This document shows, in pieces, positions 1 to 38,212 of a stretch of 38,212 bases of DNA. The notes under the pieces are model-generated. The model worked only from the letters and a program-made list of their open reading frames with translations. It was not told the origin of the DNA and ran no database searches. The DNA comes from an uncultured Lachnospiraceae bacterium (GTDB lineage Bacteria > Bacillota > Clostridia > Lachnospirales > Lachnospiraceae). Numbering within the stretch: position 1 is the stretch's first letter; the number at the start of each line of letters is the position of its first letter. The position numbers and the translations under genes are program-made. The stretch is taken from assembly GCA_946407725.1 (NCBI GenBank), contig CAMJPM010000024.1, forward strand, positions 1-38,212, in the 5' to 3' direction.

Positions 1-14
1 TACTATGTTTTCCG

Positions 15-581
15 TTAATTTCTAAGTCTCGCTCCCTCATATCTGATGGATGTGAGCAGGTAATCCCTTAACTCTTCATATTTATCCTGTATGCTTCCGT
101 CCCTCACCTCCGTGTCAAGGGACATGGCAATGGCGCTTATTATATCATCTGTAAGCCGGTTTTTTATCCGTTCCAGCACATCCAGCTTATTTTCCTTACC
201 CTCTGCGTCCAGGAATAAGAGAAGGTCCTCCGACACTTCACCGCTGTCCTTTTCGCTGTTACCGCCTGTTTCTCCGGCACTGACCTTTTCGCTGTTACTG
301 TCTGTTTTTCCAGCATTGAGCGTCTCCCTGTTTTCACCGGAACCCGTGGAAGGGCTGACTTCCTCAAAACGGTATCTCTGCCCTGCATCCGGATACTTTT
401 CGTGATCTGTCTCACTCATGAATTCCGACAGAGGTCTGACATATTTTTTGCTGCTGTCATCCCGGTTTTCATATACCACCATCTCCTCCAGTATCTCCGA
501 ATTCCGGGCTATGCATATCACCCTGTAATAAGTACCCTTAAAATGCCTGTATATTTTTCCTTCACACGGAAGATCACGCAT
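15..581 (-). CDS. DUF1653 domain protein
   Basis: The first ~75 residues match the DUF1653 pattern: a YRHFKG motif, a central run around 'VVYENR', and 'YVRPLSEF' before a Glu/Tyr-rich end. The family is a small beta-rich domain of unknown biochemical role, often found alone as an ~80-residue protein. This copy is longer (188 aa): after the domain comes a Ser/Glu/Gly-rich linker with repeated 'AGETGGNSEK'-like units (about residues 75-120), then a predicted helical tail of ~65 residues that I do not recognise. The start codon overlaps the end of holA by 8 bases, so the two are probably co-transcribed and translationally coupled. No specific function can be assigned. Confidence 0.8.
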   Translation of the reverse strand: MRDLPCEGKIYRHFKGTYYRVICIARNSEILEEMVVYENRDDSSKKYVRPLSEFMSETDHEKYPDAGQRYRFEEVSPSTGSGENRETLNAGKTDSNSEKVSAGETGGNSEKDSGEVSEDLLLFLDAEGKENKLDVLERIKNRLTDDIISAIAMSLDTEVRDGSIQDKYEELRDYLLTSIRYEGARLRN

Positions 582-1584
582 AACTTCCTCCCCGGGGCTG
601 TCTTTCCCCTGAATATCTGACTATCATAAGTTCCGTTCCCAGTCTGTCGGCAATCCTGCCTTTTTTAACGTCATCCTCTGTCTTCAGACAGTCCTCTATA
701 GCTGTCTTCAGCTGTTTTGCAGTAAAACCTGATGCAGCTGACAGGTATTTTCTGACCGCAAACTCCGGCACCTTCATGATGCCCGCCATCTCCCCGGTAC
801 TTCTTCTTTCCTTTGAAAGCTCCTTTGCCATCAAAAGCATGTTAAACTCCCTGGATAAGAGGTAAAGGATCCTCATGGGCGCTTCTTTTAACAGAATAAG
901 CTCATAATATTTATCAAGAGCCTTCTTCTGTCTGCCCCCGGCGATATCATCTATCATTGCAAATACCGAGGAGCTGAGACTGACGGATGAAATCTCCTTT
1001 ATATCATCCGCGGTTACTTCCTCTCTCTCTCCCACGAATGATATCAGCTTATCCGTTTCATTTTTCAGGACATACATGTCGTTTCCGGTTCTTTCAATGA
1101 GGTATTCCGCCGTACTTCCCCGGATTTTTTTCCCGCCCCGGGCAAATTCCCCGGCTATCCATTCCTTAAGCTCCCTGTCACCGGGTTTCTTACATTCCAC
1201 CTCACCGTTCAGTTTTTTTACGGCCTTATAGGGCTTCCGCTTTTTATCCACCTCTGTTTCCGAAAAAACAATGACCGTTTCCTCCGGAATATGGCTGAAA
1301 TACTCAATAAGCTTATCATCAGCTCCTTTTTTAAATAACCCGCTGTCTTCTATAAGAATGAGCCTTCTTTCCGACATAAAGGGAAGGGTCTCCGAAAGCT
1401 CTATTATCCTGCTTTCTTCTGCATCCTTCCCAATAAAACAGGTTCGGTTCATATTGTCCCCGGGAGGTACCACGGCGTCACACAGCCTGGTTTTGTAGAG
1501 ATTCCTTAAATAGTCCTCTTCACCCCAGATGAGATAGACCCTCTTAAAAGACTTATTCTTTATATCCTCCTGTATAATGCCCAT
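574..1584 (-). CDS. holA: DNA polymerase III delta subunit
   Basis: HolA is the clamp-loader subunit that opens the beta sliding clamp at primer junctions. The N-terminus (MGIIQEDIK...VYLIWGEEDYL) is the family's hallmark, in which the Walker A region of the AAA+ fold is degenerate, followed by the helical C-terminal collar ('ILYLLSREFNMLLMAKEL', then 'KLKTAIEDCL'-type helices). At ~336 residues the length is normal. The frame stays open to a GTG at 1599, but the ATG at 1584 fits the family N-terminus better. Neither has a clear Shine-Dalgarno. The gene is normally downstream of comEC in clostridia; here it is separated from comEC by a strand switch. Confidence 0.9.
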   Translation of the reverse strand: MGIIQEDIKNKSFKRVYLIWGEEDYLRNLYKTRLCDAVVPPGDNMNRTCFIGKDAEESRIIELSETLPFMSERRLILIEDSGLFKKGADDKLIEYFSHIPEETVIVFSETEVDKKRKPYKAVKKLNGEVECKKPGDRELKEWIAGEFARGGKKIRGSTAEYLIERTGNDMYVLKNETDKLISFVGEREEVTADDIKEISSVSLSSSVFAMIDDIAGGRQKKALDKYYELILLKEAPMRILYLLSREFNMLLMAKELSKERRSTGEMAGIMKVPEFAVRKYLSAASGFTAKQLKTAIEDCLKTEDDVKKGRIADRLGTELMIVRYSGERQPRGGSYA

Positions 1585-1724
1585 ACAGCATATTTTCACA
1601 CAGCAGGGTAATTACGTCAAACGCTTTTTTCCGTCGGAGTGCGTGATGCTCCTACTGCGAGTAACCCCGGGTCTGAACAGTAATCTTTGTTCTTTAAAAA
1701 GCACAATTATTTTGTTTCCGGGTC

Positions 1725-1753
1725 TTGCCTGAATTGTTTTTTTGTAATAGTAT
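1725..1753 (+). promoter_or_regulatory. candidate promoter of the histidine kinase gene
   Basis: TTGCCT (1725-1730) and TAGTAT (1748-1753) are separated by 17 bases and resemble a sigma-A promoter. A start site 6-7 bases downstream of the -10 would fall almost on the ATG at 1766, giving a nearly leaderless message. That would fit the lack of any Shine-Dalgarno there. This is inference from consensus matching only. Confidence 0.3.
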
Positions 1754-1765
1754 TGTAGCAATCTC

Positions 1766-3217
1766 ATGAAGACGATCATTGATTTCTTATTCAACAAACT
1801 GAAAGCATTAAAAAGCTTAAGGTTTCTGATTTTTATTCTGTTGTTTCTTGCGGGTATTATTCCATCCGCATTGATCTCCGGAAGCATTATCAATAATTAC
1901 AGGAGCAGGGAAATATCGCAGCGGATAACCGAAGTGGTGGATCAGGGAAGAATTCTCTCTACAAGGCTGGATTCCGAGGGCTATCTCGTAAATCCCCAAA
2001 ATGACATACTGGAAAATGAGATGCTGCTCTTAACCGGTATTTACGACGGCAGGATAATGATCACGGACGAACGGTTTCTGGTGATATATGATACATACGG
2101 GCTGTCCACGGGAAAGACTATGATATCCCAGGAGATAATAAGATGCTTTTCATCGGGATCACTTTCATCGGTGTACGATCAGCGCAACCAGTATATTGAA
2201 ATATCCGTGCCTGTTAACAATAATCAGACAGGTGAAACAGAGGGAGTTCTTTTTATTTCGGCATCCACCGATGCCATACGGGACAGCGAAGATATTCTTC
2301 GGAGAAAGGTTCAGATCATCCTCGTTACTCTCTCGGTATTCCTGTTCGGCCTGTCCCTGTTTCTGTCCTATCTGCTGGTAAGGCCCTTTAAGAGAATAAC
2401 CGCGGCCATTGATTCCGTAAAAGAAGGTTTCGGTGATGCCCAGGTATCGATCCCGGACTATACCGAAACGGAAGCCATTATGGATGCCTTTAACGGCCTG
2501 ATGGAACAGCTGAAAAAACTGGATGAATCAAGGGATGAATTCGTTTCCAACGTATCACATGAATTAAAAACCCCTCTGGCCTCCATGAAGGTTCTGGCCG
2601 ATTCCCTTATAGCCGCGGAAAATGTTTCAAACGAGACATACCGGGAATTCATGGCGGATATAGCGGAGGAAGTGGACCGGGAGGATAAAATCATCTCAAG
2701 CCTCCTTGCCCTGGTAAAAATGGATAAGAGCCAGGATGCGCTGAATGCCGAAGATACCGATATCAACGACATGATAGAGCTGATACTGAAGATGCTGAAG
2801 CCCATCGCGGATAAGCGGGGCATACAGATGGTATTTGAAAGCAAACGGCCGATAAATGCGGAGGTCGATAAGACAAAGCTCACCCTGGCAATAATGAATC
2901 TTGTGGAGAATGCGGTAAAATACAATAAAGACAGTGGCTGGATAAGGGTGGTTCTGGACGGAGACCATCAGTTTTTCACCATTACTGTTTCCGATTCCGG
3001 AATGGGTATCCCTGAAGAATCCCTGGATCAGATCTTTGAACGATTTTACAGGGTAGACAAGTCCCATTCAAAGGAGATCGGAGGCACCGGTCTGGGGCTC
3101 TCATTTACAAGAAGTGCCGTACTGCTGCACAGAGGTGCCATAAAGGTCACAAGTGTTGAGGGAGAAGGCACTACCTTTATAGTAAAGATACCTATGAAAC
3201 AGGCCATTCCTGGATAA
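1766..3217 (+). CDS. membrane sensor histidine kinase (two-component system)
   Basis: The 483-residue kinase has TM1 at about 18-40, an extracytoplasmic sensor region (~41-180), TM2 at ~182-204 and a HAMP linker (~205-255). The dimerisation/phosphoacceptor domain carries SHELKTP with His265. The HATPase_c domain has the N box NLVENA (378-383), DSGMGIP (410-416) and GGTGLGL (439-445). All catalytic motifs are intact. An in-frame TAG at 1748 lies just upstream and no alternative start codon follows it, so ATG 1766 is the only start; no Shine-Dalgarno precedes it. No response regulator is adjacent: the best partner is the OmpR-type regulator at 11325-12014, now on the other strand (see findings). 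The signal sensed cannot be read from sequence. Confidence 0.9.
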   Translation: MKTIIDFLFNKLKALKSLRFLIFILLFLAGIIPSALISGSIINNYRSREISQRITEVVDQGRILSTRLDSEGYLVNPQNDILENEMLLLTGIYDGRIMITDERFLVIYDTYGLSTGKTMISQEIIRCFSSGSLSSVYDQRNQYIEISVPVNNNQTGETEGVLFISASTDAIRDSEDILRRKVQIILVTLSVFLFGLSLFLSYLLVRPFKRITAAIDSVKEGFGDAQVSIPDYTETEAIMDAFNGLMEQLKKLDESRDEFVSNVSHELKTPLASMKVLADSLIAAENVSNETYREFMADIAEEVDREDKIISSLLALVKMDKSQDALNAEDTDINDMIELILKMLKPIADKRGIQMVFESKRPINAEVDKTKLTLAIMNLVENAVKYNKDSGWIRVVLDGDHQFFTITVSDSGMGIPEESLDQIFERFYRVDKSHSKEIGGTGLGLSFTRSAVLLHRGAIKVTSVEGEGTTFIVKIPMKQAIPG

Positions 3218-3222
3218 GTGAT

Positions 3223-4182
3223 ATGGGAAAAAATAACGTTAAAAAACTGAATATCGAAAAGATCCTTCTTTTAACAATCCTTCTTTTTTCCATCCTTTTA
3301 TCTTCGGGATGTAAGAACTCCGGAGAGGAAACCCGGAGTGAAAACGGAATCGTTAAAAGTTACGGTGTATATTATCTCACCCAGGATGAAAGCCAGGTTT
3401 TATTTGAGAGCAGGGCATCACTGACAAAGGATTCCGGCATATCCGACTATATCCTTGCTCTGCAGGAAGAACCGAAGGACATCAGGTTAAAAAAGACCGT
3501 CGGAAGTGAAGTGATGCTTATAGATTACAGAAAGGACGATAAAGGAGCAATCCTGAATTTTGACGAGAGATACTCTGAGATGACGGCGGCAAAAGAGGTA
3601 TTATTCAGAGCCGCTGTGGCACAGACCATACTCCAGGACGCGGATGTGAACCACATATTATTTGAAGTCAACGGGGAACCCCTGAAATACAAAAACGGTG
3701 AGGAAGTGGGAAATATGACGACCTCCACCTTTATAGACAATGCAGGTGATGAGATCAGTTCATATCTGAAAAAGACCGTCAGGTTCTATTTTGCTTCTGC
3801 TGACGGCAACAGCCTCATTCCCTCCGACAGAGACTGTATATTCGGAAGCAACGAATCCCTGGAAAAATCGGTGATGGAACAGCTGATTGCGGGACCGGCA
3901 CAAAATGAAGGCTATGCCACCATTTCACCCGATACAAAGATAAACACTATTGCAGTAAAAAACGGTATATGTTATGTGAGTCTGGATACGGCGATGGTCG
4001 ACAAGTCTGTAGATGTTTCTGAAGAGACCCTCCTCTATTCCATAGTAAATACCCTCACCTCCCTTCCGGGGATAAACAAGGTACAGATCTCCGTAAACGG
4101 AGAGACCGACAGGGTTTTGAGAAGCACTCTCCGGCTTGATGAGATCTATGTATTCAATGAGGAGATAGTCGGAAGTGATTAG
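3223..4182 (+). CDS. GerM-like lipoprotein (two GerMN domains)
   Basis: A lysine-rich N-terminus and hydrophobic stretch end in the lipobox LLSSGC with Cys30, so this is probably a membrane-anchored lipoprotein exposed outside the cytoplasm. Two GerMN-type repeats follow, at about 75-165 and 190-310; each has the 'KE.LF.A..AQTIL...' or 'EETLLYSIVNTLTSLPGINKVQISVNG' pattern. GerM of Bacillus acts in spore germination and sporulation, but GerMN domains also occur in lipoproteins paired with histidine kinases (LpqB type), which fits the position here: it starts 5 bases after the kinase and overlaps comEC by 8 bases. Kinase partnership is inference. A sporulation role is less likely from context alone. 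Confidence 0.8.
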   Translation: MGKNNVKKLNIEKILLLTILLFSILLSSGCKNSGEETRSENGIVKSYGVYYLTQDESQVLFESRASLTKDSGISDYILALQEEPKDIRLKKTVGSEVMLIDYRKDDKGAILNFDERYSEMTAAKEVLFRAAVAQTILQDADVNHILFEVNGEPLKYKNGEEVGNMTTSTFIDNAGDEISSYLKKTVRFYFASADGNSLIPSDRDCIFGSNESLEKSVMEQLIAGPAQNEGYATISPDTKINTIAVKNGICYVSLDTAMVDKSVDVSEETLLYSIVNTLTSLPGINKVQISVNGETDRVLRSTLRLDEIYVFNEEIVGSD

Positions 4183-6352
4183 AAGGCCCCTGGCATTTAT
4201 CGCCTGCCTTTTTCTCATAACGGCCATTGTCTTAATGAAGCTTCACCCCGTACGGGGATGCCTGCCGGATATACCGGAGGGCTCCGCCATTAAAGCTGAG
4301 GGAAGGCTAAGCGATAAACAATACAAAAACAATTCTTATATTCTGGTTCTGTCAGATGCCGCTCCGGTTAACGGAGATCAGTGCAAAAATAAAATCCTTA
4401 TTATTCTTAATGAAGAATATACCTCGTTTTCAGAGCTCCCGAAGATGGGCTCGTTTGTTACCGTTGAGGGGAAATACTCTCTGTTTAACAGGGCCCGGAA
4501 TCCCGGAGAGTTTGATATCAGGGAATACTATCACATAAGGGGCATAGAATACAGGCTGAAAGAGGGACGTATCCTCTCATACGGCTTAAAGCACGACCTG
4601 CTAAGAGAGACTCTGTTCCGTTTCCGTCTCAGGATCTCCGGGGTCTATGACAGCCTTTTAAACGAAAAAGACAGCGGTGTACTGAAAGCCATGATCCTGG
4701 GGGACAGGACAAACATGGACCCCCGTATAAGGGATCTTTACCGGGAAAACGGCATTGCCCACGCACTTTCCATATCCGGGCTTCATATTTCCATTCTTGG
4801 CTATGGTCTTTACAGGCTTCTGAAAAAAACGTGTCTGGGTATATACCTGTCCTCTGCCTTCTGTCTTACATTTATATCGCTCTATTCCATAATGACAGGG
4901 GGCAGCACATCCACCGTAAGGGCATTAATTATGTTTGCGGTATGTCTGTTTTCGGATATTTTCGGCAGGACTTTTGATATCTTAAGTGCCCTGTCGCTGT
5001 CACTGATGATCATATTGTTTACGGATCCGGTTTATATCTGTGACGCGGGTTTCATGCTATCATTCGGATCGGTTCTCGGTATATCCCTTCTTCTTCCCGT
5101 GTTCAGGGAGGGTCTTCCCTTCGGGAAGAAAAAATACATGGGGGGACTTGAGGCGAGTCTGTCCATCACATTGTTTACCCTTCCCATCACACTTTATTTC
5201 TATTATGAAGTGCCGTTGTTTTCCATTTTATTAAATCTTCTGGTAGTGCCCTTAATAGGTGTTCTCATCATTTCAGCGATTCTTATGGGTGTCCTTGGGC
5301 TTTTGATCCTGCCCCTCGGAGTTCCCTTCGGGATAATAAGCCATGGGATTCTTACCCTGTATGAAAGGGGGTGTTTATTCTTCAGTGATCTTCCGGTATC
5401 CTCCGTTACCACCGGCAGACCAGCCGCTGTTCTTATCATCATTTATTACACAGTAATCATGGCTATCTGCATTTTTCGAAAATATATAAAAAAAAGAAGC
5501 GCCCTCACTGTGATCCTTATCTTCCTTCCCCTAATCTTTATGATCAGGACATACAGTGGTGTCACATATACCATGCTGGACATAGGACAGGGAGACTGTA
5601 ATGTCATAACAGGTAAAGGAGGCAGAACCGTAATGATAGACTGCGGCAGCTCTTCCTCAAAAGAAATAGCAAAATACAAGGTCATTCCATTTTTGAAGTA
5701 CAACGGCATAAGCAAAGTGGATCTCATGGTCATCACCCATGCGGACAGTGATCATACCAGCGGCTTTAAGGAGATCCTCGATATGGAGAAAGGTCAGGGG
5801 ATTACGATAAAAAAACTGTTTATGCCGGGGATTTCCGGGGAAGATGAGGAATACCGGGCATTGATAAAAAAAGCGGAGGAAGCAGGAATCCCGGTTTTTC
5901 TGATAAATACGGGAGCTCATTTTTCTGCCGGTAACATGGATTTTTACTGTGTATGGCCGGATTTGGACTACCGCTGTGATGACAGAAACGAACAGTCCGT
6001 CGTGCTGAGAATGGAGTATAAAGATGTTTCCGCTCTGTTTACAGGAGATATACAGGGCGAAGGCGAAAAAAGAATGATGTTTAATCTGAAAGACCGGAAA
6101 AGAACAGATCTCTTAAAAACCGCACACCACGGTTCGGCGTATTCCACCCCTGAAGATTTTTTAGAGCTTATAAAGCCCGGCTATTCCCTTATCTCTGCGG
6201 GGATAAGGAACAGGTACGGCCATCCCCATAAGGAATTACTGGAGCGCTTACATGATGCTGGAAGTGAGATCCACATTACCAGAGACGAAGGAGCAATACA
6301 GGTAAAGACTGACGGGAAAGAGCTCCGGATATTGCCGTTTATCCGGGATTAG
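4175..6352 (+). CDS. comEC: ComEC/Rec2 DNA-uptake channel protein
   Basis: ComEC forms the inner-membrane channel for single-stranded DNA during transformation. The 725-residue protein has the usual order: N-terminal hydrophobic segments with a DUF4131-like soluble loop (~1-150), the Competence domain containing 'GDRTNMDPRIRDLYRENGIAHALSISGLH' style sequence (split here only for description; ~170-205) and many membrane helices to ~445, then a metallo-beta-lactamase-like domain from ~465 with DIGQGDCN, a THADSDH metal motif near residue 519 and 'KTAHHGS' further on. The domain looks intact and may degrade the non-transferred strand. The start is GTG at 4175 inside the end of the upstream lipoprotein gene, suggesting coupling. 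ComEA, its usual DNA-receptor partner, is at 12015-12668 on the opposite strand. Confidence 0.93.
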   Translation: MIRRPLAFIACLFLITAIVLMKLHPVRGCLPDIPEGSAIKAEGRLSDKQYKNNSYILVLSDAAPVNGDQCKNKILIILNEEYTSFSELPKMGSFVTVEGKYSLFNRARNPGEFDIREYYHIRGIEYRLKEGRILSYGLKHDLLRETLFRFRLRISGVYDSLLNEKDSGVLKAMILGDRTNMDPRIRDLYRENGIAHALSISGLHISILGYGLYRLLKKTCLGIYLSSAFCLTFISLYSIMTGGSTSTVRALIMFAVCLFSDIFGRTFDILSALSLSLMIILFTDPVYICDAGFMLSFGSVLGISLLLPVFREGLPFGKKKYMGGLEASLSITLFTLPITLYFYYEVPLFSILLNLLVVPLIGVLIISAILMGVLGLLILPLGVPFGIISHGILTLYERGCLFFSDLPVSSVTTGRPAAVLIIIYYTVIMAICIFRKYIKKRSALTVILIFLPLIFMIRTYSGVTYTMLDIGQGDCNVITGKGGRTVMIDCGSSSSKEIAKYKVIPFLKYNGISKVDLMVITHADSDHTSGFKEILDMEKGQGITIKKLFMPGISGEDEEYRALIKKAEEAGIPVFLINTGAHFSAGNMDFYCVWPDLDYRCDDRNEQSVVLRMEYKDVSALFTGDIQGEGEKRMMFNLKDRKRTDLLKTAHHGSAYSTPEDFLELIKPGYSLISAGIRNRYGHPHKELLERLHDAGSEIHITRDEGAIQVKTDGKELRILPFIRD

Positions 6353-6378
6353 GAAATAAGAGTTTTAATTTAACACAA

Positions 6379-6422
6379 GGTTTTCGAACGCAAAATCGGA
6401 AAATACGTTCGGAAATCCCGCG
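6379..6422 (-). repeat. 44-bp intergenic repeat, copy A
   Basis: Read on the minus strand this matches 17915-17958 at 41 of 44 positions. It contains TTTCCGAACG and GCGTTCGAAAA half-sites that can fold into a hairpin, and begins with CGCGGG. It lies between comEC and the next gene and could also slow transcription leaving comEC. Confidence 0.7.
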
Positions 6423-6443
6423 TTTTTGAAAGGAGCATATTTT

Positions 6444-8387
6444 ATGAATATTTTTGGTTATTTAAGGAAACTGTCATCGAAGATCATCATTGTAATGATC
6501 ATGATTTTAACGATGTCATTGTCTTTTATATTTTTATCATTTTCGGAGAGCTTTTCCGAAAAGGTCTACGCAGGAAACACAGAGGACATACTGATGTACC
6601 ACGGTCCCGTGGGGCTTATGCTTTCCGGGCAGGGAAACAGCGTGCTGGCCTCCGCTGTGATAATAGATGATGAGGCTTATTATGAGCTTTCAGGGCAAGG
6701 AAGCATGTCCTTTTGCTGGGACAGTGAGGCCTCGGATGAACGCGTGAACAGTGGGAGCGAATATGAGATAAGATCAAACGGAAAGCATGTATTGAACGTT
6801 TATATTTCAAACGAAAACGGATGCAGCCTGTACTGTTCCATGGAATTTGACGTGGATGATATTGACGACACCTCCCCGGAAATAGGGGAGATCAATAAAA
6901 CAGCCGATTCCGGCAAATGGATCCTTACAGTGGAAAGCTGCAGTGATGACATTTCAAATCCTGATGACCTGAAATTTCTCTGTCTTGATGAAACACGCGC
7001 AAAGGACTACAGCCGGGGAAACGGCTGGGACGCAGATGCCCTTACAAGTGATATGTCCTTTGACAGCAGCCGGTCTTTCACTGTGGATGAAGGAAACTAC
7101 TGCATTTTTGTAAGAGATGAAGCAGGCAATATAGGCGAGAGGGATGTGAAAACAGGACATCTGGACCCGGAATCTCAGGAATCCGGTGAAGGATCCGGGT
7201 CTGTTCCTCCCGAAACATACGGGGACCATGAAGGAAATAACGTAAATAATTCCGTTGAGAATTATGCGGATCCTGTTCCTGCCGAAGCATCACCTTCCCC
7301 GGAAGCAGCACCTTCCCCGGAAGCAGCACCTTCTCCGGAAGCAGCACCTTCTCCGGAAGCAGCACCTTCTCCGGAAGCAGTACCTTCTCCGGAAGCAGCA
7401 CCTTCTCCGGAAGCAGCACCTTCTCCGGAAGCAGCACCTGTGAAAGACACCGTAAAGGAAGAGCCTGCTGTACCGGAGAAAACAGAAACCAAAAAGACTG
7501 ATGTTGATAAAAAAACTGAAGAAAAAGTGACAGATAATGAAAAGTACGCGGAAACAGGCACATCCTCCGAAAAAGCCGGGAATATCTGGAATAAAGGGAA
7601 TACTGGGAATACCGGAGATGATAACACGGCGGGTCTGAGCAGTATCAGTGAAAAACAGAACGGAATACAAAAACAGGATAACACCTCTTCTGCATCTTAC
7701 ACTGTTGTCAGCAATAAAACAAATAATAAAAAGTCCCGTTCAAAAAAGTACCGGACGCAATCTGAAACTGTCAGGAGTACCGGCAGCACATCCACAGTAA
7801 CTTACAGAAACAGTCAGGAAAATACGGTGAGCAGTTCCATTGCGGCAGAAACAAACCGGACAAACACTGGTAACCATCAAAGCACATCAGGGTCATCTTC
7901 CGGAACCGGGAACAGCTACAGAAACGTCCGGACAGATGAAGATGAGGATGAGGAGCTTTACGAAGTCAGCAGCAATCTCACCGGAAGCAATATCCACTGG
8001 ATTGATGAGGATGAAGAAGATTTTTCTGAAGCCACAGAGGAGGACAGCATAGATAGCGGGGATAATGAGGCAAGATCGGAACGCCTGCCGGAAAAGAGAG
8101 AAGCCTTGTCAGAGGAAGAGATGCTGCCGGGGCTGCTTACGGAAGACAGCTCTAATAAAGGATTAAGTGTAAGAACCGGGAAGATAATCGTGATCATCGT
8201 CATGCTCATCACACTCATTTCCTTAACTCTGATACTGCTGTTTAAGAAGGGTATCCTCTCCCTTCCCGAAATTGAAGGTGATGAGGAAGAAAAAGAGGAA
8301 AAGAAAAAAGGACTATGTTATGTAAAAACCCTTATTACGAATCTTAGGAAAAAGACAGGATTTTTTGGTCACTCAGAGGCTGTATAG
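6444..8387 (+). CDS. membrane-anchored Pro/Glu/Ala-repeat surface protein
   Basis: Not a recognised family. ATG 6444 is chosen because a GAAAGGAG ribosome-binding site lies 8-9 bases upstream; the frame is open to a TTG at 6426 that would overlap that site. Visible parts (numbered from ATG 6444, 647 aa): signal peptide or N-terminal membrane helix at ~10-35; a compact, probably Ig-like extracellular region (~40-240) with 'FVRDEAGNIGERDV', a phrase common in bacterial Ig-like repeats; eight PSPEAA units (~284-331); a long low-complexity Ser/Thr/Asn/Lys-rich stalk to ~500; acidic patches ('DEDEDEEL', 'DEDEEDF'); one C-terminal membrane helix (~577-600); and a charged cytoplasmic tail. There is no LPxTG motif. 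It probably displays the N-terminal domain across the wall while both ends sit at the membrane. Confidence 0.75.
   Translation: MNIFGYLRKLSSKIIIVMIMILTMSLSFIFLSFSESFSEKVYAGNTEDILMYHGPVGLMLSGQGNSVLASAVIIDDEAYYELSGQGSMSFCWDSEASDERVNSGSEYEIRSNGKHVLNVYISNENGCSLYCSMEFDVDDIDDTSPEIGEINKTADSGKWILTVESCSDDISNPDDLKFLCLDETRAKDYSRGNGWDADALTSDMSFDSSRSFTVDEGNYCIFVRDEAGNIGERDVKTGHLDPESQESGEGSGSVPPETYGDHEGNNVNNSVENYADPVPAEASPSPEAAPSPEAAPSPEAAPSPEAAPSPEAVPSPEAAPSPEAAPSPEAAPVKDTVKEEPAVPEKTETKKTDVDKKTEEKVTDNEKYAETGTSSEKAGNIWNKGNTGNTGDDNTAGLSSISEKQNGIQKQDNTSSASYTVVSNKTNNKKSRSKKYRTQSETVRSTGSTSTVTYRNSQENTVSSSIAAETNRTNTGNHQSTSGSSSGTGNSYRNVRTDEDEDEELYEVSSNLTGSNIHWIDEDEEDFSEATEEDSIDSGDNEARSERLPEKREALSEEEMLPGLLTEDSSNKGLSVRTGKIIVIIVMLITLISLTLILLFKKGILSLPEIEGDEEEKEEKKKGLCYVKTLITNLRKKTGFFGHSEAV
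7293..7436 (+). repeat. 18-bp tandem repeat, 8 copies, inside the surface-protein gene
   Basis: Eight in-frame 18-base units (cct-tcc/tct-ccg-gaa-gca-gca type) encode PSPEAA, the fifth reading PSPEAV. The first two units use tcc and the rest tct for Ser, indicating expansion by duplication of late units. The 18-base period preserves frame, so copy-number change alters stalk length without a frameshift. Confidence 0.95.
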
Positions 8388-8427
8388 TAAATAAAATCAT
8401 TGAAAAAACAGCCCCGGAAAGATATTA

Positions 8428-8462
8428 TATAGTAAGCGAAATTATAAATTTCGCTTACTATA
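8428..8462. repeat. inverted repeat, 16-bp perfect arms
   Basis: Arms 8428-8443 and 8447-8462 are perfectly complementary with a 3-base loop. The element lies downstream of the surface-protein gene and could fold in either transcript. The AGCGAA/TTCGCT core resembles the hairpin at 17838-17869. There is no T-run typical of an intrinsic terminator. Confidence 0.8.
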
Positions 8463-8482
8463 ATGCTCCGCAAGGATGCACA

Positions 8483-8526
8483 CGGATTTTGTAAGGAAAT
8501 ATGCCGCTTTAAGCGGCCAAAATCCG
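8483..8526. repeat. nested inverted repeat upstream of xylA
   Basis: Outer arms CGGATTTTG (8483-8491) and CAAAATCCG (8518-8526) enclose an inner hairpin GCCGCT/AGCGGC (8503-8508, 8512-8517). A further inverted repeat, AGCAAACG/CGTTTGCT (8531-8538, 8560-8567), follows. Together with 8428-8462 these occupy most of the 255-base gap before xylA. Confidence 0.75.
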
Positions 8527-8563
8527 GCGCAGCAAACGCCAAAACGAAAAGACTTTTGTCGTT

Positions 8564-8572
8564 TGCTATAAT
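8564..8572 (+). promoter_or_regulatory. candidate extended -10 promoter of xylA
   Basis: TGC-TATAAT (8564-8572) is a perfect -10 hexamer with an upstream TG extension. No good -35 lies 17 bases before it, which extended -10 promoters can tolerate. The hexamer overlaps the right arm of the AGCAAACG inverted repeat, so that repeat could be an operator; this is inference. Confidence 0.4.
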
Positions 8573-8642
8573 CTATAGCGGTAAACAACCGTAAGAATGT
8601 ATTTGGGAAAAGGAAAAAACTTATTTTTCAAGGAGGTATGAC

Positions 8643-9968
8643 GTGAGCGACTATTTTAAAAATGTACCTGTTGTAAAGTACGAAGGCCCTAAGAGCACCA
8701 ACCCGTTCTCCTTCAAGTACTATGATCCTGACCGTGTAGTTGCGGGAAAGACCATGCGCGATCAGCTTAAATTCGCTATGGCCTGGTGGCACACCCTTTG
8801 CGCAAACGGTCTTGATATGTTCGGATCTCCCACCATGGACAAATCCTTTGGTAATAAGGAGGCCATGGATCTTGCAAAGGCAAAGGCTGATGCAGGCTTT
8901 GAATTTATGGAAAAGCTGGGGATCGACTATTACTGCTTCCATGACAGGGATCTAGCTCCCGAGGGAAGAAATATTGACGAGAGCAGCGAAAACCTGAAGG
9001 AAATGGTTGATGTGTTAAAGGAAAAGCAGCAGGCAAGCGGCAAAAAGCTTCTCTGGGGTACTGCCAATCTCTTTAACAATCCCCGCTATATGCACGGCGC
9101 CGGAACCGCTCCCAATGCGGATGCCTTCGCTTATGCAGCCGCACAGCTGAAATCAGCCCTGGAAGCCACAAAAGAACTGGATGGTGCAGGCTATACCTGC
9201 TGGGGAGGCCGTGAAGGCTACGAGACACTTTTAAATACAGACATGGGTCTGGAGCTGGACAATTTAGCAAGGCTCTTTAAAATGCTCATCGCCCACGCCG
9301 ACAAGATCGGATTTACAGGCCCCTTCTATATCGAGCCCAAGCCGAAGGAGCCCACCAAGCATCAATATGATTTCGATGCAGCTACCTGCGTGAACTTCCT
9401 CCGCAACTACGGCCTTATGGACCGCTTCAAACTCAATATCGAGACAAACCATGCAACCCTTGCGGGGCATACAATGCAGCATGAGCTGAGAGTTGCCAGA
9501 GTTAACGGCGTATTCGGTTCTGTAGACGCAAACCAGGGCGATATGCTTCTTGGCTGGGATACAGACCAGTTCCCGACAGACGTTTACGGCGCAGGTTATG
9601 CAATGTATGAAATCCTGAAGGCAGGCGGCTTCACCACCGGAGGATTAAACTTCGACTCCAAGCAGAGAAGAGGCTCCTTCACCCTTGAAGATGCGGCACT
9701 TGCCCACATCGCAGGAATGGACGGCTTTGCACTGGGTCTTCTCCTGGCAGACAGGATGATAGAGGACGGCAGGATAGACAAGTTCGTTGAGGAAAGATAT
9801 GCAAGCTGGAATACCGGCATAGGAAAGAGCATAATCGACGGAAACGAATCCTTAGAATCCCTTTACACCTATGTTCAGAAGACGGGTGAGGTAACCACAA
9901 ATATCAGCGGCAGGCAGGAAGAGCTGGAATCCATCGTCAACCAGTGTCTTATGACCATTGAATTTTAG
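8643..9968 (+). CDS. xylA: xylose isomerase
   Basis: XylA interconverts D-xylose and D-xylulose in the cytoplasm with two divalent metals. The 441-residue length is that of the class II (long) enzymes. Visible signatures are '[10 protein letters not shown]' with the catalytic His (~101), '[15 protein letters not shown]' with metal-binding Glu/Lys, '[13 protein letters not shown]' and 'GSVDANQGD'. GTG 8643 is the start: AAGGAGG (8630-8636) ends 6 bases upstream, and an intervening ATG at 8639 runs into a stop after two codons. No xylulokinase (xylB) or xylR is in the window; instead a sugar aminotransferase follows 2 bases later. Codon use looks biased towards frequent codons compared with neighbours, consistent with high expression. 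Confidence 0.97.
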
Positions 9969-9970
9969 AT

Positions 9971-11269
9971 ATGTTAAAAAAAGAACTGATACCATCTGAA
10001 AAAAAGATCTGGCTCTCCAGCCCCACAATGCATGGGGAGGAGATGACCTTCATAAAAGAAGCTTACGACAGTAACTGGATGTCCACTGTGGGAAAGAATC
10101 TGGACGAGGTCGAGAGGATCATTTCCGAAAAGGTCGGCTGCAGAAATGCAGTCGCCCTCTCTTCGGGAACCGCATCCCTTCATCTCTCGGTACGCCTGGC
10201 CGGTGAAAGGCTCTATGGCACACATCCCGCAGAAAAAGGAAGCCTTTCAGGCCACAAGGTCTTCTGTTCCGATATGACCTTCGATGCCACGGTAAACCCG
10301 GTGGCTTATGAGGGCGGGGAAGCCGTATTCATAGACAGTGAATACGACAGCTGGAACATGGATCCCGCTGCCCTGGAGCAGGCATTTTCGGTATATCCGG
10401 ATGTAAAGCTTATTGTACTTGCCCATCTTTACGGCACTCCCGGAAAGATAGACGAGATCCGCTCCATAGCCAAAAAACACGGCGCCCTTATTGTGGAGGA
10501 CGCCGCCGAATCCTTTGGTGCAGGCTACAAAGAAAAACAGACCGGCAGCTTCGGGGACTACAATGTCATTTCCTTTAACGGGAACAAGATAATAACCGGC
10601 TCTTCCGGCGGCATGTTCCTTTCGGATTCTGAAGAAGACGCAAAAAGAGTAAGGAAGTGGTCCACCCAGTCCAGGGAAAACGCTCCCTGGTACCAGCATG
10701 AGGAGCTGGGTTACAACTACCGGATGAGCAATGTGGTGGCAGGTGTCATAAGAGGTCAGTTATTGCACCTGGAAGAGCATATAGCCGATAAAAAGGGGAT
10801 ATATTTCAGGTACAAAGAAGCGTTTAAGGATCTTCCGGTAAAGATGAACCCCATTGACAGCGCTGTATGCAGCCCGAATTACTGGCTCAGCTGCCTTATC
10901 ATAGATCAGGAGGCCATGTGCCCTCAGGTGAGAGGCGAAAAAGAGGCTCTCTACACTCCGGAAGAAGGAAAAAGCTGTCCTACGGAAATACTCTCTGCAC
11001 TGTCAGGGATCAATGCGGAGGGCAGACCCATATGGAAGCCCATGCATTCCCAGCCTGTTTACAGGATGAACCCTTTCTTTACGAGATATGGTTCCGGAAG
11101 GGCACTTTCCAATGCCTATATCGCAGGAGGTGAAAAGGGAGCTGACGGCCTGCCTTCAGATATCTCCATGGATATCTTCAACAGAGGCCTATGTCTCCCC
11201 AGCGACAACAAGATGACTGAGGAAGAACAGAATAAGGTAATAGAAACAGTAAAGGCCTGCTTCGAATAG
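9971..11269 (+). CDS. DegT/DnrJ/EryC1-family sugar aminotransferase
   Basis: PLP-dependent aminotransferase of fold type I, DegT/DnrJ/EryC1/StrS family, which typically aminates keto-sugar nucleotides for surface glycans or glycosylated metabolites. Evidence: 'AVALSSGTASLHLSV' cofactor-phosphate loop (~61-74), 'IVEDAAES' with Asp177 for the pyridine nitrogen, and the Schiff-base Lys206 in 'SFNGNKIITGSSGG'. At 432 residues it is longer than the usual ~370-390, with an insertion around 310-345. It begins 2 bases after the xylA stop with no visible Shine-Dalgarno, so translation is probably coupled to xylA. No keto-sugar dehydratase lies nearby, so the substrate is unknown. The last codons form one arm of the terminator. 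Confidence 0.88.
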   Translation: MLKKELIPSEKKIWLSSPTMHGEEMTFIKEAYDSNWMSTVGKNLDEVERIISEKVGCRNAVALSSGTASLHLSVRLAGERLYGTHPAEKGSLSGHKVFCSDMTFDATVNPVAYEGGEAVFIDSEYDSWNMDPAALEQAFSVYPDVKLIVLAHLYGTPGKIDEIRSIAKKHGALIVEDAAESFGAGYKEKQTGSFGDYNVISFNGNKIITGSSGGMFLSDSEEDAKRVRKWSTQSRENAPWYQHEELGYNYRMSNVVAGVIRGQLLHLEEHIADKKGIYFRYKEAFKDLPVKMNPIDSAVCSPNYWLSCLIIDQEAMCPQVRGEKEALYTPEEGKSCPTEILSALSGINAEGRPIWKPMHSQPVYRMNPFFTRYGSGRALSNAYIAGGEKGADGLPSDISMDIFNRGLCLPSDNKMTEEEQNKVIETVKACFE

Positions 11270-11283
11270 AAGCAGGCTCTTTT
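11255..11283 (+). terminator. intrinsic terminator of the xylA-aminotransferase transcript
   Basis: A 9-bp stem GCCTGCTTC/GAAGCAGGC (11255-11263 and 11269-11277) with a 5-base loop is followed by TCTTTTCGTTTT. The left arm is coding sequence and the stop codon TAG (11267-11269) lies in the loop and right arm, so the terminator overlaps the gene end. Confidence 0.85.
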
Positions 11284-11324
11284 CGTTTTGCGATAAGCCG
11301 CCAGGCGGCTGTCATTCATACACG

Positions 11325-12014
11325 TCAGCTGGCGAAGTAATAACCTACACCCCACTTGGTATGTACGTACTGGGGATTGCTGGGGCTCTCTTCGATCTTT
11401 TCCCTAAGCCTTCTTATATGCACATCAACCGTACGCTCATCTCCCGGATATTCCTTTCCCCAGACAAGGGTTAAGAGATCCGTTCTGGAATAGATCTTAT
11501 TCGGATTTCTGGCAAGAAGCTCCAGCACATCGAATTCCCTTGCCGTCAGATTTATCTCGTGATTGTTTATGAAGACTCTTCTGCCCTCCAGATCCAGCTT
11601 CAGCGCCCCAATAACGAGCACCTTCTGCTTTGAGTTCCGGTCCCCACTCTTTTCAGCCCTGCGGACAATGGCCTTTATCCTGGCTTTGACCTCCAGGATA
11701 TTGAAAGGCTTTGTGATATAATCATCCGCCCCGTACTCAAGCCCCAGAATCTTGTCCATATCATCACCTTTAGCTGTAAGCATGATTATGGGCACATCCG
11801 AAAACTCCCTGATGGCCTGACATGCATCAAAACCTGACAGCTTCGGCAGCATCACGTCTAACAGGATGATGTCATAATCCCCTTCCCGGGCCTTGTCCAC
11901 TGCCTCCTGCCCGTCATAGGCAATATCGACATCCATGTCATCCTGCCTCAGGCTGAAGGTAATTCCCTTTACTATGCTCTTTTCATCATCTACAACCAGT
12001 ACTTTTCTGCTCAT
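11325..12014 (-). CDS. OmpR/PhoB-family response regulator
   Basis: Receiver domain (1-~118) with the acidic pair Asp9/Asp10, phospho-acceptor Asp53 in 'LLDVMLP', Thr80 and Lys102 in 'YITKPF', followed by a winged-helix DNA-binding domain (~130-229) with 'LTAREFDVLELLARNPNKI' and the 'RTVDVHIRRLREKIE' recognition helix. At 229 residues it is complete. Its ATG immediately follows the comEA stop codon with no gap, so the two are translationally coupled. No kinase lies downstream, where one usually would; the orphan kinase at 1766-3217 is the probable partner. The target genes are unknown. Confidence 0.93.
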   Translation of the reverse strand: MSRKVLVVDDEKSIVKGITFSLRQDDMDVDIAYDGQEAVDKAREGDYDIILLDVMLPKLSGFDACQAIREFSDVPIIMLTAKGDDMDKILGLEYGADDYITKPFNILEVKARIKAIVRRAEKSGDRNSKQKVLVIGALKLDLEGRRVFINNHEINLTAREFDVLELLARNPNKIYSRTDLLTLVWGKEYPGDERTVDVHIRRLREKIEESPSNPQYVHTKWGVGYYFAS

Positions 12015-12668
12015 CTATACCGTTATCTGATCCCTGATCTTATTAAAGAGCCCATCCTTTATTCCCGGGACTTTTTTTATGTCCTCTATTCTGGAAAAAG
12101 CTCCCTTTTCTTCTCTGTAAGTTATTATTGCCTGCGCCCGGCTCTCTCCGATGCCGTTTATTCCGGTAAGCTCAGTAAGAGATGCCCTGTTGATATTGAT
12201 AAGAGTGCTTCCGCCGCTGTCACGATTCCCGGTCATACCGGCAGCTCCGCCGGCTTCCTGTCCGGTTCCGGAGGCTTCCTCATATTCCTTAAGGCTGTAC
12301 ACCTTAATATACGCTCCGTCCTGAACTAATTCCGCCAGATTGAGAGAATCCACAGCCGCATCTTCCCTGAAGCCTCCGGCCTCCTCTATGACCTTAAATA
12401 ATCTGGCATCCGCACTGACCTCATACACTCCGGGAGCGTTAACTGCTCCTGTAACATATACGTATACGGATTCCGGACCGTCTTCTTTTTCCGGAACACT
12501 TCCCTCTTCTTCGTATGGTCCCTCTTCTGAGATCCCGTCTGCTTCCCTTATTGCCGGATCTTCCATCAGGATCTCTTCGTCCCGGGAGCATCCTGTGAAA
12601 AACAGGACGAAAAACAGCAGCAGCACCGTAAAGCACAGCCACTGGCAGCGTTTTATTCTTTTTTTCAT
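12015..12668 (-). CDS. comEA: ComEA-like DNA receptor (SLBB + helix-hairpin-helix)
   Basis: ComEA binds double-stranded DNA at the cell surface and hands it to ComEC. The 217-residue protein has an N-terminal hydrophobic segment ending in FTGC (Cys27), so it may be a lipoprotein rather than having a plain transmembrane anchor. An acidic linker follows (~28-66), then an SLBB domain (~68-125, 'YVTGAVNAPGVYEV'), a Gly-rich linker, and tandem helix-hairpin-helix motifs (~155-217, 'ININRASLTELTGINGIG' and 'VPGIKDGLFNKI'). An AGGTGA site precedes the start. It abuts the response regulator gene. The argD gene ends 121 bases upstream with no clear terminator, so some read-through is possible. Confidence 0.92.
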   Translation of the reverse strand: MKKRIKRCQWLCFTVLLLFFVLFFTGCSRDEEILMEDPAIREADGISEEGPYEEEGSVPEKEDGPESVYVYVTGAVNAPGVYEVSADARLFKVIEEAGGFREDAAVDSLNLAELVQDGAYIKVYSLKEYEEASGTGQEAGGAAGMTGNRDSGGSTLININRASLTELTGINGIGESRAQAIITYREEKGAFSRIEDIKKVPGIKDGLFNKIRDQITV

Positions 12669-12789
12669 ATTTCACCTGACTTTCTTTATTGATAACGACA
12701 AAATTTTCTTACGTTAACCGTAAAATACCGTCAGGCGCCCCAAATGTAAGATAATTATATTCTCTGAACCTGAAAAATACAATACGAAA

Positions 12790-13986
12790 TTAAAGATTTT
12801 GTAATACTTTTGTTACAATTCCGTACATATGGTCCACATCCTCTTTTTCTATAATAAGAGGCGGAACAAAACGAATTATACTGCTGCCGGCAGATATGAG
12901 GATAAGTCCCTCATCACGGCAGTTCCTGATTATATTGCCTACGGGAACGGAGAATTCCAGCCCCTGCATGAAGCCTTTCCCCCTCCGGTCTGTGACGATA
13001 TCAAAGCTCTCCTTTATTTCATCCAGCTTCTGTGTAAGATATGGTGAAAGCTCTCTTACATGGGAGAGGATATCTTTATTCTTAAATTCCTTAAGCACTG
13101 CAAGTACCGCCGCACATGACAGCGGATTACCGCCATAGGTGGAACCGTGATCTCCGGGAGACAGGGATTTTTCTGCCACCCTTTCCGTCATAAGAAAGGC
13201 TCCCACAGGCACACCGCAGCCCAGGGCTTTTGCGGCAGTCATAATATCCGGCCTGATGTCGTATTCCTCAAAGGCAAACATATTTCCGGTCCTGCCCATT
13301 CCGCACTGTATCTCATCAAGAATGAGAAGGATATCCCTTTCATCGCAGAGCTTCCTGACATTCTTCATGAATTCGTACTCTGCTGGGTAAATCCCCCCTT
13401 CTCCCTGAAGGGTTTCCATAATAATGGCACAGGTTTTGTCCGAAACCTTTTTTTTCACACTTTCAAAATCGTTAAAGGCGGCAAATTCTATATGCCCTAT
13501 CCCTTTTCCGAAAGCCTCCCTGTAATGGGGATTTCCGGTTACTGACAATGCTCCCATGCTGCGTCCGTGGAAGCTGTGCTCCATCGCAATGATCTCATAG
13601 TCATCGGAGGGTGCCTTTGTATAGGCATATTTAAGAGCGGACTTCAGAGCTCCTTCTATGGCCTCCGTTCCGCTGTTTGTAAAGAAAACCCTGTCCATTC
13701 CGGATATATTGCATAACGCTTCAGCCGCCAGGGCCGCAGGAGCATTGTAAAATAGATTGCTGGTATGAATGACCTTATCTATCTGCTCCTTTAGGGCATT
13801 GTTATATTCCTCGTCTCCGTATCCCAGGGCAAATACCGCTATTCCCGCTGCAAAATCCAGATATTTCTTTCCGTCCGCATCATACAGATTGACCCCTTTT
13901 CCACGATCCAGAACAACCGGAAATCTGTTATATGTGTGCAGAAAATACTGATCTCCCAGTTTCATCAATTCTTCGGATTTACTCAT
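12790..13986 (-). CDS. argD: acetylornithine aminotransferase
   Basis: ArgD transfers an amino group from glutamate to N-acetylglutamate 5-semialdehyde, giving N2-acetylornithine, the fourth step of arginine synthesis. It is a class III PLP aminotransferase of normal length (398 aa). It has 'YLDFAAGIAVFALGY' near the N-terminus, 'FFTNSGTEAIEGALK' at the cofactor loop, 'LILDEIQCGMGRTG' with the PLP-binding Asp, and the Schiff-base lysine in 'TAAKALGCGVPVGAF'. A GAGAGGAAG site precedes ATG 13986. It is the last gene of the arg operon, 22 bases after argB. Related 4-aminobutyrate or ornithine aminotransferases share the fold, but the operon context settles the assignment. Confidence 0.96.
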   Translation of the reverse strand: MSKSEELMKLGDQYFLHTYNRFPVVLDRGKGVNLYDADGKKYLDFAAGIAVFALGYGDEEYNNALKEQIDKVIHTSNLFYNAPAALAAEALCNISGMDRVFFTNSGTEAIEGALKSALKYAYTKAPSDDYEIIAMEHSFHGRSMGALSVTGNPHYREAFGKGIGHIEFAAFNDFESVKKKVSDKTCAIIMETLQGEGGIYPAEYEFMKNVRKLCDERDILLILDEIQCGMGRTGNMFAFEEYDIRPDIMTAAKALGCGVPVGAFLMTERVAEKSLSPGDHGSTYGGNPLSCAAVLAVLKEFKNKDILSHVRELSPYLTQKLDEIKESFDIVTDRRGKGFMQGLEFSVPVGNIIRNCRDEGLILISAGSSIIRFVPPLIIEKEDVDHMYGIVTKVLQNL

Positions 13987-14008
13987 TTTGTTTCAAGCTT
14001 CCTCTCTT

Positions 14009-14887
14009 TCAACAGGACTTTACCATTGCGGTTCCGATACCTTTGTTTGTAAATATCTCAAGGAGCAGACAGTGCAGTATCCGTCCGTCCAGGATATGCA
14101 CGTTGTTCACGCCGCCCCTTATGGCATCTATACAGTTTCCGAGCTTCGGGATCATCCCTCCGCCGATAAAGCCCTCCTCCAGAAGCTTTTCAGCCTCGCT
14201 GGCCGTAAGCCTGGAGATAAAGGTGGACTTATCATTTATATCCCTGTAAAGACCTTCAATATCCGTAAGAAAGGCGAGCTTTTCAGCCTTTACTGCCTTT
14301 GCCACCGCACATGCCGCATCATCCGCGTTGATATTGTAGGTATTAAAATCATCATCAAGCCCTACAGGAGCAACTATGGGAAGAAAGTCCTTTTCAAGCA
14401 GGTCAAAGAGTATCTTCGGATCAACATCAGTCACTTCCCCCACGAATCCTATATCCTGCCCGTCAGATAGTCTTTTTTTCACCTTCAGAAGTCCGCCGTC
14501 CTTTCCACTGACGCCTATTGCCCTGACCCCTAAGGATTCCACATATCTTACCAGATCCTTATTCACTTTGTTCAGCACCATTTCGGCGATCTCCATAGTG
14601 CTTTCATCAGTGACCCTGAGGCCGTTTACGAACTTCTGCTCCAGTCCCACCTTTTCTGCCCAGGTGCTTATTTCCTTTCCACCGCCGTGAACGATTATGG
14701 GCTTAAAGCCTACAAGCTTAAGAAGGGTAACATCCTTTATCACGTTCTCCCTCAGCTCGTCGCTCTTCATGGCGGAACCGCCGTATTTCACCACTATTAT
14801 CCTTCTGTTGAACTGCTGGATATAGGGAAGGGCTTCTATAAGTACTCCGGCTTTTTCCTGTAGTTTCTGCATTTCCAGATCATTCAT
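14009..14887 (-). CDS. argB: acetylglutamate kinase
   Basis: ArgB phosphorylates N-acetylglutamate, the second step and usually the arginine-inhibited step in cyclic pathways. The 292-residue protein shows '[10 protein letters not shown]' (nucleotide-binding lysine), '[11 protein letters not shown]' (acetylglutamate and phosphate loop) and '[12 protein letters not shown]' (metal and substrate). An N-terminal helix of ~25 residues before the first strand is the extension typical of hexameric, arginine-sensitive enzymes, so feedback inhibition by arginine is expected from family knowledge. It lies between argJ (21-base gap) and argD (22-base gap). Confidence 0.97.
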
Positions 14888-14908
14888 ATATTTTCTCCCT
14901 TAAAAAAC

Positions 14909-16141
14909 TTATGTCCTGTAGTCTGCGTTTATCTTTACATAGTCGTATGTCAGGTCACAACCCCAGGCAGTGGCGGAAGCACTGCCCTCATTCATATTTA
15001 TATATACCGTAACATGCTCATTCTTCATTATGCGCACGGCCTTTTCCTCATCAAAATCAAGGGGTACCCCGTGATCAAAGACCTTAAGCTCTTCACCTCC
15101 GCCCACAAAGCAGAGCTCCACATCCCCTTCGTCAAAATCCGCTCCGGAATAACCCATGGCACAGAGGAATCGTCCGAAATTGGCATCGCAGCCGAAGATC
15201 GCAGCCTTTGACAGGTTTGATCCCACAACAGAGCGGGACAGAAGCTTTGCGTCAGCCTTGCTTTTTGCGTTTACAACAGATGCCTCAAAGAGCTTTGTGG
15301 CACCCTCGCCATCTCCGGCCATCCTCTTTGCCAGAAATACGCATACGTAGGACAGCGCCTCCTTAAATGTCTCATAGTCTTCATTTTCAGCACAGATCTT
15401 CTCATTTCCGGCCAGAGCGTTTGACAGCAGCATGAATGTGTCGTTTGTGGAGGTATCACCGTCCACTGTTATCATATTAAAGCTGTCATCCACAACCTCA
15501 CTTACCGCCTTCTGCATAAGCGCCTTGTCGATAGCCGCATCTGTGGTAAGGAAGGCGAGCATTGTACACATATCGGGATGTATCATTCCCGAGCCCTTGC
15601 TCATTCCGCCAATGACAGCCTCTTTATCCCCCAGGGTGAACCTTACGGCGATCTCTTTATTCACCGTATCCGTGGTCATTATTGCTTTAGAAGCCCCTGT
15701 GCCGCCGGAAAGGTCATCTGTCAGGCCTTTACTCATCTCCTCCACGCCCCGTTCAAGCTTTTCCACAGGAAGCTGCATCCCTATAACTCCGGTAGACGCC
15801 ACCGCAACAGAATCCGCAGGAACCTTAAGGGTCTTTTCCACAGCCTCTGCCGTCTTTTTGCATGCCGCAAGCCCTTCCTCTCCGGTACAGGCATTTGCAA
15901 TTCCGGAATTTATCACCACAGCATGGACCTTTCTTCCGGAAACGTTTATTTCCTTATCCCATTTTACACAGGCTGCTTTTACCCTGTTTTTTGTAAAGGT
16001 TCCGGCACACTCACAGGGGGTTTCGGAAAAGATCATTGCCATGTCATTCCTGTCCTTATATTTGATACCTGCTGCGGTAAATGCCGCCTTAAATCCCTTT
16101 GGGGCTGTGACTCCTCCGTCAATTTTTATTATCTTTCCCAT
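14909..16141 (-). CDS. argJ: glutamate N-acetyltransferase / ornithine acetyltransferase
   Basis: ArgJ recycles the acetyl group from acetylornithine to glutamate; bifunctional forms also use acetyl-CoA. The proenzyme cleaves itself before the Thr of 'MCTMLAFLTTD', which is present after the 'GGMSKGSGMIHPD' segment; 'TSTNDTF' and the C-terminal 'YVKINADYRT' are also conserved. The frame extends to a TTG at 16162, but ATG 16141 is chosen because GGCGGAGGG lies 8 bases before it. That start leaves a 4-base gap from the upstream GNAT gene instead of an overlap. It is ~410 residues, the normal length. Whether it is mono- or bifunctional cannot be read from sequence; the GNAT gene next to it bears on this. 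Confidence 0.95.
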   Translation of the reverse strand: MGKIIKIDGGVTAPKGFKAAFTAAGIKYKDRNDMAMIFSETPCECAGTFTKNRVKAACVKWDKEINVSGRKVHAVVINSGIANACTGEEGLAACKKTAEAVEKTLKVPADSVAVASTGVIGMQLPVEKLERGVEEMSKGLTDDLSGGTGASKAIMTTDTVNKEIAVRFTLGDKEAVIGGMSKGSGMIHPDMCTMLAFLTTDAAIDKALMQKAVSEVVDDSFNMITVDGDTSTNDTFMLLSNALAGNEKICAENEDYETFKEALSYVCVFLAKRMAGDGEGATKLFEASVVNAKSKADAKLLSRSVVGSNLSKAAIFGCDANFGRFLCAMGYSGADFDEGDVELCFVGGGEELKVFDHGVPLDFDEEKAVRIMKNEHVTVYINMNEGSASATAWGCDLTYDYVKINADYRT

Positions 16142-16145
16142 TTGT

Positions 16146-16601
16146 TTATCCCTCCGCCACAAAACTCTCGATATTTTCAGAATTCAGTACAAAATCATAG
16201 TAATTCAGATCCAGCCTCTGTTTCCAGCCGATGCTCTTCCAGAAAGCATTTCCCACGTCGTTTTTTGTAAAAGCGATCAGGGCCACCTTGTTTATCTTTT
16301 CCTTTTTGAGCTCATTCATTGCACGTACTACCATGGCTTTTCCGATACCCTGCTTCCTCCTGTCCTCCCGGACGCAGACATGATAGAAGGTGGCTCTTCT
16401 TCCGTCATGGCCGCAGAGAATAGCACCGACGATCTCACCTTCATCCTCTGCCACTATGGAGGTTCCGGGATTCCGCTTTAAGAATCTTGACACTCCCTCA
16501 AAGCTGTCATCAAGACTTCTTATGGAAAAACCCTTTATGGAAAGCCAGAGGTTGTGAACTGCTTCATAATCCTCTGTTTTCATGATCCTGATCTCAACCA
16601 T
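16146..16601 (-). CDS. GNAT-family N-acetyltransferase in the arginine operon
   Basis: Complete 151-residue GNAT fold: N-terminal 'IRIMKTEDYEAVHNLW', the beta4 strand 'ATFYHVCVRED', and the acetyl-CoA loop 'RRKQGIGKAMV' (R/Q-x-x-G-x-G/A). The C-terminal part has 'NDVGNAFWKSIGWKQR'. It sits between argC and argJ, 4 bases upstream of argJ and 85 bases after argC, so it is probably co-transcribed. From context it may be a short N-acetylglutamate synthase that primes the cyclic pathway alongside ArgJ, but single-domain GNATs have many substrates and I cannot confirm it. Alternative: acetylation of an unrelated amine or protein. Confidence 0.85.
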   Translation of the reverse strand: MVEIRIMKTEDYEAVHNLWLSIKGFSIRSLDDSFEGVSRFLKRNPGTSIVAEDEGEIVGAILCGHDGRRATFYHVCVREDRRKQGIGKAMVVRAMNELKKEKINKVALIAFTKNDVGNAFWKSIGWKQRLDLNYYDFVLNSENIESFVAEG

Positions 16602-16686
16602 AAACCGGCTCCTTTACTATAAACAAACGACATCGGGTTTTATGAAACAGAGCATTTTCAGAAACCAGTGGACTGAACAGTTATGC

Positions 16687-17727
16687 TCAGGGCACCATGG
16701 GAACCGCCCTTAAGCCCTCCGCTTCATCAAAACCGAACATTATATTCATATTCTGTACCGCCTGTCCGGCAGCACCCTTCACCAGATTATCCAGTGCACC
16801 CATCATAATAACCCTGTTTGTGCGTCTGTCAACCTTAAATCCGATATCTGTATAATTACTGCCTTCCACAAACCTGGTCTCGGGACTCAAATCTTCCTTC
16901 ATAAGCCTTATAAAAGCTTCTTTTCCAAAGTATTTTTCGTATGCGGATCGGATGCTGCCTTCATCTGCCCCGTCCTTAAGGGAAGCAGTTTCTGTCACAA
17001 GGATCCCCCTGTTCATGGGGATCAGATGGGGCGTGAAGTTTACGGTGACCTTTCCGTTAAATGCGTAGGAAAGCTGCTCTTCTATCTCGGGAGTGTGACG
17101 GTGTGTGGCTACACCGTAAGCTTTTGCACTCTCATTTACCTCACAGAACAGATTTGCGACCTTAGCTCCCCTTCCGGCTCCCGACACACCCGACAGGGCG
17201 TTGATTATCAGGGTATCCGGATCAATCAGCTGCTCCTTTATCAAAGGATATGCCGTAAGGATCGAGCAGGTGGTAAAACAGCCGGGATTTGCCACAAGTC
17301 TTGCCTTTTTTATATCCTCCCTGTTTACCTCACAGAGACCGTATACCGCTTCTTCAATGAGTTCCGGAGATTTATGTTCTATCTTATACCATTCCTCATA
17401 AATATTCACATCCTTTATGCGGTAGTCGGCTGAAAGATCGATGAATTTCGCCTTATCAAGCATTTCCCTCTTCAGCATGGATGAAAGGAAGCCCTGGGGT
17501 GTGGCGGTAAAGACCACATCCACCCTGTCAAGAAGCTCATCTATTTCATTCCCGAGACAATCCATATCGATAATGTCGAAGAAATTTCTGTATATATCTG
17601 CATAATTCTGTCCTTCAAAGCTCCTGGAAACCAGCCATCCGATCCTGACCTCCCTGTGGCCCGACAACAGGCGGACTATCTCATTTCCCGCATATCCTGT
17701 GGCTCCTATTATTCCTGCCCTTATCAT
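16687..17727 (-). CDS. argC: N-acetyl-gamma-glutamyl-phosphate reductase
   Basis: ArgC reduces acetylglutamyl phosphate to the semialdehyde with NADPH, the third step of arginine synthesis. The 346-residue protein has an N-terminal Rossmann motif 'GIIGATGYAGNEIVRLL', the catalytic cysteine in 'VANPGCFTTCSI' (~150) and 'THRHTPEIEEQL' with active-site His residues: a long (type 1) enzyme. It is the first gene of argC-GNAT-argJ-argB-argD, and the AAAGGA site before ATG 17727 is reasonable. The promoter is described at 17756-17791. Confidence 0.97.
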   Translation of the reverse strand: MIRAGIIGATGYAGNEIVRLLSGHREVRIGWLVSRSFEGQNYADIYRNFFDIIDMDCLGNEIDELLDRVDVVFTATPQGFLSSMLKREMLDKAKFIDLSADYRIKDVNIYEEWYKIEHKSPELIEEAVYGLCEVNREDIKKARLVANPGCFTTCSILTAYPLIKEQLIDPDTLIINALSGVSGAGRGAKVANLFCEVNESAKAYGVATHRHTPEIEEQLSYAFNGKVTVNFTPHLIPMNRGILVTETASLKDGADEGSIRSAYEKYFGKEAFIRLMKEDLSPETRFVEGSNYTDIGFKVDRRTNRVIMMGALDNLVKGAAGQAVQNMNIMFGFDEAEGLRAVPMVP

Positions 17728-17755
17728 ATTAAAATATCCTTTCCTTTTTGAAATA

Positions 17756-17791
17756 TTGCATAAATATACATTATTATTGTATATTATGCAA
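17756..17791 (-). promoter_or_regulatory. arg operon promoter within paired ARG-box-like operator
   Basis: On the minus strand TTGCAT (17786-17791) and TATATT (17763-17768) are separated by exactly 17 bases. Both hexamers lie inside two facing AT-rich 14-15-base boxes (17756-17770 and 17778-17791) of the form TTGCATAA...TATACA, which resemble ArgR boxes of Firmicutes. Binding across both would block the -35 and -10 together. ArgR itself is not in the window; repression by arginine is inference. Confidence 0.65.
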
Positions 17792-17837
17792 GTCTTTTTT
17801 CATTCCATTATAAATGTGCGCAATTTTATGTATTATA

Positions 17838-18031
17838 GGATAGCGAATTTTATCGAAAATTCGCTATCCGTACTTGGCACGTGCCCTGCTTTTTAGGGCA
17901 CGTGTCCCGCGGAACGCGGGATTTCCGAACGCATTTTCCGCTTTTGCGTTCGGAAACCTATAGGTTTCCGAACGCAAAAGCAAGACACGTGCCAGGTACG
18001 ATCATTGAATTTCTGGTGAAATTCAATGATC
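17838..18031. repeat. array of inverted repeats with a perfect 42-bp palindrome
   Basis: In order: a 14-bp hairpin (17838-17869, loop ATCG); an outer pair 17870-17883/17986-17999 (13 of 14 bases) enclosing CACGTGCCCT/AGGGCACGTG (17878-17887, 17895-17904), CCCGCG-GAA-CGCGGG (17906-17920) and TTTCCGAACGCA/TGCGTTCGGAAA (17922-17933, 17945-17956); a perfect 42-bp palindrome (17940-17981, centre TATA); and a 14-bp hairpin ending the array (18000-18031, loop TGGT). The array fills the space between the divergent argC promoter and degV. No ORF, tRNA or transposase is visible inside. Confidence 0.85.
17915..17958 (+). repeat. 44-bp intergenic repeat, copy B
   Basis: Matches the reverse complement of 6379-6422 at 41 of 44 positions. 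It forms part of the hairpin array, and its right half also makes up most of the left arm of the 42-bp palindrome. Confidence 0.7.
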
Positions 18032-18095
18032 TATGATATAATAAACCGAATTTGTTGTAAACGGAATAATCTGTAAACAATAGAAAGGTATTACC

Positions 18096-18935
18096 GTGAA
18101 GATCAGACTTATCGGAGACAGCTGCTGCGAGTTTCCAGAAGATATATTAAATAAATACGAGTGTTTAAGAGTTCCCCTCACTATCCAGGTAGGCGAGGAT
18201 AATGTTATAGATGACGATACCTTTGATCAGGAAGATTTTCTTAAAAAGGTGGCGGCATATCCCAAATGTCCCCGTTCTTCCTGTCCCTCTCCGGATCTGT
18301 ACATTAAAGCCTATGAGGGAGATGCTGACGTGATCTTTGTTTCCACACTTTCTGCCTCTCTTTCCGGCTCCTATAACAGCGCCGTTCTTGCAAAAAAGCT
18401 CTATGAAGAAGAAGGCGGCAGCTCAAGGATCCATGTGTTCAATTCCAATTCCGCCTCCGGAGGAGAAGCCCAGGTACTTATTAAAGCGGCTTCACTTATG
18501 GAGGAAGGCTTTTCCTTTGAAGAGACTGTGGAAAAGACAGAAGCCTTTATTAATAATGAAATGCGTACCTACTTTGTGCTGGAAAGCCTGGAAACCCTGC
18601 ATAAAAACGGCCGCCTGTCACGGCTTAAGTACATGACAGCTTCGGCGCTGAATATAAAGCTGGTGTGTGCCGGGGATAAGGGAACCATAATTCAGCTGGC
18701 TCTGGCCAGGGGTATGAAGAGGGCTCTGGAAAAAATGATAGACATTTCTCTTGAAAAAGTCAGGAATACCGAGGAAAGGATACTTCTGATAAGCCACTGC
18801 AACTGCAGGAAAAGAGCAGAAGCGGTACTTTCTTCATATATCGAAAAAGCTAAATTCGCAAAAACCTATATCCTGGACACTGCAGGCATCAGCTCTCTGT
18901 ATGCCGGTGACGGCGGGATAATAGTCACGTTCTGA
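18096..18935 (+). CDS. DegV-family fatty-acid-binding protein
   Basis: DegV proteins bind a fatty acid between two domains; FakB members present it to the kinase FakA for phosphorylation. Evidence: N-terminal 'LIGDSCCEFPEDIL', 'SCPSPDLYIKAYEG' (the SxPS-type loop, here SCPSP), 'VFVSTLSASLSGSYNSAVLA' and the typical 'YFVLESLETLHKNGRLSR'. Length 279 is normal. The start is GTG 18096 with AAAGG 7 bases upstream. Its stop codon abuts that of the convergent LytTR gene. No FakA (DAK-domain) gene is nearby, so the FakB role is inference from the family. Confidence 0.93.
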   Translation: MKIRLIGDSCCEFPEDILNKYECLRVPLTIQVGEDNVIDDDTFDQEDFLKKVAAYPKCPRSSCPSPDLYIKAYEGDADVIFVSTLSASLSGSYNSAVLAKKLYEEEGGSSRIHVFNSNSASGGEAQVLIKAASLMEEGFSFEETVEKTEAFINNEMRTYFVLESLETLHKNGRLSRLKYMTASALNIKLVCAGDKGTIIQLALARGMKRALEKMIDISLEKVRNTEERILLISHCNCRKRAEAVLSSYIEKAKFAKTYILDTAGISSLYAGDGGIIVTF

Positions 18936-19676
18936 TCAGTCCTGGTTTTGCTCTGTCCATTCCTTCCAGCTTCTGAGGATACCGGGTTTTGAGAAAATAG
19001 AGAATTTAATTATTGCACCATTGGACATTTTGAAGGAATTTCCGGATACCGAAACCACCTCTCTCATGTTTATTATGGTGCTTTTTGATACCCTCATAAA
19101 GCCCCGGATATCAGGGGGAAAAGAGGGAATTATGTCCATTAATCTGCTGTAGGTGCGAAACTGTCTGTCTCCCGTAAGGGAAAAGGAAACAACTCCTTTT
19201 TCCTCCAGAATATAGATTATCTCTTCCGGATGTACATATATAGTCCCGCTCTCCCCTCTGAGCTCCACCTTCTTTATATGTTTTTCCTTAAATTTCAATG
19301 CGGCATCAATGGCATTTCTGTAATCCCGCTCCTGAAGGGGTTTACTCAGATAATGAAGATTTTCAAAGGCAAACCGGGAATCATCCCCGTATTTCTCCTT
19401 ATAATTAAATGCGCCGGAACACAAAAAAACGGGATATTCGCAGCCTTTTTTTACCATATCAAAAGCCACCATCATCCCGTCCCGTTTTTCGCTGACATCT
19501 ATAAAGGCCAGATCATATTTTTCCATAAAGGGAAAAAAAGCGTCCTCGTTTCCATATGTTTCAAAATACAGAGCATCCCCGAGGGATGCCCTGTATGAAG
19601 ATTCTCTGTACAGAAGCCTTTCCGCCTGCTTCCTGTCAGCAGGATTGTCATCTACAAGTGCAAGATATATTGCCAT
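18936..19676 (-). CDS. LytTR-family response regulator
   Basis: A receiver domain (~1-120) with Asp9/Asp10, probable phospho-acceptor Asp60 in 'LAFIDVSEK', Ser87 and Lys112 in 'LSKPL' is followed by a LytTR DNA-binding domain (~140-240: 'IIYILEEKGVVSFSL', 'FMRVSKSTIINMREV'). Such regulators often control peptide-signalling or surface genes and are partnered by HPK10-type kinases. None is in the window, so it is an orphan here. An AAAGGGG site precedes ATG 19676. The stop codon abuts the DegV stop on the other strand (shared TGATCA), leaving no room for a terminator between them. Confidence 0.88.
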   Translation of the reverse strand: MAIYLALVDDNPADRKQAERLLYRESSYRASLGDALYFETYGNEDAFFPFMEKYDLAFIDVSEKRDGMMVAFDMVKKGCEYPVFLCSGAFNYKEKYGDDSRFAFENLHYLSKPLQERDYRNAIDAALKFKEKHIKKVELRGESGTIYVHPEEIIYILEEKGVVSFSLTGDRQFRTYSRLMDIIPSFPPDIRGFMRVSKSTIINMREVVSVSGNSFKMSNGAIIKFSIFSKPGILRSWKEWTEQNQD

Positions 19677-19714
19677 TTGCCGATACGCCCCTTTAAATTA
19701 AGTAATGATTTTTA

Positions 19715-20014
19715 TTACATAAAGGAAAAGTTATAGGGAGAAAGAAACAAAACCGCCAGTACAGCCGCCACCTGGATAACCAATATAAGCGGCATCCCTA
19801 TTACAAATTTCAGCTTCTGTGTCTTATGATGAAATAAACGCATTCCTAAAATACAGCCCGGTGTTCCCCCGAGAAAGGCCGGGATAAACAGGGAGAACTC
19901 GCTTATCCGCCAGTAGTTCCGCTCTGCTTTTTTCTTATCGATAAACATCTGGATAAATCCCCAGAGATTGACAACAAGGAGATATATTCCCACGGGAAGC
20001 AGCAGTTTTTTCAT
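19715..20014 (-). CDS. DUF1294 small membrane protein
   Basis: The 99-residue protein shows the DUF1294 pattern: TM1 (~4-24) with 'YLLVVNLWGFIQMFIDKKKA', a conserved loop 'WRISEFSLFIPAFLGGTPGCILGMRLFHHKT', described here as Arg-Ile-x-E, GG and H-H-K-T, and a C-terminal TM (~70-95). DUF1294 proteins are integral membrane proteins of unknown function, sometimes fused to cold-shock domains, which is not the case here. It starts one base after the argG stop and is probably co-transcribed with it; a functional link to arginine is not implied. Confidence 0.85.
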   Translation of the reverse strand: MKKLLLPVGIYLLVVNLWGFIQMFIDKKKAERNYWRISEFSLFIPAFLGGTPGCILGMRLFHHKTQKLKFVIGMPLILVIQVAAVLAVLFLSPYNFSFM

Positions 20015-20015
20015 C

Positions 20016-21239
20016 TTATGGCTTTTCCGATCCGTTTAATTTCATTGCCCTTACTTTGGTGGAAAGACCAAAGAGGGTAATAAAGCCCTGGGCATCATGA
20101 TGATCATAGAGATCGCCTGTCTTAAACGACGCAAGGCTTTCATTATAAAGTGAATAGGGTGAAGATTCTCCGCACTTGATGATATTGCCCTTATAGAGCT
20201 TGAATTTCACCTCTCCGGTAACATATTCCTGAGTCTTTGAGATAAATGCGCAAAGTGCCTCCCTTAAGGGTGAAAACCACTTTCCTTCATATACCAGCTG
20301 GGCAAGCTCATCACTCAGATGCTTCTTGACCCTTGCACATTCCCTGTCAAGAATAAGCTCTTCAAGCTGTTCGTGGGCCGCATAGAGAATGGTTCCTCCG
20401 GGAGTTTCATATACTCCGCGGCTCTTCATGCCCACAACCCTGTTCTCCACAATATCCACGATACCTACACCGTGCTTTCCCCCCAGAGTGTTAAGGGTAC
20501 GGATAACCTCGGAAACCTTCATTTTTTTGCCGTTTACGGAAACCGGAACGCCCTTTTCAAATTCCATGGTGACATATTCCGGTTCATCCGGTGCATCCTC
20601 CGGACGTACGCCCAGTACAAGAAGATGCTTGAAATTCGGCTCAAGAGAGGGATCCTCCAGCTCCAGCCCCTCATGGCTGATGTGCCATAAATTCCTGTCC
20701 CTGCTGTATGACGAATCCGCACTAAAGGGAAGATTGATACCGTGCTGTCTGCAGTATTCTATCTCGGATTCCCTGGAATCCAGCTTCCAGGCATTATCCC
20801 TCCAGGCAGCTATGATCTTCAGATCAGGAGCCAGAGCCTTTATTCCCAACTCAAACCTTATCTGGTCATTTCCCTTTCCGGTAGCTCCGTGACATATAGC
20901 GGATGCATTTTCCTTACGTGCTATCTCCACCAGTCTCTTGGCAATGAGCGGTCTTGCCATGGAAGTACCGAGAAGGTACTGATTTTCGTATACGGCATGG
21001 GCCTGAACACAGGGAAGTATATATTCATCCGCAAACTCATCTATGACATCTTCAATATAGAGCTTTGCGGCACCGCAGGATTTCGCCCTTTCCTCCAGGC
21101 CATCCAGTTCTTCTTCCTGTCCGCAGTCAATACATACGCATATCACATCATAATCATAGGTTTCCTTAAGCCAGGGAATTATTGCCGTAGTGTCAAGTCC
21201 GCCGGAATAAGCAAGTATTACTTTTTCTTTGTCTGCCAT
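20016..21239 (-). CDS. argG: argininosuccinate synthase
   Basis: ArgG joins citrulline and aspartate using ATP. The N-terminus carries the PP-loop 'LAYSGGLDTT', followed by 'CHGATGKGNDQIRFE' and 'DRNLWHISHEG', all hallmarks; 407 residues is the usual bacterial length. It lies ~2.3 kb from argC in the same direction, with its own upstream region (21240-21388). That region contains TTGCCT-17-TATCAT on the minus strand as a weak promoter candidate. argF and argH are outside the window. The downstream DUF1294 gene is one base away. Confidence 0.97.
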   Translation of the reverse strand: MADKEKVILAYSGGLDTTAIIPWLKETYDYDVICVCIDCGQEEELDGLEERAKSCGAAKLYIEDVIDEFADEYILPCVQAHAVYENQYLLGTSMARPLIAKRLVEIARKENASAICHGATGKGNDQIRFELGIKALAPDLKIIAAWRDNAWKLDSRESEIEYCRQHGINLPFSADSSYSRDRNLWHISHEGLELEDPSLEPNFKHLLVLGVRPEDAPDEPEYVTMEFEKGVPVSVNGKKMKVSEVIRTLNTLGGKHGVGIVDIVENRVVGMKSRGVYETPGGTILYAAHEQLEELILDRECARVKKHLSDELAQLVYEGKWFSPLREALCAFISKTQEYVTGEVKFKLYKGNIIKCGESSPYSLYNESLASFKTGDLYDHHDAQGFITLFGLSTKVRAMKLNGSEKP

Positions 21240-21388
21240 TTATCATTATCCTTTCGTTAATTAAACCGCTAAAACAACTTATACAATGATACAACTAATA
21301 CTCTTTCAAGGCAATAGGGCAAGTTGTTACTGTTCAGCCCTGTGGCGAAGTGCTGGACATTTTTTTGATTCGGGGATAAACTGATGAT

Positions 21389-21865
21389 ATGACCGCATTA
21401 AAAATAAAAAACATCAAACAATTCATGAGCCTTTTATTCATGTCCGAAACATTTGACACCTTTACGGTGGAGGAAGCGGCAATAAAGACCTACGCCTTCT
21501 TTAATATCGACGGCGCATACGATACGGGCTTTTTCGGGGGAGAAGAAACCGCCCCGAAATCATTTGACGGCTATACACGGTGGAAGCTCCTCAGAATCAC
21601 CTGTATTGAGATAATAAAGGGAAAACACACGCCTTCCTTCATGAAATTCGTATTTCACGGAAACAGGGAGGAATTCTCTGATATACCTGAGTATGCGGAC
21701 ATAAAGGCTTTGCTCTTTATCATCAGGTATGACAGTAATGGACTTACAATAACCACCGGCACATCCATGAACTCTTTTTCGCTGGATTTCAGCATTGACA
21801 GGCTTTGGGACGAGGCCGTAAAAAAGCTTTTAACTGCCCGGAACGTGGATTACGAAGAGCTCTGA
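21389..21865 (+). CDS. DUF5721-like protein
   Basis: The 158-residue sequence resembles small conserved proteins of Lachnospiraceae annotated as DUF5721: N-terminal 'ALKIKNIKQFMSLLF', 'FDTFTVEEAAIKTYAFFNIDG', 'WKLLRITCIEIIKGKHTP' and 'TTGTSMNSFSLDF'. It looks like a soluble cytoplasmic protein without membrane segments; no catalytic motif is evident and function is unknown. Recognition is from memory of the family pattern and is moderate. The ATG follows a weak GGGGA 13 bases upstream. It is divergent from argG and convergent with pyrD, their ends 5 bases apart. Confidence 0.7.
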   Translation: MTALKIKNIKQFMSLLFMSETFDTFTVEEAAIKTYAFFNIDGAYDTGFFGGEETAPKSFDGYTRWKLLRITCIEIIKGKHTPSFMKFVFHGNREEFSDIPEYADIKALLFIIRYDSNGLTITTGTSMNSFSLDFSIDRLWDEAVKKLLTARNVDYEEL

Positions 21866-21870
21866 CTCCG

Positions 21871-22779
21871 TTATATACATCCGATTATCTCATGTATGTC
21901 CTTCACTCCGGTCTTAACGCAAAAGCTCTCAATTCCCCCGATCACCTTTATCATAGCTTCCGGATCGTGGAAATTGTACATTCCCACAGCCACAGCGCTG
22001 GCACCGGCCATCATGAATTCCACGGCATCCTCTCCGCTTGTTATGCCGCCCATTCCTATCACGGGGATCTTAACCGCATGGCTTGCGTCATAGACCATCC
22101 TGACTGCCACCGGCCTTATGGCGGGTCCGGAAAGACCTCCTGTCCTGTTGGCTATGGCGAACTTTCTATTATAAATATCTATCTTCATGGCCATCAGGGT
22201 ATTAATAAGGGAAATGGCATCTGCGCCTCCAGCTTCGGCGGCCTTTGCCATTTCGGAGATATCGGTCACATTGGGAGAAAGCTTCATGATAACAGGCTGC
22301 TTTGCCTTTTTCTTAACAAGTGAGGTTACTCTTTCCAGCATCCTTTTATCGGTGCCAAAAGCAATGCCTCCGGTCCTGACATTCGGGCAGGATACGTTTA
22401 TCTCCAGCATCTGTACCCTGCTTTCCCCGGCAAGCCTTTCCACCACCTCAATATACTCTTCCTCCGTATGACCGCAGACATTCACTATGACATTGGTATC
22501 AAAATCCGAAAGAAAAGACAGATCCCTCTTAATAAACACATCTATTCCCGGATTTTGCAGTCCTATGGCATTCATCATTCCGGAAGGTGTCTCGGCTATC
22601 CTTGGAGTGGGATTTCCTTCCCAGGGTACATTTGATACCCCCTTTGTCACCACCGCACCCAGGCGGTTGAGATCCGTAAATTCCGCGTACTCCATTCCGC
22701 TTCCAAAGGTTCCGGAGGCGTCCATAACCGGATTCTTAAAAACCGTACCTGCAATTGTTACCGACAGATCCACACTCAT
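21871..22779 (-). CDS. pyrD: dihydroorotate dehydrogenase B, catalytic subunit
   Basis: PyrD (class 1B) oxidises dihydroorotate to orotate with FMN and passes electrons to PyrK and NAD+. Evidence: 'NPVMDASGTFGSGMEY', 'NAIGLQNPG', the catalytic cysteine in 'INVSCPNV' (class 1; class 2 has Ser), 'VIMKLSPNVTDI' and 'IPVIGMGGITSGEDA' for flavin-phosphate binding. The 302-residue length is typical. Its ATG overlaps the pyrK stop by 4 bases (ATGA), so the subunits are made in a coupled way. Confidence 0.97.
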   Translation of the reverse strand: MSVDLSVTIAGTVFKNPVMDASGTFGSGMEYAEFTDLNRLGAVVTKGVSNVPWEGNPTPRIAETPSGMMNAIGLQNPGIDVFIKRDLSFLSDFDTNVIVNVCGHTEEEYIEVVERLAGESRVQMLEINVSCPNVRTGGIAFGTDKRMLERVTSLVKKKAKQPVIMKLSPNVTDISEMAKAAEAGGADAISLINTLMAMKIDIYNRKFAIANRTGGLSGPAIRPVAVRMVYDASHAVKIPVIGMGGITSGEDAVEFMMAGASAVAVGMYNFHDPEAMIKVIGGIESFCVKTGVKDIHEIIGCI

Positions 22780-23570
22780 ATTTCCACTTCCTCTGCTTCA
22801 AATACAGGGCCTTCCGTACATATCCTCGCGTTGTTCACATGGGAATGGGAATCTGTATGCCTTGTTTTTACGGTGCATCCAAGGCATGCTCCCACACCGC
22901 ATGCCATCCTCTCTTCCAGGGAGATATATGCCGGGATTCCTTTTTCTGCCGCCAGCGCCTTAACAGCCTTCAACATCCTCAATGGTCCGCAGGCGTAGAT
23001 AATATCGGGTAAAATCTCCTTTTCCCGGACTGCATCCATTACAGTTCCGTGAACCCCTGTGCTTCCGTCATCGCTGGAAAGCACCACCTCCGCGTATTCT
23101 TCAAACTCCTTATTCAAAAAGATACCCGCATTCACTCCTCTGTAACCCAGCACTGCGGTCATTCTCTCCCTTTCCGTACCCGCCTTTTTTAATGCACGGG
23201 AAAGATACAGGAGAGGCGGGGCTCCGATTCCTCCGGCAATGAGAAGGATCCGCTCCCTGTTCTCTGCTTTATCTACGGGAAATCCGTTACCCGAGGGTCC
23301 GAGTATTTCAAAGCTGTCGCCCTTTTCAGCCCTGGAAAGCTCTTCTGTTCCGTAACCCGCGACACGGTATACCAGCCTTATCTCTCCCGCTTCACTGTCT
23401 GCACCGCAAATACTTATCGGCCTTCTTAAGAGTCTGGAATCCGACTTTGTGCCGATCATCACAAACTGACCGGCCCTGCAGAGCCCGGCAATACCTGTCT
23501 TAAATACCGTGCTGTATACGCCGGTGGCCAGTTTTTCGTTTTTGATTACTGTTGCTTTTTCATTTATCAT
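22776..23570 (-). CDS. pyrK: dihydroorotate dehydrogenase B, electron-transfer subunit
   Basis: PyrK carries FAD and a [2Fe-2S] cluster linking PyrD to NAD+. Visible: 'LLRRPISICGAD' (FAD-binding R-P-x-S), 'LIAGGIGAPPLLYL' (NAD-binding G-G-x-G), and C-terminal cluster ligands in 'ERMACGVGACLGCTVKT' plus the Cys of 'ARICTEGPVF'. At 264 residues it is complete. A G-rich tract precedes the ATG, but the ribosome site is weak. A GGCCGCC/GGCGGCC inverted repeat sits 30-80 bases upstream; I saw no convincing PyrR-binding loop. Confidence 0.96.
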   Translation of the reverse strand: MINEKATVIKNEKLATGVYSTVFKTGIAGLCRAGQFVMIGTKSDSRLLRRPISICGADSEAGEIRLVYRVAGYGTEELSRAEKGDSFEILGPSGNGFPVDKAENRERILLIAGGIGAPPLLYLSRALKKAGTERERMTAVLGYRGVNAGIFLNKEFEEYAEVVLSSDDGSTGVHGTVMDAVREKEILPDIIYACGPLRMLKAVKALAAEKGIPAYISLEERMACGVGACLGCTVKTRHTDSHSHVNNARICTEGPVFEAEEVEI

Positions 23571-23658
23571 AAATATTCAAAAACCCCCGCCCGATTGACT
23601 GTTGGCCGCCAAATATCTGCTCGTGAAATCACGGCGGCCACTTGGCAACTTATCACAC

Positions 23659-23684
23659 AAAAGCCGGGGCAGTGCCGCCCCGGC
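23659..23684 (-). terminator. intrinsic terminator of the hypothetical gene at 23709
   Basis: On the minus strand an 8-bp GC-only stem GCCGGGGC/GCCCCGGC (23677-23684 and 23663-23670) with a 6-base loop is followed by TTTTGTGTG. It ends the upstream gene and separates it from pyrK. Confidence 0.8.
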
Positions 23685-23708
23685 CTTATAAACATGATCA
23701 TACGGCTG

Positions 23709-24341
23709 TTATGCCTCTGTCTTTATCCCGTCATCTTCTGCGGATTTCATCCATTCCTCAAACTTGCTGTGAACCGCATCATAGGTCTGTTTACTGATAT
23801 CGGGAAGATCCTTCCCCCACTCTTTTGTAGCCGCTTTATAACCCTTGTCAAAAGCATCCAAAAGCTCCTGGGCTTTAGAGGGATCATCTCCTGAAAGAGC
23901 CTTTGCAAAATCCAGTATTCTGTCAGAAGTTTTCTTTACGCCCCAGTACCCGTCTTCAGAGATATCCTCCTGGGCCTTTTTCTTTGCAAGCTCATCTACA
24001 GTGTACTCACCGCTTGCCAGATACTTCCAGATGGAATCACTGCCTGTTGCCTGGGAAAATGCCTTGCCCTGGCCGGTCATCATCTTCTGGACTATTTCAG
24101 TGAGCTGCTGCATCTGCTGCTCCTGATCGGCTTTAAGCTGGGCAATAAGAGCGGAATTAACCTTCTTATTTCCGTTCTTTACTTTGGCATTGTCTGCCTC
24201 CGGGGATTTTTCATATACAGCGGCGGCCTCTGTTTCCTTGGGGGTCTCTGCCGCTTTTTCCTGTTTAGCCGGAGCTGCCGCAGAGGAATAATCTGCATAA
24301 AGCCTGCTCACATCTGTGCTGCCTAATCCTGATACACTCAT
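23709..24341 (-). CDS. conserved hypothetical protein (Lachnospiraceae-type)
   Basis: I recognise the C-terminal half (~95-205) as a recurring conserved domain in Lachnospiraceae proteins: 'ISEDGYWGVKKTSDRILDFAKALSG' (split motif Y-W-G-V..TSDRI), then 'FDKGYKAATKEWG' and 'LPDISKQTYDAVHSKFEEW'. Its function is unknown. The N-terminal ~70 residues are Ala/Glu/Lys-rich and probably disordered, followed by a Gln-rich helix. ATG 24341 is chosen because GTGAGGAT lies ~6 bases upstream. The frame stays open to an ATG at 24482 with no ribosome site; that extension would add 47 residues with 'GQGCKGCAGG'. There is no signal peptide from the chosen start, so it is probably cytoplasmic. Confidence 0.75.
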   Translation of the reverse strand: MSVSGLGSTDVSRLYADYSSAAAPAKQEKAAETPKETEAAAVYEKSPEADNAKVKNGNKKVNSALIAQLKADQEQQMQQLTEIVQKMMTGQGKAFSQATGSDSIWKYLASGEYTVDELAKKKAQEDISEDGYWGVKKTSDRILDFAKALSGDDPSKAQELLDAFDKGYKAATKEWGKDLPDISKQTYDAVHSKFEEWMKSAEDDGIKTEA

Positions 24342-24546
24342 ATCATCCTCACATTTCCGGGATATCTGCACCCCTCCGGCGCATCCCTTACATCCTTGTC
24401 CTGTAGTTACCGCGATTTCCTTATCACAAAGGGGATAAACAGGCATACTGAATGTATGCGTTGTCATCTCTGTTATCGTCATTATATAACAGTTTCTTTA
24501 GTAAAATCTGCAACAAAATAGGATTGTATCTGATTTTGTACAAAAA

Positions 24547-26052
24547 TCACTCAATAGCTTTCTTAAGGGGAGTGAGATCCAGTCCCGGGGCATCATTTAA
24601 GACCTTCAACAGATCCTCTGCCATTTTCTTTGTCCCACCGGATACCGCACTTTCAATATTAAGGGGCATAATAGGTTCATGCAGGGACTTTCTTAAAAGG
24701 AACCATCCGTCTCCGTGAGATCCGTCGGTATTGATCCTGACCCCTTCATAGTTTTCCTTCTCAAGGCTCCATCCGGGGATTTCCGGTGCTTTTTCCTCAA
24801 GGAGCTTCAGCACCCTGTCCCCGTTTTCACTGATATTTTCTGCGGTAACAGGGAACCTCACCTCTATGCTCTCCGCGGGCTCTGTCAAAGTGCTTATCAT
24901 GCCCTTCAGATCATGACCCTTTCCCAGCTCAATAAGCAGCTTGACCATGAGATAAGCTCCGTCATCCAGGAAATAATTCTCCTTTAAGGCTCCGTGTCCG
25001 CTGGTCTCTATGGCAAGGCGGCTGTCAATGCCTTCATTATTCAGTCTGATGGCCTCATTAATCACATTTTTGTACCCGCGCTTAAAACGCCTGTGTACTC
25101 CGCCCTTTTCCCGGATAAACGCCGCAAGCCCGTCACTCGTCACCGAATCCGTAACTATGGTGGTGCCGGGATGTTCGCGTATCTCTATGGCTGAGAGAAT
25201 GGCTATAAGGTCGTTCCTCACAAGAGCCTTGCCGTCAGGAAGAACCGCCCCCGCTCTGTCCACATCGGTATCAAAAATAATACCCAGATCCGCTTTGGCA
25301 GACAGGGTCGCCTCCCGCACAGATTCAGCGGCCTCCTTGTTTTCCGGATTTGGTATATGGTTCGGGAAGCTTCCGTCGGGTTCAAGGAACTGACTTCCGC
25401 TGATATCAGCTCCCAGTTCTTTCAGCACCTTTTCCGCAAAAAAGCCGCCGGCACCGTTTCCGGCATCCACAATTATATGCCTGCCTTTAAGGGGATGGTC
25501 ATGATCTTTTGCATTGACACCGTCACATATCTTTTCCTTCAGATATGATATATAAACACTCATAAAATCAGAGTTATGGGCGGTCACGTTCTTTTCGGAA
25601 ATCTCCCTGTCCGGAGCCAGCTCCGTGAGAGCTTTAATATCCTCTTTTTCCAGACCTCCGGAGGGAGTAAAGAATTTAAGGCCGTTCCTGTGATATGGAA
25701 GATGGCTTGCCGTTATCATGATGCTGCCATCAAAGGGATCATCCGAAAGAACTGTTGACATGAACATGGCCGGTGTACTGGAAAGCCCGGTATAATAGGG
25801 GATCCCTCCCCCGGAGCTGATGCCGTCAAAGACCGCTTTGGAGAGAGCTTCCCCGGTAAGGCGGGAATCCCTTCCAACGGCTATCCTCACAGGCTTTTTA
25901 CCGCTTTTCTCCTCCAGCCAGACCGTGAAAGCAGCTGCCAGATGGCTTACCGCTTCATAATCCAGCGTGACGGGGTCATTCCACTCATTCTCCATGGCAA
26001 TGCCTCTTATGTCGCTTCCGTTCTGCAATTTTCTGTAATCTTCCCTGTTCAT
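24547..26052 (-). CDS. phosphomannomutase/phosphoglucomutase-family enzyme
   Basis: Alpha-D-phosphohexomutase family, moving phosphate between C1 and C6 of a hexose. Evidence: 'GSDIRGIA' near the N-terminus, phosphoserine loop 'MITASHLPYHRNG' (Ser near 115), metal loop 'IFDTDVDRAG' (usually DGDxDR; the first Gly is Thr here), sugar-binding 'ETSGHGALKENY' and a C-terminal phosphate-binding 'NTDGSHGDGWFLLRKS'. ATG 26052 follows a GGAAGGAGAGG tract; the frame extends to 26082. The 501 residues are within range. Mannose versus glucose specificity cannot be decided; 'ETSGHG' rather than 'ExSGH' with a DGD loop suggests a divergent subgroup. It lies 52 bases after plsC. Confidence 0.88.
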   Translation of the reverse strand: MNREDYRKLQNGSDIRGIAMENEWNDPVTLDYEAVSHLAAAFTVWLEEKSGKKPVRIAVGRDSRLTGEALSKAVFDGISSGGGIPYYTGLSSTPAMFMSTVLSDDPFDGSIMITASHLPYHRNGLKFFTPSGGLEKEDIKALTELAPDREISEKNVTAHNSDFMSVYISYLKEKICDGVNAKDHDHPLKGRHIIVDAGNGAGGFFAEKVLKELGADISGSQFLEPDGSFPNHIPNPENKEAAESVREATLSAKADLGIIFDTDVDRAGAVLPDGKALVRNDLIAILSAIEIREHPGTTIVTDSVTSDGLAAFIREKGGVHRRFKRGYKNVINEAIRLNNEGIDSRLAIETSGHGALKENYFLDDGAYLMVKLLIELGKGHDLKGMISTLTEPAESIEVRFPVTAENISENGDRVLKLLEEKAPEIPGWSLEKENYEGVRINTDGSHGDGWFLLRKSLHEPIMPLNIESAVSGGTKKMAEDLLKVLNDAPGLDLTPLKKAIE

Positions 26053-26104
26053 TTTTTTCGTGCCTCTCCTTCCTGTTTTCAATTTTCCCGTTTTTTTTCA
26101 GCGC

Positions 26105-26848
26105 TTACTTAGGATCCGTTCCGTGTTCCTTTAATTTGTCGAGAATAATGTCATGTACCTTCTGTCCCAGCTGTTTTTTCTCTTCCCTGGAAAGCTCCCC
26201 GGGATAAATGGGATCACAGTATTCAACAGTCGCTTCAACTGCCCTCATACAGGGGAAATGTGCCTCTAATATCTCATGGGTATTTGAAATAACCACAGGA
26301 ACAATGGGACAGCCGCTCTTTTCCGCGATCTTTAAGCTTCCCTCATGAAAAGGCAGGAGCGTTCCTTCTTCCCCGTCATTTCTGGTGCCCTCCGGAAAGA
26401 TAAAATAGGATATCTTTTCTTCCTTCACCTTTTTGATGCAGGACATAATGATCTCCAGACCCTGCCGGACATCCTTTCTGTCCAGAAACTCACATCTGAT
26501 ATTTTTCATCCACCAGCTAAGGAGCGGAACCTTCTTTAATTCCTTCTTTGCGATATAACCGGTGGGTGCAAAAACCCTTGATCCTGTGGACACCACGTCA
26601 AAAAAGCTTCTGTGGTTGGCGACATAGAGCACAGGCCCGTCCTTTGGTATCTTTTCCTCCCCGATCACTGTAAGCTTCGTTCCTGCAAGAAATAAGAGTA
26701 TCCGGAATGCCTGTCTCACAAGATACATGGACGCCATATCCTTTTTATGCTGATCAATCTTTCCAATGATAAAGAAAATGAAGCCCACCGGAATCATCAG
26801 TATCAGAAAAAGAACCACAAAAGAAATGCAAAGAATTATCCTTAACAT
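26105..26848 (-). CDS. plsC: 1-acyl-sn-glycerol-3-phosphate acyltransferase
   Basis: PlsC acylates lysophosphatidic acid to phosphatidic acid at the membrane. A long N-terminal hydrophobic segment (~1-28) is followed by the catalytic HX4D motif 'NHRSFFDVV' (~78), the 'FPEGTRNDGEEG' substrate loop (~147) and 'PIVPVVI'. The 247-residue length is typical. The start codon overlaps the pyrC stop by one base (TGATG), so translation is coupled. Its association with pyrimidine and hexomutase genes seems to be operon packing rather than a pathway. Confidence 0.93.
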   Translation of the reverse strand: MLRIILCISFVVLFLILMIPVGFIFFIIGKIDQHKKDMASMYLVRQAFRILLFLAGTKLTVIGEEKIPKDGPVLYVANHRSFFDVVSTGSRVFAPTGYIAKKELKKVPLLSWWMKNIRCEFLDRKDVRQGLEIIMSCIKKVKEEKISYFIFPEGTRNDGEEGTLLPFHEGSLKIAEKSGCPIVPVVISNTHEILEAHFPCMRAVEATVEYCDPIYPGELSREEKKQLGQKVHDIILDKLKEHGTDPK

Positions 26849-28128
26849 CAGTATACTATTCCTCCCCCCGCTATGGTATGTATTATCCTCCCCGGAAGCC
26901 TCTGTCCCTTAAAGGGAGAATTATCTGACTTCCCGTGAAAGCTGTCGTAAAGAGTTTCCTGCTCTGTGCTGAAAATAACAATATCCGCCGGATGACCTTC
27001 AAGAATATGTCCCGTATCAAGTCCGTAGAGCGCCGCAGGGTTCACGCTCATCCGGGTAATAAGCTCCGGAAGAGTGAGATAGTGAAGGTTAACCAGGTTT
27101 TTAAGCCCAAGTGAAAAAGCGGTCTCAAGCCCTATGATCCCGCTCATACAATCGGGAAGATCCTTATTCTTGTCCGAAACGGTATGGGGCGCATGGTCAG
27201 TGGCAATAATATCAATGGTGCCGTCCTTTAACCCCTCTATTATTGCAAGCCTGTCTGTTTCTGTCCTTAATGGCGGATTTATCTTTGCCAGAGAGCCGTA
27301 TTTCCTTACAGCCTCTTCCGTCAGGGAAAAATGGTTAGGTGTGGCTTCCGCATGGATAAGACCTTTTTTATCCTTTCTTTTGGCATCACGTATCAATTCT
27401 ACGGTTTCGGCAGCGCTTACATGCTGGATATCTATGGTGCAGCCGGTTTTAAGAGCCAGTGCCAGATCCCTTTCAACCATCTGTATCTCAGCTTTCCTGT
27501 CTGCTCCACTTAAGCCCATCTCTTTGGAAACGGCACCCTCATTTATCCCCGCAGTACCTATATACCGGGGATCCTCTTCATGAAAGCTGAGTACAGCGTT
27601 AAGGGCGGCGGCTTCTGTCATGGCCCTTTCTGCCAACGCTGCATCTTCGATGGGAGATCCGTCATCCGTAAAGCCCACAGCTCCTGCTTCAATGAGTGCC
27701 CTGAAATCCGTAAGAGCGTATCCTTTACGCTCCTTTGTAACTGTGCCGCACTGGAGAACATGTATCTCTTCTTTTCCGGCTTTTTCTGTTACCAGTCTTA
27801 AGGTTTCAGGAGAATCCACTGCCGGAATGGTATTTGCCATAAGGATCACCGTAGTATATCCTCCTGCCGCAGCGGCCAGAGAACCGGAGTGAATATCTTC
27901 CTTTTCCGTCTGACCCGGATCCCTGAAATGCGTATGTACATCCACAAATCCCGGCGCAACAAAACATCCCGTGGCATCAATGACACGGCATTTGGCGTTC
28001 CCACATTCAATATTTCCGCCTGCTCTGCTGACAAAACCGTTCTCTATCAGTATATCCCCGGTCTCATCAAGGCCGTCAGCCGGGGACAGTATATGCCCGT
28101 TTTTGATAAGAATACTATTATCCTGCAT
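26848..28128 (-). CDS. pyrC: dihydroorotase
   Basis: PyrC cyclises carbamoyl-aspartate to dihydroorotate. It is a class I, amidohydrolase-type zinc enzyme of 426 residues: 'DVHTHFRDPGQTEKEDI' with the HxH metal pair (~62-77), 'IDIQHVSAAETVELI', 'HAEATPNHFSLTEE' and the catalytic Asp in 'IIATDHAPHT'. The post-translationally carboxylated lysine of some classes is not obvious at the usual place. The terminator of the rpsF-ssb-rpsR block lies between rpsR and pyrC, so pyrC probably has its own promoter in the ~35 bases downstream of it or depends on read-through. Confidence 0.95.
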   Translation of the reverse strand: MQDNSILIKNGHILSPADGLDETGDILIENGFVSRAGGNIECGNAKCRVIDATGCFVAPGFVDVHTHFRDPGQTEKEDIHSGSLAAAAGGYTTVILMANTIPAVDSPETLRLVTEKAGKEEIHVLQCGTVTKERKGYALTDFRALIEAGAVGFTDDGSPIEDAALAERAMTEAAALNAVLSFHEEDPRYIGTAGINEGAVSKEMGLSGADRKAEIQMVERDLALALKTGCTIDIQHVSAAETVELIRDAKRKDKKGLIHAEATPNHFSLTEEAVRKYGSLAKINPPLRTETDRLAIIEGLKDGTIDIIATDHAPHTVSDKNKDLPDCMSGIIGLETAFSLGLKNLVNLHYLTLPELITRMSVNPAALYGLDTGHILEGHPADIVIFSTEQETLYDSFHGKSDNSPFKGQRLPGRIIHTIAGGGIVY

Positions 28129-28163
28129 AGAAAATATTATACACGCACTCCCCCGATGCCGTC

Positions 28164-28192
28164 AAAAAAACAGGAACCCCGAAAGGTTCCTG
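28164..28192 (-). terminator. intrinsic terminator of rpsF-ssb-rpsR
   Basis: CAGGAACC/GGTTCCTG (28185-28192 and 28171-28178) with a 6-base loop, then seven T residues on the minus strand. It lies 18 bases after the rpsR stop. Confidence 0.9.
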
Positions 28193-28210
28193 TCATTGCA
28201 AGCGGTCTGC

Positions 28211-28471
28211 TTATTCAACTACATAGGGCAGCAGTGCTATATGCCTTGCCCTCTTTATGGCAACCGTAATGGCTCTCTGGTGCTTTGCGCATGTTCCGGT
28301 CACTCTTCTGGGAAGGATCTTTCCTCTCTCGGAAATATACTTCTTTAACTTAACTGCATCCTTGTAATCTATTACACTGTCTTTTCCGCAGAATACGCAA
28401 ACCTTCCTTCTTCTGCGAATACCCCCGCGTCTTGGGTGCTCTGCACGATCATTATTTCTGTTGAATGGCAT
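28211..28471 (-). CDS. rpsR: 30S ribosomal protein S18
   Basis: S18 binds next to S6 on the 30S platform. Sequence '[18 protein letters not shown]' is the C+ form with a Cys-x-x-Cys pair, followed by '[25 protein letters not shown]', described here as the family's RITG/T-C-x-KHQR signature. It has 86 residues from ATG 28471, chosen because AGGAG lies 8 bases upstream; a GTG two codons earlier is too close to that site. It is the last gene of rpsF-ssb-rpsR, a block conserved across most bacteria. Confidence 0.98.
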
Positions 28472-28513
28472 AATCACATCTCCTATTATTCTGCTATTTC
28501 ACTACTGTCTGTC

Positions 28514-28972
28514 TCAAGCGAACGGAAGATCTTCATTGATCCCGTCCGGCACGTTGATAAATCCGTCATCTACACCTCCGGATGTGTTTCCGCCCATATC
28601 CTGTGGGGGAGCGCTGTAGGAGGATCCGCCGTCATAGCCTTCTGCGGCCTTTTTACTCTCGGCAAATTCCACATCCTCTCCTACCACATCGGTGGTATAA
28701 ACCTTCTGACCGTCCTTATTTGTGTAGCTTCCGGTCTGAATCCGTCCACGGACAACAAGCTTCGTGCCCTTATGAACATATTTTTCAATAAATTCCGCAG
28801 TCTTTCCGAATGAGACCATGCTGATAAAATCAGCAGCCTGCTCCGCATTATTTCTGGAAAACCTTCTGTCTACTGCCAGTGTATAACGGGCTACGACTGT
28901 CTGGCTCTCACCCTGTGACTGACGGATATCAGGATCTCTTGTAAGGCGCCCCACTAAAACAACAACGTTCAT
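28514..28972 (-). CDS. ssb: single-stranded DNA-binding protein
   Basis: SSB coats single-stranded DNA during replication and repair. The OB fold begins 'MNVVVLVGRLTRDPDIR' and includes 'DFISMVSFGKTAEFIEKYVHKG' type core strands; the C-terminal tail is Gly/Ser/Pro-rich and ends 'NEDLPFA', the acidic tip that recruits partner proteins. Here an extra Ala follows the usual final Phe. ATG 28972 is chosen; a GTG at 28984 lies inside the AGTGAGG ribosome site. It sits between rpsF and rpsR as usual. Confidence 0.97.
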   Translation of the reverse strand: MNVVVLVGRLTRDPDIRQSQGESQTVVARYTLAVDRRFSRNNAEQAADFISMVSFGKTAEFIEKYVHKGTKLVVRGRIQTGSYTNKDGQKVYTTDVVGEDVEFAESKKAAEGYDGGSSYSAPPQDMGGNTSGGVDDGFINVPDGINEDLPFA

Positions 28973-29008
28973 ATTTTGCCTCACTTTCCTATATTGACCG
29001 GAGTCTTA

Positions 29009-29386
29009 TCACTCTTCCTCTGCGGCTGTTTCAGGAGCAGCTTCTTCTGCAACGCTTTCAGCTGCGGGAGCTTCTTCCTTCTTGATGCCGGTATTCTCGG
29101 GAAGATCATCGGTAACGATAAGGTACCTTACGACTCCATCCATTATACGCATTCTGTGTTCTATCTCGGCGGGAGCTGAAGACTCTGCCTCGAATTTGAT
29201 GAAGTTATAATAACCTTCTTTTGATTTCTGGATCTCGTAGGCATATCTCTTTTTGCCCCACTCATCCACATTTTTGATCGTGCCTTCAAAACGCTCAATA
29301 AGCGCTTTGACCTTGTCAAGGACAGCATTTTTGGCGTCCTCTTCAAGCCTGCCGTTGATCACAACGGCCAATTCGTACTTATTCAT
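29009..29386 (-). CDS. rpsF: 30S ribosomal protein S6
   Basis: S6 forms a heterodimer with S18. 'MNKYELAVVINGRLEED' and 'WGKKRYAYEIQKSKEGYYNFIKFEAES' (split motif: KR-AYEI and GYY-FI-F) are family signatures, as is 'DGVVRYLIV'. The C-terminal ~25 residues are an Ala/Glu-rich tail. An AGAAGGAGGAAAAA ribosome site precedes ATG 29386. It is the first gene of the block, with its own promoter at 29450-29478. Confidence 0.98.
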   Translation of the reverse strand: MNKYELAVVINGRLEEDAKNAVLDKVKALIERFEGTIKNVDEWGKKRYAYEIQKSKEGYYNFIKFEAESSAPAEIEHRMRIMDGVVRYLIVTDDLPENTGIKKEEAPAAESVAEEAAPETAAEEE

Positions 29387-29406
29387 TTTTTCCTCCTTCT
29401 GGTCTT

Positions 29407-29430
29407 TGGCCCACGTTTCCCGTGAGCAAG
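29407..29430 (-). promoter_or_regulatory. candidate structured leader of rpsF
   Basis: Between the promoter and rpsF the transcript can form GCUCACG-GGAAA-CGUGGGC (7 bp including one G-U). S6:S18 autoregulatory leader hairpins are known upstream of rpsF in many bacteria. I could not match the conserved bulge with confidence, so this is only a candidate. Confidence 0.25.
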
Positions 29431-29449
29431 GGATATATCACAAAAAGCC

Positions 29450-29478
29450 ATTCTATATCAAAACTCTATCTAAGTCAA
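29450..29478 (-). promoter_or_regulatory. rpsF-ssb-rpsR promoter
   Basis: TTGACT (29473-29478) and TAGAAT (29450-29455) on the minus strand are separated by exactly 17 bases, a strong sigma-A match. It starts 10 bases downstream of the stop of the upstream fusion gene and leaves a ~55-60-base leader. Confidence 0.75.
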
Positions 29479-29488
29479 GCAAAAAATA

Positions 29489-32197
29489 TTACGCCCACTT
29501 CTCATACTCCCGGATTTCAATGTATCCGGTATTTCCGCGCAGTACCTCCCCGGCCTCGCAGGATACGCCGTTCTCTTTAAGCACTTCGCAAAGGGCTTCA
29601 GCATAGACTTCTGTTTCCCCGCCCTGGTTAACCGTAATGCAGAAAGAGCCAGGAAGAGCCATCATCATCAATACTGTCTGTGAACCCTCTGACGGATACA
29701 GGAAATATGCTCCCTCCAGCAGTGAAGAGTATTCATTTTCCGTGATCCTCTGCACATATGAAACGTTAAAGGTAAATAGCGGTCCGTTACTGAAATTCGC
29801 AAAAAGGCCTGCCGCTTCCTTATAGGGAAGCCTGGGAAACTTTTCCATCATATCAGCCATCATTTTAACTGCCGTCACACCGGCTTCTTTCGTTGTTCTC
29901 TGCTCCAGGGCAGCCTGCAGCTTTAATGCCACATCCTTTATATCTGACTTAAGGGTCTCCGGAGGGATCGCTGTTATCACCGGAGGCATGGCACAGTTCC
30001 TGAAGGTGTTGGGAATACCAAGGGCCTCCCTGAAATCCACAGGGATTGCGATCTTCATCTCCCTGCCGGGTTCTCCCATTACTTTAACCACCGCTTTTGC
30101 GTAAGACGCCGCAAGGAATGCCGCCGGACGCACTCCCAGAGTCTTTGCCGCTTTCATATATCCGGCTGCATCCGCCTTGATAAAATAGTGGCAGGGCTTG
30201 ATATCCCCGGCTTCAAATCCCTTCTGAATAAGGAAGGGTGTCTTATCCATAAATCCGCCGCCTTTTTTTGCAGGCATTTCAGGAAGCTTCATCTTTTCAA
30301 ATTCTTCCTTTGCCGCCTCGAAGGGTTCGGCGTTTACATCGGGGTTCTCTTTTAATTCAGGAATATAACTTCCACTGTCAGAGTATGACGCATAGGCCTT
30401 AAGCATCTCATCTGCGAACATCATAAGGCCTCTGCCGTCCGTAAGTCCGTGGAAGGTTGCGACAGTCACTTCCTTCCCTTTAAAGAAAATATTCGTGATG
30501 ATCCCCTCTGTTCCCTCTCCGCCGAGAGCGGGCATCCCCTCATAATCTCCCTCTCTTATTTTAATTGTCCGGGATGTCGCCTTTTGGCAATAGAAAGAAC
30601 CGTCCTCCTCGTAAATTCCGTATGCCGCCCAGGGATGGACCATCAGCGCATCATCGGCCGCCTTCTGCAGCTTATCGGGATCAATATCATCCTTAAATAC
30701 AAACCTGACTGCGATGGCATGAAATGAGGAATCGGTATACATGAAGAATTTACCCGAAAGTATTGCTCCTCCGATATTCCTTCCGCTTTTCGCATTGTCT
30801 ATGCCCACCGTGAATTTATATTCCTTTTCAAACTTACCCTTATTAAAGGATCTCACCACATCCCAGCCGTTGCACTGCCCGGAGCACATGAATGCATCAC
30901 ACTTGGACAGGATATACAGTGCATAGAAATAATTCACTGTAGTATCCTCCAGCGCATCCTTATATGCCTTGCCCTTATTCAGCTTTTTCTCAAATTCAAA
31001 TATCAGGCTTGTGTCCTTTTCCTTCAATTCGGACACTGTATGTCTCTCCTGGGCGATAACGGTGATTTTACCGGGAAACTCCTTTAAGAATGCGTCGTAG
31101 ATATCCTTATCCTCTGTCGCAAGGAAGATCTTCTCATATCCCTTCTCCTGCATCCACTTTTTGATCTCGGGTATCATATGCGCCGGTCTGGCGTGGATCC
31201 TGTCATCCCCGAGATTGTTGGTCACATAATCCGTTCCCCTTGCAAGTACACCCAGGGTCTTTTTATTTCCAAGGACCGCCTCTGCATACTCGCTCATTTC
31301 TCCTGCGAACCCATCTTCCAGTATGCTTTCATCAAAGTTGGCGGGATACTGACAGCATAACCAGGTCGTGGATAATGCCGCCAGATCGGTTATAACTATG
31401 GTATTATCCGGTGTTGCATCCGCAGGTTTTGGATTCAGGCGGAAATATCTGCAAAGAAGCTCCTCCGGATATCTGGTGCAGCCGGGCTGCAGATATGCCG
31501 ACAATCCCCTTACAGCGGCTACATTCGAGGTCATTGACATGATCGACAGTATGGCTCCAATGCCCGAAATCTGAGACAGTATCACCTCCAGATACTTTGC
31601 TCCGCCCTTTTTTCCCGAAGTAAAGGCCTGCCAGAAAAACACATTCTGAAAGGCTGCAACTGAACCGAGCTTACTCCAGTCGCGAACGGTATATCCCATA
31701 TCAAAAGGGCCGGAGTTTATCCTTAATACTGTTTTGTCAGGCTCCTCCGGAAGTTCCCCGGTCTTATTAAGCTGCGGTGTCTCTTCCAGAAACCATTCAA
31801 GCCTTTCATCCGCGTAATACACCGGAACATCTGTATACCTGAGAGCCGTACGGGCAACCGCAACGCTGTATTCGTCCACATTTTCCAGCTCTATCTTCGT
31901 AAACTGCTTAAGGAAGTCCAGACACATATTATCCGTATCTTCTTCATCATAGGTAAGGAATGGCATATAGAGAGCACCGCCCTGGGTCATCTTAAGGATC
32001 AGGGCACGTACCTGCTCGGGAAAAAGAAGCATATTCGCCGTATAAACAAGATCATAATCCGGAACACGGCCGCTTTCATCAGTAACATGAAATCTGGTCT
32101 CTCCTTCCCTGACCCTGGCTAGTGCATCATGAAACACATTTATTCCGTGCTTAAGGGTAATCAGTTCTTCATTGCTTCTTTCAGCAATATTCAGCAT
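29489..32197 (-). CDS. fucosyltransferase-like / condensation-type acyltransferase fusion
   Basis: A 902-residue protein with two recognisable halves. Region 1-~310 is not recognised beyond mixed alpha/beta character. Region ~311-475 resembles NodZ/O-fucosyltransferase-like GT folds: 'LGVLARGTDYV' (Arg320, donor-binding Arg in that family), 'KIFLATEDKDIYDAF' (356-370), then 'YALYILSKCDAFMCSG' (425-440). Region ~483-900 resembles condensation/alcohol-acetyltransferase proteins: 'DPDKLQKAADDALMVHPWAAYGIYEEDG', described here as the N-terminal helix-strand, the active-site 'FHGLTDGRG' (His583, Asp587-Gly588), 'IPVDFREALGIPNTFRN' (718-734) and 'FTFNVSYV' (808-815). No signal peptide or membrane helix is obvious. 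ATG 32197 follows GGAGG by 7 bases. With the ACP gene upstream, acyl transfer from ACP to a glycan made or bound by the first half is a plausible role; this is inference. Confidence 0.75.
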   Translation of the reverse strand: MLNIAERSNEELITLKHGINVFHDALARVREGETRFHVTDESGRVPDYDLVYTANMLLFPEQVRALILKMTQGGALYMPFLTYDEEDTDNMCLDFLKQFTKIELENVDEYSVAVARTALRYTDVPVYYADERLEWFLEETPQLNKTGELPEEPDKTVLRINSGPFDMGYTVRDWSKLGSVAAFQNVFFWQAFTSGKKGGAKYLEVILSQISGIGAILSIMSMTSNVAAVRGLSAYLQPGCTRYPEELLCRYFRLNPKPADATPDNTIVITDLAALSTTWLCCQYPANFDESILEDGFAGEMSEYAEAVLGNKKTLGVLARGTDYVTNNLGDDRIHARPAHMIPEIKKWMQEKGYEKIFLATEDKDIYDAFLKEFPGKITVIAQERHTVSELKEKDTSLIFEFEKKLNKGKAYKDALEDTTVNYFYALYILSKCDAFMCSGQCNGWDVVRSFNKGKFEKEYKFTVGIDNAKSGRNIGGAILSGKFFMYTDSSFHAIAVRFVFKDDIDPDKLQKAADDALMVHPWAAYGIYEEDGSFYCQKATSRTIKIREGDYEGMPALGGEGTEGIITNIFFKGKEVTVATFHGLTDGRGLMMFADEMLKAYASYSDSGSYIPELKENPDVNAEPFEAAKEEFEKMKLPEMPAKKGGGFMDKTPFLIQKGFEAGDIKPCHYFIKADAAGYMKAAKTLGVRPAAFLAASYAKAVVKVMGEPGREMKIAIPVDFREALGIPNTFRNCAMPPVITAIPPETLKSDIKDVALKLQAALEQRTTKEAGVTAVKMMADMMEKFPRLPYKEAAGLFANFSNGPLFTFNVSYVQRITENEYSSLLEGAYFLYPSEGSQTVLMMMALPGSFCITVNQGGETEVYAEALCEVLKENGVSCEAGEVLRGNTGYIEIREYEKWA

Positions 32198-32276
32198 GTC
32201 ATTTCCTCCATCTCTTTTTTAATCCCGTATGTTCCATTCCCCTTATTATATTTTCCCGCACTTTACTCGTAATCTC

Positions 32277-32305
32277 CAAATACGGCAAACTGTTTGCCGT
32301 ATTTG
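32277..32305. repeat. 14-bp-arm palindrome between sirtuin and fusion gene
   Basis: CAAATACGGCAAAC (32277-32290), one base, then GTTTGCCGTATTTG (32292-32305), perfectly complementary. It begins 5 bases after the sirtuin stop codon and lies in the 113-base gap before the fusion gene. No T-run follows on the minus strand, so it looks more like a stabilising or processing hairpin than a classical terminator. Confidence 0.75.
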
Positions 32306-32310
32306 CTCCG

Positions 32311-33051
32311 TCAGATAACCATATCCCCCAATACTTCCCCGATACTGTCGGAAATACAGAGATCCGCCTGTTTGTCTCTGGCAGTGGCGCCCTTGTTGAT
32401 AAGTACAAGGGAATCTCCCCTGAAATAATCGATAAGCCCGGCTGCGGGGTATACCACAAGGCTGGTGCCTCCGATTATCAGCACATCTGCATGGGATATG
32501 GCGTCTATGGCTCCGGAGATTGTATCCTGGTCAAGCCCCTCCTCATACAGCACCACATCGGGTTTTATTATCCCTCCGCAGCTGTCACATCTGGGAACGG
32601 GATCCGTGCTGTTTTTCATATAATCAAGGTCAAAGGACTTACCGCATTCCATGCAGTAATTTCTGAGAATGCTTCCATGAAGCTCATATACGGTCTTACT
32701 GCCCGCTGCCTGATGAAGACCGTCAATATTCTGGGTTACAACTGCGGTGAGTTTCCCTTTTTCCTCCAGCTCGGCAAGCTTCAGATGGGCCTTGTTGGGT
32801 CCCGGGTTTTTATCGGATCCCGCCATCAGGATCTTATCCCTGTAAAATTTATAGAATTCCTCCGGTTTTCTCATAAAAAAGGTATGGCTTAAGATCTGCT
32901 CCGGCGGATAGTCATATTTCTGGTGATAGAGACCGTCAACAGATCTGAAATCGGGTATTCCGCTCTCGGTGGAAACCCCGGCACCTCCAAAGAAAACGAT
33001 CCTTTTAGCCCTGTCAATTATCTTCTGCAGCTCTTCTCTTTTTGCATCCAT
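32311..33051 (-). CDS. NAD-dependent protein deacylase, Sir2 family
   Basis: Sirtuins remove acetyl or longer acyl groups from lysines using NAD+. Present: 'GGAGVSTESGIPDFRS' (22-37), 'VVTQNIDGLHQAAG' (104-117), catalytic His125 in 'ELHG', a zinc set Cys133/Cys136 and Cys155/Cys158, and 'IIGGTSLVVYPAAGL' (192-206). The family fold is complete at 246 residues. The Tyr/Arg pair typical of desuccinylases is not evident, so a general deacetylase or deacylase is likely. It lies 3 bases after the MaoC gene, so it is firmly within the acyl-carrier operon; whether it acts on that pathway is unknown. Confidence 0.94.
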   Translation of the reverse strand: MDAKREELQKIIDRAKRIVFFGGAGVSTESGIPDFRSVDGLYHQKYDYPPEQILSHTFFMRKPEEFYKFYRDKILMAGSDKNPGPNKAHLKLAELEEKGKLTAVVTQNIDGLHQAAGSKTVYELHGSILRNYCMECGKSFDLDYMKNSTDPVPRCDSCGGIIKPDVVLYEEGLDQDTISGAIDAISHADVLIIGGTSLVVYPAAGLIDYFRGDSLVLINKGATARDKQADLCISDSIGEVLGDMVI

Positions 33052-33054
33052 GAG

Positions 33055-33483
33055 TTAATCCTCCTTCTCCGTTAAAAAGCCTATCTGCATGGAACCCCTT
33101 AGCACCTTTTCCCCGGCGCCGTTTTTCATGGCTGTTTTTATCCTGATCACCCTATAAGCATCATTTTTTTCCGCCACTTCCCCACTGATAATCAGGGTTT
33201 CCCCGGGATATACCGGCTTCATGAACTTGATCTCCGTATTCTGTATTATGCTTTTTTCTCCTGGAAGATACATTCCGGCCAGAGTGGACAGAAAAGACGC
33301 TGTCAGCATTCCGAAAGCCGCATGGGATGTAAATCCGTATCTTTTGGCAAATTCATCATCCATGTGAAAGGGATTCATATCCCCGGTGATATTTCTGAAT
33401 ACATCCAGCATTTCATCGGTGACAGTCACTTCAAACTGTTCTTTATGTCCGATCAATAAATCTTCATATTCATAATGGTTCAT
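33055..33483 (-). CDS. MaoC-family (R)-hydratase/dehydratase
   Basis: Hot-dog-fold hydratase 2 family. The active-site segment 'ITGDMNPFHMDDEFAKRYGF' has Asp35 and His40, the same Asp-x4-His spacing as PhaJ-type (R)-specific enoyl hydratases. 'PGEKSIIQNTEIKFMKPVYPGE' (74-95; FxxPVYPG) is also typical. Such enzymes interconvert (R)-3-hydroxyacyl and trans-2-enoyl thioesters on CoA or ACP. Its partner here is probably the ACP encoded 54 bases upstream. At 142 residues it is a single domain and complete. No ketosynthase or ketoreductase is seen nearby. Confidence 0.88.
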   Translation of the reverse strand: MNHYEYEDLLIGHKEQFEVTVTDEMLDVFRNITGDMNPFHMDDEFAKRYGFTSHAAFGMLTASFLSTLAGMYLPGEKSIIQNTEIKFMKPVYPGETLIISGEVAEKNDAYRVIRIKTAMKNGAGEKVLRGSMQIGFLTEKED

Positions 33484-33537
33484 TGTGATCCCTCCGCTCC
33501 TGCTTTCACTTAAGTTCCGGCTCCGGCTTACTTAAAG

Positions 33538-33801
33538 TCACAGCCTGCTCAGTATGAGATCCGCCATTTCCCCTACGTTCTTAAGCTTCCCCACTTCCTT
33601 GATATTGAATTTCATGTTGAATTCCTTTTCCATGGTCATGACCAGCTCCACATGGGCAAGACTGTCCCAGTCTTCAATATCCTCCGCATTGGTCTCATCC
33701 ACTATGATAAGGGAGTCGTCATCAAACTCCTCCCTGAAGATCTCCGTTATCTTTTCAAACACCTCTTCCCTTGTCAAACCGTACTCCTTTCGTATCTCCA
33801 C
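33538..33801 (-). CDS. dedicated acyl carrier protein
   Basis: An 87-residue, acidic, four-helix carrier protein with 'DIEDWDSLAHVELVMTMEKEF' around the phosphopantetheine Ser47. The 'WDSLAHV' form differs from fatty-acid AcpP ('ADSLDTVEL') and is typical of dedicated ACPs in glycan-acylation and secondary-metabolite loci. 'MKFNIKEVGKLKNVGEMADLI' finishes the fold. It lies 6 bases after the Cys-cluster gene. No acyl-ACP ligase or phosphopantetheinyl transferase is in the window, so charging must use enzymes elsewhere. Confidence 0.9.
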   Translation of the reverse strand: MEIRKEYGLTREEVFEKITEIFREEFDDDSLIIVDETNAEDIEDWDSLAHVELVMTMEKEFNMKFNIKEVGKLKNVGEMADLILSRL

Positions 33802-33807
33802 ATTATG

Positions 33808-34401
33808 TCAACCTACATCAAAAGTTCTCAGCGGATCATAGACTACCTTTATTTCCCTGCTGGAGCTTTCCCTTTCTTTGGAATTCATCTCAACCAGATC
33901 CAGTATCAGCGGATCCCGCACCAGATGTTTCCACACCGTAAAGGTGGCAAGGATAAAATCCCTGTTTAATTCCCGTTTTTCGCTTATGAGCGGACATACA
34001 TAGGGCAGGGGATCCATATCCCAGATCAGTACCAGATGCCCTTCGTCCAGAAAATGCGGACTCAACGGAAAGGTGCGGCACTGGATCGGGCGCTTTTCCC
34101 TGGGACATTGGGGCGCATCCTTGCATTTTACGAAAAAAACCTTTCCCTTCCAGGATTCCGGAAACACATATTCCTCCGTGGATTCCTCGCTCCAGATGAG
34201 CCAGCTGTCATTTTTGGAATGCAGCTTGTCCTCCCCGGGCAGGAGATATATTCCCATGGCTTCATCCCACTGTTTATCCTCAGGTGTTCCGCAGCAGACC
34301 GCTCCGCAGAGGCTTCCGCAGTCATAAGGCAGAGGGGAGAACCTGTCCAGAAAAGCATATATGGCCCTGTAGTCGTCCTTCCTTATAATGGATTTAATCA
34401 T
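33808..34401 (-). CDS. YkgJ-like cysteine-cluster protein
   Basis: The 197-residue protein carries Cys28, Cys32, Cys36 and Cys37 ('DCGSLCGAVCCG') and Cys93, Cys99 and Cys108 ('VKCKDAPQCP...RPIQCRTFPL'). The C-x-Y/RP-x-x-CR-x-FPL arrangement matches YkgJ-type proteins, thought to chelate zinc or iron. Its biochemical role is unknown. The N-terminus, 'MIKSIIRKDDYRAIYAFLDRF', is helical and there is no signal peptide. It overlaps the AAC(3)-like gene by 8 bases and precedes the ACP by 6 bases. That tight packing suggests a role in the same pathway, perhaps as a metal-dependent modifier. Confidence 0.75.
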   Translation of the reverse strand: MIKSIIRKDDYRAIYAFLDRFSPLPYDCGSLCGAVCCGTPEDKQWDEAMGIYLLPGEDKLHSKNDSWLIWSEESTEEYVFPESWKGKVFFVKCKDAPQCPREKRPIQCRTFPLSPHFLDEGHLVLIWDMDPLPYVCPLISEKRELNRDFILATFTVWKHLVRDPLILDLVEMNSKERESSSREIKVVYDPLRTFDVG

Positions 34402-35173
34402 CCTGCCCCTTATAGGTACAGATCTTTCTGCTCCTGTTATTTACCGCGTCATCATATATAATGTCATAAGTCTTTCCCATTTCTATTGTCTTCATGGGGA
34501 TATCATTTACCATATATCTTCTGGAAGCTCCTGCGGCGATGAAATCCTCCTCAAAAGGAAAGATGGTGACAAAAATATCCCTGTCAAGATCCCTTACGTT
34601 CATTGAGTATGTACGAATACTCTCATTGCCCTCATAATCAATATAAGGTGCCGTAAAATCCTTCAGATATCTGTATGTGACCTTTGCCTGTTCCTCCACA
34701 TAGTGGACAAATGTATAGGAATGCTGACATTCCACATCAATGAACACGTTTTTGGTATTATGATCCCTGCAATAGGTAAAGGGAGAATCCGCTCCGAATG
34801 AGCTTTTGTTTGTCATGGCGCAGAGCTCTTCCCTGTCATGACCCCACACCGCAAAGCTGTAGATCGGGTGCCTGGTCCGTCTGAAATCCTCTCTTTTCAG
34901 CGCCACCTTTCCGATAACCCCTGTCCTGCAGGGACTCTTCCTTATGTCAAAGGCCTTTCCGCTGCAAAAATCCCAGTTAAAGGTGGGTATCAGAATGGTG
35001 CCCTCCGGACCTATGATATCAATGATGCCGTCTATCAGCTCATTCATATCCCCGCTCTCACCGTTTTCCAGCGAGGTATATAAAAGTGTCTTAACATCTG
35101 AAGCCACCCAGACGCTGTCACCACTTTTCAGTCCGAAATATTCCGGTATCTTCCTAAGCGGTATATATGACAT
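34394..35173 (-). CDS. AAC(3)-family N-acyltransferase
   Basis: Resembles aminoglycoside 3-N-acetyltransferase family proteins (YokD, FrbF), which transfer acyl groups from CoA to amines of sugars or other metabolites. Shown by 'GTILIPTFNWDF' (58-69), 'RRTRHPIYSFAVWG' (98-111), 'FGADSPF' (126-132) and the catalytic-type 'FVHYVEEQ' (His157, Glu160). 259 residues is normal. Many chromosomal members lie in surface-glycan loci and do not confer antibiotic resistance, so no resistance role is inferred. It is the first gene of the acyl-carrier cluster and is preceded by a hairpin-rich gap. Confidence 0.85.
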   Translation of the reverse strand: MSYIPLRKIPEYFGLKSGDSVWVASDVKTLLYTSLENGESGDMNELIDGIIDIIGPEGTILIPTFNWDFCSGKAFDIRKSPCRTGVIGKVALKREDFRRTRHPIYSFAVWGHDREELCAMTNKSSFGADSPFTYCRDHNTKNVFIDVECQHSYTFVHYVEEQAKVTYRYLKDFTAPYIDYEGNESIRTYSMNVRDLDRDIFVTIFPFEEDFIAAGASRRYMVNDIPMKTIEMGKTYDIIYDDAVNNRSRKICTYKGQDD

Positions 35174-35192
35174 GGCTGCCGCTCCTTTCCAT

Positions 35193-35339
35193 CGTATCTA
35201 TTCAGAACCCTCCGGATTCTGAATAGATACGCGCATTCGGCTCATTAGAGTCGTGCTACGCACGAGGAGCCGAAAGGTGAAATGTCCAGTGGACATCTTT
35301 CCACTTGCGGTTCCGCAAGTGACTGTTCTGAACAGTTAC
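35193..35339. repeat. cluster of five inverted repeats
   Basis: Hairpins in order: 15-bp arms 35193-35207/35217-35231; TTCGGCTC/GAGCCGAA (35236-35243, 35267-35274) enclosing TCGTGC/GCACGA (35251-35256, 35260-35265); ATGTCC-AGT-GGACAT (35282-35296); CACTTGCGG/CCGCAAGTG (35302-35310, 35313-35321); ACTGTTC/GAACAGT (35322-35336). Together they fill the gap between the GH25 gene and the AAC(3)-like gene. Confidence 0.85.
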
Positions 35340-35353
35340 TTTCCATCAAAAAA

Positions 35354-36364
35354 TCAGTAAAATGCCAGATTGAGGTCACAGTTTCCTTCCACTCCGGGTA
35401 CAGAGCCGCTTTCACTGTACTGCCAGATCCTCATCTCATAGGGAAAATAGGGGGTGTAACTGTCTTCGGAAATGTATCCCGCAAACCATTTCTGGTAATC
35501 CTCCAACAGAGCGATATCAGTCAGCCTTAAAAAGGTCTTGATATTGCCGTATATTATGGGGGTATAGCCCGCCTCCCTGATCCGTTCACAAAATGCTATG
35601 ACGTTTTTTGTATACTGTTCCTTTTTCAGGCCCTTTGTTCTGGGAGTTGTCTCGAAGTTTTCCACTTTTTCCAGATCATAGGCTATGGGACAGGTGATTT
35701 TTTTATCCTTTATACATTCCAGGACAAAATCCGCTTCCTCCCGCGCTTCCTCCTCGTTAATGGCCTGGGAAAAAAAGTAGGTACCGGTTTCAAGTCCGGC
35801 GGCTGACGCCTTTTCCACATTGCTGTCAAAGGAATCATCCTTGACTATGGCTCCTGAACCGTATCCTCTTATACCGGCCCTGATATAGGCAAACCTCACG
35901 CCGGAGCTGTAGACCTTTTCCCAGTCCACTGTTCCATTATATTTGGAGATATCTATGCCTTTTATCCCCTTTATCTCTCCGTCCTCAATATAATCCAGGG
36001 TACCGTCTTCGTTTTTCCTGAATTCCCCGTTCTTATAACTGTTTTTCTTCAGCTTCTCCTGAATGTCATAAAAATAGAAGCTTCCCTCGTCTGTCAGAAC
36101 CAGTTCATCGGGGAAAAAGTATTTCAGTATCTGTATGGTAGAGTATCCCGACTGAGCCATTTCCTTGAGCTTTAATCTGAAAAGGGCTCCCGAATCCTCT
36201 GTCTCAGCCCGGATCACAGTATTATTTTCAGAAAGCTTTTCCTCTGTTTCATTTTCCCTGAAAGCAAAAAACAGGGCCACTACAAGGAGTGCAGCGGATA
36301 TAAATGTCACGAAGACCGCATAGAACAGCAGTCCTCCCGCTCCGTCTTTATTATTTTTCTTCAT
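35354..36364 (-). CDS. membrane-anchored GH25 muramidase
   Basis: GH25 enzymes cut peptidoglycan between N-acetylmuramic acid and N-acetylglucosamine. An N-terminal membrane helix (~10-35) anchors the protein; a linker region (~36-130) is not recognised; the GH25 barrel runs from ~135 with 'KGIDISKYNG' (Asp138), 'FAYIRAGIRGYGSG', the catalytic 'YDLEKVE' (Asp230, Glu232) and C-terminal 'IWQYSESG' and 'NCDLNLAF'. All key residues are present. The anchoring suggests a wall-remodelling enzyme rather than a phage lysin. It is separated from the acyl-carrier cluster by the hairpin-rich gap, so a functional link is uncertain. Confidence 0.92.
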   Translation of the reverse strand: MKKNNKDGAGGLLFYAVFVTFISAALLVVALFFAFRENETEEKLSENNTVIRAETEDSGALFRLKLKEMAQSGYSTIQILKYFFPDELVLTDEGSFYFYDIQEKLKKNSYKNGEFRKNEDGTLDYIEDGEIKGIKGIDISKYNGTVDWEKVYSSGVRFAYIRAGIRGYGSGAIVKDDSFDSNVEKASAAGLETGTYFFSQAINEEEAREEADFVLECIKDKKITCPIAYDLEKVENFETTPRTKGLKKEQYTKNVIAFCERIREAGYTPIIYGNIKTFLRLTDIALLEDYQKWFAGYISEDSYTPYFPYEMRIWQYSESGSVPGVEGNCDLNLAFY

Positions 36365-36430
36365 GACAGCTATTATAACACATTTTTATGAAAACTATTC
36401 AGAATCCCCCACACCGCACGTCCGGGGCAC

Positions 36431-36483
36431 TGACCGACACTGTCGGTCAAAACGTGCCCGTAAAACGTCCGCTGGACGTTTTA
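36431..36483. repeat. two inverted repeats in the GH25-lipoprotein gap
   Basis: TGACCGACA-C-TGTCGGTCA (36431-36449), flanked by GGGCAC/GTGCCC which can extend it, and TAAAACGTCC-GCT-GGACGTTTTA (36461-36483). The rest of the 226-base gap holds the terminator and AT-rich sequence. Confidence 0.8.
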
Positions 36484-36531
36484 CCGCAAAAAATAATTTT
36501 TGATTAAAACAATCAAAGAAATCTTTTTTGA

Positions 36532-36576
36532 TACAAAAAGACAGCCGGAGAAACTGATGGGCTCCTCCGGCTGTCT
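36532..36576 (-). terminator. intrinsic terminator of the lipoprotein gene
   Basis: A 12-bp stem AGACAGCCGGAG/CTCCGGCTGTCT (36565-36576 and 36539-36550) with a 14-base loop is followed by TTTTTGTATC on the minus strand. It lies 14 bases after the stop codon. Confidence 0.9.
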
Positions 36577-36590
36577 CTTAAAATTTTTAC

Positions 36591-37256
36591 TTATTCAAGT
36601 TCCCCGTCATATGAGATGGTTACGTCAGTTATGGCATCCCCTTCAAATGTAAGGTCTATAAGGAATGGTTCATTGTCAGCGGAATATACATCATATTCCA
36701 CAAAATCCTCATCCGCATCGGTAGGGGCAGTCATATCATAGGTGGTGATATTGAACTGGGCGAAGATCTTTCCGAGTTCGGGATACAGGGCCTTTATTGC
36801 CTTCTTCTGTCCGTCGGTAAGGGTTCCGATTTCATAATCTTCCAGATCTTCCTTTGCGGAAGTCTCATCACCTTCATAATATGCCGTAAGATATGCAAGC
36901 CTTGCCTTGCTCATATCTCCGTCCTTGTCCTTAACGTCAACCGGCTTTTTGGGCTCCTTTTCCTTTAATACCACTTCGGGAGCGTCTACATACACGTAGG
37001 TCTGGTCGTTAATGAATGCTGAAAGACTGTAGCTTCCGTCTTCCAGGGTTCCTGCCGTAACGTCCTGATTGGATTCCGCATCGTCATCCTCAAATACGAG
37101 TTCCGTATCATCGCCGTCACCATCTGCCTCTTTTTTGGCATCGGGACCTATTCCCGAGGTGTCCGGCAGGTTCATTCTGCAGCCTGTAAGGGAGGCTGCC
37201 AGTAATGAAGCCGAAACAATGAGCATTGCTACTTTAGATAATCCTGACCTTTTCAT
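36591..37256 (-). CDS. hypothetical lipoprotein
   Basis: The signal peptide ends in SLTGC (Cys26), a good lipobox, so the 221-residue product is probably lipidated and exposed at the membrane surface. An acidic, low-complexity stretch (~38-65, 'DGDGDDTELVFEDDDAES') follows, then a predicted beta/alpha region ending in 'FEGDAITDVTISYDGELE'. No known domain recognised. It has its own strong terminator and lies alone between two gaps, so it is probably monocistronic. The 200 bases upstream contain two BspEI-like TCCGGA sites and a GATCCGGATC palindrome but no clear promoter. Confidence 0.8.
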   Translation of the reverse strand: MKRSGLSKVAMLIVSASLLAASLTGCRMNLPDTSGIGPDAKKEADGDGDDTELVFEDDDAESNQDVTAGTLEDGSYSLSAFINDQTYVYVDAPEVVLKEKEPKKPVDVKDKDGDMSKARLAYLTAYYEGDETSAKEDLEDYEIGTLTDGQKKAIKALYPELGKIFAQFNITTYDMTAPTDADEDFVEYDVYSADNEPFLIDLTFEGDAITDVTISYDGELE

Positions 37257-37456
37257 CTTTATTCACCATTCCTTTTTTAATCTGTATTATTTTTTTAACA
37301 TCCGCGGGTTATAACATTTACGATCCGGATCATTCAGTAATATCATACTCCGGATCTGTATTTTTCGGTATATTATCACAGATCTCAAAGGAAATCCATG
37401 GAATTCAGAGAATCTTAAATAATATTCATCATATTTTAATTGCGTTAACTGCGCCA

Positions 37457-37909
37457 TCAACCCTCGATGGCGATCAGTTTTTTCTCCTCAACCTTCTTTT
37501 CAGGCTCTTTCTTCGGGATGTTAAGTGTCAGAACACCGTTCTCAAATCTGGCCCGGATATCGTTCTCAGTGATCTCCTCACCTACATAAAAGCTCCTGCT
37601 GCAATGTCCGGTGTAGCGTTCCTTCCTTATGTACTCTCCTTCCTCTTTCTCGTCCTTTACCTCTTCATGACTGGCATTGATGGTAAGGTAGCCTTCCTTC
37701 AGCTCAGCCTTAATATCCTCTTTCCTGAAGCCCGGAAGAGAAATATCCAGCTCAAAGCCCTTGTCGCTTTCCTTAACATCCGTCTGCATCATATTTACCG
37801 GAGAAGAAATACCCGGGTTCCAAACATGCTTAAAGGTTACGGGAACATCAAAGAAATCATTGATAATGTCGTCTGTGAAGTTGTCGTTAAAAATTCTAGG
37901 TAATAACAT
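37457..37909 (-). CDS. hsp20: small heat-shock protein, Hsp20/alpha-crystallin family
   Basis: Hsp20 proteins hold unfolding proteins in an ATP-independent way. The 150-residue protein has the short N-terminal 'MLLPRIFNDNF...DDFFDVP' arm (here written in parts), an alpha-crystallin domain (~45-135) with 'FELDISLPGFRKEDIKAEL', 'RSFYVGEEITENDIRARFENGVLTLNIPKKE' type strands including the conserved GVLTLxxPK, and a C-terminal KK-rich tail. It stands alone behind its own promoter with a perfect CIRCE operator. No dnaK, groEL or hrcA gene is in the window. Confidence 0.96.
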   Translation of the reverse strand: MLLPRIFNDNFTDDIINDFFDVPVTFKHVWNPGISSPVNMMQTDVKESDKGFELDISLPGFRKEDIKAELKEGYLTINASHEEVKDEKEEGEYIRKERYTGHCSRSFYVGEEITENDIRARFENGVLTLNIPKKEPEKKVEEKKLIAIEG

Positions 37910-37971
37910 AGTGAAGCCTCCTTTTTATTATCCGTCCTGTTTCAAAGGGTATTGTTTTTGTTTACGACTAT

Positions 37972-38000
37972 GTTATACCACTATTGTTAGCACTCGTCAA
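37972..38000 (-). promoter_or_regulatory. hsp20 promoter
   Basis: TTGACG (37995-38000) and TATAAC (37972-37977) on the minus strand, separated by exactly 17 bases: a near-consensus sigma-A promoter. The -35 lies at the edge of the CIRCE element, so repressor binding would cover it. The leader is ~60 bases. Confidence 0.8.
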
Positions 38001-38013
38001 GTATGAGTGCTAA
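37987..38013. promoter_or_regulatory. CIRCE operator (HrcA-binding site)
   Basis: TTAGCACTC (37987-37995), 9 bases, GAGTGCTAA (38005-38013): a perfect match to the canonical CIRCE inverted repeat, the binding site of the heat-shock repressor HrcA. It overlaps the -35 of the hsp20 promoter. Confidence 0.97.
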
Positions 38014-38057
38014 CAAATTTTGTGAACTTTCTGTGAAAAACGTCCCGTGCCCCAGAG

Positions 38058-38095
38058 TAAAAAAGCCCCCTGCTTAAAGCAGGGGGCTAGTTTTT
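38058..38095. terminator. bidirectional intrinsic terminator
   Basis: AGCCCCCTGC (38064-38073) pairs with GCAGGGGGCT (38079-38088) across a short loop. TTTTTTACT follows on the minus strand and AGTTTTTAT on the plus strand. It ends the ferredoxin transcript and could also end any rightward transcription from the hsp20 upstream region. Confidence 0.9.
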
Positions 38096-38116
38096 ATGCA
38101 TATTTTTCGTTTTCGT

Positions 38117-38212
38117 TTATTCAGCCTTGATTGCGCCGGTAGGGCAGGCACCTTCACATGCACCGCAGTCAATGCAGGTTCCTGCATCAACAACATACTT
38201 GTCAGATCCTTC
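38117..38212 (-). CDS. 2[4Fe-4S] ferredoxin, 3' part
   Basis: The last 31 codons of a gene that enters from the right edge. The product ends 'TCIDCGACEGACPTGAIKAE', containing C-x-x-C-x-x-C-x3-CP, the second cluster motif of clostridial-type 55-56-residue ferredoxins; roughly the first 25 residues, with the other cluster motif, lie outside the window. It carries electrons between low-potential redox enzymes in the cytoplasm. The stop TAA (38117-38119) is followed by the bidirectional terminator. Confidence 0.93.
   Translation of the reverse strand, partial: EGSDKYVVDAGTCIDCGACEGACPTGAIKAE

Follow-up and report, generated by a model that had tools for sequence, protein, structure and literature searches.

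We take Cj1295 of Campylobacter jejuni to be a DUF4910 (DUF2172) protein and, to our knowledge, the flagellin glycosylation locus of this species has neither a MaoC nor a sirtuin gene. The di-O-methylglyceroyl form of pseudaminic acid depends on Cj1295; in the accessible passage of Table 1 of that paper both variants have the Cj1296/7 ‘N-acetyltransferase’ frame switched off, with the glyceroyl sugar being made when Cj1295 is on (PMC3068675). That an acyl sugar is made while Cj1296/7 is off counts against the reading proposed below. As far as the accessible text of a second report goes, strain 12664, in which cj1302 with its fkbH domain is a pseudogene, has no di-O-methylglyceroyl form, and strain 12661 is also without the glyceroyl sugar, though there the missing gene that is named is not fkbH (PMC7099621). 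In Clostridium acetobutylicum the region CA_C2195-CA_C2199, for which a modified surface sugar is the proposed product, is described in the available excerpt as encoding DUF4910, a MAF_flag10 protein, an aminosugar N-acetyltransferase, acpA, and an N-acetyltransferase with a HAD part (PMC4000134). 3-Oxoacyl-ACP-reductase or acyl carrier protein (ACP) genes have been tied to flagellin glycans in Shewanella (sfmABCDE) and in enterobacterial and Aeromonas flagellin glycosylation islands (PMC3765264, PMC4875605, PMC7874193); the sections of these papers at hand have ACP or FabG-like genes as the common point with the present locus, involve other transferases and do not mention an AAC(3)-DUF4910 pair. 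Excerpts of two further papers provide context (PMC13317340, PMC13130089).

The window is the whole stretch analysed, 38,212 nucleotides of a contig from an uncultured Lachnospiraceae bacterium (genome G000), and the DNA of interest is its part from 29489 to 35173 (Table 1). The C. acetobutylicum region, in which DUF4910, an aminosugar N-acetyltransferase, an ACP and an acetyltransferase-HAD fusion stand together, is like the DUF4910/AAC3/ACP cassette discussed below; it is linked to spsE/spsF and glycosyltransferases, with no MaoC or sirtuin in Table 2 of its description, at least in the portion available (PMC4000134). The window cluster, unlike it, has no linked DUF4910 or HAD gene. No description of an AAC3-ACP-MaoC-sirtuin cluster was found in the open literature searched, many journals being outside its coverage.

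Table 1. Features in and beside the cluster (window coordinates)
Feature	Position	Strand	Remarks
AAC(3)-fold (Antibiotic_NAT) acyltransferase (AAC3), core	34394..35173	-	PF02522 1.3e-28; proposed ACP-dependent N-acyltransferase
Cys-rich protein (CYS), probable lineage-specific passenger	33808..34401	-	8 invariant Cys; family matches: none
Dedicated acyl carrier protein (ACP), core	33538..33777	-	PF00550 1.4e-5; mechanical ORF reaches 33801
MaoC-type dehydratase/hydratase, core	33055..33483	-	PF01575 1.8e-17
Sir2 NAD-dependent deacylase (SIR2), co-travels with MaoC	32311..33051	-	PF02146 3.8e-53
902-aa protein (GTC), outside the module	29489..32197	-	halves assigned by eye: putative GT, condensation-like acyltransferase
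GH25 lysozyme-like gene, frequent neighbour	35354..36364	-	PF01183 5.3e-33
Hairpin-rich intergenic repeat between GH25 and AAC3	35193..35339	.	full-length or partial copies elsewhere

The four linked genes and their recurrence in the genus

A preliminary description had presented six same-strand genes with one 8-base overlap and then gaps of 6, 54, 3 and 113 bases. The ORFs, their strand and their spacing stand, apart from the gap of 6 between CYS and ACP: the ACP probably starts at a TTG at 33777, which has AAAGGAG 6 bases before it and aligns with the MTREE start of relatives, so that the gap is about 30 bases. A search with Rfam at gathering scores gave no matches between 28000 and 38212. 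Names such as rpsF, ssb, PseB, PseC and MBOAT are by-eye assignments except where a family match is cited. The HP..S and T..H..E motifs of AAC3 align with the Antibiotic_NAT structures 3e4f and 3ijw, and the protein belongs to the DUF4910-linked subfamily of AAC(3)-fold enzymes, with a dedicated ACP adjoining it. The serine of the ACP DS motif is invariant among 8 aligned ACPs, and with the window ACP as query there is one match in G000. D35 and H40 of MaoC are invariant among 8 aligned relatives. The sirtuin scores as a Sir2 deacylase by both its SIR2 domain (180.5 bits against a cut-off of 24) and NF001752 (333.4 against 221).

Forty-eight genomes of the genus, whose members are mostly rumen bacteria, were compared and 41 counted, G001, G002, G014, G025, G036, G038 and G042 being excluded with the module missing, fragmentary or not fetched. 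AAC3, ACP, MaoC and SIR2 lie inside 2.2-4.9 kb in 32 of the 41. They stay close despite many changes of order and strand, which argues for clustering beyond chance and bears out the earlier proposal in its grouping of the dedicated ACP with MaoC and the AAC(3)-like enzyme; a single system of all six genes, which that proposal also entertained, is not supported. G036, G038 and G042 each lack AAC3 and DUF4910 as well as the core MaoC and ACP. With G036 and G038 being sisters and the placement of G042 unsettled, this joint absence may represent one or two losses. The order AAC3-DUF4910-FkbH-ACP-MaoC-SIR2-rpsF-ssb is contiguous in Bacterium C-53.

Whether the sirtuin belongs to the pathway is a separate matter. 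It could be simply an old neighbour, a general lysine-deacylase beside an AAC3-ACP-MaoC pathway, and this, which is compatible with the main reading below, falls just short of an even chance. SIR2 is present in 116 of 145 genomes, including ones without the module, and in four of 17 module-less stretches (G042, G073, G081 and G075) it is beside rpsF. Against this, a hand count over the 41 genus genomes that have core MaoC finds SIR2 on the same contig, no more than about 0.6 kb from that gene, in 39, the two exceptions, G021 and G037, being at contig ends; rpsF is within 2.5 kb of SIR2 in 11 of the 25 stretches (from 37 with SIR2) that have room on both sides, the other 12 having less than 2.5 kb on one side. 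All 25 have SIR2 next to MaoC or ACP, but that count is biased, the stretches having been chosen around AAC3 or MaoC, and 39 of 41 is the preferred figure. In G003 and G023, furthermore, SIR2 sits between module genes.

Distant relatives, gene fusions and partners elsewhere in the genome

Among 80 AAC3 loci kept, 35 are below 65% identity, though not independent (13 are from Prevotellaceae and two are places of one Campylobacter record), and in every one of them DUF4910, an ACP or a loading enzyme lies no more than 6 kb away. A Pse/NeuB gene is within the same distance of AAC3 in 14 of these 35, both DUF4910 and a Pse/NeuB gene are nearby in 12, MaoC in only one, and flagellin, sought with one query protein, is within 6 kb in none. 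Lysinibacillus antri has flagellin, Maf, pse genes, AAC3, DUF4910, FkbH and ACP in one stretch.

AAC3 is fused to FkbH in Maritalea, where PF02522 and TIGR01686 are both over cut-off, and in Sinorhizobium RAC02, where PF02522 is over cut-off and the FkbH part is recognized by sub-cut-off Pfam matches and tblastn. Both alphaproteobacteria also have an over-cut-off MaoC::SDR fusion, with an ACP end that is detected by tblastn in both, and by a DSL motif in Maritalea, and on which Pfam makes no call; in both the fusions adjoin DUF4910 and nonulosonate genes. On plasmids DUF4910 is at most 4 kb from AAC3 in five of five records, directly adjacent in two, with an IS3 between in one and with one gene between in two.

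In G000 several of these partners are at other positions, beyond the view of a first reading confined to the sequence of the window. DUF4910, which 23 of the 41 genus genomes have on their AAC3 or MaoC stretch, is unlinked to the window cluster (contig C37). The cluster itself has no FkbH or AMP ligase gene, and FkbH is on contig C2. PseI, PseF and PseG are above NCBIfam cut-offs on contig C46, unlinked to the cluster, the search with the PseI model having covered G000 alone within the genus. Flagellins are present. G000 differs from C. jejuni, and from flagellin glycosylation systems of the Maf type, in having no match for a Maf/MptE gene (two of 48 genus genomes have one).

Proposed acylation of an amino sugar

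AAC3, ACP, MaoC and perhaps the sirtuin gene, three or four of the six, most likely form a module that puts a short acyl group on an amino sugar. That it represents an ACP-dependent cassette for such acyl decoration, in a chromosomal form belonging to the genus core, is given a probability of roughly 0.55. In the order we would propose, the FkbH-type loading enzyme encoded elsewhere in G000 loads a small acyl unit onto the window ACP, MaoC acts on the carrier-bound unit by dehydration or hydration, and the AAC(3)-fold enzyme, perhaps assisted by the unlinked DUF4910 protein, transfers it to a sugar amine. The acceptor would most likely be a nonulosonate, for instance pseudaminic acid, or another cell-surface or flagellar amino sugar. 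The amino-sugar acylation of the preliminary description fits the many distant AAC3 relatives in pseudaminic acid or nonulosonate loci. The basic scheme matches known surface-glycan cassettes and the twist is MaoC and the co-travelling sirtuin, which perhaps acts in the same pathway by stripping unwanted acyl groups off proteins. Counting against this reading are the separation of DUF4910, FkbH and the pse genes from the cluster in G000, the missing Maf gene, and the distant loci, where MaoC is near AAC3 in one case and flagellin in none.

The same enzymes might instead make an N-acylated small molecule rather than a glycan. In that case the AAC(3)-fold enzyme would pass the ACP-bound group to the amine of a secreted metabolite. 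The window locus has no glycan genes, and in Erwinia and Rahnella plasmid cassettes of the form AAC3/FkbH-MaoC-SDR(-ACP)-ATP-grasp-MFS are beside aminotransferase and nucleotidyltransferase genes. The Rahnella AAC3::FkbH-MaoC-SDR set adjoins an aminotransferase/nucleotidyltransferase fusion and a CDP-alcohol phosphatidyltransferase, non-glycan neighbours from which the acceptor may be other than a glycan. This alternative is nevertheless unlikely in view of the Pse/NeuB genes of the distant loci, those near AAC3 on Maritalea, Tritonibacter and Agrobacterium plasmids, and the failure to recognize export or metabolite genes by eye next to the module in ten stretches. A stronger form of the preferred amino-sugar reading, in which the FkbH-loaded, MaoC-tailored short acyl group goes to the amino sugar by way of the AAC(3)-fold enzyme and SIR2 is a dedicated NAD-dependent eraser of that same group from mis-acylated proteins or the sugar, is distinctly doubtful; if it were true, surface decoration would be tied to NAD status.

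Flanking genes and the readings set aside

The 902-aa protein, whose halves we presume to be ‘fucosyltransferase-like’ and ‘condensation-like’, has no confident family among Pfam and PDB sequences; a weak Condensation match (0.071) appears in one of 14 relatives, and H583, D587 and G588 of an HxxxDG pattern are nearly invariant. Its gene is linked to SIR2 in one of 41 genus genomes, that of the window, homologues occur singly at unrelated loci, and in G015, a close relative, the corresponding place holds 88 bp. Judged by these sequence comparisons it is an unrelated neighbour and passenger. The Cys protein, with Cys 28, 32, 36, 37, 93, 99, 108 and 136 invariant among 14 relatives and no match in Pfam, NCBIfam or PDB, is with AAC3 in just eight of 41 genus genomes and otherwise alone in unrelated neighbourhoods; it was rejected as a core part on that count and is, as its distribution suggests, a lineage-specific passenger. 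Eleven of the 41 genus genomes have GH25 on the AAC3/SIR2 stretch, and it is beside SIR2 also in G042, which has no module. In the window a hairpin-rich repeat is inserted between GH25 and AAC3; it recurs on contig C1 of G000 (148 bp at 87%) and, in partial form, elsewhere. The corresponding gap is 3 bp in G015 by ORFs and 15 bp in G007 by match coordinates.

That all six genes are one acyl-glycan system, with the GT-acyltransferase as the glycosyl donor step, had been suggested by their common strand and short gaps. It is now highly improbable given the distribution of the 902-aa and CYS genes, to which can be added a promoter-like site at 29478-29450 between the 902-aa gene and rpsF, though the scan yields no more such sites than shuffled sequence. 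The accompanying comparison was with Nod factor synthesis, where by NodF/NodA/NodZ logic an ACP and an acyltransferase act on an amino sugar. Here there is an AAC(3)-fold enzyme instead of NodA, the GT is unlinked, and none of the six proteins has a Pfam or NCBIfam match to the NodA or NodC families; the comparison has no support from sequence, and a Nod-like system was rejected along with the six-gene one. Least probable of all is an AAC(3)-type aminoglycoside resistance gene clustered by chance, rejected despite the Antibiotic_NAT match since AAC3 scores 38.7 bits against an NCBIfam AAC_3 cut-off of 270, and so is not the resistance equivalog, is found in 42 of 48 genus genomes, and is linked as described to ACP and MaoC.

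What emerges is a testable role for proteins usually named aminoglycoside acetyltransferases. AAC3-type proteins are tied to FkbH by fusion, and close linkage connects them with DUF4910, nonulosonate genes and the MaoC-SDR-ACP fusion. Isolates such as MC2017, NK4A144, AC3007 and others would allow the acylation of amino sugars to be measured, together with any part that the sirtuin may have in it.

The six-gene run and what is kept of it in the genus

Six ORFs at 29489-35173 have the arrangement first described for them, an 8-base overlap followed by gaps of 6, 54, 3 and 113 bases (table), with a GH25 gene upstream and rpsF and ssb (both named by eye) downstream. The ACP probably starts at the TTG at 33777, in agreement with the starts of its relatives, and AAAGGAG is six bases ahead of it. 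The hairpin-rich repeat between the GH25 and AAC(3)-like genes has a near-full copy on contig C1 of the same assembly (L285:12399-12545) and partial copies in stretch L284 and genome G005.

Features of the six-gene run, its intergenic repeats, and rows elsewhere with relatives of the 902-aa protein
Feature	Position	Strand	Family match or detail
AAC(3)-like protein	first of six (upstream end)	-	PF02522, 1.3e-28
Cys-rich protein	second of six	-	none
ACP	third of six	-	PF00550
MaoC protein	fourth of six	-	PF01575
Sir2 deacylase	fifth of six	-	PF02146
902-aa protein	29489-32197, sixth (downstream end)	-	none in Pfam or NCBIfam
Hairpin-rich repeat, GH25 to AAC(3)-like gene	35193-35339
Inverted repeat, sirtuin to 902-aa gene	32277-32305		perfect, 14 nt, without T run
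Conserved row, first-half relatives of 902-aa protein	L302 448-4311
Conserved row, as above	L304 12779-16698
Conserved row, as above	L305 3540-9336

The window is contig C24 of the assembly (G000; 3.28 Mb, 162 contigs, 98% complete), which belongs to a genus whose isolates include MC2017 (G030), NK4A144 (G013) and AC3007 (G041). The AAC(3)-like gene was found in 42 of 48 genus genomes, and linkage was counted on stretches fetched for 41 of the 48. The AAC(3)-like, ACP, MaoC and sirtuin genes lie inside 2.2-4.9 kb in 32 of these 41. The AAC(3)-like gene is apart from the other three, which remain side by side, on long stretches in G010, G019 and G041, and on a separate short contig in G044; contig ends cut the linkage in G017, G037 and G045, and matches to at least one of the four are missing in G009 and G021. 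Gene order and strand differ widely between genomes, an argument that what is kept is the closeness of the four genes. In G047 a gene for a 713-aa LRR_5 (BspA-like) protein lies between the AAC(3)-like and ACP genes (L088 6753-8894).

The preliminary description proposed all six genes as one candidate cluster; the clustering stands for those four but not for the other two. The Cys-rich protein gene is in the cluster in 8/41 genomes and elsewhere occurs alone in unrelated places, and among the 41 it is in the window only that the gene for the 902-aa putative GT-acyltransferase adjoins the sirtuin gene. Full-length relatives of the latter, present in 12 of the 48 genomes (G000 counted), are single genes in unrelated places in the loci read, and the close relative G015 has 88 bases between the sirtuin gene and rpsF where the window has this gene. 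It is an inserted neighbour. The 902-aa protein is two-part, and G005 carries a tandem pair of relatives. Relatives of its first half belong to a conserved row that also holds a 558-aa protein and a phosphatase-like protein (the latter by eye), and in L304 and L305 condensation-like acyltransferases and ABC transporters are near.

The sirtuin could be an old neighbour with a general role, being widespread (116/145 genomes) and adjoining rpsF in 4 of the 17 module-less stretches read. Within the genus, however, 39 of the 41 genomes that carry the core MaoC gene have the sirtuin gene no more than about 0.6 kb from it (a hand count; the two exceptions lie at contig ends), and rpsF is within 2.5 kb of the sirtuin gene in 11 of 25 stretches with room. 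A 25/25 figure for sirtuin linkage is biased because the stretches had been fetched around the AAC(3)-like or MaoC genes. We lean slightly towards a functional tie of the sirtuin to the module.

Partners inside and outside the genus

A DUF4910/DUF2172/HTH_47 gene is within the cluster in 23/41 genus genomes; in G000 it is alone on contig C37. Bacterium C-53 (L199) has, consecutively, AAC(3)-like, DUF4910, FkbH, ACP, MaoC, sirtuin, rpsF and ssb genes, its FkbH being above the TIGR01686 cut-off. An FkbH-ACP-MBOAT row occurs in 6 of the 10 FkbH stretches read; in G000, where the one FkbH match is on contig C2, and in G027, FkbH has no recognised ACP or MBOAT beside it. As the window's ACP finds one match in G000, we infer that the FkbH there now uses the window's ACP.

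Genomes G036, G038 and G042 are without the AAC(3)-like, DUF4910 and core MaoC genes, and their only ACPs reach about 52-53% identity, yet sirtuin and flagellin are retained; G001 (66% complete) lacks the module and retains the sirtuin. A five-protein tree joined G036 and G038 and did not settle the placement of G042, so the co-absence may reflect one or two losses.

Scanning the AAC(3)-like alignment against one genome per species (84,980 species) gave 127 relatives, and 35 of the best 80 loci of the 127 were less than 65% identical. Within 6 kb of the AAC(3)-like gene in these 35 are genes for ACP (24), DUF4910 (19), AMP ligase (19), Pse/NeuB (14), FkbH (4), MaoC (1), sirtuin (1) and flagellin (0); DUF4910, ACP or a loading enzyme (FkbH or AMP ligase) is represented in every one of the 35. 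In this set adjacent MaoC and sirtuin genes mark the Lachnospiraceae form, L218 excepted. Prevotellaceae account for 13 of the 35; the sole such locus read gene by gene (Prevotella, L234 7243-9777) is a three-gene unit, AMP ligase-ACP-AAC(3)-like, adjoining ribosomal protein genes (named by eye). A single stretch of Lysinibacillus antri holds genes for flagellin, a Maf protein, pse functions, AAC(3)-like protein, DUF4910, FkbH and ACP.

A tblastn search with the AAC(3)-like protein found matches in five plasmid records. It is fused to FkbH in Maritalea (above cut-off) and Sinorhizobium RAC02 (FkbH part by weaker matches), and both also have MaoC fused to SDR and an ACP end, with DUF4910 and nonulosonate genes near; the ACP end has no Pfam call and was found by tblastn in both, with a DSL motif in Maritalea. 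In Tritonibacter and Agrobacterium the AAC(3)-like and DUF4910 genes are among pse genes, and in S. chiapasense the two adjoin. An AAC(3)-like protein of Rahnella, annotated HAD-IIIC, is followed by MaoC and SDR. The fusions and plasmid links show which enzymes work together. On Erwinia and Rahnella plasmids (L317, L318) the order is AAC(3)-like/FkbH-MaoC-SDR(-ACP)-ATP-grasp-MFS, adjoining aminotransferase/nucleotidyltransferase genes; annotation of the Erwinia copy is split into many short pieces.

Proposed chemistry and precedent

FkbH loads a glyceryl-type unit onto an ACP, MaoC proteins act on 3-hydroxyacyl or enoyl thioesters, and AAC(3)-fold enzymes acylate amines. Taken with the gene links, this family chemistry makes a path likely in which an acyl unit would be loaded on the ACP by an FkbH-type enzyme, tailored there by MaoC and transferred by the AAC(3)-fold enzyme to an amino sugar. 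The acylated amino-sugar product proposed at the outset gains from the Pse/NeuB genes near distant loci, but the Rahnella genes have neighbours unlike glycan genes, which calls for caution, as the acceptor may vary between cassettes. Since PseI, PseF and PseG are above cut-offs in G000, with two further NeuB-family genes, nonulosonates are probably available there; a search of G000 for a Maf protein found none, and flagellin is therefore not claimed as the target.

Cj1295 of C. jejuni presumably belongs to the DUF4910 family. The pertinent part of PMC3068675 has di-O-methylglyceroyl pseudaminic acid in C. jejuni requiring Cj1295, and its table marks Cj1296/7 off in both variants, which is against a general need there for the AAC(3)-like enzyme. 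That DUF4910 goes together with an aminosugar acetyltransferase and an ACP was already described for C. acetobutylicum in 2014, in section 10 of PMC4000134. In the open-access literature searched we found no description of the form bearing MaoC and sirtuin. The association itself is known; the MaoC- and sirtuin-bearing, partly dispersed form at the core of this genus is apparently a new variant of it.
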